From Nautiliaceae bacterium (GTDB taxonomy: Bacteria > Campylobacterota > Campylobacteria > Campylobacterales > Nautiliaceae), in assembly GCA_027062625.1 (NCBI GenBank), contig JAMOSZ010000036.1, positions 1 to 39,973 on the forward strand: a DNA stretch of 39,973 nucleotides, written 5' to 3'. Numbering within the stretch: position 1 is the stretch's first letter; each line of letters begins with the position of its first letter. Positions 1 to 39,973 of the stretch are shown piece by piece. The translations under genes and the position numbers were made by a program. Below the pieces are notes generated by a model, which searched no databases, was not told the origin of the DNA, and saw only the letters and a program-made list of their open reading frames with translations.

Positions 1-340
1 CGAATACATTATAAGCAACTACTCTTAATGTAGCTTTTAAATTATCGCTTGGTTTGGCCACACCTGTTAAAAGTACTCTGTTAGTGAAAACGTTATTTGA
101 TTTTTTATCATCGTTTGCCATTTTATACTGAATAAAGTCAACTGATGAGCGAAGGTCATAACTCCAAAATAAATGGTTATTCGCTGCAATAGGATTTACT
201 TTTTTTTGGTTTTCAATTACCATTTTTTTAAGTTTGCTAACTTCTTTTTCAAGTTGTTTTACTTTTGCTTCTAAATCACTTGCATTTTGTTGAGCAAATA
301 GTGCTCCTATTGCAAGAGTAGATAAGATTAATTTTTTCAT
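1..340 (-). CDS. DUF3373-type outer-membrane protein, N-terminal part
   Basis: The gene runs off the left edge; 113 codons are visible. It starts at the ATG whose A is base 340, with the ribosome site AGGAGA just upstream. The protein opens with a short signal peptide ending around the AQQ, then a charged coiled-coil stretch rich in Lys and Glu (about residues 20-48), then a segment that looks like the start of an outer-membrane beta-barrel (aromatic and Asn-rich alternating residues). This layout resembles the DUF3373 family of Campylobacterota porin-like proteins as I remember it; function is unknown. It follows the small secreted protein gene by 51 bases on the same strand, so the two are probably co-transcribed from the promoter near 770. 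Confidence 0.65.
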   Translation of the reverse strand, partial: MKKLILSTLAIGALFAQQNASDLEAKVKQLEKEVSKLKKMVIENQKKVNPIAANNHLFWSYDLRSSVDFIQYKMANDDKKSNNVFTNRVLLTGVAKPSDNLKATLRVVAYNVF

Positions 341-391
341 ATTTTCTCCTTAGATTGTAGTATTTTGAAGGTATAGAAAGGGAAGGAAGGA

Positions 392-736
392 TTATGAACA
401 TCCTGCTGGGATTTTTCCTTCCATAATTCCTACTAAAAAGTCTTCAAGGTCTTTTAATTTACCTTTTTTGATGATTTTTTCAACTCCTTTTGCTGCTTTT
501 GGGTCGATTTTTTGTAGTTTTTCTACAAGAGGTTTTCCATTGTCTTTAAAAAGCTCTTTTAACTCATCTACACTTTGAACTCCAAGTTTTTTAATAAGTT
601 GAGTTGATTTTAAGTGAGCTTTTCTTTTTACATATTTATTGTAGTATTTAAATCCTACATTGTAATCTGCAAGTGCTACTGATGCACTAAAAGTAAGTCC
701 AATAGCTGCTGCGAGTAAAAGTTTTCCAAATTTCAT
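392..736 (-). CDS. small secreted periplasmic protein, unknown function
   Basis: 114 residues. A clear Sec signal peptide (lysines at 2 and 5, a hydrophobic core, and an AxA-type cleavage site near residue 23) is followed by about 90 lysine-rich, probably helical residues ending in Gly-Cys-Ser. There is no CxxCH haem motif, although the composition recalls small cytochrome-like periplasmic proteins; the only cysteine is the penultimate residue. The ribosome site AAGGAG lies 7 bases before the ATG. It is the first gene of a probable two-gene unit with the DUF3373-type gene. The promoter has a perfect TATAAT but no good -35 box; repeats occupy that place, suggesting activator control. I do not recognise a function. 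Confidence 0.75.
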   Translation of the reverse strand: MKFGKLLLAAAIGLTFSASVALADYNVGFKYYNKYVKRKAHLKSTQLIKKLGVQSVDELKELFKDNGKPLVEKLQKIDPKAAKGVEKIIKKGKLKDLEDFLVGIMEGKIPAGCS

Positions 737-768
737 TGTTAACTCCTTGTTAATTTTGTGTGCTTACA

Positions 769-774
769 ATTATA
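769..774 (-). promoter_or_regulatory. -10 box (TATAAT) for the small secreted protein gene
   Basis: A perfect TATAAT on the minus strand about 33 bases before the start codon at 736. No TTGACA-like -35 box is found 16-18 bases upstream; that place holds the repeated TTTAAGAA motif, as expected for an activator-dependent promoter. Confidence 0.6.
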
Positions 775-783
775 TCCCTTTTT

Positions 784-811
784 TTCTTAAACTTTTCTTA
801 AATTTAAGAAA
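784..811. promoter_or_regulatory. candidate operator: two direct repeats 11 bp apart plus one inverted copy
   Basis: TTCTTAAA occurs at 784-791 and 795-802, exactly 11 bp apart. The second copy forms a perfect 18-bp palindrome (TTTCTTAAATTTAAGAAA, 794-811) with an inverted copy at 803-810. The block overlaps the -35 position of the minus-strand promoter at 769-774. Direct repeats with an 11-bp period are the usual binding pattern of OmpR/PhoB-family response regulators; which regulator acts here is unknown. Confidence 0.45.
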
Positions 812-862
812 GTTTGGGATAAATTTTCTCTTTTATAAGCACTTCTATTCTGATTATATTAG

Positions 863-914
863 TTTAATGTTAAAATAATGTTAAATTTTTGTTAATTCTT
901 AAAAATTTCTTAAA
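863..914. promoter_or_regulatory. phased 11-bp repeat tract
   Basis: GTTAA occurs at 869, 880 and 891, and TTCTTAAA at 896 and 907: two motif series that both repeat every 11 bp. TTCTTAAA is the same motif as at 784 and 795. The tract lies just upstream of the extended -10 promoter of the pseudouridine synthase gene and 90-140 bp behind the minus-strand promoter. Confidence 0.4.
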
Positions 915-923
915 GCGGTTTTT

Positions 924-932
924 TGGTATAAT
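924..932 (+). promoter_or_regulatory. extended -10 promoter (TGGTATAAT)
   Basis: TGGTATAAT lies 20 bases before the GTG start at 953. No convincing -35 box is present; the second TTCTTAAA pair sits in the upstream region. Confidence 0.55.
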
Positions 933-952
933 TTTAATAAAAAAGGGTTAGA

Positions 953-1732
953 GTGAAAAAAGAAAAGGCTTATGTTCTTCTTGCAAAGCAAGAAGGAATT
1001 TCAAATAGAAGGGCAAAAGAGTTAATTGATAAAGGAGTTGTTTACGCTCACGATAAAAAAATAAAAATAGCAAGAGGGCTTTTGCCCGTTAATACTAAAT
1101 TTAAGATTGAAAAAGTTGATGGAATTAAAAAGATTTTTGAGGATGATAATATTTTGGTAGTTGATAAGCCTCCTTATATGACAAGTGAGGAGGTTAGTAA
1201 AAAATTTAAATATCCTCTTTTACACAGACTTGATAAAGAGACAAGCGGTATTTTGGTGATGACAAAAAATGAAGATTTTAGAAAAAAGGCTATTGAAGAG
1301 TTTAAAAAAAGAAATGTTTATAAAGAGTATTTAGCTTGGGTTAGTGGAATTGTAGCAGAGCCAGAAAGAATTGAGCTTCCAATAAAAGTAATTAAGACAA
1401 AATCAGGAGCATTTGCAAAGGTAAGTAAAGATGGGGAAGATGCTATAACCGAAATTGAGCCGATTTTGGCATTTAGAAAAAAATCAAAAATAAAGGCTAT
1501 AATTCATACTGGTAAAACTCATCAAATAAGAGCTCATTTGAGTGCTATTGAGCATCCAATTATTGGAGATGAAAAGTATGGAGGAGAACCTTATAAGAGA
1601 GTAATGCTTCATCATCATAAGTTTAAATTATTTGATTATGAGTTTACATCGCCAGAGCCAAGAGATTTTGTTATGAGAGAGCAACAAAGCTATGTAAGAA
1701 AGAAAAGAGGCAAAAAAAAAGTAAAGGGGTAG
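953..1732 (+). CDS. RluA-family pseudouridine synthase with N-terminal S4-like domain
   Basis: 259 residues. Isomerises selected uridines in rRNA or tRNA to pseudouridine. The first 50 residues look like an S4 RNA-binding domain. The catalytic domain carries the family signature HRLDKETSG at residues 91-99 (Asp94 the nucleophile) and the later GKTHQIRAHL segment near 190. The C-terminus is a lysine/arginine-rich tail. The start is a GTG preceded by AAAGGG. It ends one base before ffh starts and heads the translation operon. Which position it modifies (RluB/C/D-like) cannot be told from sequence alone, so no symbol is given. Confidence 0.9.
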   Translation: MKKEKAYVLLAKQEGISNRRAKELIDKGVVYAHDKKIKIARGLLPVNTKFKIEKVDGIKKIFEDDNILVVDKPPYMTSEEVSKKFKYPLLHRLDKETSGILVMTKNEDFRKKAIEEFKKRNVYKEYLAWVSGIVAEPERIELPIKVIKTKSGAFAKVSKDGEDAITEIEPILAFRKKSKIKAIIHTGKTHQIRAHLSAIEHPIIGDEKYGGEPYKRVMLHHHKFKLFDYEFTSPEPRDFVMREQQSYVRKKRGKKKVKG

Positions 1733-1733
1733 T

Positions 1734-3083
1734 ATGTTTAATAAAATTAGTGAAAGTTTTAAAAGTGCAATTAATAAAATAAGATTAAAAGATGATGAGA
1801 AATCTTTAAAAAAGGCGTTAAACGAGCTTAAAAAGAATCTTTTGAAAGCGGATGTGCATTTTAAAACAACAAAAGAGCTTTTACACAAAGTTGAGGTTGA
1901 AACAAGAAAAAGAGGGATTGGAAGAGCAAATTTCTTTTTGGCGCTTGAAGAAGCGTTAAAAGAGATTTTAACAGCACCTGGGAATTATGGGTTTGTTTTT
2001 GCTCCAAAACCTCCAACAATCGTAATGATGAGTGGGCTTCAAGGTAGTGGTAAGACAACTACGACTGCAAAACTTGCCTATTATCTTAAAACTTTTAAGA
2101 AGAAAAAAGTATTAATGGTAGCAGCCGATTTGCAAAGACTTGCAGCCGTTGAACAGTTAAAGCAGCTTGCACAGCATAATAATCTTGATATTTTTTATGA
2201 TGAGAATGCAAAAGATGCCGTTGAGGTTGCAAAAAAAGGAGTAGAGTTTGCAAAAGAGAAATTTTATGATGTAGTTATTATAGATACGGCTGGGCGTCTT
2301 GCAATTGATGAAGAGCTTATGGATGAGCTTGTTAGAATGAAGAGTGAGGTAAATCCAAATGAGATTTTTTATGTAGCAGATTCTCTAACGGGTAAAGATG
2401 CGATAAATACAGCAAAATCTTTTGATGAAAAACTTGATATTACAGGAGTTATTCTTACAAAGTTTGATGGAGATAGCAAAGGTGGAGTAGCGCTTAGTAT
2501 AGCTCATCAAGTCAAAAAACCTCTTAGATTTATAGGAACGGGTGAAAAGATTGCAGATTTAGAAGTGTTTATTCCAGATAGGATTGTAAGCCGTTTGATG
2601 GGGGCTGGGGATATTGAGAGTTTGGTTGAGAAAACAACCGCAGTAATTGATGAGAAAGAGGCTAAAAAACTTACTAAAAAGTTAAAAAAAGGGCAATTTA
2701 ACTATAATGACTTTTTAGCTCAACTTGAACAGATGAAAAAGCTTGGAAGCATGAAAAATCTTTTGTCTATGATTCCTGGTATGGGGGGGCTTTTAAAGCA
2801 AATTGGGGATATTGATTTGGAAAATTCAGCTGAGATAAAAAAAATTAAAGCTATGATTAACTCAATGACGAAAAAGGAAAGAGAAAATCCTCATTTAATT
2901 AAAGAATCAGCAAGTAGGCGTCGTAGAATTGCAAGAGGAGCTGGGCTTAGTGTGCAAGAGGTTAATAGAATAAATAAGCAATTCCAAAATGCGGCAAAGA
3001 TGGCTAAAAAGTTTGCTGGAAAAAAAATTCCGGATTTAAAAGAGTTAACAGCAATGGCTCAGCACTTGAAATTTCCAAAATAA
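1734..3083 (+). CDS. ffh: signal recognition particle protein Ffh
   Basis: 449 residues, normal for the family. It binds 4.5S RNA and the signal sequences of nascent membrane and secreted proteins and docks with FtsY. The N domain (1-90) is followed by the SRP GTPase G domain, with the P-loop GLQGSGKT at 101-108, DTAGR near 190 and TKFDGD near 245. The M domain begins about residue 295 and includes the glycine/methionine finger region and the SRP-RNA-binding segment SRRRRIARGAGLSVQEVN. It is followed after a 68-base gap by rpsP, the conserved ffh-rpsP order of Campylobacterota. Confidence 0.97.
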   Translation: MFNKISESFKSAINKIRLKDDEKSLKKALNELKKNLLKADVHFKTTKELLHKVEVETRKRGIGRANFFLALEEALKEILTAPGNYGFVFAPKPPTIVMMSGLQGSGKTTTTAKLAYYLKTFKKKKVLMVAADLQRLAAVEQLKQLAQHNNLDIFYDENAKDAVEVAKKGVEFAKEKFYDVVIIDTAGRLAIDEELMDELVRMKSEVNPNEIFYVADSLTGKDAINTAKSFDEKLDITGVILTKFDGDSKGGVALSIAHQVKKPLRFIGTGEKIADLEVFIPDRIVSRLMGAGDIESLVEKTTAVIDEKEAKKLTKKLKKGQFNYNDFLAQLEQMKKLGSMKNLLSMIPGMGGLLKQIGDIDLENSAEIKKIKAMINSMTKKERENPHLIKESASRRRRIARGAGLSVQEVNRINKQFQNAAKMAKKFAGKKIPDLKELTAMAQHLKFPK

Positions 3084-3151
3084 TTAATTAAAATTCCAAA
3101 TTAAATTTAATTGGGTTGGTTGGTGGGAAAAAATTAAAATAAGGAGATAAT

Positions 3152-3403
3152 GTGGTAAAAATTAGACTTGCAAGATTTGGTAGAAAAAAAAGACCTTTTT
3201 ACAGAATTGTGGTAACAGATAGTAGAAAAAGAAGAGATAGTGGGTGGATTGAGAGTATTGGATATTATAATCCGTTAACAAATCCAAAAGATATTAAAAT
3301 TGATTTAGATAGAATGAATTATTGGTTAAGCAATGGTGCTCAAATGAGTGATAGAGTTAGCAAACTTAAAAAAATTTATGAAGAGAGATTGGCTAACGCT
3401 TAA
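3152..3403 (+). CDS. rpsP: 30S ribosomal protein S16
   Basis: 83 residues with the S16 N-terminus [20 protein letters not shown]. The start is the GTG at 3152 (AAGGAG at 3141-3146). An ATG two bases earlier is followed almost at once by a stop in its own frame and can be excluded. S16 is an early assembly protein of the small subunit. Its stop codon TAA shares its last A with the ATG of the KH protein, so the two are translationally coupled. Confidence 0.97.
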
Positions 3404-3645
3404 TGGTTGTTGACTTTGTGGTAGAATATGCAAAGCTTCTTAGTTTTGAGCCTGAGAAGATAAAAGCTGAGGTGGTTGAGCATAATGACTTTAATGAAAT
3501 AGTAATTTATGCTAAAAAGAGTGATGTTGGTAGGATTATTGGAAAGGGTGGTAGCTTGGTAAAAGCTATTAAGATTGTAATTAGCGGATGTAAAGCAAAA
3601 GATAATAAAGATTATAAAATAACGGTGAAGCCTTATGAAGAATAA
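3403..3645 (+). CDS. khpA: KH-domain RNA-binding protein KhpA
   Basis: 80 residues made of a single type-II KH domain. The GxxG loop is in RIIGKGGSLVKAI near residues 43-55. KhpA proteins (formerly YlqC) are small RNA chaperones, often encoded between rpsP and rimM as here. The start overlaps the rpsP stop by one base, and the stop lies inside the start of rimM. No other domain is present. Confidence 0.92.
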   Translation: MVVDFVVEYAKLLSFEPEKIKAEVVEHNDFNEIVIYAKKSDVGRIIGKGGSLVKAIKIVISGCKAKDNKDYKITVKPYEE

Positions 3646-4171
3646 AAAAATTCCTATTGCAAAGATTGGTAAGAGTTTTGGAGTTAGAGGATGGCAGAAG
3701 CTCCATATTTTAAGCGATTTTCCAGAGCAGTTTAAAAAGGGGGCTTCTTTTGAGTCCGATAGGGTTGAGTTAACAATTGAAGATATTGATTTAAAAAGAG
3801 GGCTTGTAAAATTCAAAGGCGTTAATTCACCGCAAGAGGCAAAAAAACTTACAAATAGAGCTCTTTATACAACTCCTGAGAAAACAAAAGAAGAGATTGA
3901 ATTAAAAGAGGGTGAGTATTTTTGGTTTGATATTGAAGGGTGTGATGTTTTTGAAAAGATAGATAATAAAGAAGTTAGAATAGGTAAAGTTGTAGAGATA
4001 GAAAGAGCGGATGAGGATTATTTGGTAATTGAAGTTGATGAGAAACTTAAAGAAAAAGGGTATCCAAAGAGACTTTTGATTAATTTTAAGAGAAATGTAA
4101 AAGATGTAGATGTTGATAATAAAAAAATTGTAGCCACTGGGGCTTTTGAACTTCTTGAATCCCTAAAATGA
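3635..4171 (+). CDS. rimM: 16S rRNA processing/30S maturation factor RimM
   Basis: 178 residues. An N-terminal RimM beta-barrel (IAKIGKSFGVRGWQKL) is followed by a PRC-barrel domain opening with EYFWFDIEGCDVF near residue 93. RimM binds the 30S head and S19 during assembly. The ATG lies 11 bases inside khpA, and the stop overlaps the trmD start as ATGA. Length and position match the family. Confidence 0.95.
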   Translation: MKNKKIPIAKIGKSFGVRGWQKLHILSDFPEQFKKGASFESDRVELTIEDIDLKRGLVKFKGVNSPQEAKKLTNRALYTTPEKTKEEIELKEGEYFWFDIEGCDVFEKIDNKEVRIGKVVEIERADEDYLVIEVDEKLKEKGYPKRLLINFKRNVKDVDVDNKKIVATGAFELLESLK

Positions 4172-4842
4172 AGATAATTTTTTTCTCTCTTTTTCCTGAT
4201 ATTATTCATTCTTATTTTCAAAATGGTGTTTTGTCAAAAGCACTTGCTAAAAATCTTTTTGAAATTGAAGTTGTTAATTTTAGAGATTTTGCTAAAAATA
4301 GGTATAAAAAAGTAGATACTTCTATTGTAGGCGGCGGGGCTGGTATGATTTTGGATAATGAAGCTTTAAGAGAAGCGCTTAGTGAATATAAAAAAAAATA
4401 TCCATTTGCAAGAGTTATATTTTTAACACCTGTTGGTAAAAAATATAATCAAAAAGATGCAATTAGACTTGCAAAAGAAGATGTTATTTTTTTGGTAAGT
4501 GGGAGATATGAAGGATTTGATGAGAGATTGATTGAAGATTTTGCAAGTGAGGTTATGAGTATTGGGGATTTTGTATTAAGTGGTGGAGAGCTTGGGGCTT
4601 TGTGTATTGCTGATAGTGTGCTTAGAAATGTTGATGGAGTCCTTGGGAATAGAGAGTCTTTAAAAGAAGAGAGTTTTAATAATAATTTGTTAGAAGCTCC
4701 GCAATTTTCAAAGATGGGGGATGTTCCTTTGATTTTAAAGAGTGGGAATCACAAAAAAATAAAAGAGTGGAAAACAAAAGCGGCTTTGTATAAGACTCTT
4801 TTTCATCGCCCAGATTTGAAAATGGAAAAAAATTTAGTATAA
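4168..4842 (+). CDS. trmD: tRNA (guanine-37-N1)-methyltransferase TrmD
   Basis: 224 residues. Methylates G37 next to the anticodon using S-adenosylmethionine, preventing frameshifts. The SPOUT trefoil-knot motifs are visible: VGGGAGMILDNEAL near residue 52, LVSGRYEGFDERL near 110 and SIGDFVLSGGELGAL near 130. The start overlaps the rimM stop by four bases. The stop codon TAA is embedded in the -10 box of the next promoter. Confidence 0.97.
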   Translation: MKIIFFSLFPDIIHSYFQNGVLSKALAKNLFEIEVVNFRDFAKNRYKKVDTSIVGGGAGMILDNEALREALSEYKKKYPFARVIFLTPVGKKYNQKDAIRLAKEDVIFLVSGRYEGFDERLIEDFASEVMSIGDFVLSGGELGALCIADSVLRNVDGVLGNRESLKEESFNNNLLEAPQFSKMGDVPLILKSGNHKKIKEWKTKAALYKTLFHRPDLKMEKNLV

Positions 4843-4843
4843 T
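4816..4843 (+). promoter_or_regulatory. promoter of rplS
   Basis: TTGAAA at 4816-4821 and TATAAT at 4838-4843 with a 16-base spacer, placed at the end of trmD. It would give rplS its own transcript in addition to read-through from the operon. Confidence 0.5.
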
Positions 4844-4902
4844 TTCAACTCAAAATTAAGTGTGAATGCTCATAAATGAGCCAATGGCACAAAGGAGAGA
4901 TA

Positions 4903-5265
4903 ATGAGAAATAGATACATTGAGGCTTTTGAAGAAGCTCAAATCGCACAAAAAGCAAAAAATATTCCAGAATTTAGACCAGGGGATACGGTAAGAGTTGG
5001 GGTTTTGATTAAAGAGGGAGATAAAAAGAGAGTTCAAAATTTTGAGGGCGTTGTAATTGCTATTAAGGGTAGAGGAACTGGTAAAACTTTTACTGTTAGA
5101 AAGATTGGAGCAAACAACGTTGGAGTTGAGAGAATTTTCCCACTTTATAGTGACTCAATTGCGAGTTTGGAAGTTATTAGAAAAGGTAAAGTAAGAAGAG
5201 CAAAACTTTACTATCTAAGAGGAAAAACTGGTAAAAAAGCAAGAATTAAAGAGAGAAGAGATTAA
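4903..5265 (+). CDS. rplS: 50S ribosomal protein L19
   Basis: 120 residues. The start at 4903 is chosen over an in-frame ATG at 4876 because it has the ribosome site AAAGGAGA just upstream and gives the usual L19 length and N-terminus (a helix, then [11 protein letters not shown]). L19 sits at the interface of the subunits. The last codons lie in a hairpin followed by a T-run that probably terminates transcription. Confidence 0.95.
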
Positions 5266-5280
5266 TCTCTTTTTCTCTTT
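5248..5280 (+). terminator. hairpin terminator across the rplS stop codon
   Basis: A perfect 16-bp palindrome (AAGAGATTAATCTCTT) spans the stop codon. The stem can be lengthened outwards through purine-rich GAGAG against CTCTT with one bulge, and T-rich sequence follows. Stability is modest because the stem is AT-rich. Confidence 0.45.
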
Positions 5281-5332
5281 ATCTAAAAATTAGTGCCAAA
5301 GACTAAAATTGTCTTAATTAATGCTAAAATTT

Positions 5333-5341
5333 TGGTATACT
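5333..5341 (+). promoter_or_regulatory. extended -10 promoter (TGGTATACT)
   Basis: TGGTATACT lies 23 bases before the ATG at 5364. A TTGTCT at 5309 is too far upstream (21-base spacer) to be a normal -35 box. Confidence 0.5.
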
Positions 5342-5363
5342 TTTAGAAAAAAAAGGAGTTAAA

Positions 5364-5651
5364 ATGGCTGATTTAGAAAATATGATTTTAAGTTTTGGAG
5401 AAATTCAAGAACCTCATGAGTGCGTTACTATTGCTTATTCGGGAGTTAGAGTAGAGAGTGAAAAACTTTATAATGAAGTTTATCCAACTGATGCTATAAA
5501 ACAAGCAATTATTTATCTTCAAGAACAAGCAAAAGAGTTAAATGCTGATGGAGTAAAAAATATTGACATTAAAACAATTACTTCTACAAATAGCGAGGGT
5601 AAAGAAGTAGTAGATTTTTTAGCACAAGGAACACTTATTAAGCTAAAATAG
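5364..5651 (+). CDS. small YbjQ-like (UPF0145/PF01906-type) protein
   Basis: 95 residues with ribosome site AAGGAG and a solid ATG; its own promoter and a following hairpin make it a single-gene unit. The pattern of an AKEL.ADGVKNIDI segment followed by a Gly/Lys turn and a final strand QGTLIKL resembles the second half of YbjQ-family proteins, which form small oligomeric barrels and have been called heavy-metal-binding. The match is by eye and distant; the function is unknown. No cysteine or histidine cluster for metal binding is present: only one Cys and one His, close together near residues 18-20. Confidence 0.7.
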   Translation: MADLENMILSFGEIQEPHECVTIAYSGVRVESEKLYNEVYPTDAIKQAIIYLQEQAKELNADGVKNIDIKTITSTNSEGKEVVDFLAQGTLIKLK

Positions 5652-5655
5652 ATTT

Positions 5656-5672
5656 TGCCTTTTTGGCATTTT
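5656..5672. terminator. short bidirectional hairpin
   Basis: TGCC-TTTTT-GGCA with T-rich sequence on the plus side and A-rich sequence before it (T-rich on the minus strand). It lies between the convergent YbjQ-like gene and tRNA-Phe and could serve both. Confidence 0.4.
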
Positions 5673-5677
5673 GTAGA

Positions 5678-5753
5678 TGGTGCCTCGGGACGGAATCGAA
5701 CCGCCGACACAGGGATTTTCAGTCCCTTGCTCTACCGACTGAGCTACCGAGGC
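5678..5753 (-). tRNA. tRNA-Phe (anticodon GAA)
   Basis: On the minus strand the acceptor stem GCCTCGG pairs with CCGAGGC, followed by discriminator A and an encoded CCA (5678-5680). The D arm GCTCAG..GAGC, the anticodon loop CTGAAAA in an AGGGA/TCCCT stem, and the T arm GGTTCGATTCC are all intact. 76 nt including CCA. Confidence 0.95.
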
Positions 5754-5755
5754 AG

Positions 5756-5832
5756 TGGTGGACCCGGCAGGACTCGAACCTGCGACCAACCGGTTATGAG
5801 CCGGTTGCTCTAACCAGCTGAGCTACGGGTCC
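5756..5832 (-). tRNA. tRNA with anticodon CAU (elongator Met or Ile2)
   Basis: Acceptor stem GGACCCG/CGGGTCC, discriminator A, encoded CCA, D arm with GCTGGTTAGAGC, anticodon stem ACCGG/CCGGT holding the loop CTCATAA, and T arm with GGTTCGAGTCC. The 77-nt length and loop fit elongator tRNA-Met or the tRNA-Ile2 whose C34 is modified by TilS; the T-stem and acceptor do not settle it by eye. It is not an initiator tRNA, since the first base pair is G-C. Two bases separate it from tRNA-Phe, so both are one transcript. Confidence 0.92.
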
Positions 5833-5844
5833 AGCTGGATTGAA

Positions 5845-5873
5845 ATTATAATTTATTTTATAAAAAAAAGCAA
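5845..5873 (-). promoter_or_regulatory. promoter of the CAU-tRNA/tRNA-Phe unit
   Basis: On the minus strand TTGCTT (5868-5873) and a perfect TATAAT (5845-5850) are 17 bases apart. Transcription would start a few bases before the first tRNA at 5832. This is one of the few promoters in the window with a recognisable -35 box. Confidence 0.7.
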
Positions 5874-5878
5874 GTAGG

Positions 5879-6574
5879 TTAAGGTTTTTTAAGCTCAAAA
5901 TGAGGAGTTGCATATTGTTTTTTTGCTTTAACTTGAATAATTTCATACTCCCAAGGTTTTAGGGTATTTGGTATAATAATTGCGGTTAATTTGTTTCCAT
6001 AGACGCATCCAGTATCAATTCCGGCTGAAAATCTATTTTTTTTAACTTCTAAAAATGGGTTATGCCCATAAACGATAAATCCTTCGTGCCCATCATAAAC
6101 ATCTGCCCAGTATCTTGCACTTTTATTATTATGATTTAAGGGGAGGAATTTGTGATTTAAATCAACATCTCTTATAAAAAGTAATAGGGTCATAATGTTT
6201 AAAGGGGGATTATTGAGTCTTATTTTATTTGTAATTCCAGCGTGAAGAATTGTTAGGCGGTTTAGTTTTAAGAAAAAGGGCATTGTTTCTATAAATTCAA
6301 AGTCTTCTTTTTTAAGCCTGGGATATACTCTTTGCTGGTCTTCATCAAGTTTTACATTTCTTCCCCAATATTTTCTTATGTGTTTGTATTCGTGATTTCC
6401 CATAATCGTAAAAATTTTGTTTTTTCTAACATATCTTAAAGCTTCTACTGGATATGGACCTTTGTCTAAAATATCTCCTACGCTTATTTCTATTGAATTT
6501 TTTGGGATAAGTTTTCTTAATTCTTCAAGCTCTTCTAAGCATCCGTGAATGTCTCCATAGATAACATATGGCAT
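5879..6574 (-). CDS. calcineurin-like metallophosphoesterase
   Basis: 231 residues. The PPP-type phosphoesterase motifs are in order: GDIHG at 7-11, GDILDKGP at 33-40, GNHEYKH at 59-65, then a GH in the YGHNPF segment and a GIDTGCVYGNKLTAI segment near the end. These coordinate two metal ions. Relatives include ApaH-type dinucleotide hydrolases and PrpA/PrpE-like serine/threonine phosphatases; the true substrate cannot be told. The ATG with AAAGGA upstream lies 40 bases inside tilS, so translation is coupled. No signal peptide, so cytoplasmic. Confidence 0.85.
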   Translation of the reverse strand: MPYVIYGDIHGCLEELEELRKLIPKNSIEISVGDILDKGPYPVEALRYVRKNKIFTIMGNHEYKHIRKYWGRNVKLDEDQQRVYPRLKKEDFEFIETMPFFLKLNRLTILHAGITNKIRLNNPPLNIMTLLLFIRDVDLNHKFLPLNHNNKSARYWADVYDGHEGFIVYGHNPFLEVKKNRFSAGIDTGCVYGNKLTAIIIPNTLKPWEYEIIQVKAKKQYATPHFELKKP

Positions 6575-7506
6575 AACTTTTCCTTTGCGATATAGCTTCT
6601 AACTTTTGGAGGGATTTTTAAGTGTCTAAAAAGCTCTTTTTGATTTTTAGATAGTGTAATTTTAACATAAGGGGCTAGGAATATGTATTCTTTTGAAGAG
6701 TCTATTGCGATTTTGCCTTGAATTACGCAAGAGAAGTTAGTCTTTAATATTTCATCTCTTTGAGCTTTTGTAAGTAAAATTTTTAGTTCTTTTAGTATCA
6801 AGTCAACTTTTTTAATATCTTTTTTTGGAGTTGTTTTTTTAAAAAAGTAGAGTTTATTAATTTTTTTCCATTTTTTATCCATTAAAAGCTCTAAATCTTC
6901 TTCTAAATATTCAAAGCTTCTTTTTACTCCTTCTTTAAACTCTTTTATAAATTTGTTTGAGAAAGTGTGGCGGATAAAGTTTCTTTTATATTTTAAATCA
7001 AAGTTTGAGTTATCAATAAAGTATTTTATATTATTTTTTTGCAAATATTCTAAAATTTCATCTCTTGAAGTTAAGTAAAATGGTCTTATTATATTATAAA
7101 ACTCTCTTTTTTCTACTTTTTGCATTCCAATAAGCTCTTTTAATCCCGCTCCTTTGCTAAATTGCATTAAGAACCACTCAAATCTATCGTTTAATTGATG
7201 AGCGGTTATTAAGTTTTGATAATTGTATTTTTTTATAATCTCTTCAAAAAATTTATATCTACAATCTCTTGCTCTTTTTTCGCTAAATTTTTCTAAAAAG
7301 CAATCTTTTATAAAGATTTTTTTATTATATTGTTTTGCAAGATGTTTTGCATATTCTACTTCTTCGTTGCTTGTTTCTCTTGTGTGGTAATTTACAATCG
7401 CAATGTCAAATGGAATATTTTTTTCTAAAAGAAAGAAAAAAAGGGCAGTAGAATCTACTCCGGCTGAAAAAGCAAGTAAGTTTTTTTTATTTAATAATTT
7501 TTCCAA
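6535..7506 (-). CDS. tilS: tRNA(Ile)-lysidine synthase TilS
   Basis: 323 residues, a short form of the family. An N-type ATP pyrophosphatase: the P-loop is SAGVDS at 14-19 (SGGxDS in most relatives), followed by a conserved VNYHTRE segment. The enzyme attaches lysine to C34 of tRNA-Ile2 (CAU) so that it reads AUA. AUA codons are expected to be common in this AT-rich genome, so the enzyme should be essential. It overlaps rimO upstream by 20 bases and the phosphoesterase downstream by 40. A CAU tRNA lies in the same region. Confidence 0.9.
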   Translation of the reverse strand: MEKLLNKKNLLAFSAGVDSTALFFFLLEKNIPFDIAIVNYHTRETSNEEVEYAKHLAKQYNKKIFIKDCFLEKFSEKRARDCRYKFFEEIIKKYNYQNLITAHQLNDRFEWFLMQFSKGAGLKELIGMQKVEKREFYNIIRPFYLTSRDEILEYLQKNNIKYFIDNSNFDLKYKRNFIRHTFSNKFIKEFKEGVKRSFEYLEEDLELLMDKKWKKINKLYFFKKTTPKKDIKKVDLILKELKILLTKAQRDEILKTNFSCVIQGKIAIDSSKEYIFLAPYVKITLSKNQKELFRHLKIPPKVRSYIAKEKLCHMLSMETFTDA

Positions 7507-8788
7507 TTAATTCATCTCCTGCAAGTTGTGATATTTTGATTTTATATAATTCTCCAACTTTTAAATCTTCAATTTCACTCTCATTAATCAATACATCTCC
7601 ATCAATTTCATATGCCCAAAGTTTTGGTCTAACTGCATAAAAAAGTCCATCTACCATTCCTTCTAAAAATCCTTCACACTCTTTATTGATATATTTTTTT
7701 AAGGAGTTTATGGTTGTTTGTTTTACGATTTTTTCAATCTCTTTTAATCTTTTTTCAATAATTTCTGGTGGGATTTTATCTTTTCTTTTATAAGCGGCGG
7801 TTCCTTCTTCGTCTGAATAGGCAAAAACGTTTACTCTATCAAATTGATACTCTTTTAAAAATTCCTTTAACTCTTCAAAGTCTTCATCTCTCTCTCCTGG
7901 ATGTCCTACAATTACAGAAGTTCTAACAAAACTAAACTCTTTTCTCATTTCATTTAGTAATTCTTTTATTCTTTTTTGAGAGCTTGGGCGTTTCATAATT
8001 TTTAACATTCTTTGAGAGATGTGTTGAATTGGCATATCAAAGTAATTTACTATATTTTTTGAAGAAAAAATTTTTCTAATGAGTCTTTTTGTGGTGGTTG
8101 CTGGATAAAGATATAAAATTTTTGCACTAATTCCATCAATTTTATCAATCTCATCAATTAATCTTTCAAGTCCATCTCTTATTCCTTTATCTCTTAGGTA
8201 TGAAGAGCTATCTTGACTTATTAAAGAAAAGTCTTTAAATCCTTTTGCTTTTAATCTTTTAATTTCTTCAATAACTTCTTTTATAGGGCGAGATTGAAGT
8301 TTTCCTTTAAAAGATGGAATAGCACAAAAGGCACACTTTTGATTGCATCCTTCGCTAAGTTTAATATAAGCGTGATAGTTACTTCCTGTAATAATTCTCT
8401 CTTCATTATGAATTAAAAAGACTTTGTTTGTAAAAAAAGTCTTTTTAGATGATTTTATTACTTTATCAATTTCTCCATATTCTCCAACTCCGCACCATTT
8501 ATCAACTTCTGGAATTTCTTTTATAAGAGCTTCTTTATATCTTGCTGATAGACATCCAGTAACTACTAGTTGAGTGTTTTCTTTTTTTTCGTTTGCAAGG
8601 GATAAAATGGTATCAATTGATTCCTCTTTTGCCGCATCAATAAATCCACAAGTATTTACGATAATTAAATCAGCTTCGTGTGGATTTTGAGTGATTTGAT
8701 ACTCTTTTAATTTTGCAAGCATTACTTCGCTATCTACTAAGTTTTTTGCACATCCAAGAGATGCAAGATATAATTTTTTCAAGTTCAT
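7487..8788 (-). CDS. rimO: ribosomal protein S12 methylthiotransferase RimO
   Basis: 433 residues. A radical-SAM enzyme adding a methylthio group to an aspartate of S12. The N-terminal UPF0004 domain carries Cys13, Cys47 and Cys79 for the auxiliary [4Fe-4S] cluster. The radical-SAM cluster motif CNQKCAFC has Cys148, Cys152 and Cys155. The last 65 residues form a TRAM domain. The LASLGCAKNLVDSE start is typical of RimO rather than MiaB. The ribosome site AAAGGATG precedes the ATG at 8788. Confidence 0.93.
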   Translation of the reverse strand: MNLKKLYLASLGCAKNLVDSEVMLAKLKEYQITQNPHEADLIIVNTCGFIDAAKEESIDTILSLANEKKENTQLVVTGCLSARYKEALIKEIPEVDKWCGVGEYGEIDKVIKSSKKTFFTNKVFLIHNEERIITGSNYHAYIKLSEGCNQKCAFCAIPSFKGKLQSRPIKEVIEEIKRLKAKGFKDFSLISQDSSSYLRDKGIRDGLERLIDEIDKIDGISAKILYLYPATTTKRLIRKIFSSKNIVNYFDMPIQHISQRMLKIMKRPSSQKRIKELLNEMRKEFSFVRTSVIVGHPGERDEDFEELKEFLKEYQFDRVNVFAYSDEEGTAAYKRKDKIPPEIIEKRLKEIEKIVKQTTINSLKKYINKECEGFLEGMVDGLFYAVRPKLWAYEIDGDVLINESEIEDLKVGELYKIKISQLAGDELIGKIIK

Positions 8789-8801
8789 CCTTTTTTAAGT
8801 A

Positions 8802-8823
8802 ATTTTATCAAAAATGATATAAT
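8802..8823. promoter_or_regulatory. back-to-back extended -10 promoters (rimO minus; small membrane protein plus)
   Basis: On the minus strand TGATAAAAT (8802-8810) precedes rimO; on the plus strand TGATATAAT (8815-8823) precedes the gene at 8843. The two TG ends face each other across 4 bases, leaving no room for separate -35 boxes outside the partner promoter. Confidence 0.5.
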
Positions 8824-8842
8824 TTTTTAAAAAAGGAATTTG

Positions 8843-9082
8843 ATGGAGAGGGCTCTGTTTTTGCTTGGGGTTTTGCTTGTGATAATTGGGCTTTATAGGA
8901 TTGATTTGCTTTTGTATAAAACTCTTAATTATTTTGGGAAGTATGTTTTTTTTGGACTTTTTAATATAATGAGTCTTTTTTTGGTGTTTTATTTTTATAA
9001 AAAATTTAATGGGGTATTAAAAATTACTATGCCAATTTTGTGGGGATTAATAGTTGCGTTAATAGGATTTTTTATTGCTTAG
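8843..9082 (+). CDS. small membrane protein, unknown
   Basis: 79 residues with three hydrophobic segments (about 4-20, 32-50, 60-78) separated by short charged loops; it is probably an inner-membrane protein. I take the ATG at 8843 (AAAGG ribosome site) rather than the TTG three bases earlier. It overlaps the following secreted-protein ORF by 8 bases, which suggests coupled translation. No family recognised. Confidence 0.6.
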   Translation: MERALFLLGVLLVIIGLYRIDLLLYKTLNYFGKYVFFGLFNIMSLFLVFYFYKKFNGVLKITMPILWGLIVALIGFFIA

Positions 9083-9527
9083 GATTTTACTTTTTTTTGT
9101 AGGAGTTTTTGCTTATGGATTTTTTGCAAGCAGTGATATAGCTGCAAATTGGATGATGGATGAGTGTAATTGGAGTAATGGAGTAATTGATTCTTCTTTA
9201 AATAGAAATGATGGAGTTGCGTATAATGGTGCGAATACTGATAGTATGGGGGTTGTTTGTAGGAGTGGATATTTTATAGCGGATAATAAAAATTATGTAG
9301 AAATAAATAATAGCTCTTCTTTAAGTGTTAATACTCTAACTTATATGGCTTGGATAAAACTTGATGATCCAAATTATGATAGGAATAAGGATGGGCTTGA
9401 AAATATTTTTACAATAATTTATAAAAATCAAAATTTAAAAGAGGTTGGAAGTGGGGAGTTTAAGGGGGTTGAGGTTAATTTGAGTGATTTTAATGAGACT
9501 AAAAGGGGAGTAAAATTATTTAGATAA
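9075..9527 (+). CDS. secreted LamG/ConA-like domain protein, probably truncated
   Basis: 150 residues from a TTG start (AGGA 7 bases upstream). A hydrophobic signal peptide (1-19) is followed by a segment like the first half of a LamG/concanavalin-type domain: NWMMDECNW, then DSSLNRNDGVAYNGA, then a Cys, GYFIADNKNYVEI and LTYMAWIKLDD. Such domains occur in MshQ-type and other surface proteins linked to MSHA pili in Campylobacterota. The rest of the domain is missing: the ORF stops within the convergent L,D-transpeptidase gene, so this is likely a 3'-truncated relic. Three D/E-x-N-x-S/T sequons are present (EINNS, EVNLS, DFNET). Confidence 0.55.
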   Translation: MLRILLFFVGVFAYGFFASSDIAANWMMDECNWSNGVIDSSLNRNDGVAYNGANTDSMGVVCRSGYFIADNKNYVEINNSSSLSVNTLTYMAWIKLDDPNYDRNKDGLENIFTIIYKNQNLKEVGSGEFKGVEVNLSDFNETKRGVKLFR

Positions 9528-10157
9528 GATTAGTTTAAATTTATCTTTTTGATAATCTTTTTCAAAAAAGAGAGTGTGATGTTTGAGTTTTACTTCATAA
9601 ATTGTTTTTACTTGGTAGTTTTGGTAAGGAAGAATTTGAAGAGGGGTTGAGTAGTGTTTTGTTACAAACTTAAATAAGTATTTAATATCCTTTTTATTAG
9701 CATAAAGTGGCACTTCGCTTATATGAAGTATTGTTTTTTTGTAATCTATAAGAGAGCTTAGTTTTAGTAAATCTTTGTTATCTAAGACAATACATCCTTT
9801 GCTATTTTTTGGGCGTTTTTCATTATTTAGCGGTTTGCCGTGAATCCAAATTCCGTGCCCGCTTTTTTTTAGGTAATAATCATAGATATTTGGATAATTT
9901 AAAATAAAAGCAAGAGGTCCATAAAATGGAGGAGGGGTTATTTTGCGAGTTAATATGTAAGTTCCAATTGGAGTTATTAAGTCTCCCTCTTTTTTTTTAT
10001 CTCCAAGTTTTCCAAGGATAATGTTATTAAAAGTAATAATATGAGTTAGAGAATTTTTTGTATAGTAGTATAAAGAGAGAGTGGATGTTATTTTGTTACA
10101 AAAGAGGATATAATGAGGTGAGCTAAAATAGCCAAATTTAAACTGGTTTATATCCAT
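9516..10157 (-). CDS. YkuD-fold L,D-transpeptidase/carboxypeptidase-like protein
   Basis: 213 residues. The catalytic signature is complete: HGIWIHG (His101, His106) and SKGCIVL (Ser119, Cys122). These enzymes act on peptidoglycan peptides; related Pgp2/Csd6 proteins are L,D-carboxypeptidases that shape helical cells in Campylobacter and Helicobacter. About 90 residues follow the catalytic Cys, roughly where Pgp2 has an NTF2-like domain. No signal peptide is visible, and an in-frame stop 6 bases upstream rules out extending the start. The ATG overlaps the panC stop by 10 bases and has no clear ribosome site, so it depends on coupling to panC. Periplasmic action is therefore uncertain. Confidence 0.75.
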
Positions 10158-10966
10158 ATGTTATCTATTAATCTGGTATTTCCTACATATCCAGCAATTA
10201 GGATAATTGTGTTGTTTGGGATTACTTTATCAATATAGTTAAAGTCTCTATCAACAAAAGCAATGTAATCTAGTTTATCAACATCAAGTATTTTTTCCAT
10301 TTCTTCTTTTAGTTTTTTTGTATCTTTTATTTTAGTTGATAATTTTGCTGCTAGTTTTAGTGCTTTGCTTATGCTAAGCGCTCTTTTTCTTTCATCTTTT
10401 GATAAGTATATATTTCTGCTTGAAAGAGCAAGTCCATCTTTTTCTCTTATTGTTTCACCTTCTATTATCTTTATATCAAAAAAGAAATTTTTAGTCATCT
10501 GTTTTATAAGGTAGAGTTGTTGGGCATCTTTTTTTCCAAAGTATGCGCGTGTTGGGCGAATAATATTAAAAAGTTTATTTACGACTTGCAATACCCCATC
10601 AAAGTGTCCAGGTCTAAAAAAACCTTCTAAAATATATCCTTTGACTTTTGGAGCTTTTATTAATATTTCATCTTCGCTATACATATTTTTAGCCGTTGGG
10701 GTAAAAACTGCATCAACTCCTGCGCGCTTGCATATCTCAAAGTCAGCTTCAAGTTTGCGAGGGTATTTTTCAAAATCTTCTCCTGGTAAAAATTGGGTTG
10801 GATTTACAAAAATTGAGACAATTACAAAGTCATTTTCTTCTCTTGCTTTTTTAATAAGCGATAAATGTCCTTCGTGCAAAGCCCCCATAGTTGGAACAAA
10901 TCCTACTGAACCTTTTAGTGTTTTTCTAAATTCAATTGCTTCTTTTGGAGAAGTTAAGATTTTCAT
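10148..10966 (-). CDS. panC: pantothenate synthetase
   Basis: 272 residues. Joins pantoate and beta-alanine with ATP to form pantothenate, the vitamin precursor of coenzyme A. The HIGH-type motif is in [13 protein letters not shown] (HEGH at 31-34), with [20 protein letters not shown] and the [10 protein letters not shown] loop downstream. Length is near the family norm. The gene is divergent from prfB; their -10 boxes overlap in the palindrome at 10990-10997. The YkuD-fold gene follows with overlap. Confidence 0.95.
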
Positions 10967-10989
10967 AAGGTAGCCTTTTTTTTGATAGA

Positions 10990-10997
10990 ATTATAAT
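10990..10997. promoter_or_regulatory. symmetric -10 element shared by panC (minus) and prfB (plus)
   Basis: The 8-bp palindrome ATTATAAT gives a perfect TATAAT on each strand, 15-24 bases from the two start codons. No distinct -35 boxes are visible. Such symmetric -10 elements can drive transcription in both directions. Confidence 0.5.
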
Positions 10998-11011
10998 AAA
11001 AAAGGGAAAAA

Positions 11012-12106
11012 ATGGATGCTTTTGAATACTCAGAGCTTATAAAAGAGCTTGAAAATAAGCTAAAAAATATAAAATCAATTTTAAAACCCGAGCAGCTTGA
11101 AAAGAAACTTAAAGAGATTGAAGAGATGGAAAATGACCCAAACTTCTGGAATGACCCTAAAAAAAGTGCAAAAATTCAAAAAGAGAAGCAAGCAATTATA
11201 AGAAGGCTTGAAAAGTATAAAAAAGCTCTTCAATCTCTTGAAGATAACAAAGATATGTATGAGCTTGCGAGTTTAGAAGAGGATGAAGAGACATTAAATG
11301 AAGTGTTTAACGATGTGAATGAACTAAAAAAAATAATTAGAGACCTTGAAATTGAAGTAATGCTGAGCGATGAGAATGATGATAAAAACGCAATTATTAC
11401 AATTCATCCAGGAGCTGGTGGGACTGAGTCACATGACTGGGCGAGTATGCTTTATAGAATGTATTTAAGATTTGCAGAGAGAAAAGGGTGGAAAGTAGAA
11501 GTGCTTGATTATCAAGCAGGAGATGAGGCTGGAATAAAAGATGCTACTTTACTTATAAAAGGTGAAAATGCTTATGGATATTTAAAGGTAGAAAATGGGA
11601 TTCATAGGTTAGTTAGAGTATCTCCTTTTGATAGTGCTGGTAGGCGTCATACATCTTTTGCCTCAGTGCAAGTATCTCCGGAGATTGATGATGATATAGA
11701 AATTGAAATTGAGGATAAAGATATTAGAATTGATGTATTTCGTGCAAGTGGGGCTGGTGGACAACATGTCAATAAAACAGAGAGTGCAGTTAGAATTACT
11801 CATATTCCAACTGGAATTGTTGTTTCGTGTCAGCAAGATAGGTCTCAACATAAAAATAAAGAGATGGCTTTTAAGATGTTAAAGTCAAAACTTTATGAAC
11901 TTGAACTTGAAAAAAGAAGAGCAGAAGAAGAAGGTAAACCAAAAGATGAAATGGGATGGGGGCATCAGATTAGAAGTTATGTATTGTTTCCTTATCAGCA
12001 GGTAAAGGATAATAGAAGCAATAAAGCTTATTCAAAGGTTAATGAGATTTTGGATGGGGATTTGGATGAGGTTATTGAGGATGTTTTGATTGCTACTCAA
12101 AAATGA
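11012..12106 (+). CDS. prfB: peptide chain release factor 2
   Basis: 364 residues. Recognises UAA and UGA: the SPF tripeptide is at 204-206 ([10 protein letters not shown]), and the peptidyl-hydrolysis motif GGQ is at 249-251. The N-terminal coiled coil fills residues 5-110. The reading frame is continuous from the ATG, so the programmed +1 frameshift that autoregulates RF2 in many bacteria is absent. A ribosome site AAGGGA precedes the ATG. The gene borders the mobile-element region. Confidence 0.95.
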
Positions 12107-12273
12107 AAAGAGCGTTTTTATCAAAATTCAAAAATAATACTTCCTCTAAATTGATAAATTATAGGGAGATGAATTTTTGACTTGCGTGAGCAAGTAAAAT
12201 ATGTTAAAATTTTCTAAAACTGAATATCGTTAAAACTCAACCATCATAAAGATATCGGCACAAAGCGTATCTT
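12107..12273. other. intergenic region with two inverted repeats, possible insertion-element left end
   Basis: No convincing gene is seen. An imperfect hairpin spans 12128-12180 (TCAAAAAT pairing with ATTTTTGA, then CTTCCT against AGGGAG). A tight hairpin ACTTGC-GTGA-GCAAGT follows at 12180-12195. Either could be the subterminal hairpin of an IS200/IS605-type left end, or a terminator for prfB; the sequence alone does not decide. Confidence 0.35.
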
Positions 12274-12386
12274 CTTCCAAATGGATAGGAAGGAGAGGGG
12301 TTGTGTTTTGTGGAGGTAATACCCACAAATCTTTCCGTAAGGGAAGCTCCACTTATAATGCGTAGCATTTAGGGGGAGAGGTTCAC
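12274..12386 (+). ncRNA. omega-RNA-like module without its own tnpB (upstream copy)
   Basis: Four hairpins in a row: CTTCC/GGAAG (12274-12292), TTTGTGG/CCACAAA (12307-12329), CTTTCC-GTAA-GGGAAG (12331-12346) and ATGC-GTA-GCAT (12358-12368). The last 62 bases (12325-12386) are a close copy of the right end of the tnpB element (13648-13706), with about 8 differences and a 3-base gap. The first two hairpins occupy the same places as hairpins in the right copy but have different stem sequences. I infer a second right end/omega RNA, from an older or non-autonomous copy. Expression is unproven. Confidence 0.45.
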
Positions 12387-12422
12387 ATAAAAAACTTGAT
12401 AAATTTTGCAATTCAGATACAA

Positions 12423-12450
12423 TTTTGTTTGTTATAAATAACAAACAAAA
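12423..12450. repeat. perfect 13-bp inverted repeat before tnpB
   Basis: TTTTGTTTGTTAT and ATAACAAACAAAA are separated by AA. The repeat ends at the first base of the AGGTGG ribosome site of tnpB, so it is either the element's left-end hairpin or a structure limiting tnpB expression. Confidence 0.6.
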
Positions 12451-12461
12451 GGTGGTATATA

Positions 12462-13695
12462 GTGCTTTTAACGACAAACAATAGAGTTAAAACTAAAAAC
12501 AAAGCAAAACTTGTAATATTAAAAGAGCTTACACATAACTCAAAAGACTTATACAATAAAGCACTATATACCATTAGACAATACTTCTTTTCAACAAAAG
12601 AGTATTTATCCTACATTGAAGTCTATAAACTTTTAAAAGCTAAAAATAAAGGACAAAAAACCCATATTCCAAGATATTTGGATAAAGATGGACGTTACAA
12701 AGTAATCTATACAAAAATCCATTTAAAAACAATGGATAACGGATATATCAGACTTGCATTGTCAAAGTATATCAAAGAAAAATTCAAAATTAATTATCTC
12801 TACTTTAAGATACCAAAATATTTCCAAAACAAAGAAATCAAAGAAATCCATATATTGCCATACAAACCGCATTACAAAATATACGTTTGTATATAGTGAC
12901 AAAGATAAAAGTTTCAATCACTATACAACAGACGATATAATGGCAATAGACTTTGGAATAGACAATCTTGCGACCATTGTAACAAGATACGATAGTCCTA
13001 TACTGCTTGATGGTAAGTCCTTGAAATCCAAGAACAGATGTTTCAATAAAAGAATATCTGTTTTACTATCAAGCGTAACAAAAGGCAAAAACCCAAAAGA
13101 GTGGCAAAAAGTAAACTTTAAAAGATTAAATATCTGGTATCAAAGAAGAGAAAACTATATCAAAGACTATCTACACAAAACTGCTACAAAAATAATCAAT
13201 ATTGCAATAGAAAAAAGGATTAAAACTATTGTAATTGGATACAATAAACTTTGGAAAAACAGATGTAATATCGGAAGAAAAAATAACGAAAAATCCCTCT
13301 CAATCCCTCATTCAAAACTGCTTCAATACATCAAATATAAAGCCATTCAACATAAAATAGAGATAATCGAAACGGAGGAAAGCTATACTTCAAAATGCGA
13401 TCTTCTTGCATTAGAAGCTATCCAAAAACACAAAAAAAATCTTGGAAAAAGAGTTAAAAGAGGAATACTTCAATTAAGTATAGGGAAATTAATTAATGCA
13501 GATGTAAACGAGGCATTGAATATATTAAGAAAAAGCGTAGCATGTGATTCTCTTATAGAGATAACAGGTAGAGGGCATTGGCAAATTTCCAAAGGAAATT
13601 TAGGGTTGATGTGGGTTCCAGCCTGTAAAGGGTGCATACATACCTTTACAAACTTTTCCATAAGGGAAACTCCACCTATAATGCGTAGCAGTTAG
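12462..13695 (+). pseudogene. tnpB: tnpB (RNA-guided nuclease of IS200/IS605 type), frameshifted
   Basis: The N-terminal part is open from the GTG at 12462 (AGGTGG upstream) to a stop at 12896. The reading continues one base over: the residues YKIYV run into VYSDKDKSF if one T of the TTT at 12886-12888 is removed. The 3' part keeps all three RuvC acids in AIDFGIDNLAT, IETEESYTSKCD and NADVNEALNILRK. Between KLLK and AKNKG (near 12640) about 30-40 residues that I expect in full-length relatives seem missing, so an internal deletion is likely too. TnpB cuts DNA at a site set by the omega RNA from the element's right end. This copy is probably inactive unless frameshifting rescues it. Confidence 0.8.
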
Positions 13696-13706
13696 GAGAG
13701 ATTCAC
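13583..13706 (+). ncRNA. omega RNA/right end of the tnpB element
   Basis: Overlaps the 3' end of tnpB and continues 11 bases past its stop. Hairpins: AAATTTCC-AAA-GGAAATTT (13583-13601), TGTAAAGG/CCTTTACA (13624-13650), TTTTCC-ATAA-GGGAAA (13654-13669) and TGC-GTA-GCA (13682-13690), then CTCC/GGAG closing the 3' end. In known systems the RNA scaffold ends at the element's right boundary and the following host bases act as guide; here that would start near 13707. The 5' end of the RNA is a guess. Confidence 0.45.
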
Positions 13707-13730
13707 GTAGTTAGATTGAAGGTAGAGTAG

Positions 13731-14875
13731 AAAGTAGTTTTGGCAAGACTTTTTTCAAAGTGTAACTTGACTTTAATTCCAGTGGATAAAGAGTCAAAAA
13801 AGGTTATCTCTTCTTACAAAGTAGATTTAATTAATCTAAAAAATGCTACCTTAAATCAACTATTGGATACTATTTTTAATACGACACCTCTTTTTTATAA
13901 AAGAGAAGGTAATAAAGTTTTTGTTAGTTTTTATAAAAGTGCAATTTTTAAAATTGATTTTATTCCAAATGTATTTAGCGGCTATGTGAATATGGACTCT
14001 TTTGATAATAGTATTAAGTCAGCTTATAAGAGGGATTTTTGGAGTGAGTTAAAAGAGAATTTAATTCAGATTTTAAAAAATGAAGGAGATAAATATAAAA
14101 AACTAGTTATTGATAAAAGTTCATCGCTTGTTAGCGTAACTGGTAATAAAAATCAATTGCTTGCTGTGAAGGAGTATATTGATAATTTGTTAAAAAGATT
14201 AAAAAGAGAAGTTTTAATTGATGTTAGGATTTATAGTGTAGAGCTTTCTAAGTCTTATCAAAGGGGGATTGATTGGTCAAAATTCTCTTTATTTTTATCA
14301 GATAGTTTAGTTCCTCTTAGAGGCAGATATATTGGGGGGAGTGAGGCTATTTTTAATTCTGCTACTTTTAATGCATCGGCATTTTTGAATTTTTTAGCTC
14401 AAAATGGAAATGTCAATTCAATTTCAAATCCAAAGATAGTAACTTTAAATAATCAAAAATCAATTATAAGTATTGGAGAGACTATTTATTATAAATATGC
14501 TTTAAAAGTTGTAACTGATAATAATGGTAATTCATCTACTGAATATACAATTGGCTCAAAATTTGTTGTGGTTTTACTTGATATTACTCCTTAAATAAGT
14601 GATAATAACGAAGTTATTTTGAGTATAAATCCAAAGTACATTTAAAAAACCAAACTCAAATAAATTCTCAAAGAGATACGTCTCTGGATATTAAGGGGAA
14701 TACTTTAATAACAACTATAAGATTAAAAAATAATAAAACGATTGGTAATCGGGGGTTAATAGCAGATGATAAAACTTTAAAAGTAAATGGAGTGCTGATT
14801 TTAAAAGAAGTTAGCTTAAAAAGAGAGCTTGTTTTTGTAATTACGCCTTATATTAAGATAAAAAGACATCTTTGA
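13731..14875 (+). pseudogene. mshL: MSHA/type IV pilus secretin (MshL-like), broken
   Basis: The longest open piece runs 13740-14594 from a TTG. It shows a secretin N-domain (LKNATLNQLLDTIF...), a long middle domain and the start of the secretin core (VLIDVRIYSVELSKSYQRGIDWS, then SISNPKIVTLNNQKSIISIGETIYYK). An in-frame TAA at 14592 replaces a codon in DITP-x-ISDNNEVILSINPK. Near 14633 the frame slips by -1, after which homology continues through GLIADDKTLKVNGV to ELVFVITPYIK, ending at the TGA 14873-14875. The usual loop before the last strand is shortened. The signal peptide and first part are missing, replaced by the mobile element; an in-frame TAG lies at 13728. The outer-membrane pore cannot be made. 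Confidence 0.8.
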
Positions 14876-14901
14876 AAAAATTTTTGGATAAAAGGTAATT
14901 G

Positions 14902-15573
14902 ATGTTAAAAGAGCTTATAGAGTCGTTTGAGGATACTATAAAGTTTAATGATTTTTTTGAATATTTAGGCTTTGTGGATGCTAAAAATGAGATATTATCC
15001 TCTCCTGGTAGGATTATATTTTTGTTGGGTGAGCCTGGAAGTGGGAAGAGTTATCTTTTATCTTATTTAAAGTATGAAAATCCAGATAAATATCTTTTAA
15101 TAGAGAGCCCTTTTTCAAAGATAGATTTAAAGAGTTTGGATAAAAATAAGACGATTTTAGTTGATGAAGCTCAACTTCTTAGTCTTAAAACTCTTGAATA
15201 TTTAAGAATACTTAGCGATAAAGGACATAAATTAGTTTTGGGAATGCACACTCAAATTGGTAACAAAGTTGCAAGTCTTCCACATTTTAGCTCCCGTTAT
15301 ATTGATAAAGTTTATATAAGAGGGCTTACATTTAGTGAGTTTCAAAAGTATGTTATGAATAAATTTATTCAGTATCAAAAACAATATTTAATTAGCCCAA
15401 AAATTTTAAAAAAGATTTACAAATATAGCAAGGGTAATTTTAGAATGGCAAAGAAGATAATTTATATAGGGCTTAATTTGTTAGATTACTCTATCTCGCA
15501 TAATCTATCTTATAGGACTTTTGATGATTGTATTTTAGATATGAGTTTACTTGCAATAGGAGTATTAAAATGA
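14902..15573 (+). CDS. mshM: MshM/ExeA-type AAA ATPase
   Basis: 223 residues from the ATG at 14902 (AAAGGT upstream; a TTG just before is less likely). Walker A GEPGSGKS at 43-50 and Walker B TILVDEAQLL near 84-93 are intact, as is a sensor-like arginine region. MshM and its relative ExeA/GspA are membrane-associated ATPases needed to assemble the secretin or pilus machine. No frameshift or stop interrupts it, in contrast to the secretin gene 27 bases upstream. It overlaps the next ORF as ATGA. A little shorter than typical ExeA, which usually carries extra C-terminal domains. Confidence 0.8.
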   Translation: MLKELIESFEDTIKFNDFFEYLGFVDAKNEILSSPGRIIFLLGEPGSGKSYLLSYLKYENPDKYLLIESPFSKIDLKSLDKNKTILVDEAQLLSLKTLEYLRILSDKGHKLVLGMHTQIGNKVASLPHFSSRYIDKVYIRGLTFSEFQKYVMNKFIQYQKQYLISPKILKKIYKYSKGNFRMAKKIIYIGLNLLDYSISHNLSYRTFDDCILDMSLLAIGVLK

Positions 15574-15761
15574 GATTTTTTGAACTTGAAAAGGAGTGCA
15601 AGAAAAGAAGGTTTAAGCTTGCTATTTTATACACAATAATTATCCTCTCTTGGCTTTTTAGTTTTCTTTTTTTAAAAGAACTTTTAGATTTATCTTATGA
15701 AAAGGAGGTAAAAGCTAAGTATTTAAAAGAGATTAATAAAGAATTGAGTATCAAACAATGA
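15570..15761 (+). CDS. small single-pass membrane protein of the MSHA-like cluster
   Basis: 63 residues from the ATG overlapping the mshM stop. A basic N-terminus (residues 8-16) precedes one hydrophobic segment (about 17-36), then a charged, probably coiled-coil tail. This is the shape of small pilus assembly proteins (MshN/PilN-like N-termini) and might be the surviving N-terminus of a longer protein. No specific family recognised. It overlaps the next ORF by 4 bases. Confidence 0.6.
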   Translation: MRFFELEKECKKRRFKLAILYTIIILSWLFSFLFLKELLDLSYEKEVKAKYLKEINKELSIKQ

Positions 15762-15958
15762 ATTTGCCCTTAGATGTTATTAAGAGATATAGAGTTTTGC
15801 TTTTTAAAAAGGATGAGAATGAGACAAATTATTATCAATACTATTTTTCTAATAGAAAAGTGTTAAATGTAGAGTATAATGCCACTCTTGGGAAAATTTT
15901 ATGCAAAGATGGAATTAATTTTTCTGAGGCTGAATGTAATGAAACTTTGTTTAAATAA
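15758..15958 (+). CDS. small hypothetical protein with three N-glycosylation sequons
   Basis: 66 residues, starting inside the stop of the previous ORF (ATGA). No signal peptide or membrane segment. Tyr- and Asn-rich, with two cysteines and three D/E-x-N-x-S/T sequons (DENET, EYNAT, ECNET). It may be the remains of a pilus assembly protein whose other part was lost; the conserved rplT gene follows convergently 5 bases later. Function unknown. Confidence 0.5.
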   Translation: MNLPLDVIKRYRVLLFKKDENETNYYQYYFSNRKVLNVEYNATLGKILCKDGINFSEAECNETLFK

Positions 15959-15963
15959 AGCCC

Positions 15964-16314
15964 TTAGAGGGCTTCTTTTGCTTTTTGAACGATTTTTGCG
16001 AATGTTTCTGGCTCGTTCATTGCCAAATCTGCTAAAATTTTTCTATCAAGTTCAATTTCAGCTTTTTTAAGCCCGTTAATAAATCTTGAATAGCTAATAT
16101 CGTTTAGTCTGCAAGCTGCGTTAATTCTCATAATCCAAAGTTTTCTGAAATCTCTTTTTTTCTGTTTTCTGTCTCTAAATGCGTAAACTAAACTTCTTTC
16201 AACTTGCTCTTTTGCTTTTCTAAAATGCTTTCTTCTACCTGAATAAAAGCCTTTTGCCATTTTTAAAATTTTTTTATGTCTTCTTCTTCTAACTACACCA
16301 GTTTTAACTCTCAT
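15964..16314 (-). CDS. rplT: 50S ribosomal protein L20
   Basis: 116 residues with the canonical basic N-terminus ([20 protein letters not shown]) and the globular C-terminal half. L20 binds 23S rRNA early in assembly, and in enteric bacteria and Bacillus it also represses its own operon by binding the mRNA. Here the 80 bases between rpmI and rplT can form several hairpins. Ribosome site AAAGGAGAG before the ATG. Confidence 0.97.
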
Positions 16315-16425
16315 TTACTCTCCTTTTTTGGCGTGCATCTTTTGCAACTTAGCCTCTTAGGCGAAGGCTTTTGCCTTACTTTGCCGCTTCTTCACTTAGA
16401 TACAAAGAAGTAGTTTTACTTCTTT
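16315..16425 (-). promoter_or_regulatory. structured rpmI-rplT intercistronic region
   Basis: A perfect 9-bp hairpin with a 4-base loop (16404-16412 with 16417-16425) spans the last codons of rpmI. A second hairpin AGCCT/AGGCT (16351-16355 with 16365-16369), extended by GCAA/TTGC, lies before the rplT ribosome site. This could be an L20 autoregulatory site or an attenuator; no pseudoknot was worked out. Confidence 0.35.
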
Positions 16426-16590
16426 AATGTTTGTTTTATCCACGTATTTAGGGCTTCTTAAATGTCTTTTTCTTTTTTGAGATTTTTTTGTAAGGATGTG
16501 ACTTCTATAAGCGCTTCCTCTTTTAATTTTTCCACTTTTTTTAACTCTAAATCTCTTAGCCGCCCCTCTGTTTGTCTTCATTTTAGGCAT
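16396..16590 (-). CDS. rpmI: 50S ribosomal protein L35
   Basis: 64 residues starting [14 protein letters not shown], the standard L35 N-terminus, with GGAGCC as ribosome site. An upstream in-frame ATG (16650) would add 20 non-conserved residues and overlap the promoter; it is rejected. The C-terminus reads LLLCI where most relatives have LLPY-type ends. Followed by rplT on the same transcript. Confidence 0.95.
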
Positions 16591-16618
16591 TTTGGCTCCT
16601 TTTTGGATTTGAGAGGTA

Positions 16619-16643
16619 ATTATATCATAAATTATGTTAAAAT
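16619..16643. promoter_or_regulatory. divergent extended -10 promoters (rpmI minus; CBS/GGDEF gene plus)
   Basis: TGATATAAT on the minus strand (16619-16627) lies 29 bases before rpmI; TGTTAAAAT on the plus strand (16635-16643) lies 20 bases before the ATG at 16663. The two are back to back, 7 bases apart. Confidence 0.5.
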
Positions 16644-16662
16644 TATGCAAAAAGGCTCTGAT

Positions 16663-17472
16663 ATGCTGCTTAAATCGGTTATAAATCCTATTAAGAAGAT
16701 TTATCTAAAAGAGTGGGAAAATAGGTCTTTGAGCGAAATTATTAAGCTTTTTAAAAAAGTAAATTGTGCAAGACTTTATATTGTAAATGAAAATGAAGAG
16801 CTTATTTATGTTTTAGAAGTTAATGAAATTTTGGATATTTGTCACAATAATAAGGATATTAGTTTAAAAGAGTATTTAAAAGATAAACTTCCACCTTTGT
16901 ATGTTGAAGTTACTAACTCTTTAATTGATGTTTATAATTTTATGAGAGAAAATTTTTTAAAGTATGTTCCAGTACTTGAAGATGGAAAGTTAATTGGTGA
17001 GATTGAGTTTGATAAACTTCCCCTTAGAATTGGGCTTATTGTAATTCAAGACCCTTTAACCCAAGTTTTTAATGAAAAGTATTTTAATTTTTTACTCCAA
17101 GAGTATAAAGAAATTGGTGATGAGGTAGGAATTATTTATATTGAGGTAAAAAATTTAAATATTATCGAAGCAATTTATGGAGAGAGCAAAAAGAATGAGA
17201 TTTTAAAGTATGTAGCAAATAAAATTAAAAGTAATGTAAGAGAGATTGATTTTGTATTTAGAAGTGGAAATATTTTTAAAATAGTGGTATTTGCTGAATT
17301 TTCAGTACTTGGGATTATTTCTAAGAGATTAAAGGATGTTTTGGATAATACAGAGTATGATGGAGTAGTTATTCAAATAAAGCTTGCCTACACTCACATC
17401 CCCACGGACTCTCCAAATGTATTAATTGCTCTTGAAAAGTTAGAAGAGGAGTTAATTAGAGAAAGGGACTAA
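16663..17472 (+). CDS. CBS-pair protein with degenerate GGDEF domain
   Basis: 269 residues from the ATG at 16663 (AAAAGG seven bases upstream); an ATG at 16645 is possible. Residues 1-115 fit two CBS repeats ([22 protein letters not shown], then [21 protein letters not shown]). Residues 120-269 follow the GGDEF fold ([16 protein letters not shown], then [18 protein letters not shown]), but the signature loop reads [11 protein letters not shown] in place of GGDEF. It is therefore probably not a diguanylate cyclase and may bind nucleotides as a sensor. It overlaps the 3' end of the convergent fabH by 21 bases. Confidence 0.75.
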
Positions 17473-18420
17473 CGCACTCCCCCAAGTAAATCCCCCTCCA
17501 AATGCATCAAGTAGCATCATATCACCTCTTTTTAATTTGCCGTTTTTGTACATTTCATTAATTGCCATTGGAATTGAAGCTGATGAAGTATTTCCGTATT
17601 TTTGCACCGTTAGGACACATTTTTCTTTTGGCATATCAATTGCTCTTGCTACTGCATCAATTATTCTATAATTTGCTTGATGAGGGATAAACCAATCAAT
17701 TTCATCACTTGTTAAGTTGTTTCTTTTTAGAATATCTCTTACACTTTGAGAGAGGGTCCTAACTGCTACTTTAAAAGTTTCATTTCCTTTCATTTCAAGG
17801 TAGATTTTATCTGTATCGCATCCATATTTTACTCCTCTTCCAGGAGTTATAAGATAGTCTTGATACTTTCCATTTGCATTAATATCAATATCTAAAATTG
17901 CTTCCTCTTTATTATCAGTTGCACTAATAATTGCTGCTCCCGCTCCATCTCCAAACAACACACAAGTTGTCCTATCTTTCCAGTTTACTATCTTACTAAG
18001 GGTCTCAGCCCCAATAATTAAGACATTTTTATACATTCCACTTTCAATAAAGGCTTTCGCATTTGCAAGAGCGTAAATAAACCCCGTACACGCCGCACTT
18101 ATATCAAAAGCTGGTCTTACAATTCCAAGTTTATCTCCAACAACGCAAGCGGTTGATGGCATGTTGAAATAATCAGGAGTAATTGTAGCTACTATGATTA
18201 AATCTATCTCTTCTTTATCCATATTTGCATTTTTAAGAGCATCAAGTGTCGCTTTATAAGCTAAATCGCTTGTAACTTCATCTTCTGTAATATGACGAGT
18301 TTTTATGCCAGTTCTTTTTGTAATCCATTCATCGCTTGTATCTACGATTTTTTCTAAATCTTTATTTGTTAAAACCTTAGGAGGGACATATGCTCCTATA
18401 CTTTTAAATTTTGCATACAT
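17452..18420 (-). CDS. fabH: 3-oxoacyl-ACP synthase III (FabH)
   Basis: 322 residues. Starts fatty acid synthesis by condensing acetyl-CoA with malonyl-ACP. The catalytic triad is present: Cys111 in AACTGF, His in IPHQAN and Asn in [10 protein letters not shown]. The start overlaps the plsX stop by one base (TAATG). Last gene of the operon ndk-yceD-rpmF-plsX-fabH. Confidence 0.96.
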
Positions 18421-19406
18421 TAATGAACCTTTAAAGACTCTTTAATTTTCTCCGTTACATCATTTTCTATATACTTTATTGCTTGAAAAATTGCATTTTT
18501 TATAGCTTTTTCGTTGCTTTTGCCATGAGCTATTATAACACAACCATTAACTCCAAGTAAAGGCGCACCTCCATACTCTGCGTAATCTGTAATTTTTTTA
18601 ACTCCTCTAAATACCGGTTTTAAAAGCATAGCCCCAATTTTTTGCAAGAGTCCAGATTTTTTAATTTCATCTTTAATTAAAGCTCCAATAGTCTCAGCTG
18701 CTCCTTCGCTTGTTTTAAGAAAAATATTTCCAATAAATCCATCCGTTACAACTACATCCACAACGCCTTTAAATACATCATTTCCTTCTACATTTCCTTT
18801 AAAATTTGGAAATTTCTCTTTTAGCATTTTAAAGGTTTCTTTTGTGATAGAGTTTCCTTTACTTTCTTCTTCTCCATTGCTCAAAAGCCCAATTAAAACA
18901 TCTTCTTTGTTTAAAACAACTTTTGCATAAACTTCACCCATAAGCCCAAATTGATATAAATGAATAGCCTCGCAATCCACATTTGCTCCAACATCCAAAA
19001 CCAAAGTATAAGAGCGTTTAATTGTTGGCATAAAAGTTACAATGGCTGGTCTTTTTATTCCTTTTATTCTTCCAAGTTTTAAAGTTGCAAGGCTCATTGT
19101 AGCACCACTATGTCCTGCACTAACTACTCCATCAACTTCCCCTGCTTTTAAAAGCTCAATAGACTTATAAATAGTGGACTCTTTTCTTTTTAGGGCTTGG
19201 GTTGCGTTTTCTTCCATTTTTATTACATCATCACTATTTATAAATCTAATTTTAGAGAGGTATTTTTGAGGAATAAGAGGTCTTATTTCATCTTCTTTTC
19301 CAATTAAATATGCGGTAAAATCTTTTTTGTCTAATGCTTTAATTACCCCTTTTATTATTGGAGTAGGACCAAAGTCCCCTCCCATTGCATCAATTGCTAT
19401 TTTCAT
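18420..19406 (-). CDS. plsX: phosphate acyltransferase PlsX
   Basis: 328 residues. Makes acyl-phosphate from acyl-ACP for phospholipid synthesis. It begins with the signature [14 protein letters not shown] and contains [12 protein letters not shown] and [10 protein letters not shown]. Its start codon overlaps the stop of rpmF by one base, and its stop overlaps fabH. The rpmF-plsX-fabH order is widely conserved. Confidence 0.96.
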
Positions 19407-19552
19407 TAATACTCACCGCAACTTGGGCATACTCTGTGAGGTCTTTTATAAGCACCGCATTTGCATTTAATAACTGTTGCAAGTGTTAATTTATAGTGAG
19501 TTCTTCTTTTTGCTGCTCTTGTTTTTGAGTTTCTTCTCTTTGGAACTGCCAT
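19406..19552 (-). CDS. rpmF: 50S ribosomal protein L32
   Basis: 48 residues starting [20 protein letters not shown]. Four cysteines (30, 32, 42, 45) form a zinc ribbon with a shortened first knuckle, CxC in place of CxxC. As I recall, Campylobacter and Helicobacter L32 lack these cysteines, so this is the zinc-binding (C+) form. It ends one base into plsX; the yceD gene precedes it by 9 bases, with a GGAGAC ribosome site. Confidence 0.95.
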
Positions 19553-19561
19553 TGTGTCTCC

Positions 19562-19888
19562 TTAAAATTCTTTATTAAATTCTACATTTTGGCATTTTGG
19601 GCAGACATTATAATCGCTTTTAATTGACGCTATTTCACTTTTTATTATCTCTTCTAGGTTAAAATTTTCTTGTTCTATAATGTCATACTCTTCATCAAAG
19701 CCATTATATGGAGGTTTTACTACTTTAAACTTTACCTCTTCATCAACTTCTTTTAAAAAAGGCTCTAAACATTTTATGCATTCAACTTGCACTTTGCCTT
19801 TTAATTTACCAGTAATAATTGTTTCGTTTTTGTTTTTTATACTCTCACCTTCTAAGGTAAGTCCTTCTACTTCTTTTTTGATTTTCAA
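19562..19888 (-). CDS. yceD: YceD/DUF177-family protein
   Basis: 108 residues, directly upstream of rpmF as in most bacteria. The family is linked to 23S rRNA accumulation and L32 production. Two CxxC pairs (Cys37/40 in VECIKCLEP and Cys96/99 in VCPKCQ) could bind a metal. It starts immediately after the ndk stop (adjacent bases). The assignment rests on position and on the GKVQVECIKCLEPF pattern. Confidence 0.85.
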   Translation of the reverse strand: MKIKKEVEGLTLEGESIKNKNETIITGKLKGKVQVECIKCLEPFLKEVDEEVKFKVVKPPYNGFDEEYDIIEQENFNLEEIIKSEIASIKSDYNVCPKCQNVEFNKEF

Positions 19889-20302
19889 TTATAAAATCTC
19901 CCTTTTGGCAAAGAAAAATGCAATCTCTTTTTTAGCATTTTCAAGGCTATCGCTTCCATGCACTGCATTTGCTTCAATACTCTCAGCAAAGTCAGCTCTA
20001 ATTGTCCCAGGTTTTGCTTCTTTTGGGTTTGTTGCTCCCATTAATTCTCTATTTTTAGCAACTGCATTTTCACCTTCAAGCACCATTACAACAACAGGAC
20101 CGCTACTCATATATTCGCACAAATCATTAAAAAATGGTCTTTCTTTGTGGACTTCATAAAATTTAGCAGCATCTTCTTTTGTAAGTTTGATTTTTTTCAT
20201 TGCTGCGATTCTAAGTCCATTACTTTCAAATCTATCTATGATTTTGCCAATAACATTTTTAGCAACTGCATCAGGTTTAATGATTGATAGAGTTCTTTCC
20301 AT
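19889..20302 (-). CDS. ndk: nucleoside diphosphate kinase
   Basis: 137 residues, the standard length. Transfers phosphate from ATP to nucleoside diphosphates through a phosphohistidine: His115 in ANAVHGSDS. Starts [17 protein letters not shown] -10 box TATAAT (minus, 20329-20334) lies 27 bases upstream. First gene of the operon leading to yceD, rpmF, plsX and fabH. Confidence 0.97.
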
Positions 20303-20328
20303 TGTCTCTCCTTTATTTTTAGGGAGAA

Positions 20329-20334
20329 ATTATA
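20329..20334 (-). promoter_or_regulatory. -10 box of the ndk operon
   Basis: A perfect TATAAT on the minus strand 27 bases before the ndk ATG, with a T-rich stretch upstream and no clear -35 box. Confidence 0.5.
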
Positions 20335-20366
20335 CAAAAAATAGAAGAAAAAAAGAAGAGAAGAAA

Positions 20367-20645
20367 TTAGCAAGCGTCCATTACAGGCTCACCAGGCTCA
20401 CCTCTGTAATCTGCACAAGTTTGTCCTTCTTTGCACTCATCCCAAACGATACATCCCTCAGTTGGGCAAGCTTCCGCACATGCTGGACAATCATAATAAC
20501 CTACGCACTCAACGCATTTATCTGGATATACATAATAAATTTCTTCTCCTGTTGGGTTTTCGCTATCATCAACAATTGCTTCTACTGGACACTCATCAAG
20601 ACATGCACCGCAATTAATACAAATATCTGTAATTTTTACAGCCAT
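20367..20645 (-). CDS. fdx: 2[4Fe-4S] ferredoxin with cysteine-rich C-terminal tail
   Basis: 92 residues with 13 cysteines. Cys9, 12, 15 plus Cys60 and Cys44, 47, 56 plus Cys19 give the two clusters of the Allochromatium-type ferredoxins. Five cysteines (53, 65, 71, 77, 92) are left over, three of them in an acidic tail of about 24 residues. A low-potential electron carrier. It lies next to ndk, as does fdxB in Campylobacter as I recall. Ribosome site AAGGAG precedes the ATG. Confidence 0.92.
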   Translation of the reverse strand: MAVKITDICINCGACLDECPVEAIVDDSENPTGEEIYYVYPDKCVECVGYYDCPACAEACPTEGCIVWDECKEGQTCADYRGEPGEPVMDAC

Positions 20646-20679
20646 TTTTGCTCCTTTTTTAAAATTTAGTTGTCTTAAA

Positions 20680-20688
20680 AATATATCA
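20680..20688 (-). promoter_or_regulatory. extended -10 promoter of the ferredoxin gene
   Basis: TGATATATT on the minus strand, about 35 bases before the ATG. Confidence 0.4.
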
Positions 20689-20745
20689 TTAAATTCTTAA
20701 AATTCCCTTAAAGCAAAATAGAATAGTGCTAAAAGTTTCGTTTTG

Positions 20746-21054
20746 TTACATTCCACAAGCTGCCTGTCCGCCTCTCCAATATTTCTTTTCAAGCGCTAAG
20801 AATTTTTCTCTTTCTTCATCATTCATTACCCTTTCATTATATTCAAGCTCTAATCCAAGCCTTTTTAGAGGCTCTCTTACTGATGAGATAATCTGTTCTT
20901 TTATTGGAATGTTTGCAAATGGCCAAACGAATGTGGCTTTTACTTTATTTTCTTCAATATCTACATCCTGCAAAATCCCAAGGTTTGTGAGGCTTGTTGC
21001 TATTGCTGGGTGTTGAATACTCTCAATTGTCTGCACTACTTTAAAAATGTCCAT
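20746..21054 (-). CDS. MIP18/DUF59-family (SufT-like) iron-sulfur assembly protein
   Basis: 102 residues. The pattern of an opening helix, IQHPAIATSLTNLGIL, a strand KVKATFVWPF, and a helix with REPLKRLGLEL matches the DUF59/MIP18 fold, whose members help mature Fe-S proteins. The usual D-P-E/C motif is changed to HPA, and the C-terminus GGQAACGM holds the only cysteine. It is 9 bases downstream of metK on the same strand and upstream of the ferredoxin, in keeping with an Fe-S role. The exact function is inferred. Confidence 0.7.
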   Translation of the reverse strand: MDIFKVVQTIESIQHPAIATSLTNLGILQDVDIEENKVKATFVWPFANIPIKEQIISSVREPLKRLGLELEYNERVMNDEEREKFLALEKKYWRGGQAACGM

Positions 21055-21063
21055 TTTTGTTCC

Positions 21064-22212
21064 TTATTTTAAATTTAAATAATCTTTAATTTCATCAACT
21101 TTATTTAATCTCTCCCAACTAAACTCTTCTCTTCCAAAATGTCCGTAGGCTGCGGTTTTTTTGTAAATTGGTTTTAAAAGGTCTAATGTTTCAATTATTC
21201 CTTTTGGAGTTAAGTCAAATAGTTTTTTTACAGCTTCTTCAATTTTTGTTTCATCTACTTTTGCAGTTCCGTGAGTATCCACATAAATACTAACAGGCTT
21301 AGTAACTCCAATTGCATAAGCAATTTGTAAAGTAAGCTTATCGGCAACTCCTGCGGCTACTAAGTTTTTAGCCACCCATCTTGCCGCATATGCTCCGCTT
21401 CTATCAACTTTTGTAGGGTCTTTTCCGCTAAACGCACCGCCTCCGTGAGGTGCTGCACCTCCATAGGTATCTACGATAATTTTTCTTCCGGTAAGTCCGG
21501 CATCCCCTTGTGGACCTCCTATTACAAATTTTCCAGTAGGGTTTATAAAGTATTCAACATTTTTACTAAGCATTGTAGCAGGAATTACCTTTTTAATAAC
21601 TTCTTCAATTACCGCTTCTTTGATTTCTGAGTAGTTAATATCAGGTTCGTGTTGGGTTGATACTACGACTTTTTCTACACTAACTGGTTTTCCATCAACA
21701 TATTTTACGCTCACTTGTGCTTTTCCATCTGGTCTAAGCCATGGAATAATAGCCTCTTTTCTTGCAATTGCAAGCCGTTTTGTAAGTTTGTGTGCAAGCA
21801 TTATAGGAAGTGGCATAAGCTCAGGTGTTTCGCTGCACGCATACCCAAACATCATTCCCTGATCACCTGCACCAATCTCTTCGCCTCTTTCTACTCCCTG
21901 GCGGATATCTGGGCTTTGCTCTCCAACTCCGTTTAATACCCCAGCAGTCCTGTAATCAAATCCGTATCTTGCATCAGTATATCCAATCTCTCTTATAACT
22001 TCTCTTGCAATTTCTTGCATTGGTGCGTAAGTTGTAGTTTTAAGTTCACCTGCAATTATGCAATATCCGTTACTAAGAAGAGTTTCACATGCTACTTTTG
22101 CGTTTTTGTCCCTTTCAATTATATAATCTAAAATTGCGTCGCTTATTTGGTCAGCCATTTTATCAGGATGACCTTCTGTTACACTCTCACTGCTAAAAAG
22201 ATATTCTCTCAT
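21064..22212 (-). CDS. metK: S-adenosylmethionine synthetase
   Basis: 382 residues. Makes SAM from methionine and ATP. Motifs: [16 protein letters not shown] near 15, [12 protein letters not shown] near 115, and the loop [16 protein letters not shown] near 255. Ribosome site AAGGAG before the ATG. metE lies upstream on the same strand, separated by about 220 bases with their own promoter, so the two supply methionine and SAM in sequence. Confidence 0.97.
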
Positions 22213-22432
22213 AAATTCTCCTTGGAATTTTTTATAAGTATATCAAATTTAAAAGAATAGTATAAAGTTGAGCTTGGTTAGTGAATTTTACCAGACACTT
22301 TACTGGGAAATAAAGAGAGATTTTCAATACTTCAAATGTATTGGTTGAATGCATCAAATTTTTAAAATCGAATTTAAGTTTAATATTAAATTGGAAATTT
22401 TTGAAACTGTCAAGAAAAGAGAGGTTGGAAAA
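22213..22432 (-). promoter_or_regulatory. metE-metK intergenic region with metK promoters
   Basis: Near the gene, TGATATACT (minus, 22237-22245) is an extended -10 about 25 bases before the metK ATG. Further upstream TTGACA is followed by AT-rich possible -10 sequences. A 6-bp hairpin CAATAC/GTATTG lies at 22325-22343. I looked for a SAM-riboswitch shape and saw none. Confidence 0.4.
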
Positions 22433-24688
22433 TTATTTTAATTTTTCCCTAACCTCTTTTGCGGCATCTACCATATTTTTAAGGCTTGGTTTAACTTCTT
22501 CCCATTTTCTTGTTTTAAGTCCGCAGTCTGGATTTACCCAAACTTTTTTAGCTGGTAATACTTCTAATATTGCGTTGATTTGCTCAACTATTTCCTCTTT
22601 GCTTGGAACTCTTGGGCTATGAATATCATAAACCCCAGGTCCTATTTCACCTTTATAGCCTCTTTCTTTAAAGATTTTAAGTAGACTATTATCACTTCTT
22701 GCGTTTTCAATTGAAATTACATCAGCATCCATAGCTTCAATAGCGTCCATAATGTCACTAAATTCAGAATAACACATATGAGTGTGGATTTGAGTTTCAG
22801 GTTTTACAACGCTTGTTGTAATTCTAAACGATGTAATTGCCCAGTCTTCATAATCGGCTCTTTTTTCATTTCTTAAAGGATAACCTTCTCTAAGTGCCGC
22901 TTCATCAACTTGAATTACTTTAATCCCAGCAGCCTCTAACGCTTCAACTTCATCTCTTATTGCAAGTGCCATTTGGTAAGCTGTTGTTTTTTTGCTTTGG
23001 TCATCTCTAACAAATGACCAGTTAAGCATAGTTACTGGACCAGTTAGCATTCCTTTCATCGGTTTATCAGTTAGGCTTTGAGCGTATGTAATCCACTCAA
23101 CCGTCATATCTTTTGGTCTAGATACATCTCCGTAAATTAAAGGTGGTTTAACGCATCTGCTACCATAACTTTGTACCCATCCATTTTGAGAAAATGCAAC
23201 TCCATTTAACTGCTCGCCAAAATATTCAACCATATCGTTTCTCTCAAACTCTCCGTGAACTAATACATCAAGGTCTATTGACTCTTGAAACTCAACACAC
23301 TCTTTAATCATCTCTTTGATTTTTGATTTATACTTTTCTTCTGAAATAACGCCATTTTTATAATCTCTTCTTAATTTTCTAAGCTCAGGAGTTTGTGGGA
23401 AAGAACCAATTGTTGTTGTTGGAAGGATTGGGTATTTTAGGTTTTCGTGTTGGAGTTTGATTCTCTCTTCAAAAGGAACGCTTCTTTTTTTATCTTTTTC
23501 AGTTAGGTTAGAGACTCTATCTTGCACAATTGGGTCGTGGATTTTTTTAGAGGTTTTTCTTGTCGCAATTGCAAGTTTGTTACCTTCTAATACCTCTTTG
23601 TCATATTCACTAAGCTCTTCATCTTTTACTAGTTTGTTAATTACTCTAATCTCATCAAGTTTTTCAAGTGCGTAACTTATCCAAGATTTAATGTCTTCAT
23701 CCATTTTTGTTTCATATTTTAGAGTATATGGTACATGAAGAAGACTGCAACTGCTTCCAATATGCACTTTATCACTATCAACCGCTTCTGTTAATCCTTT
23801 AACAAAAGCCGCTGATTTTTCAATATCATTTACCCATACATTTCTACCATTAACAATTCCAATTCCAACTTCTTTGCCAGCATCAACTAACGCTTTAATT
23901 GAGTTTTCGCTTCCGTGGACAAAATCTAAAAACATTCCTTTAATTGGAGTTTTAGCAAGCACTTCGTTTGCTTCGTTTGAGTGTTCAAAATAAGTTGCTA
24001 CATAAATGTTTGCATCTTTTGCAAGTTCATTATAAACTTTTTCAAGTAGCTCTAAATCTTCTTTTGTAGGATTTGTAACAAAGTAAGGCTCATCCATTTG
24101 GATAATAATTTGAGGATTTAATTTTTTAAGCTCTTGAATAATTTCTTTGTAAACAGGGATTAATTTTTCAATAATTGCTTTTTCATCTCCCTTTACTTTT
24201 GAGAGTTTAACAAAAGTGATTGGTCCGATTAAATTTACCTTAGGTTCAATTCCAAGCTCTTTTGCTTCTTTATACTCTTCTTTGATTTTTTCAATATTTG
24301 GTTTAAAATCCATATCTTCGCTTAATTCAGGCACAATATAGTGGTAGTTTGTGTTAAACCATTTAGTCATTTCTTGGGCTTTGTGAGTTGCATCACCTCT
24401 TGCCATTGCAAAATATCTATCAAGCTCATTTTCAATATCTTTGTATTTTTGAGGGATTGCATTTAGCATAATTGAAGTATCAAGCATATTATCGTAAAAA
24501 CTAAAATCATTTATGCTAATTAAATCAATTCCAGCGTTTTTTTGATAAATCCAGTGTCTTTTTCTAAGCTCGCTCGCTGTTTTTTTAAGTTCATCTTGAC
24601 TAATTTTTCCACTCCAATAAGCTTCTAATGCTCTTTTTAGCTCTCTTTGCTCACCAATTCTTGGAAAACCGATTACATATGTTGCCAT
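22433..24688 (-). CDS. metE: cobalamin-independent methionine synthase
   Basis: 751 residues, full length. Transfers a methyl group from methyl-tetrahydrofolate polyglutamate to homocysteine, using zinc. The N-terminal barrel (1-340) precedes the catalytic barrel. Zinc ligands sit in IHTHMCYSEF (His and Cys) and VNPDCGLKTRKW (Cys), and the substrate segment is IQVDEAALREGYP. An extended -10 TGATATAAT (24708-24716) lies just upstream. It allows methionine synthesis without vitamin B12. Confidence 0.97.
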   Translation of the reverse strand: MATYVIGFPRIGEQRELKRALEAYWSGKISQDELKKTASELRKRHWIYQKNAGIDLISINDFSFYDNMLDTSIMLNAIPQKYKDIENELDRYFAMARGDATHKAQEMTKWFNTNYHYIVPELSEDMDFKPNIEKIKEEYKEAKELGIEPKVNLIGPITFVKLSKVKGDEKAIIEKLIPVYKEIIQELKKLNPQIIIQMDEPYFVTNPTKEDLELLEKVYNELAKDANIYVATYFEHSNEANEVLAKTPIKGMFLDFVHGSENSIKALVDAGKEVGIGIVNGRNVWVNDIEKSAAFVKGLTEAVDSDKVHIGSSCSLLHVPYTLKYETKMDEDIKSWISYALEKLDEIRVINKLVKDEELSEYDKEVLEGNKLAIATRKTSKKIHDPIVQDRVSNLTEKDKKRSVPFEERIKLQHENLKYPILPTTTIGSFPQTPELRKLRRDYKNGVISEEKYKSKIKEMIKECVEFQESIDLDVLVHGEFERNDMVEYFGEQLNGVAFSQNGWVQSYGSRCVKPPLIYGDVSRPKDMTVEWITYAQSLTDKPMKGMLTGPVTMLNWSFVRDDQSKKTTAYQMALAIRDEVEALEAAGIKVIQVDEAALREGYPLRNEKRADYEDWAITSFRITTSVVKPETQIHTHMCYSEFSDIMDAIEAMDADVISIENARSDNSLLKIFKERGYKGEIGPGVYDIHSPRVPSKEEIVEQINAILEVLPAKKVWVNPDCGLKTRKWEEVKPSLKNMVDAAKEVREKLK

Positions 24689-24707
24689 ATCTATCCTTTT
24701 TGGCGAA

Positions 24708-24716
24708 ATTATATCA
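24708..24716 (-). promoter_or_regulatory. extended -10 promoter of metE
   Basis: TGATATAAT on the minus strand, 20 bases before the metE ATG, in the 30-base gap after the preceding gene. Confidence 0.5.
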
Positions 24717-24718
24717 AA

Positions 24719-25777
24719 CTATTGAATGGATTTAAAACCTCTGTTTATTATTTGATAAAGCTTTGCTTTGTAAATAACTTGATTGTTAAACATATATAAA
24801 TTAAAGTCATCCAATAAAGAGTCTTCGTCTCCTTGTGAGAGTTTATAAGCTTTGTTTGCTAATGTGTTAAGAGAGTAGTTAAGCCAATTGTATTTAATGT
24901 CTGAATTTAATAGTTCGTTATATACTCTTAAATCTGATGGAATGTCAATAATAGAGTTTGCAATTAAGAGTTTTCTTACATCATCTGGCTGAGTTAAGTT
25001 TATCATTAAAGGAGAGTAATTGATTTGAGTTGAGAATTGTAATTTTGTATTTATGTTGTGATAAGTTATATCTCCTAAGATTTTGGTTGTGTGAGGGGTG
25101 GAAGTGTTTAAGAATACATATTTATTATTTAATTTCCAATAAGGGATATTTGGATAGTAGTAATTTGTAATAGAGACATTTAAATCATTTTGCTCTATTT
25201 TTAGTAATTGATTTGATAAGAAGAGATTTTTATCAGTAATTGCAACTGCTTTTGGGTCTGCTAAATATTTAGAAAGAGTTCTCACTTGTAGTTTAAAGTC
25301 AATTCCTCCAAAAAATAGGTTTGGAGAAAAAATATCAAGTTCATTTAAATTAAAAGTTGGAATGTAAAAGTTTGCTGAGTAGGTTGTTAGATTTTGGAGG
25401 GATTTTTTGTCGGTTGTTATGTAAAAGATGGTTTGGTATTTGTTTGTTATAAGAGTTAAATCATCGTTAATGTCAAATACTTCATATGAAAATTCAACTC
25501 CTTTTGATAAAAAGTAAGTCGTTATGGAGTTAATGATAGATGGGACGAATTTGTAAAGTTTCTTTTTATCAATCATAATGGCAAAATTTAGAGTAGGTTG
25601 GATTGATTTGAAAATATCGTTAAACTCTTCAATTGTTACATTTTCTTCAAGGGTAGAATTTATCTCTTTTGTTGAATTTATTTCTGTTAAATTTTTATCT
25701 GTTAAATTTTTAGAAGTTAAGTTGCTTTGAGCAAATCCAAAGCTAATAGCTAAAAGTAAAGAGAGTACTATTTTCAT
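24719..25777 (-). CDS. periplasmic protein with an N-glycosylation-sequon repeat, unknown function
   Basis: 352 residues. A signal peptide (1-16, ending FAQ) is followed by a low-complexity stretch in which Asn-x-Ser/Thr recurs at residues 19, 24, 29, 34, 40 and 46. The last four are full D/E-x-N-x-S/T sequons of the Campylobacter PglB type. The rest is Asn/Tyr/Ile-rich with no recognised domain; one more sequon (DLNVS) occurs later. The ATG overlaps the stop of the uracil-DNA glycosylase gene by 4 bases. Probably a soluble or surface-attached periplasmic protein. Confidence 0.7.
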   Translation of the reverse strand: MKIVLSLLLAISFGFAQSNLTSKNLTDKNLTEINSTKEINSTLEENVTIEEFNDIFKSIQPTLNFAIMIDKKKLYKFVPSIINSITTYFLSKGVEFSYEVFDINDDLTLITNKYQTIFYITTDKKSLQNLTTYSANFYIPTFNLNELDIFSPNLFFGGIDFKLQVRTLSKYLADPKAVAITDKNLFLSNQLLKIEQNDLNVSITNYYYPNIPYWKLNNKYVFLNTSTPHTTKILGDITYHNINTKLQFSTQINYSPLMINLTQPDDVRKLLIANSIIDIPSDLRVYNELLNSDIKYNWLNYSLNTLANKAYKLSQGDEDSLLDDFNLYMFNNQVIYKAKLYQIINRGFKSIQ

Positions 25778-26415
25778 ATCATACTCTTTATAAGCAAAAA
25801 GTCTTTGTAAGCTTCTTTTTTAGCGCTTGGGTTTCTTAAAAGATAGCTTGGATGGTATGTTGGTATCACTTTTTTCTCCTTGTATTTAAAAATTTGTCCT
25901 CTTATTTTACTAATTGGCATATCCATATTCATAAGATACATAAAAGCCGTTTTTCCAAGACAAACTAAAATCTTAGGGTTAATTATATCAATTTGTTTTA
26001 AAAGATATGGTTTGCAAGTTTCAGCTTCTATGATTGTTGGGACTCTATTATTTGGTGGGCGACATTTTACTATATTTGCAATGTAAACATCATCTCTTTT
26101 TAATTCTAATACATTTTCAATAATTTTTGTAAGTAACTTACCAGCCCTCCCTACAAATGGGCGTCCAGTTCTATCTTCCATCTCTCCTGGTGCTTCTCCT
26201 ATAAACATAAGTTTAGCTTTTGGATTTCCCTCTCCAAAGACTACATTTGTGCGAGTTTTGCTTAAATCACAAAGAGTGCAATTTTCGCATTGTTTTTTAA
26301 GTTCTTCTAATTCATTTGGCATTTTGATTTTTTGTTCTTTACTCTCAAATCCTTCAAAGTATTCATCTCCTGCTTCTTTTAGCTTATAGAGGTGTTTTAG
26401 TAGGAGTAGATTCAT
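25774..26415 (-). CDS. family-4 uracil-DNA glycosylase
   Basis: 213 residues. Removes uracil from DNA, important where cytosine deaminates at elevated temperature. Motif A is GEAPGEMEDRTGRPFVGRAG and the later motif is TYHPSYLLRNPS. [4Fe-4S] ligands are probably Cys46 and Cys49 (ENCTLC), the Cys in KCRPPNNR and the Cys in ETCKPYL; Cys43 is an additional one. The ATG (AAGGAAG upstream) lies 32 bases inside the mscS-like gene, giving coupled translation. Confidence 0.93.
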   Translation of the reverse strand: MNLLLLKHLYKLKEAGDEYFEGFESKEQKIKMPNELEELKKQCENCTLCDLSKTRTNVVFGEGNPKAKLMFIGEAPGEMEDRTGRPFVGRAGKLLTKIIENVLELKRDDVYIANIVKCRPPNNRVPTIIEAETCKPYLLKQIDIINPKILVCLGKTAFMYLMNMDMPISKIRGQIFKYKEKKVIPTYHPSYLLRNPSAKKEAYKDFLLIKSMI

Positions 26416-27856
26416 TTTCTTCCTTTTTTATTACTGTGTAAGTTGTATGAGCGAGTTTGATGTCATCTTCTTTACTAAACGCTTCTAAAATTTCACTATA
26501 AATTTTGCTTCTAAGAGATAAGGTCATATAATTGTTTAAATACCAACAGCTAATTACTATTCCATTTTCATTTATAAAAGTAAAGATTTTTGGTTCTACA
26601 TTTGCATTTTTTATATGGTAGATTGCTTTTAATTTATGAAGTCTTCTTTTTGTAATGTCTGTATATCCTTTTGAGAAGTTTTGGACTATTCCTTTTATTA
26701 TATGTTTTGCTTTTTTGTAGTTGCTATCAAATGTAATTGTAATATCAATTCCATCCCAAACGGTTGAGAGTCCGTGGTGGGTGTAGTTAAATATTGGATT
26801 GTTAAATACTACATTGTTTGGAATAAATACAATCCTTCCAGCTCTTCTATTTAGAGTTAGGGTAGTTAGGGTTACATCTTCATACATTACGATTTTTGTT
26901 AAGGTTATATCAATTACATCTCCAACAATTTGGACATTTCCGTTTTGGAGGGTTATTTTTATTCTATCTCCTACCTTAAAGTTTCCACTTGTCATTATTA
27001 CAAACCATCCAAAAATATTCATAAACCAATCTTTCATAGCAATTGCAATACCAGCTGATGCAAATCCAAGGATTGTGATTAAGTAAGTTGCGTTATTGAT
27101 GTAAAAGAAAAGGATTATTAAGATAATAATTGTAATGTTTATAAAGTTTAAAATTTTGTTAATAAGATATATAGACTCTCCCTTTACATATTTTCTAACT
27201 CCAAGTTTTATAAAATAAAAAATTAAAATTGATATAAAGATAGAAATAGCAAGATAGATTAATTTATTTATTTCTCTTTGTATCTCTTGATTGACTTGGG
27301 AGATATAGATTTGAGCTTGTGATTTTTGATTTTGAATCTTTGTTTTATATACATTATTAATTGTTTCAAAGTCTAAGAGAAGTTTTTTTAGCTGTTTGTC
27401 TTTAATGCCCGCTTTTTTATAAAGATTGTTTAGCTCAATTAATTTTTGGTAGGTTGAATAAAATTTTTTGTAGTTTTGAATATTTTGATTTAGGATTGAT
27501 TTTATCTCTTTTTCATAGCTTAATGCCCCAAATATTGCAAAAGGATTATTAATTGTAGGAGGGGTTGGGAGAGGTTTTATTTTAATAAGACTCTCAAAAA
27601 TATTTTTATTATTTTTTAGTAAACCAAGCTCTGTTTGGAGACTTAGTATTTTATCTTTATTTTTTTTAGGATGTCTTTGATATTTTTGGAGCATATCTTC
27701 TAATGATTTATATTTTAGATAATTTTGATAATTTATGTAAAATTCGTTTTTGTTAAGTTCGTTTTTGATGTTTTTGATTGATAAATTTATCTCTTTTGTT
27801 AAATTATTTTCAGCTCCAAAAAGAAAGATTGAGATAAAAATTAAAATCCACCTCAA
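26384..27856 (-). CDS. MscS-family mechanosensitive channel with periplasmic N-terminal domain
   Basis: 490 residues from a TTG that overlaps the aroB stop (AAGGAAG upstream). A signal peptide (1-15) is followed by about 175 residues of mostly coiled-coil periplasmic domain, then membrane segments near 195-215, 225-250 and the pore helix GFASAGIAIAMKDWFMNIFGWF. A beta domain follows (GDRIKI...VGDVIDITLTKI). It releases solutes on hypo-osmotic shock. The mature N-terminus begins with two PglB-type sequons (ENNLT, EINLS). Campylobacter has an mscS gene next to aroB as well. Confidence 0.9.
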   Translation of the reverse strand: MRWILIFISIFLFGAENNLTKEINLSIKNIKNELNKNEFYINYQNYLKYKSLEDMLQKYQRHPKKNKDKILSLQTELGLLKNNKNIFESLIKIKPLPTPPTINNPFAIFGALSYEKEIKSILNQNIQNYKKFYSTYQKLIELNNLYKKAGIKDKQLKKLLLDFETINNVYKTKIQNQKSQAQIYISQVNQEIQREINKLIYLAISIFISILIFYFIKLGVRKYVKGESIYLINKILNFINITIIILIILFFYINNATYLITILGFASAGIAIAMKDWFMNIFGWFVIMTSGNFKVGDRIKITLQNGNVQIVGDVIDITLTKIVMYEDVTLTTLTLNRRAGRIVFIPNNVVFNNPIFNYTHHGLSTVWDGIDITITFDSNYKKAKHIIKGIVQNFSKGYTDITKRRLHKLKAIYHIKNANVEPKIFTFINENGIVISCWYLNNYMTLSLRSKIYSEILEAFSKEDDIKLAHTTYTVIKKEENESTPTKTPL

Positions 27857-28875
27857 CTAAACTTCCTTAAAACTTTTTTAATAATATTTGGATCAATATC
27901 TTTGATAATTTTAAATTTTCCAATTTTCTCAGGGATGATAAATTTTAAAGAGTTATTTAGGGTCTTTTTATCTAAAAAGAATTGATTAAAAAATTCATCT
28001 ACATTTTCTATTTTAAAACTTGTTGGAAGATTATATTTTTCAAGAAGTTTTTTAATCTCATCAGCTTCTTGATAAGAGAGGTATCCAAGTGCTTTTGAGA
28101 GTTCATTTGCCATTACCATTCCAATAGCCACTGCTTCTCCGTGGAGATATTTTTTGTAGTTTGTTAGATTTTCAATTGCGTGTGCAAAAGTGTGACCATA
28201 ATTTAATACGCTTCTTATGCCTTTTTCTTTTTCGTCAAGACTAACTACTTTTGCTTTTAATTCCACTGCTCTTTTTATCATCTCTTCAAGAGAGATTTCG
28301 TTGTTTTTGATTTTTTCAAAAAACTCTTTATCAAACATTACCGCCATTTTGATAATTTCAGCCATTCCGGCGTTAAATTCTCTTTTATCAAGGGTTGATA
28401 GGAAGTAGGTATCAATGAAGACATATTCTGGTTGGTAAAAGGTTCCTATTAAGTTTTTGCCATATCTGTTATTAATTCCAGTTTTTCCGCCAACTGAGCT
28501 ATCTACCATTGCAAGAAGGGTTGTTGGGATTTGGATAAATTTTACTCCTCTAAGGAAAATGCTTGCTCCAAATCCAGTCATATCCCCAATAACTCCTCCT
28601 CCAAATGCTATTAAAGTGGAATTTCTATCAAATTTTGCATCAAACAATCTATCAAGTGCATACTCAACACTTTGCCAAGTTTTATACTCCTCTCCATCTG
28701 GAAGAGTAATAATTTGAATTTCTGGGGCTTTAATTTTGTTTAGAAGATAATTTATGTGAAGTCCGCTCACTTTTGGATTTGTGATAATTGCTGTTTTTGA
28801 ATTTAGTTTAATTTCTGGTAATTTTCCTATTATGATGTCATAGGTTTTTGAATTTGTTTTTACTTCTACTTTCAT
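27853..28875 (-). CDS. aroB: 3-dehydroquinate synthase
   Basis: 340 residues. Second step of the shikimate pathway. NAD-binding GGGVIGDMTGFGASIFLRG near 95, then PTTLLAMVDSSVGGKTGIN, and the metal-binding HGEAVAIGM with a further His in LNYGHTFAHAIE. The ATG overlaps the upstream RCK gene's stop by 4 bases and its stop overlaps the mscS-like start. Confidence 0.97.
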   Translation of the reverse strand: MKVEVKTNSKTYDIIIGKLPEIKLNSKTAIITNPKVSGLHINYLLNKIKAPEIQIITLPDGEEYKTWQSVEYALDRLFDAKFDRNSTLIAFGGGVIGDMTGFGASIFLRGVKFIQIPTTLLAMVDSSVGGKTGINNRYGKNLIGTFYQPEYVFIDTYFLSTLDKREFNAGMAEIIKMAVMFDKEFFEKIKNNEISLEEMIKRAVELKAKVVSLDEKEKGIRSVLNYGHTFAHAIENLTNYKKYLHGEAVAIGMVMANELSKALGYLSYQEADEIKKLLEKYNLPTSFKIENVDEFFNQFFLDKKTLNNSLKFIIPEKIGKFKIIKDIDPNIIKKVLRKFS

Positions 28876-30254
28876 TCTTCATCCTTTATTGGTATTAGAA
28901 ATTGATTTTTATCTATTAAAATATAGCTAAATTCTATTTTGGGGTGTAGTATCATTTTTAGTTTAGATGGTGGAATTTTAGCAAAAGCTTCTGCTAAGCA
29001 GATGTTTTTAAGGGAATTTAGGTATGTTATTGGGTTTTGATTTTTTATTGAGATAAATTCTACTTTTGCAGTTTTTAAAAAGTTTATCTCTTTTAAGATA
29101 GAGACAATCTCTTTTGAGTTATTTTCAGGGTCTATTTCAAAAAATTTTATTCCAATTCCAAGCTGGTGGGATAAATCGTATAAGATTGAAGCGATGTTTG
29201 GAGTGTATTTATTTACAATAGCTCCAATTGCTTGGCATTTTTTAATTGATTCTTTTCCAACTTTTAATATAGGTTTTCTAATCTCAAAAAACTCTTTTTT
29301 GTATGATAAAAAGATTTCATTTGGAATTATTGTAAGCCCTATGTTAAATTTATTTATGTCTTTTTTAAGAGCTTTTATATAAGAAGTCTCATTATAATCG
29401 GTGATTATTGAGATGTCTGGGAATTTAAAGAGTTTGTAAATTCTATGTTTTGTTGTTGGGTTTATTATTTTTATAATAAGGAGTTTGTTTTTGAGTTTTC
29501 TGTGTAAAAATAGGGCAGTTTTTAAGAATTTTGATATCTCTTTTTGATTAAATTTTTTCATATCTAATAAAAGATAAATATTTTGTCCGTATGGTTGAGG
29601 GAATGCTCCGATTGAGTTTTTAATTCTGTGGAAAATCTCTTTTAATCTTTCTGGTCTTCCAATAAGAATTATTTTATCGTTTGGGAGAATAATTTTTGGA
29701 TTTTCTTTTAATTCTCCATTTCTATAAAGAGTAGCCATTCTTACATTGTAATTTTTAAATATTGAAGGAGTTTTATAAATAAAAGGTGAGTGAGGTGGAA
29801 TTTCTACTTCTAATATTTCACCTTGTCCTAGTCCAATGTTTCTTGCAAAAAGAGGCACTCCTGGTAGGAGGTCTATTACTTTATTGGTTATAATATCTGC
29901 AACGTCAATTATCTCTATATTGTTAATTGGAGGAAGTTTATACTCATACCAAAATTTTACAAATACTATTGAAGTTTTGTAAAGTTTTATATGTTTTAAT
30001 ACAAATTCAGCAGTTTTTTGATTTTTTATAAAAATAATTATCTTATCAAAATCTTTTTTTATTATATTTTTGTAGTTTTCAAAGGCATAAAAGTTAATTT
30101 TATAAAAAAAGAGATTCTCTTTCTCAAACCCTTCTTTAATTTCATCATCTTCGTAAATTATGTGAAATTCGCCCAAATTAAGGTAGTTGTTAGCAATTTT
30201 TTCTATTAAAAGCTTTGCTTCTTTGGCTCCTGCAAAAATTAATATTTTGCTCAA
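28872..30254 (-). CDS. TrkA/RCK-domain protein (COG3400-type)
   Basis: 460 residues from the TTG at 30254, which has AAGGGA five bases upstream; a longer reading from 30311 would cross the promoter and is rejected. The N-terminal Rossmann-like domain opens KILIFAGAKEAKLLIEKIA. A TrkA-C-like domain (LGQGEILEVEIPPHSP...NDKIILIG, about 150-215) follows. The C-terminal half, IKIINPTT onward, is unassigned. Such proteins gate potassium uptake or other transporters; no channel gene is adjacent. Same position between aroB and tgt as Campylobacter Cj1009c, as I recall. Confidence 0.75.
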   Translation of the reverse strand: MSKILIFAGAKEAKLLIEKIANNYLNLGEFHIIYEDDEIKEGFEKENLFFYKINFYAFENYKNIIKKDFDKIIIFIKNQKTAEFVLKHIKLYKTSIVFVKFWYEYKLPPINNIEIIDVADIITNKVIDLLPGVPLFARNIGLGQGEILEVEIPPHSPFIYKTPSIFKNYNVRMATLYRNGELKENPKIILPNDKIILIGRPERLKEIFHRIKNSIGAFPQPYGQNIYLLLDMKKFNQKEISKFLKTALFLHRKLKNKLLIIKIINPTTKHRIYKLFKFPDISIITDYNETSYIKALKKDINKFNIGLTIIPNEIFLSYKKEFFEIRKPILKVGKESIKKCQAIGAIVNKYTPNIASILYDLSHQLGIGIKFFEIDPENNSKEIVSILKEINFLKTAKVEFISIKNQNPITYLNSLKNICLAEAFAKIPPSKLKMILHPKIEFSYILIDKNQFLIPIKDEE

Positions 30255-30272
30255 TAAATCCCTTTTTTCAAA

Positions 30273-32238
<1,966 letters not shown>

Positions 32239-32246
<8 letters not shown>

Positions 32247-32829
32247 AGTAAGTTACCGCACTTTTTCCAAATTTTTTTGTTTTGATTTTTTTGTATTTTC
32301 CAAGATGCTCTGGAAATTCATAATCACTTTGGTGCTCAATTAAAATTTTTTCTACATTGATTTTTGGCAATGTTTTAATTAAGTTTTGCACTTTATCATA
32401 AATATCTTCATACCCTTCTCTTATTGCAAACGGTGGGTCAAAATAGAAAATGGCTTTATCTTTTTCTCTTTTTAATCTCTCAATTACATCCCAAATAGTA
32501 TCAAAACTATCTCCTAAGATAATTTCGCATTTTTCTCTATCTTCTGGTTTTAGTGAATCAATATTTCTTTTTAATACTTTTGCCGCTTCTGGATCTTTTT
32601 CAAGAAAGTAAGCCTTTTTTGCCCCTCTACTTATTGCTTCAAGCCCAATGCTTCCAACTCCACTAAAAACTTCAACCCAAGTAGAATCTGGCACTTCCCA
32701 TTGGAGAGAGTTAAAGACGGATTCTTTTAAGATTTGTTTTGTGCTTCTTGTTGTCTCTTTTGTGTTCATATAGAGTTTTTTACCTCTATATTTTCCACCA
32801 ATAATTTTTATGTTACTTTTTTCAATCAT
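32239..32829 (-). CDS. rsmD: 16S rRNA (guanine-966-N2)-methyltransferase RsmD
   Basis: 196 residues. SAM-dependent methylation of 16S rRNA in the small subunit. Motifs: IIGGKYRGKKL at the start, TRSTKQILKESVFNSL, the SAM loop EVFSGVGSIGLEAISRGA, and the catalytic DPPF (NPPY-type). The ATG overlaps the ispE stop (ATGA). Confidence 0.94.
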
Positions 32830-33563
32830 TTTGCCTCCTTAAAAAAACTGCTTCCACTTCCGCTAAGATACCCAAAATCTTTGTATTTGTAAAGGTCTGG
32901 ATATACCATTAAAGCCGGTTTTAGCAAATCGTTTAATTCATAAGGGGAGTAGTTAAAAAGCTCTTTTGTCTCTTTTTTATCAAAATCGGTATCTTTTGGA
33001 TTAAAAAAGTGTTGATGATAAGCGTTATAAACCTTAGGGGTTGAGCATTCAATTGGTGGAGTTAGTATATCAACATCAAAAGCCTCTTCATCCCTTGGGA
33101 TTACAATATCTCCCCTCCCGTAAACATCCGCAACATCAGCATCAGTAATAAAAAACGCAACATCGCTTCCAACTTTTTTGCCAATTTCAATAAGTTTATC
33201 AGTGGATAAGTTTAGTCCGCTTTTTTTATTCACAAGCCTCAAAAAAGCCCCAGCATCGCTGCTGCCTCCTCCAAGACCTGCCATTTCTGGGATATTTTTG
33301 TGAATTCTTATCTCTTTTCCGATAAACCACTCTTTAATCTCAGGGTAAGCTTTTGTGAGTTCTACATATGCTTTAAATACCGAATTATCCCTTAATACGC
33401 AATTTACATCCCCTACAATATTAAATTTCTTAGCTTCAACTATCTCAATCTCATCATACAAATCTTTAACTTTCATAAACCTTGACTTTATCTGATGATA
33501 CATTCCATCATACCCTACAATTTTTAAAAACAGATTCACTTTTGCATATGCTTTAATTTTCAT
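32826..33563 (-). CDS. ispE: 4-diphosphocytidyl-2-C-methyl-D-erythritol kinase
   Basis: 245 residues. GHMP kinase of the MEP isoprenoid pathway: IKAYAKVNLFLKI at the start and the ATP loop MAGLGGGSSDAGAFL near 94-108, with SGSGSSFF near the end. Somewhat shorter than the enterobacterial enzyme, as usual in Campylobacterota. Overlaps truB by 11 bases and rsmD by 4; no csrA lies between truB and ispE. Confidence 0.95.
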   Translation of the reverse strand: MKIKAYAKVNLFLKIVGYDGMYHQIKSRFMKVKDLYDEIEIVEAKKFNIVGDVNCVLRDNSVFKAYVELTKAYPEIKEWFIGKEIRIHKNIPEMAGLGGGSSDAGAFLRLVNKKSGLNLSTDKLIEIGKKVGSDVAFFITDADVADVYGRGDIVIPRDEEAFDVDILTPPIECSTPKVYNAYHQHFFNPKDTDFDKKETKELFNYSPYELNDLLKPALMVYPDLYKYKDFGYLSGSGSSFFKEAK

Positions 33564-34392
33564 ACTCTTCCTTTAAGGAGATTTTGTTGAGTATGTAACT
33601 GACTTTTTTATCTTTTATTTTTATTATGCAAAAAAAATCATCATATACTACAAAATACTCTCCATCCTCTTTTATTTTAAATTCGTTTATATCAAGTTTT
33701 TGTCCTAAACGCAACTTTTTATTATCTCCTAAGAAGTAGTTTTGAGGGATTTTTAAAAAGTTTATCGGATTTAGTTTTTTTTCGCACTCATACTCAAACT
33801 CTCCTTCTTTTACCCTTTCAAGATATGTAAGAGTTCCTCTGGTGTTTAATTTTTTGGCTATATCCTCTCCAAGGGTCCTTATAAAAGTCCCCTCACTGAC
33901 TGTTGCTTCAAATGTAACAAAAGGATGAGAGTAATTAATTAGCTTTATATCATAAATTTCAACTTCAATCTCTTTTAATTTAACCTCTTTATCCTCTCTT
34001 GCAAGCTCATAAGCTCTTTTTCCATCTATCTTTTTTGCACTGTATTTTGGAGGGATTTGAGTCTGTTTGCCAATAAAGCTTTTTAAGACCTTTTCAATCT
34101 CTTTTTTATCAAAAGGCTTTATCTCTTTTATTGAAATTATATTTTCTATATCAAGAGTAGGGGAGCTTGCTCCAAGAAAAAGGGTGCTTAGGTAAACTTT
34201 TGGGCTCTTTTTTAAAAATCTAAAAAGTTTAGTATATTGTCCCGATGCAATTACCAAAACTCCACACGCAAACGGGTCAAGGGTGCCTGAGAATCCCATC
34301 TTTTTTTCTTTGTATTTTTTTTTGAGTTGAGAGAGGAATTTATTTGAGCTTATAAACATTGGTTTATTGGCTACAAACAAAAGATTTTTCAT
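33553..34392 (-). CDS. truB: tRNA pseudouridine-55 synthase
   Basis: 279 residues. Makes pseudouridine 55 in the T loop of all tRNAs. The catalytic Asp39 lies in GFSGTLDPFACGVLVIA; KYSAKKIDGKRAYELAR and EGTFIRTLGEDIAKKL are conserved. The start overlaps the uvrD-like stop by one base (TAATG). Confidence 0.96.
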   Translation of the reverse strand: MKNLLFVANKPMFISSNKFLSQLKKKYKEKKMGFSGTLDPFACGVLVIASGQYTKLFRFLKKSPKVYLSTLFLGASSPTLDIENIISIKEIKPFDKKEIEKVLKSFIGKQTQIPPKYSAKKIDGKRAYELAREDKEVKLKEIEVEIYDIKLINYSHPFVTFEATVSEGTFIRTLGEDIAKKLNTRGTLTYLERVKEGEFEYECEKKLNPINFLKIPQNYFLGDNKKLRLGQKLDINEFKIKEDGEYFVVYDDFFCIIKIKDKKVSYILNKISLKEEYEN

Positions 34393-36374
34393 TATACTAT
34401 CTCCACAAAATCACTCAAAATTTCTTTAATATTCCCCCCTCCAAAGTCAATTTTTAGTTTTGTTTTATTACCAGCTTTATTTACTCCAATAACTCTACCT
34501 TTTCCAAAGAGTTTATGGTTTACTAATGTGCCTCTTTTAAAGAGGCTACTCTGTTTTATATGGATTTTATCTTTTATAAGTCCAGCCTCACTTAAAAATC
34601 TACTTCTTTGAAGGTGGCTTCTTTTTCCTCTTATAAAGCGGCTTTTTGCATAAGAGAGTGTTAGTTCTTTTTTTGCTCTTGTAATTGCTACATACGCAAG
34701 GCGCCTTTCTTCTTCTATGTTTGCATCTGAGAGTGGAAAAAATCCCTCTTCCATCCCAATTACAAAAAGATGCTCAAATTCAAGCCCTTTGCTTGCATGG
34801 ATTGTCATTACATTAATTAAACTATCGGCAATATAGTCTTGGTCATTTTCAAGTGAAAGTTCATTTAAAAATTCTTTTAAAGAGAGTTCTCTTTTGTCTC
34901 TAAGGAGTCCATAAAATTCTTCAATATTTCTTTTTTTATCATCATCTTTATAAGATTTTGAAAAATTAATTTCTTCTAAAATTTCTGGAATTTCTTCAAG
35001 AGGAGCGTTTTTTATTCTCTCTATTAAAATAATAAATTCCTTAATAGAACTTCTTGCTTTTTTAGGTAAAAAGTCAATTTCATTCTCTTTTAAAAATTTC
35101 ATAAAAGAAGAACTTTTTAGTTTTTCTAATTTTTCAATGGATGTTTTTCCAATACTTCTTCTTGGTTTGTTTATAATTCTTTTAAAAGAGTAATCATCAT
35201 CTTCGTTTACTGCAAGTCTTAAATAGCTTATTAAATCTTTTATCTCTTCTCTTTCGTAAAACCTCATTCCGCCTACGAGTTTATATGGAATTTTGTATTG
35301 TCTAAGTCCACTCTCAATTGAGCGAGAGAGGGCGTTTATTCTATAAAGAATTGCAATCTCTTTTGGATTGACTCCTTTATTTATTAAATTTTGGATTTTT
35401 TTTGCGATAAGCTCAGCCTCAGCCATTTCGTTATAATTTTCAATAATTTCAACTTCTTTTCCATCTCCAATTGCTGATATTAATTTTTTGTTGTATCTTT
35501 TTTTATTAAATTGAATTAAATTATTTGCAGCTTTTAGAATTTGGTTTGTTGAGCGATAGTTTATCTCTAAGGTTATTACTTTTGCATTAAACTCTTTTTC
35601 AAATTCAAGTATATTATTGTGGTTTGCTCCTCTAAATCCATAAATGCTTTGATCATCATCTCCTACTACACAGATGTTATTGTGAGTTAGGCAAAGTTTT
35701 TTTAATAAAAGGAGTTGAATGTTGTTTGTGTCTTGATACTCATCTACCATAATGTATTTGTATTTATTGGATATTTCTGTTGCTAAGTCTTTGTTTTTGT
35801 CTAAAATCTCAAAAGTTAATAAAATCAAATCATCAAAATCTACTAAATTATTATCAAGTAAATAGTTTTGATACTTCTCATAAATAAAAGCCATTTGTTT
35901 GTAAATGTTTTCATTTGCAAGGGCGTAGACTTCATCTGGGGTTAGAAATGAATTTTTATATCGGCTTATCTCTTTGCTCATAAAAGCAGGAGGCAAATCA
36001 GAAGAGATATTTTTTAGTATTTTTTTTTGATCTTCTGCGTCAATTATTACAAAGTTGTTATTCCTATTTAGCATATGGATATAAAGTTTTAAAAACATAA
36101 GCCCAAATTTATGAAATGTAACAAGTAAAGGTGGAGATGGTATATTAAATTTAATAAGATTTAATGCTCTCTCTCTCATCTCTTTTGCTGCTTTGTTTGT
36201 AAATGTAAGGGTTAGAGTGTTTGCTGGGTCAATTCCAAGAGAGAGAAGATATGCAAGACGGGTTGTAATTGTTTTAGTTTTACCGCTCCCAGCTCCAGCT
36301 AAGATTAATAATGCTCCATCAATATGAGTTGCTGCTTTTTTTTGTTGTTCGTTTAGAGTGTTTAAAAATTCCAT
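34392..36374 (-). CDS. uvrD: UvrD/Rep-family DNA helicase
   Basis: About 660 residues. SF1A 3'-5' helicase for repair and replication restart. Walker A GAGSGKT at 27-33, DEYQDTN (motif II), GDDDQSIYGFRGA (III), INYRST (IV), VMTIHASKGLEFEHLF (V) and YVAITRAKKELTLSYA (VI). The C-terminal tail ends with a small KxLFGKGRVIGV domain typical of PcrA/UvrD. Start chosen at the ATG 36374 (GAGG close upstream); a GTG three codons earlier (36383) is also possible. UvrD, PcrA or Rep cannot be told apart by eye. Confidence 0.93.
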   Translation of the reverse strand: MEFLNTLNEQQKKAATHIDGALLILAGAGSGKTKTITTRLAYLLSLGIDPANTLTLTFTNKAAKEMRERALNLIKFNIPSPPLLVTFHKFGLMFLKLYIHMLNRNNNFVIIDAEDQKKILKNISSDLPPAFMSKEISRYKNSFLTPDEVYALANENIYKQMAFIYEKYQNYLLDNNLVDFDDLILLTFEILDKNKDLATEISNKYKYIMVDEYQDTNNIQLLLLKKLCLTHNNICVVGDDDQSIYGFRGANHNNILEFEKEFNAKVITLEINYRSTNQILKAANNLIQFNKKRYNKKLISAIGDGKEVEIIENYNEMAEAELIAKKIQNLINKGVNPKEIAILYRINALSRSIESGLRQYKIPYKLVGGMRFYEREEIKDLISYLRLAVNEDDDYSFKRIINKPRRSIGKTSIEKLEKLKSSSFMKFLKENEIDFLPKKARSSIKEFIILIERIKNAPLEEIPEILEEINFSKSYKDDDKKRNIEEFYGLLRDKRELSLKEFLNELSLENDQDYIADSLINVMTIHASKGLEFEHLFVIGMEEGFFPLSDANIEEERRLAYVAITRAKKELTLSYAKSRFIRGKRSHLQRSRFLSEAGLIKDKIHIKQSSLFKRGTLVNHKLFGKGRVIGVNKAGNKTKLKIDFGGGNIKEILSDFVEIV

Positions 36375-36394
36375 TTGCCTCACTTTTTTGATTT

Positions 36395-36403
36395 ATTATA
36401 CCA
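36395..36403 (-). promoter_or_regulatory. extended -10 promoter of the helicase operon
   Basis: TGGTATAAT on the minus strand, about 20 bases before the start, without a matching -35 box. Confidence 0.5.
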
Positions 36404-36436
36404 AAAAAAATTTTGCAAAAAGTTATAAGTTTTAGT

Positions 36437-36442
36437 TATAAT
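36437..36442 (+). promoter_or_regulatory. -10 box of the LysR-type regulator gene
   Basis: TATAAT 28 bases before the ATG at 36471. The intergenic region is only about 90 bases and divergent, where LysR regulators often bind; no clear T-N11-A palindrome was found. Confidence 0.4.
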
Positions 36443-36470
36443 TTTTATAAAAAAAATTAAAGTAGGGGTA

Positions 36471-37340
36471 ATGATTATTAAATATTTAGACAAAATTTAC
36501 ACTTTTTTGCTTATTAATAAAGTATCAAGCTTTTCAAAAGCAAGTAAACTTCTTGGAATTTCTCAGCCAGCTGTTACTCAGCAAATAAGAATACTTGAAG
36601 AGTTTTTGGGAGTTACTCTTTTTGAGAGGAAGAAAAATGGGGTTTTGCTTACAAAAGAGGGGAAAGAGTTTTTAAAAATAAGCAAAAAATTTGAGAAGTT
36701 TTTGGAGGAGTTTGAGAGGGAGTTTGAAAATTTTAGAAATTTTGATTCTCCTTTTTATATGGGAGCTTCTCAAACAATTGGAAATTATCTTTTGCCAGAG
36801 TGTATGAAATATTTTAAATCCCTTATTAAAAAAGAGATTAACTTGATTATTAAAAATAATGATGCTTTATTAGAAGATGTAGAAAATGGAGCAATTGATG
36901 TAGCTTTTGTAACAAAAAAAAGAGATAATAAGCTAAATTATGTTGAGTGGCTTGATGATGAACTTGTAGTTTTTTCAAATAAACCTTTACCCTCTACTAT
37001 TGAGCTTAAAGATTTAAAAAACTACGATATGATATGCCGTGAGCCAAACTCTTCTACGCGTGATTTTATTAAAGAAGTTTTTTTAGGTTATAATTTTGAT
37101 TGCGATAGGTTAAATGTAGTTGGGCTTGTGCATAACTCTACTGCTTTAAAATTTACAATTCTAAATTCAAATGAGCAGCTTGTATCTATTATCTCAAAAA
37201 GAGTAATTGAAAATGAGCTAAGAGATGGGAAACTTTTTATTGCAAAAATAAAAGGAGTTAATTTAAAAAGAAAGATTTATATGGTGTATAAAGATAAAAG
37301 AAAAGAGATTTTGGCTTTGAATAAATTTATTAGTTCATAA
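36471..37340 (+). CDS. LysR-family transcription regulator
   Basis: 289 residues. The N-terminal winged helix-turn-helix is clear: SSFSKASKLLGISQPAVTQQIRILEEFLGVTLFER (about 18-52). Residues 90-289 form the periplasmic-binding-protein-like effector domain. Target and ligand are unknown; it resembles CysB/CbbR-type regulators only in general layout. The gene is divergent from the helicase operon and convergent with the SspB-like gene (11-base overlap). Confidence 0.92.
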   Translation: MIIKYLDKIYTFLLINKVSSFSKASKLLGISQPAVTQQIRILEEFLGVTLFERKKNGVLLTKEGKEFLKISKKFEKFLEEFEREFENFRNFDSPFYMGASQTIGNYLLPECMKYFKSLIKKEINLIIKNNDALLEDVENGAIDVAFVTKKRDNKLNYVEWLDDELVVFSNKPLPSTIELKDLKNYDMICREPNSSTRDFIKEVFLGYNFDCDRLNVVGLVHNSTALKFTILNSNEQLVSIISKRVIENELRDGKLFIAKIKGVNLKRKIYMVYKDKRKEILALNKFISS

Positions 37341-37764
37341 ATTTTTGGTTTCTTGGATTTAGGGCAAATGGATTTTTAGCTTTTTCTTCTTTTTTTAGAG
37401 TTGCGGCTACATTTACAAAAAGAGGAGTCTCATCTTCAAGAATTTGTATAATGTTTTCAAGAGGCACTTTTACAATACTTCCAAAATTCTCTTCTCCAAA
37501 TCCAGCTTCAAATATAAGATACTCTCCTTCAATTTTTGCGGTTGAGAGAGTGTAGTTTGCAAGAACGAAAACTATTATATCTTTTAGCTCTTTTTGAATA
37601 TGTTCTGGGAGGTTAGGGGAGAAGGTTATATTTTGTAAATTACAAATGATACTAAACTCCTCCACATTTGGTATAAGAAACTCTAAAAGCTCTTTTGCAT
37701 GTTTTGTTTTAATCTCTTGGAAAGTTTTATTTTCTATAATCATTTGCAAGTCCTTTAAATTCAT
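37330..37764 (-). CDS. SspB-like small protein, possible protease adaptor
   Basis: 144 residues. No known family is obvious, but the order of elements matches stringent starvation protein B: an N-terminal helix (HAKELLEFLI), a strand (FSIICNL), IVFVLANYTLSTAKIEGEYLIFEAGFG and the strand-helix segment SIVKVPLENIIQILE. This corresponds to the SspB pattern of NARFGG..VSVPLAAVLAIYA, followed by a charged flexible tail ending NPFALNPRNQKF. SspB delivers ssrA-tagged proteins to ClpXP. This reading is by eye and needs a profile search. The start lies 38 bases inside pepF. Confidence 0.5.
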   Translation of the reverse strand: MNLKDLQMIIENKTFQEIKTKHAKELLEFLIPNVEEFSIICNLQNITFSPNLPEHIQKELKDIIVFVLANYTLSTAKIEGEYLIFEAGFGEENFGSIVKVPLENIIQILEDETPLFVNVAATLKKEEKAKNPFALNPRNQKFMN

Positions 37765-39463
37765 TTAGCATCTCTTTTACAACTCCAATTCCTTTATTCC
37801 AAAAATCCTCTTTTTCTATGTTAATGTTAAATAGTTCAATAAATTGTTTTTTAGGAGGTATGCTTCCACCTTGGCTTAGGAATTTTATATATTTTTCTTC
37901 AAAGTTATTAAATCCTTCTTTGTAAAGTTTATAAAGACTTAATACCAGTAACTGGGCGTATGAGTATGCATAACAGTAAAATGGAGAGTGAATAAAATGA
38001 GGAATATAGCTCCACCAAATTTCATAGTTTTTTGTTAATACTACACTTCCTTTAAACATTCTCTCATTCTCTTCCATCCAAATTTTATTAAAGTCTTTTG
38101 GTTTTAGCTCATCAAAGCTGTGCACTCTTCTTTCAAAATTGGTAAAGACAATTTGTCTAAATAGGGTTGCGAATATATCTTCAAGTTTTGCGGCGTATGT
38201 TTCAATAAGTTCTTCTTTGTTTAGTCTTTTTTTAATCTCTTCAAACAAAAGCATCTCAGCAAAAATGCTTGCCGTCTCTGCCGTTGTTAGGGGAGTGTCT
38301 TGGTTTAGGTATCCAACTTCTCTTGCTAAATATTGATGAATTGCGTGTCCAAGTTCGTGAGCGAGGGTGAATATGTCTCTTCTTTGGTTTGTGTAGTTTA
38401 GCAGTACATAAGGGTGAGCCGCAGGGGTTGCTGAGTGGGAAAAAGCTCCTCCTCTTTTACCCTCTTTTGGATAGACATCAATCCATCTCTCATCAAATGC
38501 TTTTTTTGCAATTTCATAAAATATAGGAGAGAAATTTTTAAAGGCGTTTAGCACTAACTCTTTTGCCTCTTCAAAAGAGATTTGGGGAGTTTTGTTGCTT
38601 AATTTAATAGGAGCGTATCTATCATAATCATACAAAGTATCGTATCCAAGTAACTCTTTTTTTATTTCGTAATACTCTTTTACTATGTCTGTATTTTCGT
38701 TTACCGCTTTTATTAAAGCATCAACGCTTTTTTTGCTAACTCTGTTTGCTAAGTGTCTTACATCTTCTGGTTCTTCATATCCTCTTATTTCAAGATAATT
38801 TATCTTCCAATCTTTTTTAATTTGATTGTAAATAAAGCTTAGTAAGTCTTGATGAGGTTTTAGCCCAAGAGTTAAAGAAATTTGAGCTTTTTTTCTTGTT
38901 TCTCTATTTGGTGAATAAAGTTTACTTAAAATCTCTTCTTCGCTTAAATATTCTCCTTCAAAGAAGAATTTAAGCTTGCTTAATGTCTCATCAAAAAGTC
39001 TTGTAAAGGCTGATGAGCTTGTTAACTCTTTTTTCATCATTATTTTCTCTTCTTTTTCACTAAGCTTATATGGGGCTTCTTCTTGAAGGTGGATTAGGTA
39101 GTGTTTGTAAATTCCGCTATTTTTTATAAATTGTTCTTGCTTATTGATTGGAAGATGGATAAATTCAAGCTCAAACCAAATTAAGTGCTCCTCTGCTTTT
39201 GTGGCAAGGTCTTGAAATTTTGCTAAAAGGTTTCCTTTGCTTGAATCTGTTGCAAAAATTAAGAAGATGTAAGTTAGGCTTCTTCCAATATTTTCTAAAA
39301 TTTCTTCATACTCTTTTATAGCTTCTAAGAATTCTTCTGGTAAGAGTGTATAGAGTCTACCTTTATATTTTTTTTCAAACTCTTTTGCCCTAAATATTGC
39401 TTGTTTTAAAAACTCTTCTGCTTCTGGAATGGAATCAAAAAGAGCCGATAAGTCCCAGTTCAT
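37727..39463 (-). CDS. pepF: oligoendopeptidase F (peptidase family M3B)
   Basis: 578 residues. A zinc endopeptidase that cuts peptides of about 7-20 residues in the cytosol. The zinc motif HELGH is at 369-373, with the third ligand Glu in TTAETASIFAEML about 25 residues later. The N-terminal helical region (1-200) is typical. The ribosome site AAAGGA precedes the ATG, and the -10 TGATATAAT (39481-39489) lies at the end of the preceding gene. It shares a transcript with the SspB-like gene. Confidence 0.95.
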   Translation of the reverse strand: MNWDLSALFDSIPEAEEFLKQAIFRAKEFEKKYKGRLYTLLPEEFLEAIKEYEEILENIGRSLTYIFLIFATDSSKGNLLAKFQDLATKAEEHLIWFELEFIHLPINKQEQFIKNSGIYKHYLIHLQEEAPYKLSEKEEKIMMKKELTSSSAFTRLFDETLSKLKFFFEGEYLSEEEILSKLYSPNRETRKKAQISLTLGLKPHQDLLSFIYNQIKKDWKINYLEIRGYEEPEDVRHLANRVSKKSVDALIKAVNENTDIVKEYYEIKKELLGYDTLYDYDRYAPIKLSNKTPQISFEEAKELVLNAFKNFSPIFYEIAKKAFDERWIDVYPKEGKRGGAFSHSATPAAHPYVLLNYTNQRRDIFTLAHELGHAIHQYLAREVGYLNQDTPLTTAETASIFAEMLLFEEIKKRLNKEELIETYAAKLEDIFATLFRQIVFTNFERRVHSFDELKPKDFNKIWMEENERMFKGSVVLTKNYEIWWSYIPHFIHSPFYCYAYSYAQLLVLSLYKLYKEGFNNFEEKYIKFLSQGGSIPPKKQFIELFNINIEKEDFWNKGIGVVKEMLNEFKGLANDYRK

Positions 39464-39476
39464 TTATATCCTTTTT

Positions 39477-39973
39477 TCAAATTATATCAAATTCATCAAC
39501 TATATAAAATCCTAAAATTGCGTTAATTAGTGCAATCTTTTTAAAGTATTTTATATCACTTTTATGGATATTAGCGAGTTTAATTTTATTTTCTTTTAAT
39601 AGCTTTTCTCTCATTGTTCCTTTTAAAAGAGGGTATTTTGGACTTAGCCACTCTTTGCCGGTGAAAAATGCAAGGTTTGATATTCTTGTATCTGTAATTA
39701 AACCGTTTTTAACTAAAATAAACTCATCAGCTTTTTTAGAGAAGGCGTTGAGTTTATCTCTATTTTTGAATTTAAAAGGATAATTAAAATCAATCTCTAC
39801 TATTTTAAATTTTTTAAACTCTCTTTTTTTAATTTCAAACTTTTCAATTTTTACTATTCCAAATTGATTATAAGTAACTCTTACTCTTAAATTTCCTCTA
39901 AATTTTAGCTTCTCCCACTCTTTTTTATCAAATTTCCATTTAAAAAATTCAAAAGTCTTTTTAACTCTTTTTA
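39477..39973 (-). CDS. aminotransferase class IV (PabC-like), 5' end outside the window
   Basis: The last 165 codons are present, ending at the TGA 39477-39479. The C-terminal PLP-binding half of a class IV aminotransferase is recognisable: ADEFILVKNGLITDTRISNLAFF, then KEWLSPKYPLLKGTMREKLL. In aminodeoxychorismate lyase this matches the segment that ends in a PL..G..R motif. It would make 4-aminobenzoate for folate, or act on branched-chain amino acids; the missing N-terminus is needed to decide. It ends 13 bases before pepF starts. Confidence 0.75.
   Translation of the reverse strand, partial: KRVKKTFEFFKWKFDKKEWEKLKFRGNLRVRVTYNQFGIVKIEKFEIKKREFKKFKIVEIDFNYPFKFKNRDKLNAFSKKADEFILVKNGLITDTRISNLAFFTGKEWLSPKYPLLKGTMREKLLKENKIKLANIHKSDIKYFKKIALINAILGFYIVDEFDII
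39481..39489 (-). promoter_or_regulatory. extended -10 promoter of pepF
   Basis: TGATATAAT on the minus strand, lying in the last codons of the upstream gene and 18 bases before the pepF ATG. Confidence 0.45.

Follow-up and report, generated by a model that had tools for sequence, protein, structure and literature searches.

Among the closest described relatives of the locus studied here are the PATEs of Haloquadratum walsbyi, which are transposase-free elements with near-terminal palindromes related to IS605-type elements and a short 5′ target motif (PMC3119063). Both repeat-mediated deletion of the core and insertion into or beside IS605-type elements have been described for PATEs, and one type, HqIRS71, retains a longer terminal segment that includes sequence of the tnpB C-terminus (PMC3119063). 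This description dates from 2011, before reRNA (PMC3119063). In our literature search no paper on the retention of reRNA in PATEs was found, but subscription literature was thinly covered, so that absence is not implied. In the TnpB/reRNA system of ISDra2 the tnpB 3′ end and the right end (RE) of the element give rise to the scaffold, the guide is the flank past the RE, and the target-adjacent motif (TAM) is the 5′ target motif (PMC8612924). A further group, the E-alt TnpBs, has a rearranged RuvC-II glutamate (PMC10711439).

The window analysed here, i.e. the whole stretch of 39,973 nucleotides, is contig C36 of a 1.48 Mb Nautiliaceae bacterium genome in 113 contigs, and its relatives at genus or family level are likewise Nautiliaceae. 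In the window, prfB ends at 12106 and is followed by two pieces of one IS200/IS605-type family. In other genomes of the genus prfB is followed by different genes and not by an element of this kind (the G006 copy of prfB, which ends at position 1930 of a short locus, was read by similarity search only), and no strain with the exact empty site was found. The first piece, 12122-12386, is very probably a non-autonomous miniature IS200/IS605-type element of the PATE kind, lying beside a decayed tnpB-only copy of the same family at 12387-13706. The features are as follows:

12117-12121, + strand: TTTAT target motif and presumed TAM, 5′ of the left end (8/8 left ends, counting this one)
12122-12176, + strand: left end (LE) of the miniature, with a subterminal hairpin at 12140-12168 (84% identity to five LEs)
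12177-12205, + strand: promoter-like TTGACT-N17-TATGTT inside the miniature (9/12 match, chance-level scan)
12206-12302, + strand: non-coding interior of the miniature, common to its sister copy on contig C65
12303-12386, + strand: RE with reRNA-like fold and terminus TTCAC (alignment, fold, covariance model); closing helix GTG 12303-12305 / CAC 12384-12386, H1 12307-12329, H2 12331-12346, H3 12347-12378
12387-12461, + strand: inner left-end sequence and tnpB promoter of a second, LE-truncated copy (aligned to the G005 element and to C71 and others)
12462-13695, + strand: decayed tnpB of the RNA-guided endonuclease TnpB family, E-alt type (89% nucleotide identity to the intact G005 relative)
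13577-13610, + strand: 34-nt insertion with the palindrome AAATTTCC/GGAAATTT (13583-13601), outside the shared module
13612-13706, + strand: RE/reRNA region of the decayed copy, terminus TTCAC (alignment, fold); H1 13624-13650, H2 13654-13669, H3 13670-13698

The short unit and the adjoining tnpB copy

A first-pass annotation of this DNA had described a bare guide module from 12274 with no tnpB in front of it. The lack of tnpB is supported: no ORF of at least 80 aa lies within 12122-12386, and the interior (12206-12302) has no significant homology to the tnpB of the intact copies examined. The bare module had to be given up, as the unit starts 152 nt earlier, possesses an LE of its own, follows a target motif and exists in a second copy elsewhere. 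Specifically, 12115-12176 is 84% identical to left ends in contigs C71, C44, C11, C80 and C53, and 12122 is the point where divergence of the flank from C65 begins. The sister copy of the whole unit, at C65:4533-4786, lies beside unrelated genes and is likewise a short unit only between its unrelated flanks; these two, the window and C65, are the dispersed short-form copies. They share 62% identity over the LE, where C65 has lost half of the hairpin, 78-93% elsewhere inside (87.5% over 12231-12275), and 38% and 21% in the flanks. As homology to C65 ceases at both boundaries, the left unit has moved as a whole and is not a bare guide module; judged from its sequence, 12122-12386 is a complete IS200/IS605-type element without tnpB, and the left end belongs to it. 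Since its interior is not recognisably tnpB, the miniature did not arise simply by internal deletion from the copies examined, and its parent may be an unsampled subfamily. The promoter-like site is of chance quality, as the scan found nine sites against 7.9 expected in shuffles; in C65 its -10 is kept and its -35 is not.

The sequence from 12387, earlier read as a different guide, proved to belong to the adjoining tnpB copy, of which it is the inner left end with the promoter (TTGATA-N16-TACAAT at 12396-12423, 10/12 match); the outer left end of that copy is missing. Any guide made from the left module would be composed of this sequence. The decay of this tnpB, already proposed in the annotation, is confirmed: 96 nt are deleted in frame after 12626, one extra nucleotide at 12883 shifts the frame, and a 34-nt insertion is present that the intact G005 relative and the C89, C58 and C112 copies lack. 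Though the reading frame is not intact, the catalytic motifs are still readable: IGYNK occupies the position of the canonical glutamate, and EESYTSK follows further on. Substitutions relative to the G005 copy fall on codon positions 1/2/3 as 30/29/66, a bias that is, on the face of these counts, a trace of past selection on the TnpB protein. The 96-nt deletion (relative L045) has short direct repeats, AAACT(C/T)TTAAAA, at its sides and looks repeat-mediated. Directly 3′ of the decayed copy lies an MshL/secretin-like gene (13740-14594), which looks like a pseudogene: its start is apparently missing, and a stop at 14592-14594 shortens the frame.

As for the origin of this arrangement, the miniature would have been moved by a Y1 TnpA that acts in trans, recognises the LE and RE hairpins and inserts the element 3′ of TTTAT without target duplication. 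The left end of the neighbouring tnpB-only copy, now decayed, was probably its insertion site at one time, and recombination between the two left ends would have eliminated one; this would account for the single outer LE that remains and for the abrupt passage from RE to promoter at 12386/12387. Nested insertion with LE recombination would thus be the simplest history, reconstructed rather than observed.

Family ends, target site and relatives

Further right ends of the family lie at the starts or ends of contigs C58, C89 and C112; they are identical over the module and each ends in TTCAC, with unrelated sequence after it. The five left ends in C71, C44, C11, C80 and C53 lie at contig ends, are mutually identical and have TTTAT before each, and the same motif precedes the C65 miniature, the C14 element of G005 and the window LE (8/8). 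An intact copy of the window-type tnpB was not found in the assembly, where a protein search finds only the tnpB of the window; that the element bodies are missing is expected for a collapsed repeat. The identical multi-copy ends suggest a tnpB family that was recently active.

The boundaries of full-length copies can be read from an M23 peptidase gene split by one of them, with its halves on C80 (L029) and C112 (L004). When the C80 left flank, TTTAT and the C112 right flank are put together, a single uninterrupted 270-aa frame results, and its Peptidase_M23 domain (residues 166-260) spans the junction at 210. Therefore, both boundaries (after TTTAT and after the terminal TTCAC) are exact for full-length copies and there is no target duplication, a join demonstrated for this full-length copy and not for the miniature. 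The donor site is TTTAT followed by AGTTGCTATTATC; the sequence just past TTCAC is thus the donor-site sequence adjoining TTTAT, as in the guide/TAM relation of ISDra2.

A full element in G005 (C14) carries an intact 440-aa TnpB frame between ends of the same kind; the score of this protein exceeds the NCBIfam threshold for guided TnpB, and its RuvC-II glutamate is arranged in the alternative way (IGYNK, EESYTSK). Relatives of the TnpB were not found in viral contigs, nor in plasmids at 60% identity or more. An RE-like module in G005 (C149, L026, minus strand 1609-1495) lies beside 5S rRNA and has TTTAT as its terminus instead of TTCAC, and its closing helix is still possible via G-U pairs.

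IS200-type TnpA did not turn up in intact form; in the best candidate (C11) a left end breaks the gene, and the others are partial, in an assembly that breaks at these repeats. More specifically, the Y1 (TnpA-type) transposase gene at G000:C11 55797-56126 (L028/L034) is interrupted near its N-terminus by a window-family left end, and it adjoins a left end of another type, that of C48/C163. The latter is a second, unrelated tnpB-less miniature family of IS605 type, with copies at about 1468-1765 of G000 C48 (L031) and about 1580-1310 of G005 C163 (L023, minus strand). It consists of an LE, which resembles that of the window, followed by an end akin to the one in the C57 tnpB copy and by TTCAC; the family has kept the long, guide-RNA-like right end of that C57 element (91% over 106 nt in C48). 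A single shared TnpA would act in trans on the elements of the window family and of the C48/C163 family.

Right-end fold and the question of an orphan guide

The annotated pair of near-copy modules at the right ends is real. Identity between 12325-12386 and 13648-13706 amounts to 83% (E = 1.7e-12 in a search of the 1.48 Mb genome), and TTCAC is the terminus of each. The further claim that hairpins with different stems precede them in the same order stood in part. It is true of H1 (TTTGTGG/CCACAAA at 12307-12313/12323-12329 against TGTAAAGG/CCTTTACA at 13624-13631/13643-13650) and fails for CTTCC/GGAAG, the proposed counterpart of which (AAATTTCC/GGAAATTT) lies within the 34-nt insertion. The outer pair of the shared hairpin (H2) is indeed C-G in one window copy and T-A in the other, and the covariation read from such differences is largely borne out by an alignment of seven distinct right ends: those of the left module, C65 and the right module, the C89 type, two from G005, and one from L050 (an Epsilonproteobacteria MAG).

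Four helices are common to the seven, namely H1, H2, H3 and a closing helix between GUG (12303-12305 in the left copy) and the terminal CAC. Paired cells make up 95.0% of 200 cells in 31 pairs (89.9 +/- 1.2 in shuffles), and two-sided changes occur in 10 of the 31 pairs against 4.6 +/- 1.6 in shuffles, a count that 0 of 500 shuffles reach. When the 3′ partners are slid by 1-3 columns, pairing goes down to 41-60%, a comparison biased towards the unslid version, as the structure was derived from the same alignment, and seven related sequences are a small sample. The H1 helices of the left and C65 miniatures are poorly aligned by column, though each copy taken singly folds its H1, more weakly in C65. 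Taken together, the right ends are, as far as alignment and folding can tell, a covarying, reRNA-like scaffold that ends at the RE terminus. The RE of the miniature (12303-12386) scores 100.9 bits with covariance model R1, in whose training set it was included. Searching more copies with a covariance model, as the annotation had proposed, gave modules in the own genome only among 298 genomes at class level, so that wider covariation data are lacking. An Rfam scan of the window placed two tRNAs only above threshold, and Rfam cannot be expected to include every lineage-specific scaffold.

This fold would be the scaffold of the guide RNA of the family's TnpB, kept in the miniature because it overlaps the end needed for transposition and because the copy is young. 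One may instead hold that the two modules serve TnpA as DNA ends and have no other function, the covariation then reflecting recognition of DNA hairpins rather than RNA. H3 would suit such a reading, being a subterminal hairpin with a form in common with the LE hairpin (CTCCCTCTA) and accounting for four of the ten two-sided changes, and it may well be kept for DNA recognition by TnpA. However, H1, H2 and the closing helix are situated 40-80 nt inward, beyond the subterminal end, and yet covary with two such pairs each, while to our knowledge the subterminal hairpin alone suffices for the TnpA substrates of known IS605 elements. We therefore regard DNA ends and nothing else as a distinctly improbable account of the modules.

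Whether the scaffold in the left module also works is a separate matter. The module could work as an orphan guide RNA. It would then have its promoter at 12177-12205, associate with a TnpB supplied by an intact copy elsewhere, and take the bases past 12386 as its guide, with element retention or gene control as its role. The tnpB-less copies possess the fold in full, down to a closing helix for which transposition should have no use; in the left copy this fold is stable (z = -3.0, none of 200 shuffles being as stable); and the LE contains the promoter-like site. TnpB in trans is plausible for the left module, because the identical multi-copy ends point to recent activity of the family. Against this, no intact copy of the window-type tnpB is present in the assembly, and the fold of C65 is weak (z = -0.95). 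Nor did guide matches next to the target motif turn up as the annotation had envisaged: at 0-1 mismatches, TTTAT with a 14-nt guide has no genomic site for the left copy and none except itself for C65. With up to three mismatches, the left guide and TTTAT pattern gives 28 matches against 15 for a reversed control. One candidate, a 25-nt near match of the left 'guide' in C15, was rejected, being AT-rich, mismatched at guide positions 1-2 and with TTTAT two bases out of register. The suggestion that the tnpB-less copies are under selection fared no better, as the divergence between left and C65 fits neutral drift: with mutation simulated from left to C65 at the observed number of changes, 36% of trials are as stable as C65 (4.7% in the reverse direction), so that this pair shows no selection on the fold. 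On balance a working orphan guide seems unlikely.

A related proposal is that miniatures keep a complete scaffold since TnpB from full-length copies, acting in trans, uses it to cut the site left empty, by which the miniature would be retained, with the window/C65 and C48/C163 types as parallel cases. We would give this little credence; if true, two unrelated tnpB-less families in one genus would represent parallel TnpB-based retention. The position of the left module directly behind prfB could also suggest an element-derived regulatory RNA, acting for instance on prfB or on the downstream gene. But the module is absent behind prfB in other genomes of the genus, its C65 sister lies beside unrelated genes, and the downstream secretin-like gene is itself broken, which makes a regulatory role highly improbable. 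The reading of 12122-12386 as an ordinary miniature element is thus preferred, and that of an orphan guide RNA gives way to a transposon history.

Comparison with known systems

Like PATEs, the window unit lacks a transposase gene, has near-terminal palindromes and a short 5′ motif, and is inserted in or beside an IS605-type element. Indeed, the PATE features found in it are the lack of tnpB and transposase genes, homologous ends, the TTTAT motif and dispersed copies. Unlike PATEs, it is bacterial (Campylobacterota), is about 265 bp long, and has a covarying reRNA-like right end. The guide position of the family corresponds to that of ISDra2, being the donor flank next to TTTAT (shown for C80/C112), whereas the motif is TTTAT and not TTGAT, the fold of about 100 nt has a different sequence, the guide is predicted, and the left copy is without tnpB. 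IGYNK and EESYTSK are shared with the E-alt TnpBs, but no CxxC zinc-finger was seen in the window family. Stand-alone omega-RNA loci have been reported for IscB systems, and their expression was measured there; such loci hold a guide scaffold without an adjoining nuclease gene, as the left module does, but the nuclease differs (IscB) and the left module is a putative case.

The window unit therefore appears to be of a described kind, stripped-down tnpB-less IS605 derivatives being already known, and the only part of wider interest would be the retention of a reRNA scaffold in gene-less elements and its possible use in trans. It offers a small and well-bounded case, with one miniature, a known motif and RE boundary, and a close intact TnpB relative, and this case bears on the question of whether IS605 derivatives that lack genes are parasites of TnpB and use it to be retained.
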